15,176 nucleotides of DNA, taken from positions 1-15,176 of the forward strand of contig CATPAO010000074.1 in assembly GCA_955652025.1 (NCBI GenBank), in the 5' to 3' direction. Made by a program: the position numbers and the translations under genes. Positions 1 to 15,176 of the stretch are shown here, piece by piece. The notes beneath the pieces are model-generated. The model saw only the letters and a program-made list of their open reading frames with translations, was not told the DNA's origin and searched no databases. The stretch's first letter is position 1; every line of letters begins with the position of its first letter. The stretch is from Casimicrobiaceae bacterium. Lineage in GTDB: Bacteria; Pseudomonadota; Gammaproteobacteria; Burkholderiales; Casimicrobiaceae.

Positions 1-572
1 AGCTCGACCAGGACGGCACGATCGAGGGGACGGCGCGCAATGCGGGCTACCTCGATTTGCGCCTGCAGCCCGAGCGGCGCAATCGCGTGAAGGTGCTCTT
101 GTTCCTCGACGCGGGCGGCTCGATGGACCCGCACGTGCAAGTCTGCGAGGAGCTGTTTTCGGCGGCAAAATCGGAATTCCGCCATCTCGAGTCTTTCTAT
201 TTCCACAACTGCGTCTACGATCACGTGTGGCGCGACAATCTGCGCCGGCGCAACGAGCGATTGGGCACGCTCGAGCTGATCCGCACTTACGGTCCGGACT
301 GGCGGGTCATTTTCGTCGGCGACGCGGCGATGAGCCCGTACGAGCTCACGCAGACTGGCGGCAGCGTCGAGTACATGAACGACGAGCCGGGGCTCAACTG
401 GCTCACGCGAATATTCGAGCATTTCCGCAAGGCGATCTGGTGGAATCCCGAGCCGGCGCGCGGCTGGGAATACACGCGCTCGACGCAGCTCATCCTGCAG
501 GCGCTCGGGCCGCGGATGTTTCCGCTGACGCTGGACGGCGTCGCGCGCGGCATCGACTCGCTTCGACATTGA
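1..572 (+). CDS. VWA domain protein, VWA_CoxE family (3' part, 5' end outside window)
   Basis: The first complete codon is at position 3, and 189 residues are visible before the TGA at 570-572. No start codon is claimed, because the frame is open to the window edge. The visible part holds a VWA core. The hydrophobic strand VLLFLDAGGSMD carries the metal-site loop as DAGGS rather than the usual DxSxS, a variant I recall from this family. It is followed by FYFHNCVYDHVW and by RVIFVGDAAMSPYEL, which supplies a later Asp. VWA_CoxE proteins are usually encoded next to a MoxR-type AAA ATPase and are thought to act with it in metal-centre insertion or complex remodelling; any such partner would lie upstream of the window. 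The stop overlaps the start of the kinase downstream. The family assignment is fairly secure but the cellular role is not. Confidence 0.8.
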   Translation, partial: LDQDGTIEGTARNAGYLDLRLQPERRNRVKVLLFLDAGGSMDPHVQVCEELFSAAKSEFRHLESFYFHNCVYDHVWRDNLRRRNERLGTLELIRTYGPDWRVIFVGDAAMSPYELTQTGGSVEYMNDEPGLNWLTRIFEHFRKAIWWNPEPARGWEYTRSTQLILQALGPRMFPLTLDGVARGIDSLRH

Positions 573-1456
573 CGCAAACCTCCTGGCAACTCGCTGTCGG
601 GCGCGCGCTCGGCGTGACCGGCGCGCCCGATTGGCGCTGCGTCGCGGTGAGCGACTGGGGCTCGAGCTGGTCGCTACGCACTCACGCAATGCGCTATTTC
701 GTCAAAGCGGCGACGGGAGACCATGCGGACATGGCGCCCGCGGAAGCCGACGGCCTGCGCGCGCTCGCCGGTGCGAGCGCCATTCGCGTCCCCGACGTGA
801 TCGCCGAGGGATCTTGCGAAGGAACGGCGTTCCTCGCGCTGTCATGGCTCGACATCGAGCCGCGACGCGGCGGCGCCGCGTTGGGCCGCGCGCTTGCCGC
901 ATTGCATCGGGCGAAGCCGCCGATCGGCGTCGGCGGGGACCGCTTCGGCTGGCGGCGCGGCAATTGGATCGGTGGCACGCCGCAAATCAATGGCTGGAGC
1001 GACGATTGGTGCGCGTTCTTTCGCGACTGCCGTCTGGCGCCACAGTTCGCGCTGGCCGCCAAACGCGGACACCCGATAGGGCGCGATGGCGAACGATTAC
1101 GCGCCGCGCTGCCGTCGCTGCTGCGCGGCCACGATCCGGCGCCGTCGCTCCTGCACGGCGATCTGTGGTCGGGCAACGCGGGAACGCTTGCGGGCAGCGA
1201 ACCCGTCATCTTCGATCCTGCCGTCTACGTCGGCGATCGCGAGGCCGACCTTGCGATGACCGAGCTGTTCGGCGGATTCGATGCGGAGTTCTATCGCGCG
1301 TACAACGACGCCTGGAAGGTCGACGTCGGTTATCCGCTGCGCCGCCGGCTCCACAACCTCTACCACCTGCTCAATCACCTGAACCTTTTCGGCGCGGCCT
1401 ATTTGGAGCGCGTCACGAAATCGGTTTCGGCGCTGCTCGCGGAAACGCGTCGATAG
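569..1456 (+). CDS. Fructosamine kinase family protein (ketosamine-3-kinase)
   Basis: The product is 295 residues, the usual length for the fructosamine/ketosamine kinase family. These enzymes phosphorylate sugar adducts on protein amines at O3, so that the adduct becomes unstable and falls off (deglycation). Visible kinase-like features are YFVKAA with the ATP-binding Lys at about residue 46, a Glu near 59 in the following helix, the catalytic loop HGDLWSGN with Asp198, and FDPAVYVGDREADLAM with the metal-binding Asp216. The motif FGWRRGNWIGGTPQ at about 126-139 is typical of the family. I chose the TTG at 569-571, which overlaps the upstream TGA (ATTGA). The frame is open further upstream, but that extension is arginine- and alanine-rich, lies inside the VWA gene and resembles no domain. 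No clear ribosome binding site is seen, which fits translational coupling. The gene ends 12 nt from the convergent cyclase gene, with no terminator between them. Confidence 0.88.
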   Translation: MTQTSWQLAVGRALGVTGAPDWRCVAVSDWGSSWSLRTHAMRYFVKAATGDHADMAPAEADGLRALAGASAIRVPDVIAEGSCEGTAFLALSWLDIEPRRGGAALGRALAALHRAKPPIGVGGDRFGWRRGNWIGGTPQINGWSDDWCAFFRDCRLAPQFALAAKRGHPIGRDGERLRAALPSLLRGHDPAPSLLHGDLWSGNAGTLAGSEPVIFDPAVYVGDREADLAMTELFGGFDAEFYRAYNDAWKVDVGYPLRRRLHNLYHLLNHLNLFGAAYLERVTKSVSALLAETRR

Positions 1457-1468
1457 GCGACCCCAACG

Positions 1469-4453
1469 TCAGGCAGTGCGACGCTCGAGCGCCAGTGCGG
1501 CCGCGGCGGCATCGTCGCGCGTCATTGCGCGCCCGGATTCGTACTCGCGCTCGAACGCCGCACCGTGCGCGACGCGCACCGATGCGCGCCAGCGATCGAC
1601 GTCGGCGCGCTCGGAAGGGAACACAGGCGCATTGCGCGCTTCGCGCATCGCCGCCGCAGCGCCGAGAAGGCGCGGCGCGACGGACGCCCCCGGATGCGTA
1701 CCGGCGATGGCCTCGAGCAAACCCGGCAGGAAGGTATCTTGCGACGCTTGCACGACCTCGCGCAGACCCTCGAAATACCCGCGCGTCGCCGCCGCGCGAT
1801 CGCCGCCCGCCTCGTAGCTGCGTCCCGCGAGCCACAATGCGCCCGCCCGGTTGTGATGAAACCCGAGCTGCGCCTGCACCGCCGCCGATTCCTCCGCATG
1901 GCGAAGCGCAAGCCGATGATCGCCCATCGCGTGCAGCACCTCGGATTGAACGAGCGTCGAGCGCGCGCCGCAATTGGGATCGTGCAGCGCGCGGAAGATC
2001 GTCGCGCTTTCCTCGCTCGCACGTAACGCCGCCGCGAGATCCCCGGCATTGAGGTCGAGCTTGGCGAGCGCGCGCAGCGCGGTGCCCGCGTCATGTACGT
2101 TGCCGAGCCGGCGGTGCTCGGCCAACGCTTCGTTGAGCAGCGTTCGCGCTTCGTCGAAGGCGAAGCGGTCGACCGCGCACTGTCCCGCCCACGTCCGCGC
2201 CAGCGCCTGCATCACCACGCAGCCGCCGCGATCGAAATGCGACGCGCTTTCCAGAAACAGTCGTTGTCCCTCCGCCGGGCGGCCTCGCAGCATCTCGGCG
2301 AGAGCGAAGTGCCACATGGCGAAGCCGATGCCCCACGCGTGGTCGATCGACCGTGAAAGGGCGAGGCCCTTCTCGGCCATCGACGCGATGAAAGCGGGCC
2401 CCTCCGCATCGAGCGCGCACGCGCGCCATAGCGTCGCCTCGGCTTCGCGGCGCCTGTCCAAGAGGCGGCGCGCAAGCGCCGCCGTGGCATCCAGCAAGTC
2501 GGCGCTGTATTGCCGCTTGTCCAGGCGATACGAGAGGGCACCCGTTCCGAGCAGCGCCTTGAGGCGAGCCGGATCCTCGGCCTGATGAATCGACACCGCA
2601 CGTTCGAGTCGCTCGAATCCTTCGATGAAGTGTCCGCGCATGTCCCAGAACTCGTGCAGCGAGCCGGCGAGACGGGCGTAGCCCTGTGGGTCCGCGTCAG
2701 CCGCCCAATCGAGCGCGGCGCGCAGGTTGTCGTGCTCGGCCTCCAACCGGTCGAGCCATTCCAGCACCGTCGGGCGGCGGAGCTCCGGCTCCGCGCGTTC
2801 GGCGAGGTCGAGGAAATACGCGAAATGACACCGCCGGGCGGCATCTGCGCGATCCGCCTCGACCAATTTCTCGGCCGCATACTGGCGAATCGTTTCGAGC
2901 ATCCGGTAACGCGTTTCGGCGTTGCGGTCGTGGTCCGCGACGAGCAGCGATTTGTCGACCAGGCGCCCAATCGCGTCGAGCACCGTGGATTCGCCTAGCG
3001 CCGAGGTTGCGCAAACATGGAGGGCGGCGTCCAGCGTGAATCCACCGGCGAATGTCGCGACGTTCATCAGCACGGCGCGCTCGTCACCGGACAAGAGGTC
3101 ATAGCTCCAGTCCACGAGGGCGCGCAACGTTCGCTGCCTCGGTAGCGCAGTGCGCCGTCCCCCGGTCAGCAACCGGAAGCGGTCGTCGAGGCGCGTTGCC
3201 AATTCGCCGACCGAAAGCGCAGTCATTCGCGCGGCCGCCAACTCGAGCGCCAGCGGGATGCCGTCGAGTCGCCGGCAGATTTGCGCGACGGCGTCCGCGT
3301 TACGTTCCGAGAGCGCAAAATCGGCAACGACCGTCTTCGCGCGTTCCGCGAACAATTGAACGACCTCGCTCTCCATGGCCGTTCGCAAAGTCGCCGCCGC
3401 ATCGGCGGCGGGCAACGTCAGCGACGGTACGCGATAGACGAACTCGCCCTCGACGCCGAGCGCCTCGCGGCTCGTGGCGAGAATGTGGAGCTCGGGCAGC
3501 GCGCGTAGCAGCGCCTCCGCGATTCGCGCCGCTTCGTCGACGATGTGTTCGCAGTTGTCGAGCAACAAGAGACTGCGCTTTCCGGCGAGCGTCCCTTCGA
3601 CTTGCGCCAGCGCCGGGACATCGCCTTCCGCGCGCGTGCCGAGCGCCGCGGCGATCGACTGCGCCATTTGCGCCGGATCGGCAAGCGAGGCGAGCTCGAC
3701 CAACCACACGCCGTCGGGGAACGTGTCCTGCAGCGCCGGGGCGGCTTCGAGCATCAGGCGCGTCTTCCCGGTCCCTCCCGATCCGGTCAACGTGACCATC
3801 CGCGATCCGCGCGCATGCGCCCTCGTCTCGGCGAGGGCGCGGTCGCGGCCGACGAAGCTCGACAGCGCCGGCGGCAGATTCGTGCGAAGCGCTTCGCGCG
3901 TGTGGATCGGCGGAAACGCGGCGCGTAATCCGGGCGCGACGAGCTGGTAGAGACGTTCCGGTCGCGCGAACCCGCGGAGCGTGTGGTCGCCCAAGTCGCG
4001 CCACGATGCGCCCGCAGGCGATTTCGCTTCGAGGAGCGCGATCGTCGAGGCCGTGACGAGGATCTGCCCGCCGTGCGCGGCCGCCATCACCCGTGCGGCG
4101 CGCGCCAGCGTGGGACCGCGGAAGACCTCATCGGTGGCGCTTTCCGCGGTACCCGAATGCAGACCCATGCGCACGCGGATCGTCGCGCCGTCCCAGCGTT
4201 CGTTCGCGAGCGCGCGCTGCGCGTCGATCGTGGCCAGCACGGCCGAATCGGCGTCGGCGAACGCGACGCAGAACGCATCGCCGACGACGCGAAACGCCTC
4301 GCCGCCTCGCGCATCTATCGCGCGACGCAGAAGCGCATTGTGCCGCTCCGTGGCGGCCCGCATCGCGGCGGGATTTTTGTCCCACAGCGGCGTGCTGCCT
4401 TCGATGTCGGTGAACAGGAAGGTGAGCGTCCGCTGGCAAGCGGGGGCGGACAT
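1469..4453 (-). CDS. Class III cyclase domain / NB-ARC-like ATPase / TPR regulator
   Basis: The product is 994 residues with no signal peptide, so it is probably a cytoplasmic signalling or regulatory protein. Residues 8-170 form a class III nucleotide cyclase domain with TFLFTDIEGST (metal Asp16), VVGDAFCVAF (metal Asp59) and ARAARVMAAAHGGQ (Arg121 kept). Residues 195-500 form a STAND/NB-ARC-like ATPase with Walker A GSGGTGKT at 224-231, Walker B LLLLDN at 295-300 and the sensor-like ATSRE at 326-330. The rest, about 560-994, is helical and alanine-rich and looks like TPR repeats. No LuxR-type HTH is visible at the C-terminus, unlike many relatives. Three canonical cyclase positions differ: Arg55 for Lys, Val110 for Asp and Ala117 for Asn, so cyclic nucleotide synthesis is doubtful. 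The ATG at 4451-4453 has only a weak upstream GGAC and lies 18 nt after the binding-protein gene, suggesting co-transcription. Confidence 0.87.
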   Translation of the reverse strand: MSAPACQRTLTFLFTDIEGSTPLWDKNPAAMRAATERHNALLRRAIDARGGEAFRVVGDAFCVAFADADSAVLATIDAQRALANERWDGATIRVRMGLHSGTAESATDEVFRGPTLARAARVMAAAHGGQILVTASTIALLEAKSPAGASWRDLGDHTLRGFARPERLYQLVAPGLRAAFPPIHTREALRTNLPPALSSFVGRDRALAETRAHARGSRMVTLTGSGGTGKTRLMLEAAPALQDTFPDGVWLVELASLADPAQMAQSIAAALGTRAEGDVPALAQVEGTLAGKRSLLLLDNCEHIVDEAARIAEALLRALPELHILATSREALGVEGEFVYRVPSLTLPAADAAATLRTAMESEVVQLFAERAKTVVADFALSERNADAVAQICRRLDGIPLALELAAARMTALSVGELATRLDDRFRLLTGGRRTALPRQRTLRALVDWSYDLLSGDERAVLMNVATFAGGFTLDAALHVCATSALGESTVLDAIGRLVDKSLLVADHDRNAETRYRMLETIRQYAAEKLVEADRADAARRCHFAYFLDLAERAEPELRRPTVLEWLDRLEAEHDNLRAALDWAADADPQGYARLAGSLHEFWDMRGHFIEGFERLERAVSIHQAEDPARLKALLGTGALSYRLDKRQYSADLLDATAALARRLLDRRREAEATLWRACALDAEGPAFIASMAEKGLALSRSIDHAWGIGFAMWHFALAEMLRGRPAEGQRLFLESASHFDRGGCVVMQALARTWAGQCAVDRFAFDEARTLLNEALAEHRRLGNVHDAGTALRALAKLDLNAGDLAAALRASEESATIFRALHDPNCGARSTLVQSEVLHAMGDHRLALRHAEESAAVQAQLGFHHNRAGALWLAGRSYEAGGDRAAATRGYFEGLREVVQASQDTFLPGLLEAIAGTHPGASVAPRLLGAAAAMREARNAPVFPSERADVDRWRASVRVAHGAAFEREYESGRAMTRDDAAAAALALERRTA

Positions 4454-4471
4454 GGGTCGAGGTCCCGAGAA

Positions 4472-5449
4472 TCAGTCGCCGGACTTGATGTGGTTGTCCT
4501 TGACGGTCTTGGACCAGCGCAGGATTTCGTTGCGCACGAAAGCGTCGAGTTGGTCGGGCGGCGCGCCGAGCACGTCCATTCCCTGCGCCGAAAGCTTTTC
4601 CGCGACGGCTGGCGACTTGACCGCTTTCGCCAACTCGTCGTAGACGCTTTTGGCGAGCACCGGAGGCATGTTCGCGGGACCGAATACGCCCCACCACGTA
4701 TAGGCTTCGAAGCCCGGCGCACCTTGATTGGCGATCGGCTCGGCGCCGGGAAGCTTGGGATCGGCCTTGGCAGAGGTCACGGCGATGGCGCGCAATTGAC
4801 CGGCGACGACGTATGGGCTCACCAGGAATACCGAGCCGATGGCGAGCGGAACCTGGTTCCCGATCGCGTCGTTCATGAGCGGGCCGCCGCCGCGGTACGG
4901 GATGTGGTTGAACTCGACACCCAGTTGATTGCCGAGCTGCGTCATCGCCAGGTGACCGAGGCTTCCCGCGCCGATCGTGCCGAAGGCGACGCTGCCCGGC
5001 TTCGTTCTTGCCGCGGCGACGACATCGCGGAACGATTTGTACGGTTGACTCGGATGCGTCACCAACGCCATGCCTCCTTTTCCGATCAGCATGACGGGCG
5101 TGAGGTCGCGCGTCGTGTCGAAGGGCAGGTTCGGAATCAGCGACGGGTTCACGGCATGGGTGTCGAACACCACGCCCAGCGTGTAGCCGTCGGGTTCCGC
5201 TTTCGCGAGGAGGGCGGTGCCGATGGAGCCGGAGGCGCCGCCGCGATTCTCGACGATGACTGGCTGGCCCGTCTGTTGCGTCAATTGTTGCGCGAGGAGG
5301 CGCGCGACCTGATCGACGGAGCCGCCCGGCGGAAAAACGGCGATCAGCTTGACCGGCCTCGCCGGCCAGTTCTGCGCGGTCGCCGAAGGTGCAACCGGTG
5401 CGACAAGAAGGAACAAACCCGCGGCGAGCGCGATACGGACATTTTTCAT
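4472..5449 (-). CDS. Bug/TctC-family tripartite tricarboxylate transporter substrate-binding protein
   Basis: The product is 325 residues, normal for the Bug (TctC) family of periplasmic binding proteins. A signal peptide spans about residues 1-25 (MKNVRIALAAGLFLLVAP, cleavage near SATAQ). It is followed by the family opening WPARPVKLIAVFPPGGSVDQVARLLAQ, then VIVENRGGASGSIG, ADGYTL-like PDGYTLG, and HIPYRGGGPLMND. I chose the ATG at 5447-5449 because GGGAG lies about 6 nt upstream and the signal peptide starts there; a longer reading from 5488 adds 13 residues ahead of it. No TctA or TctB membrane genes are nearby, so it is one of the many orphan Bug proteins of betaproteobacteria. The ligand, often a carboxylate, cannot be inferred. 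The cyclase/ATPase gene follows after 18 nt. The strong terminator upstream separates this gene from the protease, so its promoter should lie within 5450-5544, but I could not identify it convincingly. Confidence 0.92.
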   Translation of the reverse strand: MKNVRIALAAGLFLLVAPVAPSATAQNWPARPVKLIAVFPPGGSVDQVARLLAQQLTQQTGQPVIVENRGGASGSIGTALLAKAEPDGYTLGVVFDTHAVNPSLIPNLPFDTTRDLTPVMLIGKGGMALVTHPSQPYKSFRDVVAAARTKPGSVAFGTIGAGSLGHLAMTQLGNQLGVEFNHIPYRGGGPLMNDAIGNQVPLAIGSVFLVSPYVVAGQLRAIAVTSAKADPKLPGAEPIANQGAPGFEAYTWWGVFGPANMPPVLAKSVYDELAKAVKSPAVAEKLSAQGMDVLGAPPDQLDAFVRNEILRWSKTVKDNHIKSGD

Positions 5450-5544
5450 GCGCACTCCCAAAACGGCGTCGGCCGCATTGTTGCCCACTTTGAACGGCGC
5501 GTGAATCGAAATCGAGAATCTGGTTCGAGCCTACTCCGGGCTAC

Positions 5545-5578
5545 AAAACAAAACGGCCGCGGGTATCTCCCGCGGCCG
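5545..5578 (-). terminator. Rho-independent terminator of the HtrA/DegP gene
   Basis: A perfect 10-bp inverted repeat (5554-5563 with 5569-5578, arm CGGCCGCGGG) encloses a 5-nt loop. Read on the minus strand it is followed at once by TTTTGTTTTG (5553-5544). It lies 67 nt beyond the protease stop codon. On the plus strand no T tract follows, so it acts in one direction. It should insulate the protease transcript from the Bug/cyclase genes. Confidence 0.9.
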
Positions 5579-5644
5579 CGTTGCCTACACGCTGCTGTCG
5601 GCGTCGATCAGGGTTTGGAGTCCCGAGCCCCGCCCGCGCGTAGC

Positions 5645-7099
5645 CTACGACAATCGAATCGGCACGTAGATCTGCCGCCCGTCACGCTCGATCAAAAGCG
5701 CGATGCTCTTGCCCGCCTTGTCGACGTGCTTCTTGAGCTCGTCGAGCGTCGTCACTTTCGTCGTACCGACACCGACGACCAGGTCGCCGGGCTGAATGCC
5801 GGCCCGCGCCGCGGGTCCGGTCGCATTTTCGACGACCAGGCCGTCGTGGCCGACTTCCTTCTTTTCGTCCGGCGTCAGCGGACGCAATGCGAGACCGAGC
5901 CGGCCCTTGTCCTGCTTTCCGTCGTCCGCCTTCGCGACCTTATCGTCGTCGAACGTGCCGACGGTCGCGTTGACCGTCGCGGGCCTGCCATCGCGCCAAA
6001 CCTCGATCGCGATCTTGGCGCCGGGCGCCGCGTTGCCGATCCGGCTCGTGACGTCGGTGCTGTCGTTCATCGCGACACCGTCGATCTTGCGGATCACGTC
6101 GCCGGTCTTGATGCCCGCCTTTTCCGCCGGGCTCCCCTTCTCGACGGTGCCGACGAGCGCGCCGCCCGAATCCGGCAAGCCGAAGCTTTGCGCGAGCGAT
6201 TGGTCGAGCGGCTGGATGCCGACACCGAGCCGGCCATGGCTCACTTTGCCGTGCGTCTTCAGTTGATCGGCGACCTTGGCCGCGACGTCCGCCGGTATCG
6301 CGAACGACAATCCCATGAATCCACCCGAGCGACTGTAGATCTGCGAATTGACGCCGACGACTTGTCCGGCCGTGTTGAGCAGCGGGCCGCCGGAGTTGCC
6401 GGGATTCACCGCGACGTCGGTCTGGATGAACGGTGTCATCTGGCCGCCCGGCAGCGCACGATGCACGCCGCTCACGATGCCGGCCGACACGCTGTTCTCG
6501 AAGCCGAATGGCGAGCCGATCGCGATCACCCATTCACCTTGCCTGACGCCGGGCGGCGCCGAGAGGTCGAGCGCCGGAAGATTCTTCGCGTCGATCTTGA
6601 TCAGCGCGACGTCGGTGCGCTTGTCGGAGCCGACGACTTTCGCGGTGAACTCGCGGCGGTCGGTCAGCTTGACCGTCACTTCGGTCGCGCCGTCGATGAC
6701 GTGCGCATTGGTGACGATGTAGCCGTCGGGGCTCACGATGAAGCCGGAACCCAGGCCCTGCGACGGCACCGAGCGCGGTTGCATGTTCGGCGCGCCGAAG
6801 CGTTTGAAAAATTCGCCGAGCGGGCTGTCCGGGTCGACGTCGTCCGGGTCGAAGCCCGCGACCTTGGTCTTGCCGATGACACTGATGTTGACGACGGCGC
6901 CGCCGGCCTTCTCGACCAACGCGGTGAAATCGGGCAAGCGCGCCGCGGCGGTACTGGAAACGGCGGGAGGGGCCGCGGGTGCCGTCACCGCCGCGCGTGC
7001 GTCGGCAAACGGCGTGCCGTCGAATCGCATGTAACCGGTGGCGAGCGCGGCGCCGATGCCGGCCGCAGCCAGTGCGTAGGAAATCCTGGAAAGTTGCAT
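5645..7099 (-). CDS. Do-family serine endopeptidase (DegP/HtrA/MucD type)
   Basis: The product is 484 residues. It is an envelope protease and chaperone that degrades or holds misfolded periplasmic proteins. An N-terminal hydrophobic segment (about residues 5-23) serves as signal or anchor. The trypsin-like domain shows the full catalytic triad: His133 in TNAHV, Asp163 in RTDVAL and Ser236 in GNSGGP. Two PDZ domains follow, at about 275-370 (GRLGVGIQPL ... GIKTGDVI) and 395-484 (GRLGLALRPL ... GIQPGDLV), the DegP/MucD arrangement. I chose the ATG at 7097-7099, which has AGGAG 7 nt upstream. An alternative start at 7144 would sit about where transcription begins, given the -10 element at 7150-7155. 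The gene has its own promoter with a PmrA/QseB-type box and its own terminator, so it is probably monocistronic and under control of the two-component system encoded at 12342-14552. Confidence 0.95.
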   Translation of the reverse strand: MQLSRISYALAAAGIGAALATGYMRFDGTPFADARAAVTAPAAPPAVSSTAAARLPDFTALVEKAGGAVVNISVIGKTKVAGFDPDDVDPDSPLGEFFKRFGAPNMQPRSVPSQGLGSGFIVSPDGYIVTNAHVIDGATEVTVKLTDRREFTAKVVGSDKRTDVALIKIDAKNLPALDLSAPPGVRQGEWVIAIGSPFGFENSVSAGIVSGVHRALPGGQMTPFIQTDVAVNPGNSGGPLLNTAGQVVGVNSQIYSRSGGFMGLSFAIPADVAAKVADQLKTHGKVSHGRLGVGIQPLDQSLAQSFGLPDSGGALVGTVEKGSPAEKAGIKTGDVIRKIDGVAMNDSTDVTSRIGNAAPGAKIAIEVWRDGRPATVNATVGTFDDDKVAKADDGKQDKGRLGLALRPLTPDEKKEVGHDGLVVENATGPAARAGIQPGDLVVGVGTTKVTTLDELKKHVDKAGKSIALLIERDGRQIYVPIRLS

Positions 7100-7149
7100 C
7101 GTGCCACTCCTGATAGGGATGACGCCCGGATGCCGGGCAGGCACGTTGG

Positions 7150-7182
7150 AATATAAGGTTCGCGGCTTAACCGACGCTTAAG
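7150..7182 (-). promoter_or_regulatory. HtrA/DegP promoter with PmrA/QseB-type response-regulator box
   Basis: On the plus strand 7166-7171 reads CTTAAC and 7177-7182 reads CTTAAG, separated by 5 bp (11-bp periodicity), which matches the PmrA/QseB-type box. Read on the minus strand, the box is followed by exactly 10 bp and then the -10 hexamer TATATT (7155-7150). The box covers the -35 region, where no good sigma70 -35 hexamer exists, so the promoter should depend on an activator. Transcription would start near 7143, giving a leader of about 44 nt. The same layout occurs at 14587-14619. Confidence 0.72.
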
Positions 7183-7194
7183 AGTCGGTGCAAG

Positions 7195-7223
7195 TTGCTA
7201 CGGCCGACGTTCGCGGCGAGAAT
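7195..7223 (+). promoter_or_regulatory. Weak candidate promoter of the ABC transporter-deoC operon
   Basis: TTGCTA (7195-7200) and GAGAAT (7218-7223) are separated by 17 bp, and each matches the sigma70 consensus at 4 of 6 positions. It lies about 80 nt before the first operon gene and 12 bp beyond the response-regulator box of the divergent protease promoter, so the regulator could also affect it. This is only a weak match in GC-rich DNA. No other promoter for the operon stands out in 7183-7301. Confidence 0.22.
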
Positions 7224-7301
7224 GCCGTGGGTTCCGGCGCGCTTGCGAGGGGCCAGACAAAGCCAAGACCGATATTGGCCGCCACGATCGGAGGAAATGC
7301 C

Positions 7302-8339
7302 ATGACCGTCGCCGCACTTTGGGCCTGCCGGACGCTTCGTGTCGCCGCGCCTCTCCTGGTGTCGTGCCTCGCACTGGGCGCCGCGCCGGCGATCGCCGCG
7401 GACACGTTGAATGCGTATTCGATCTGGCCCGAGAACTGGGCGCGGCCGATGTTCGAGGAATTCGAAAAAGCGACCGGCATCAAGGTCAACTTCATTCGCT
7501 TTTCGTCCGGCGAAGCGCTTGCGCGTGTGATGGCCGAAAAGAACAATCCCCGCGTCGACGTGCTGTTCGGCGGCCCGGTCGAGACATTCGCAGCCGGCAT
7601 CGCCGAGGGAGTGTTCGAGCCGTACAAGCCCGCGTCTTTCGCGAAGCTGCCGCCGCGCTTCAAGCAGCCGGACGGGCAATGGGTTGCGATCGCCGACGAT
7701 CCGCTGGTGTTCATGACGAACGAGAAATTCTTGAAGGAAAATGCCCTCAAGGCGCCGGCCTCGTGGAACGACCTCCTGAATCCGGCGTACAAGAACATGC
7801 TGCAGATGGCCGACGCGCGGACGTCCGGCACGGCGGTCACGCGGATATTTTCGGTGCTCGAGGTCAATGGTCGCGACGAGGCCAAGGCGTTCGACTATAT
7901 GAAAAGGCTGCGGCCGCAAGTGCAGCTCTATACCAAGAGCGGCGGCGGCGGAACGCTTCCCGTCGGTCTCGGTCAGGCCGGCGGCGGCATATTTTTCATC
8001 GTCGACGCGCTCGACACGAAGGCCAAGGGCTATGACGTGACGATCAGCTTCCCGCGCGAAGGCATCGGCACGGCGGCCGAGGGAATCGCGCTGATCAAGG
8101 GTGCGAAAAACCCGGTGGAGGCGAAGAAGCTGATCGATTGGGCGACGTCGCCGGCGATGCAGGGACTATTCGCGAAATACAAGATCAACTTCGTCCCCGC
8201 ACATCCCGACGTGGCGCTGGAGCCGAGCCTGGCCGAGGTGCTGAAGGGGGCGAAGATATTTCCGATCGACGCCGACTACGCCGGCGCGAATCGCAAGCGG
8301 ATCGTCGATCGCTGGGTCGCCGAAGTTCTGAATCCCTAG
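7302..8339 (+). CDS. ABC transporter substrate-binding protein (AfuA/FbpA-like, COG1840 type)
   Basis: The product is 345 residues. It is a periplasmic binding protein that delivers a ligand to the permease encoded next. The signal peptide spans about residues 1-32, with cleavage near AIA-ADT; the internal LVSC (Cys22) resembles a lipobox but is followed by more hydrophobic sequence, so ordinary cleavage looks likelier. Characteristic stretches are TLNAYSIWPENW, a SSGEALARVMAEKNNPRVDVLFGGPVETF segment, and the later GGGIFFIVDALDTKAKGYDV. These resemble AfuA and 2-aminoethylphosphonate-type binding proteins. No adjacent Tyr-Tyr pair typical of the FbpA ferric site is seen, so iron is not the favoured ligand. 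I chose the ATG at 7302 because GGAGG (7290-7294) lies 7 nt upstream; longer in-frame readings lack both this site and a signal peptide. The stop overlaps the likely permease start by one base. Confidence 0.9.
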   Translation: MTVAALWACRTLRVAAPLLVSCLALGAAPAIAADTLNAYSIWPENWARPMFEEFEKATGIKVNFIRFSSGEALARVMAEKNNPRVDVLFGGPVETFAAGIAEGVFEPYKPASFAKLPPRFKQPDGQWVAIADDPLVFMTNEKFLKENALKAPASWNDLLNPAYKNMLQMADARTSGTAVTRIFSVLEVNGRDEAKAFDYMKRLRPQVQLYTKSGGGGTLPVGLGQAGGGIFFIVDALDTKAKGYDVTISFPREGIGTAAEGIALIKGAKNPVEAKKLIDWATSPAMQGLFAKYKINFVPAHPDVALEPSLAEVLKGAKIFPIDADYAGANRKRIVDRWVAEVLNP

Positions 8340-10039
8340 TGCAGGGTCCTCACCGTCATGGCGATGCCGCCGCACCGCACAGAGACGTCGCGGTCGGCGT
8401 GACAGTGGCGGTGTTGTGGCTGCTGTTGGCACTGTTCGTCGTCTATCCGCTGACGATGCTGTTCGCGCGCATGGTAAGCGGCGGCGGTGGCATCGATCTT
8501 CCCGCTGTCGCTGCGCTGCTGACCGATCGGCATCAGCTTCGCGCGTTCTGGAACAGCCTCCTGTTGGCATTCTTGGTCGGCGTCGTCGGGACTCTGGCGG
8601 GATTCCTGTTCGCGTTCGCCGCGGCGCGCTGCCGGCTGCCGCGCTGCGTCGTCACGGCAATCGACGCGAGCGTGCTGTTGCCGCTCGTTTCGCCGCCGTT
8701 CACCACGGCGATCGCGTTGATCTTTTCGTTCGGACCGCGCGGGCTCCTGACCTACGGCGTGTTCGGCATCAAGGGATTCAGCGTCTACGGCCTCGGCGCG
8801 ACGCTCTTTTCCGAGGCGCTCACGTATTTTCCGATCGCGTGCCTGACGCTTCGCCCGATCCTCGCCGCGATCGATTCCAACATCGAAGGCATGGCGCAAA
8901 GCTTGGGCGCATCGCGCGCCCGCGTTTTTCGGACGGTGACGCTTCCACTGTGCGCACCAGGGATCGCAAACGCCTTCCTGCTCCTGTTTGCCGCTTCGCT
9001 CGCTGATTTCGCGACGCCGCTGATTCTCGCCGGCAACAGCTTCCCAGTGTTGCCGACGCAAGCGTATTTGCAAATCACCGGGTTGTTCGACTTGCGCGGT
9101 GGTGCCGTGCTGTCGTTCGCATTGCTCGTGCCGGCGCTCACCGTTTTCCTGCTGCAACGTTATTGGGTGGGGCGGCGTTACTACGTCACGATCACGGGCA
9201 AAGGCGCCGGCCAGACGCCATTCGACAGCATCTCGCCCGGCGGCCGCATCGCGCTCCTCGCCGTCGCGGCGGCAATCGCCGTCATCGTCCTGTATTTCTA
9301 CGCGTTGCTCCTGTACGCATCGCTGGTCGTCGCGCTGGGTGCCAACCACACGCCGACACTTTCGCACTACCGGACAATTTTCACCGACGGCTGGAAGGCG
9401 ATCCGCGACACGCTGATCATCGCCGGCATCAGCATGCCATTGGGCGGCCTGTACGGGATCGTGCTCGGTTATCTCGTAACGCGGCACCGGTTTCCCGGCC
9501 AGCGCACGATGGAGGCCGTCTCGATGATCAACTATGCGCTGCCCGGCACGATCGTCGGCATCGCCTACCTCATTGCGTTCAACGATCGGCCGCTGGTATT
9601 GACCGGCACCGCGCTGATCATTATCGCGTGCTACGTATTTCGCTACGGGCCGACCGGAATCCGCGCGACGGTCGCGCTGCTGCAACAAATCGACCCGAGC
9701 CTCGAGGAAGCGTCGCAGGGGCTCGGCGCGCGCAGCGGGACGACGTTTCGGCGTATCACGCTGCCGTTGATCATGCCGGCGTTCTTCGCTGGCCTCGGCA
9801 TCGTGTTCATCCGCTCGATGACCGCGATCAGCGCGACGATCTTCCTGGTGTCGATCGGGTGGACGCTTATCACGGTGAGGATCCTGGAGAACATCACGGA
9901 GCTCTCGCTCGGGCCCGCGGCCGCGTTCTCGGTGCTGGTGGTCGTGATCGTGTTTGTCGTCATCGCCGCGGTGAGCCGCGTGCTGCGATTGCTCCGCGCG
10001 CCCGGTGCCGCGCCGATGGTCAGCCTTCTCGGAGGATAG
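8339..10039 (+). CDS. Fused double-domain ABC permease (FbpB/AfuB-like)
   Basis: The product is 566 residues when read from the GTG at 8339-8341, the expected size for a permease with two fused membrane domains and about 12 helices. Each half carries an ABC-importer EAA loop that contacts the ATPase: EGMAQSLGASRARVFRTVTLP at about 183-203, and EEASQGLGARSGTTFRRITLP at about 456-476. DFATPLILAGNSFPVLPTQAY after the first loop is typical of the FbpB/AfuB group. The start is uncertain. GTG 8339 overlaps the upstream TAG, which suggests coupling, but there is no clear ribosome binding site. GTG 8399 is in frame just before the first membrane helix and overlaps the TGA of a 14-codon frame beginning at ATG 8358. 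The gene forms one importer with its neighbours and ends 4 nt before the ATPase start. Confidence 0.92.
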   Translation: MQGPHRHGDAAAPHRDVAVGVTVAVLWLLLALFVVYPLTMLFARMVSGGGGIDLPAVAALLTDRHQLRAFWNSLLLAFLVGVVGTLAGFLFAFAAARCRLPRCVVTAIDASVLLPLVSPPFTTAIALIFSFGPRGLLTYGVFGIKGFSVYGLGATLFSEALTYFPIACLTLRPILAAIDSNIEGMAQSLGASRARVFRTVTLPLCAPGIANAFLLLFAASLADFATPLILAGNSFPVLPTQAYLQITGLFDLRGGAVLSFALLVPALTVFLLQRYWVGRRYYVTITGKGAGQTPFDSISPGGRIALLAVAAAIAVIVLYFYALLLYASLVVALGANHTPTLSHYRTIFTDGWKAIRDTLIIAGISMPLGGLYGIVLGYLVTRHRFPGQRTMEAVSMINYALPGTIVGIAYLIAFNDRPLVLTGTALIIIACYVFRYGPTGIRATVALLQQIDPSLEEASQGLGARSGTTFRRITLPLIMPAFFAGLGIVFIRSMTAISATIFLVSIGWTLITVRILENITELSLGPAAAFSVLVVVIVFVVIAAVSRVLRLLRAPGAAPMVSLLGG

Positions 10040-10043
10040 CCGT

Positions 10044-11156
10044 ATGACCACCGCAGCGATGGGTGTCGACGTCGACCGCGTGTCCAAGCGCTTCGCGCAT
10101 CGCGTGAGGGGCGAGGTCTATGCGGCGCGCGACGTCACATTGCGGGTGCCGGCCGGCGAGTTTCTGACGCTGCTCGGTCCATCCGGCTGCGGCAAGACGA
10201 CGACGCTGCGGATGATCGCCGGATTCGAACGGCCCGACGCCGGCAGCATCCGCTTCGGCGGCGAAGAGGTGACCGGGACGCCAGCCAATCGGCGCAACAT
10301 CGGCTTCGTGTTCCAGAATTACGCGTTGTTTCCGCACCTGACGATTTTCGAAAACGTCGCTTACGGGCTCCGCGTGCGCGGCGAGCCGGCGCCGAAGATT
10401 GCAAGCGCCGTCGGCGAAGTCCTTGCGCTCGTCGGACTGGCGGGCCACGAGCAGCAGTTCCCGGCGCAGCTCTCGGGCGGCGAGCAGCAGCGCGTCGCGC
10501 TGGCACGCGCGATCGTGATCCGGCCGCGCGTCCTGTTGTTCGACGAACCGCTCTCCAATCTCGACGCCAAGCTGCGCGTGCAAATGCGGCGCGAAATTCG
10601 CGATCTGCAACGGCGGCTCTCGATCACGACCGTGTACGTCACACATGATCAGGAAGAGGCGATGGCGGTGTCGGATCGGATCGCGGTGATGAACCACGGC
10701 AACGTCGTGCAGGTCGGGACCGCGGCCGATTTGTACCACCGCCCGGAAACGGAATTCGTCGCGCAATTCGTCGGCCGCGTGAACCTGATCGCGGGCCGCG
10801 CGCTCGCGTTCGACGGGGATACGGCGAGAGTCGCGCTGCCCCACGGCGAGATCGTAACGCGCGCCACGTCGACCCGCGCCGAGCCGGGGGAGCAGGTGCA
10901 GATCGCACTGCGGCCGGAAGCGATCGAATTGATACGCGACGACGGTCCGCGCGATGCGACGGTGCTTTCGAGCACGTTTCTCGGCGACAAGATCGAGTAT
11001 CTGGTGCGCTGGAACGGCCAGACACTGCAGGTCGCGCGCTTCAACGCGGGACCGGCGGCGCAGCTCCAGGACGGCACCCCGGTGACGGTGCGCTTCGCTG
11101 CCGACGCCGCGATATTGCTTCCCGTGCAATCCGACGCTCGAAACCCCGCGCCATGA
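10044..11156 (+). CDS. ABC transporter ATP-binding protein (FbpC/PotA-like)
   Basis: The product is 370 residues. It is the cytoplasmic ATPase that powers the importer. All nucleotide-binding motifs are intact: Walker A GPSGCGKT (45-52), Q-loop Gln91 in [13 protein letters not shown], signature LSGGEQQR (143-150), Walker B VLLFDE (163-168), D-loop SNLDAK and switch His201. After about residue 240 a C-terminal TOBE-type domain follows, including [11 protein letters not shown], as in the spermidine/ferric/phosphonate importer subfamily. I chose the ATG at 10044, with GGAGG at 10031-10035 and 8 nt spacing; this ribosome binding site overlaps the end of the permease gene. An in-frame ATG at 10005 lies inside the permease gene and has no such site. 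The last codon overlaps the next gene (ATGA, 11153-11156). Confidence 0.95.
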
Positions 11157-11680
11157 AGCGCGCGTGCGTATCCCGCATCGCCGCGACGTGCTTTGTTTTC
11201 CTGGGTCTCGCGATCGACCCCCGCATGCCGAGCGTCGCGGCGGAGTCGTCGCAGCAAGTTCATGGCAGCGCCGACGTTTACAGCGTGCCGGGCGTCGCGC
11301 TTGCCTGGGGCGTCTTGCGTGGCGCGGACGAGGCGACAACCACGGTCGTGGTCCGCATCGTCGCCGACGGCAACGCGTTTCCGTGGGTTGGCGTCATTGG
11401 CAGCGATCCGTTCAGCGACCACAAGCAGACGTTGTTGGCGACAACGAAGATCGACAGGGGTGTTGACGTGCGCGCGTCGCGCCAACAGTTCGGAGACTTT
11501 CCACGCACGGAGATCCGGTTCTACGCGTCCGCGAGTGCGGTGGCGGACGACAGACCACAGCTGGCGGTCTACTTCCTCGGCGTTCCCGACACGACGCCGG
11601 AGTTCACGACCGCGTCGGCACTCGATCGATATCTGGCCGACCGTATCGAGCGCGCTCTCGCTGCCAAGGGGGCGCCATGA
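11153..11680 (+). CDS. Unknown exported protein in the ABC transporter-deoC operon
   Basis: The product is 175 residues and I do not recognise the family. An N-terminal signal peptide is visible: [10 protein letters not shown], then the hydrophobic ATCFVFLGLA, with likely cleavage after SVAA at about residue 30. The mature part of about 145 residues has alternating hydrophobic segments (GVALAWGVL, TTTVVVRIVADG, PQLAVYFLGVP) that suggest a beta-rich fold. It ends in a charged helix (DRYLADRIERALAAK). It has no membrane segment after the signal and no cysteine in the mature part. The start overlaps the ATPase stop and its own stop overlaps the deoC start (ATGA both times), so it is clearly translated as part of this operon. 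A periplasmic accessory role, for example in processing or presenting the transported compound, is inference from position only. Confidence 0.8.
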   Translation: MKRACVSRIAATCFVFLGLAIDPRMPSVAAESSQQVHGSADVYSVPGVALAWGVLRGADEATTTVVVRIVADGNAFPWVGVIGSDPFSDHKQTLLATTKIDRGVDVRASRQQFGDFPRTEIRFYASASAVADDRPQLAVYFLGVPDTTPEFTTASALDRYLADRIERALAAKGAP

Positions 11681-12345
11681 CGAGGAACGAGCTGGCGCGG
11701 ATGATCGATCACTCCGTGCTGAAGCCCGAGGCGACCGAACGCGACATCCGCGCTGGTGCGGATGTCGTGCGCCAGTGGCGGATCGGTTTCTATTGCGTGC
11801 AGCCGTATGGGGTCGCGCTCGCAGTCGAAGCGCTCGCGGGCGCCGACGCGTCGGTGGTGTCGGTCATCGGCTTTCCGCACGGATGCGACCGGAGGGACGT
11901 CAAGGCGCGCGGCGCCGTGTTGGCCGTTGCGGAAGGCGCGCGCGAAATCGACATGGTCCTGAATTTCGGCGCACTCAAAAGTGGAAACGCAAAGGTGGCA
12001 GCCGACGAAATTGAAGCGGTCGTGCGCGAAGTGCCCGGTATCCCGGTAAAAGTGATTCTCGAGACCGGCGCGCTCACCGATAGCGAAAAACTTCTCGCCT
12101 GCCGGCTGACACGCGACGCCGGCGCGTCGTTCGTCAAGACATCGACGGGATTCCACGCCGCGGGCGGCGCCACGATTGCCGACGTCCGATTGCTGCGCAC
12201 AGCGGTCGGACCGGATTTCGGCGTCAAAGCCTCGGGCGGTATCCGCACGCTTCCCGATGTGCGCGCGATGATCGCCGCCGGCGCCGATCGCATCGGAACG
12301 TCGGCCAGCGTGGAAATTCTCGGCGCGTTGTCGGCAACTGATTAG
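11677..12345 (+). CDS. deoC: Deoxyribose-phosphate aldolase
   Basis: The product is 222 residues, the length of the short bacterial DeoC type. The enzyme reversibly splits 2-deoxy-D-ribose 5-phosphate into acetaldehyde and glyceraldehyde 3-phosphate in the cytoplasm. The class I aldolase active site is complete: the Schiff-base Lys154 in FVKTSTGF, the second Lys184 in VKASGGIR and Asp92 in EIDMVLNFG. IDHSVLKPEAT near the N-terminus and VSVIGFPHG at 62-69 are also typical. The ATG at 11677 overlaps the preceding stop (ATGA), and a purine-rich AAGGGGG lies just upstream. No deoA, deoB, deoD or deoK partner lies in the window; deoC is instead the last gene of an import operon, which hints that the imported compound yields deoxyribose phosphate or a related sugar phosphate. 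Its stop shares bases with the convergent kinase stop. Confidence 0.95.
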   Translation: MTRNELARMIDHSVLKPEATERDIRAGADVVRQWRIGFYCVQPYGVALAVEALAGADASVVSVIGFPHGCDRRDVKARGAVLAVAEGAREIDMVLNFGALKSGNAKVAADEIEAVVREVPGIPVKVILETGALTDSEKLLACRLTRDAGASFVKTSTGFHAAGGATIADVRLLRTAVGPDFGVKASGGIRTLPDVRAMIAAGADRIGTSASVEILGALSATD

Positions 12346-13670
12346 GCGGTCGGCGACGGAAAGCGGACCGTCACGACGAGTCCGCTGCCCTGCTCCGGAT
12401 CGCGGAGCGAGATCGCGGCCTGGTGCGCGTCGGCGATCCGCTTAACGATCGACAGCCCCAGCCCGCTGCCGGGCTCGCTGTTGCCGGAGCCGCGATAGAA
12501 ACGATCGAACACGCGCTCGCGCTCTTCCGCCGGGATGCCCGGACCGGTGTCAGCCACTGTGAGCACCGCCGCGCCGTCTTCGTCCTCGACGGCGACGTCG
12601 ACGCGTCCGCCGGGCGGCGTATACCGAAGCGCGTTGTCGAGCAAGTTGGACAGCAGCGTCGACAGACTGGCGGAGTCGCCGCGCACGCGCACCGGCGCCT
12701 CGCGCGCGAGGCCGAGGTCGACTCCTTTGTTCGCGGCCAACCCGCCGCGCGCCACGATCGCTTCCTTGGCCAGCGCGACAAGATCGCAGTCGGCGGCGCG
12801 GGTCGCGAGCGCCCCGGGCTCGATACGTGCAAGCGTCAACAATTGCTCGACCAAGTGCGAGGCGCGCGCGACGCCCGCATCGAGATCGCCGAAGGCGGCG
12901 GCGCGGGCCGAGCCGTCACTTGCCCGGCGCGCGACGTCGAGCTGCAGCTTCAGCGCGGCCAATGGCGTACGCAATTCGTGGGCGGCCTCGGCGGTGAAGC
13001 GGCGCTGCGCGGAGAGCGCCGCATCAAGGCGCGACAAGAGGTCGTTCAAGCTCACCGCGAGCGGCTGCAGTTCCTCCGGCATTGCGCGTTCGGTGAGCGG
13101 CGCGAGCGCGTCGGGACGGCGCTTCGCCACCGCGCGCGACATCGCGTAGAGCGGCCGCAATCCCCTTCCGACCGCAAACCAAATCAGTGCGCCGAACAAC
13201 GGCAGGAGCACGACGAACGGCAGCAGTGCGCGCACCGCGGTGTTGGTGGCGATCGCTTCGCGCTCGTCCTGCGCTTGTGCGACCTGCAGTGCGTGCGAGC
13301 CTTGCACCAGCGTGTACACGCGCCAGTCTCGATCGTTCCGGTGCACGGTCGCGTAGCCGGGCGTCGCCGGTATCGGCAGTCCGGTCCCCGGCTGCGACCA
13401 ATAGACGAGCACGCCATCGTGATCCCAGATCTGCGTCACGAGCTCGGTAACCCCTTCACCCGCAGCGGCCGAGCGGGGATCGAAGCCCGGCTGGCGTCCG
13501 CGCAGCAGGTCGTCGATCCGTGTCGAATACGCGAGCTGCTTCAACTGCAAATCGAGGAGCTCGCCCACTTCGTAGCGCGCCGCGATGTAGGTCGCCCCGC
13601 TCGCGAGCGCGCCGATCGCGATCAGTCCCGCAAGCAGCCAGAATAGAAGCGTTCGCCGGATCGACGTCAT
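12342..13670 (-). CDS. Sensor histidine kinase (QseC/PmrB-like)
   Basis: The product is 442 residues. It is an inner-membrane sensor kinase paired with the response regulator encoded upstream. The first membrane helix is at about residues 8-30, then a periplasmic sensor region of about 120 residues (31-148), a second helix at about 149-168, and a HAMP-like linker starting GRGLRPLYAMSRAVAKR. The dimerisation/phosphoacceptor domain has His231 in AAHELRTPLAAL. The ATPase domain has the N-box SNLLDNALRY, G1 DTGPGIP (374-380), the F-box FDRFYRG and G2 GSGLGLSIV. I chose the ATG at 13670, directly before the first helix, with a GGGGG-like site upstream. The frame stays open 60 codons further back, through a hairpin-rich repeat, but that part reads like non-coding sequence. 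The stop TAA shares bases with the deoC stop (TTAG at 12342-12345). Confidence 0.93.
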   Translation of the reverse strand: MTSIRRTLLFWLLAGLIAIGALASGATYIAARYEVGELLDLQLKQLAYSTRIDDLLRGRQPGFDPRSAAAGEGVTELVTQIWDHDGVLVYWSQPGTGLPIPATPGYATVHRNDRDWRVYTLVQGSHALQVAQAQDEREAIATNTAVRALLPFVVLLPLFGALIWFAVGRGLRPLYAMSRAVAKRRPDALAPLTERAMPEELQPLAVSLNDLLSRLDAALSAQRRFTAEAAHELRTPLAALKLQLDVARRASDGSARAAAFGDLDAGVARASHLVEQLLTLARIEPGALATRAADCDLVALAKEAIVARGGLAANKGVDLGLAREAPVRVRGDSASLSTLLSNLLDNALRYTPPGGRVDVAVEDEDGAAVLTVADTGPGIPAEERERVFDRFYRGSGNSEPGSGLGLSIVKRIADAHQAAISLRDPEQGSGLVVTVRFPSPTA

Positions 13671-13679
13671 TGGTGGACC

Positions 13680-13725
13680 CCCACGCTTGCGGCTCGCACC
13701 GCCGCGCTGCCCCCAGAGGGGGAGC
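13680..13725. repeat. Probable Burkholderiales-type intergenic repeat with C5/G5 hairpin
   Basis: The run CCCACGCTTGCGGCT followed by a CCCCC-AGA-GGGGG hairpin (13710-13714 with 13718-13722, extended by GCT/AGC with one bulged G) matches, from memory, a dispersed element common between genes in Burkholderiales. It ends a few bases before the histidine kinase start codon. No second copy was found in this window, so the repeat status rests on recollection and must be confirmed by genome search. Confidence 0.5.
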
Positions 13726-13767
13726 AATTCGCACCGCGGGGTAGTGACGCGAGCAGCCGGCGAGGGG

Positions 13768-13782
13768 CCCCGCAACGCGGGG
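13768..13782. repeat. Small perfect hairpin in the regulator-kinase gap
   Basis: CCCCGC (13768-13773) pairs perfectly with GCGGGG (13777-13782) around an AAC loop. No T tract follows on the minus strand, so it is unlikely to stop transcription completely. It may slow transcription or protect the mRNA between the regulator and kinase genes. Confidence 0.5.
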
Positions 13783-13797
13783 ATCGACGGCCAATGC

Positions 13798-13820
13798 GAG
13801 TCGGCACACGAGGCCGACTC
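13798..13820. repeat. 8-bp perfect inverted repeat in the regulator-kinase gap
   Basis: GAGTCGGC (13798-13805) and GCCGACTC (13813-13820) form a perfect 8-bp stem with a 7-nt loop. In the minus-strand transcript it comes about 73 nt after the response-regulator stop codon. Without a following T run it is not a standard intrinsic terminator. It could partially attenuate kinase expression relative to the regulator. Confidence 0.6.
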
Positions 13821-13892
13821 CCGCCGCAACGATTCTGTTCGCACATCCAAGGAGGCCGAGGCCCGGCGGCGCTCATCGATACTCCGCTCGCA

Positions 13893-14552
13893 TCATGTCA
13901 ACGCGTAACCGACGCCGCGAATCGTGCGGATCGCGTCGGGTCCGAGCTTCTTGCGCAGATGATGGACGTGCACCTCGACGGCGTTGCTCTCGACTTCCTC
14001 GCCCCACCGGTAGATGCGCTCCTCCAGTTGGGCCTTCGATAGCGCGGCGCCGGGACGTTCGAGCAACGCCGCCAGCAGCGCGAATTCGCGCGCCGACAGG
14101 TCGACCGGCTTACCCTCGTGCGAAACCGTGCGCGCCGCGGTGTCGAGCGCAAGTGTCCTGTGACGCAGGACGTTGTCCTCGCGCGCGACGTCGCGACGAA
14201 GGAGCGCCCGCATCCGCGCCTGCAATTCGTCCAGGCTGAACGGTTTGGTCAGGTAGTCGTCGGCGCCGGCGTCGAGACCCGCGACGCGGTCGGCAACGGC
14301 GTCGCGCGCGGTGACGATCAGCACCCGCACCTTGTTGCCGGCACGCCGCAGCTCTTTAAGGAGGTCGAGGCCGCTTTTTTTCGGCAGGCCGAGGTCCAGC
14401 AGGACCAACGCGTACGCGTCGCTCGCCGTGTCGAGCGCAAGACGGCCGGCCTGACCATCGGTAACCCAGTCGACCGCGTAACCGTCCTGCTGCAGCGCCT
14501 GCTGCAGCGTCTTGCCGATCATCGCGTCGTCCTCGACCAACAGAATCCGCAT
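13893..14552 (-). CDS. OmpR-family response regulator (QseB/PmrA-like)
   Basis: The product is 219 residues, standard for the OmpR/PhoB class. The receiver domain has Asp8-Asp9, the phosphoacceptor Asp53 in LLDLGLP, Thr81 and Lys103 in TKPF. The winged-helix DNA-binding domain spans about 125-219. Its recognition region RWGEEVESNAVEVHVHHLRKKLG and the ending IRGVGYALT are characteristic of QseB/PmrA/BasR-type regulators. I chose the ATG at 14550-14552. The longer in-frame start at 14588 would lie inside the -10 element (14587-14592) and can be excluded if that promoter is right. A matching CTTAA-type box precedes the gene, suggesting autoregulation, and a second one precedes the protease gene. 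The kinase follows after a 222-nt hairpin-rich gap, which is unusually wide for a regulator-kinase pair. Confidence 0.95.
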   Translation of the reverse strand: MRILLVEDDAMIGKTLQQALQQDGYAVDWVTDGQAGRLALDTASDAYALVLLDLGLPKKSGLDLLKELRRAGNKVRVLIVTARDAVADRVAGLDAGADDYLTKPFSLDELQARMRALLRRDVAREDNVLRHRTLALDTAARTVSHEGKPVDLSAREFALLAALLERPGAALSKAQLEERIYRWGEEVESNAVEVHVHHLRKKLGPDAIRTIRGVGYALT

Positions 14553-14586
14553 CGCGTCCGTCCGAGACGTGCATGGGCGTCGCCGC

Positions 14587-14619
14587 ATTCTAGCCGCGGC
14601 GGCTTAACCGGGACTTAAA
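14587..14619 (-). promoter_or_regulatory. Response-regulator promoter with PmrA/QseB-type box (autoregulation)
   Basis: On the plus strand 14603-14608 reads CTTAAC and 14614-14619 reads CTTAAA, separated by 5 bp. On the minus strand the box is followed by exactly 10 bp and then TAGAAT (14592-14587), a -10 hexamer with one mismatch to TATAAT. Spacing and orientation are identical to the protease promoter at 7150-7182. Transcription would start near 14580, giving a leader of about 28 nt before the ATG at 14552. Confidence 0.75.
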
Positions 14620-14630
14620 GGCGCGCCTCT

Positions 14631-14642
14631 GCATCCGGATGC
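14631..14642. promoter_or_regulatory. Perfect 12-bp palindrome, possible operator
   Basis: GCATCCGGATGC is its own reverse complement. It lies between the response-regulator box and the DUF4331 gene, about 13 bp before a TATATC (14655-14660) that could be a -10 element for the plus-strand gene. A dimeric regulator could bind here. A 12-bp palindrome in GC-rich DNA may also arise by chance, so the functional call is tentative. Confidence 0.3.
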
Positions 14643-14732
14643 GCGGACTGCGCGTATATCGGGGCACGGCCGGCGCTTTCGGCTTTTCGTCGACGCGTCG
14701 CTCCCGTCTTTTCCCCAAGTGGAGGTGCATCC

Positions 14733-15176
14733 ATGTTCGCCCCGATTCCGTACTCCCGCGCGCTCGTCGGCGCGTCGATCGCCGCGGCACTCGCGGCGCC
14801 GTGGTCGATGCCGGTTGAGGCGTCGAGCCACCGCGAAGCGCCGTTCATCGCGACGCAACCGCAAACGGATGGCACCGACTTCTACATGTTCCGAAGCTAC
14901 GAGCCGGGACGCGACGCCTATGTGACGCTCGTCGCGGACTACGTGCCGATCCAGAGCACCTACGGCGGTCCGAACTTCTTCAAGCTCGACCCGAACGCGC
15001 TGTACGAGATTCACATCAGCAACGACGGCGGCGCAGCGGAAAACATCACGTTCTCGTTTCGCTTTCAGAACACGCTCGACGACAACAAGCTGACCGTCGG
15101 CGGCCAGCAGGTCTCGATACCGCTGGTGCAGAACGGCTCGGCCGACGTGAGCCCGCCCAATTCCCCGGCGCTCAAC
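14733..15176 (+). CDS. DUF4331 family exported protein (5' part, runs off window end)
   Basis: The visible 148 codons are open to the window edge. A signal peptide covers about residues 1-30 (hydrophobic ALVGASIAAALAAP, cleavage near VEA-SSH). The mature part starts with the DUF4331 signature SSHREAPFIATQPQTDGTDFYMFRSYEPG and continues with YGGPNFFKLDPNALYEIHISNDGG and ENITFSFRFQNTL. The biochemical role of DUF4331 proteins is not established to my knowledge; export to the periplasm or cell surface is likely from the signal peptide. The ATG at 14733 is preceded by GGAGG (14721-14725) at 7 nt spacing. The gene diverges from the response-regulator gene, and the 180-nt space between the two coding regions holds the regulator box and a 12-bp palindrome, so shared control is possible but not shown. 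Confidence 0.9.
   Translation, partial: MFAPIPYSRALVGASIAAALAAPWSMPVEASSHREAPFIATQPQTDGTDFYMFRSYEPGRDAYVTLVADYVPIQSTYGGPNFFKLDPNALYEIHISNDGGAAENITFSFRFQNTLDDNKLTVGGQQVSIPLVQNGSADVSPPNSPALN

Follow-up and report, generated by a model that had tools for sequence, protein, structure and literature searches.

The stretch of DNA analysed, here called the window, is the whole of a 15,176-nucleotide contig (G000:C74) from a draft genome of 2,775,195 bp that is 66.9% complete. It carries genes for a periplasmic-type serine protease and for both partners of a two-component system, together with two promoters of like design; the coordinates of these features are collected in Table 1.

Table 1. Genes and promoter elements of the window, with strand and the basis on which each gene product was named.
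Feature	Position	Strand	Basis
DegP/HtrA-type (Do family) serine protease	5645..7099	-	profile and Pfam searches
Protease promoter -10 hexamer TATATT, 10 bp past the box	7150..7155	-	
Protease box CTTAAG-N5-GTTAAG, two direct half-sites 11 bp apart	7166..7182	-	
ABC transporter (binding protein, permease, ATPase), 175-aa hypothetical protein, DeoC-like aldolase	7302..12345	+	
Sensor histidine kinase, QseC/PmrB-like core	12342..13670	-	profile and Pfam searches
PmrA/QseB-like OmpR/PhoB-type response regulator	13893..14552	-	profile, Pfam, alignment
Regulator promoter -10 hexamer TAGAAT, 10 bp past the box	14587..14592	-	
Regulator box TTTAAG-N5-GTTAAG	14603..14619	-	

The protease start was read by eye as the ATG at 7099, which is preceded by a ribosome-binding-like AGGAG. 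Against the Do-family profile TIGR02037 the product scored 470.1 bits, above the cut-off of 416.2; Pfam searches returned PF13365 and two PDZ stretches, and the catalytic histidine, aspartate and serine motifs (TNAHV, DVALIKI and GNSGGPL) are intact. A frame of 994 codons on the minus strand (1469-4453) looks by eye like a cyclase-type domain with an ATPase regulator after it; in G008 (L079), the closest relative, it has kept its neighbours, the TctC gene and the end of the protease gene.

The response regulator consists of a receiver domain (PF00072) and a Trans_reg_C domain (PF00486). A sequence-only reading of the window had assigned it to the PmrA/QseB family, and the assignment stood as a resemblance: the protein scored 244.7 bits against the PmrA equivalog (cut-off 330) and 232.4 bits against that of QseB (cut-off 345), and by these scores it resembles PmrA and QseB while being a member of neither equivalog. 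When it was aligned to the solved PmrA/BasR chains 4s04 and 8jo2, most of the DNA-contact residues of PmrA were found to be kept; N188, V192, H193, H195, R198 and R210 are the same, and three contact positions are changed (T187S, N196H and E199K). The available parts of two PmrA papers describe N188, V192, H193, H195 and R210 as DNA-contacting residues or likely determinants of base specificity (PMC4660055, PMC3973317). Across 25 related regulators the recognition helix mostly reads SN[AT][VI]EV[HY]xHxLR[KR]KL, the second histidine being replaced by serine in two (G013 and G001).

No Pfam sensor domain was found in the window's kinase; that of G312 gave a sub-threshold match to 2CSK_N. The AlphaFold model of the window's kinase has a mean pLDDT of 65, and its periplasmic part is of low confidence (pLDDT 32-74). 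The gap between the regulator and kinase genes (13672-13890) contains a dispersed repeat with at least 46 matches in the same genome, a lower bound obtained by scoring 40 of 118 candidates; most of these matches are about 62 bp long, and one spans 200 bp at 89%. On the other side of the regulator, and divergent from it, lies a DUF4331 gene (PF14224; 14733-15176), which occupies the same place in G008 (L076).

Read along the minus strand from 7182 to 7150, the protease promoter is CTTAAG-CGTCG-GTTAAG-CCGCGAACCT-TATATT; the regulator promoter, from 14619 to 14587, is TTTAAG-TCCCG-GTTAAG-CCGCCGCGGC-TAGAAT. The sequence-only reading had described this common design, and on re-reading its coordinates, letters and 10-bp gaps proved exact for both promoters. 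Its half-site pattern HTTAAD needs one correction: read strictly, it does not admit GTTAAG, the second half-site of both boxes, as G is not H. That no other such pair occurs in the 15 kb was likewise borne out, these two sites alone having zero mismatches in the window; at up to three mismatches the box has six matches there, against 2.5 expected, and 13 of 200 shuffles reach six. The window is 67% GC and holds six TTAA tetramers, four of which build the two boxes. In 1000 dinucleotide-preserving shuffles, TTAA-N7-TTAA occurred at a mean of 0.004 and never twice. When the whole draft genome was scanned with YTTAAG-N5-GTTAAG-N10-TANNNT, a pattern composed after both sites had been seen, exact matches were found at just these two sites, and at up to two mismatches there were five matches against one for the reversed control. 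The shared promoter design is far beyond chance. Since on the other strand no TANNNT was seen by eye 10 bp past either box, bidirectional use of the boxes was dropped, and neither the transporter genes nor the DUF4331 gene, which run divergently, are counted among the targets.

Comparison of the protease promoter across related genomes revealed that the box is conserved before orthologous proteases. With at most one mismatch to YTTAAG-N5-NTTAAG, it lies upstream of the protease in 12 of 12 loci of the genus, the window included (71-100% identity), and in 10 of 18 distant loci (49-55% identity). The exact box with its -10 was matched 19 times in 22 genomes of the genus, against a single reversed-control match; 15 of these matches stand before the protease, two before the regulator, one at a contig end and one elsewhere. 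In 64 genomes of the family, among them the same 22, there were 31 matches against three in the control, divided between DegP (19), response regulators (4), contig ends (2) and other places (6). Among 300 sampled genomes of the order, at least 12, from seven further families, carry the box directly before DegP, as judged by eye among the matches listed; the occurrence of the pattern in 89 of the 300 genomes among the matches listed, many of these away from DegP, is not taken as a statistic. The box without a -10 is hardly enriched, with 32 matches against 26 in the reversed control for the 22 genus genomes (13 of the 26 come from two genomes), and is thus unusable by itself as a genome-wide predictor; because the box alone is weak, the case rests on box plus -10, on place and on conservation. 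This conservation marks the protease box as a phylogenetic footprint.

The two promoters might nevertheless resemble each other by coincidence, or the boxes might be AT-rich -35-like elements and nothing more, given that the match was noticed post hoc in one window and that box-only genome counts lie near the reversed control. The shuffles and the genome counts speak against such an explanation, as does the recurrence of the box ahead of one and the same gene across many species whose spacers have diverged, and coincidence is already contradicted by conservation across families; we consider this explanation exceedingly improbable.

The position of the -10 relative to the box was assessed in 40 distinct DegP boxes, which had been selected by at most one half-site mismatch, so that their half-site letters are fixed by construction. 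TA...T was found at offset 10 in 28 boxes and at offset 11 in five; none of the remaining offsets between 4 and 17 had it. For seven of the 40 boxes, the locus had originally been picked up with a pattern that included a -10; in the other 33, from protein-only loci, TA...T lies at offset 10 in 25 and at 11 in two, and the remaining six have CA...T at offset 10 by eye. While the 5-bp spacer and the 10-bp gap differ widely among species, the place of the -10 is constant. The box lies one turn before the -10 and over the -35, which is the position of a class II activator site; with 10 bp between the second half-site and the -10, a bound dimer would cover the -35 region.

Regulators of the PmrA/QseB type are able to repress as well as to activate, and position alone is compatible with interference with polymerase. 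The box might then be an operator for repression, or for an unphosphorylated activator, with the protease derepressed and not activated upon a signal. Yet the fixed one-turn distance before the -10 is that of PhoP class II activation, and no consensus -35 independent of the box was seen by eye, which leaves control of this kind improbable beside activation by the phosphorylated regulator.

Ten regulator orthologs of at least 78% identity were found in the genus, nine with readable upstream DNA. Within these nine the self-box has at most one mismatch in four and two in three, and none was detected at that level in the other two. A promoter-proximal half-site was recognized by eye in all nine, reading NTTAAG in seven and CCAAAG or GCAAAG in two; by eye again, it precedes TAGAAT or TATAGT by 10 bp in eight orthologs and by 11 bp in one, and the distal half-site departs from NTTAAG in five of the nine. 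In a wider set, the regulator box was present at up to one mismatch in 4 of 15 readable promoters. On these comparisons autoregulation appears likely in the window's species and plausible across the genus; it is not an order-wide feature, the self-box being mostly absent outside the genus.

The relation between box and kinase was examined in 57 DegP loci picked by protein similarity alone, 30 from a search for relatives and 27 from an order-wide DegP list. The box, at up to one mismatch, was present in 23 of the 25 loci that have a related kinase within about 1.5 kb upstream, two lacking it, and in 10 of the 32 that do not (Fisher p 2.9e-6, not corrected for relatedness of loci). In 8 of 12 genus loci, 100-191 bp lie between the end of the kinase match and the protease and, where the contig extends far enough, the regulator precedes the kinase. 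Regulator, kinase and protease follow one another in this order on one strand in 16 of 20 wider loci, 13 of them chosen by pattern matches near DegP and seven taken from the first search for relatives; the DegP box is present in 19 of the 20, a count biased by how the loci were chosen.

The window preserves this gene order, though with other genes in between. The divergent ABC transporter cluster and the DeoC-like gene separate kinase from protease in the window and in G008 only, among the genus loci read; in G007 and G010 the two genes flank an open frame of about 1080 codons. The protease retained its box promoter in all four split loci, so that its control would survive a break in the locus. 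The simplest history suggested by these arrangements is that the protease is an old partner of the two-component system, with a promoter of its own.

One further promoter of this kind was found in the window's genome, where a one-mismatch match (C375:5797) and the gene that follows it, encoding a subtilisin-like S8 protease (PF00082), are 46 bp apart. The gene is placed at G000:C375:5797-7245 (locus L004, 1501-2949), and its product has a signal peptide by eye. Its ortholog in G008 (82% identity) is preceded by CTTAAG-CTTCT-CTTAAC-N10-TACATT and that in G076, of another genus, by CTTAAG-GCCCG-CTTAAG-N10-TACAAT; of the 19 orthologs whose start could be read, 16 have no box at up to two mismatches. 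With the pattern widened to admit the known subtilase sites, whose zero mismatches are for that reason not independent evidence, the perfect matches in G000 are those before DegP, regulator and subtilase; in G008 the DegP and subtilase sites are perfect, and the regulator site and one further site have one mismatch. The same three promoters are thus among the best matches in both genomes. Two-mismatch matches to the widened pattern are noise, as at that level the reversed control exceeds the matches (7 against 6 in G000, 29 against 6 in G008). The predicted regulon in this lineage comprises two serine proteases and the system itself. The sequence-only reading had foreseen a regulon of the pair and the DegP-type protease; sequence conservation and the kinase link argue strongly for the protease arm, whereas the self arm appears to hold in the species and its closest relative and is weak beyond them.

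Other matches in G000 were rejected as targets: one on C58 (a single mismatch, with CAAAAT where the -10 should be; by eye the next gene resembles one for a TRAP-type solute-binding protein), one on C140 (two mismatches; next gene by eye for a PepSY-like protein) and one on C186 (two mismatches). In genus g6, the box and -10 occur upstream of genes that look by eye like efflux periplasmic adaptors (L137, L138) and also of regulators with 51-52% identity (L133, L135), and these sites suggest a paralogous system with the same type of box. In G024 (L128) they precede a gene that looks by eye like one for a c-type cytochrome, with a related regulator about 1.5 kb further on; in G018 (L090) they precede a gene that by eye looks to encode a cytochrome b561-like protein.

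As paralogous regulators share the box type, the box by itself is no proof of the acting regulator's identity. The protein that mainly binds it might be another PmrA/QseB-type paralog, or there might be several such paralogs, with something else under the control of the linked pair; the window's regulator has 22 matches in its own genome, the same box stands before the g6 regulators, and the boxed DegP loci without a nearby kinase would fit such an arrangement. Set against this, the box accompanies the linked kinase, 6 of the 10 exceptions have a related regulator gene within 10 kb (G000, G007, G009, G010, G016 and G324), and the window's pair bears the box on its own promoter. Control by a paralog is unlikely on this evidence, although it is the most credible of the alternatives to control by the linked pair.

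We propose a module made up of regulator, kinase and a DegP locus behind the box promoter. The kinase would sense an envelope signal and, as its family suggests, phosphorylate the PmrA/QseB-like regulator; a regulator dimer would then bind the two direct TTAAG half-sites, a site defined by conservation, one helical turn apart, and its place over the -35 region suggests that it would recruit RNA polymerase as a class II activator. The main conserved target would be the DegP-type protease, and in the window's lineage the box lies also on the pair's own promoter and, elsewhere in the genome, on that of the subtilisin-like protease, presumptive additional targets. Because the same box stands before the pair and the protease, and is kept in relatives, it is very likely that the two-component pair switches the protease on directly. 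We hold the full scheme to be probable: once phosphorylated, the regulator would occupy the tandem half-sites across the -35 region and switch on the protease gene and, in this lineage, its own.

On a broader scale, a PmrA/QseB-type system may serve throughout the Burkholderiales as a dedicated periplasmic-protease switch, with DegP the sole widely kept target and its promoter inside the system's own locus, and with single lineages having added envelope proteases such as the subtilisin-like one; we give even chances to such a minimal Cpx-like response that survives gene separation. The protease box provides a precise, conserved candidate operator for DegP control in an order with many soil bacteria and some pathogens, and the very small predicted regulon is directly testable. 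It would also help to explain why the regulator-kinase-HtrA cluster recurs, and how control can outlast the break-up of a locus when the target carries its own box. PmrA/QseB-type regulators are best known for surface modification; if the proposal is true, they would serve envelope protein quality control as well.

A comparable unit has been reported from Burkholderia cenocepacia, where, in the available parts of the reports, a six-gene cluster includes the two-component system BCAL2831/BCAL2830 and the HtrA protease BCAL2829 (PMC5295037, PMC2902503); a BCAL2831 mutant was affected in the cluster's transcription, and expression of HtrA did not complement it (PMC5295037). Those parts describe no operator. 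So far as those parts go, a two-component/HtrA unit is therefore already known, and regulator, kinase and HtrA lie together there, in the order found in 16 of the 20 chosen relatives' loci; unlike in that cluster, the window's protease stands apart from the pair, and the two are likened by gene content. Among the open-licence papers listed, no title or opening of an abstract concerned an operator before DegP/HtrA in Burkholderiales, and no report was found of its conservation or of a small regulon.

In the available parts of the PmrA papers, which concern polymyxin-resistance genes (PMC4660055, PMC3973317), Salmonella PmrA boxes are given as CTTAAG-N5-XTTAAT. The window's system is like PmrA/BasR and QseB in its tandem TTAA half-sites 5 bp apart and in a near-identical recognition helix, and unlike them in its sub-cut-off scores, its periplasmic protease target and its tiny predicted regulon.

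CpxAR of E. coli is a two-component system that controls degP, and its regulon is broad. The role of CpxAR, which the sequence-only reading had invoked, holds as an analogy only: the window's regulator reaches 118.8 bits against a CpxR cut-off of 341 and its kinase 104.1 bits against a CpxA cut-off of 486, and the box is a different one.

The PhoP half-site, too, has other letters. In position, however, the window-type promoters resemble the architecture-I promoters of Salmonella PhoP, for which the available part of the source describes one direct box about a helical turn (11-12 nt) before the -10, overlapping the -35, with class II activation predicted for the group and shown for mgtA (PMC3335776). 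There, a distance of 12 nt allows activation, whereas 7 or 17 nt does not (PMC3335776); the corresponding distance is 10-11 here against 11-12 nt in those promoters.
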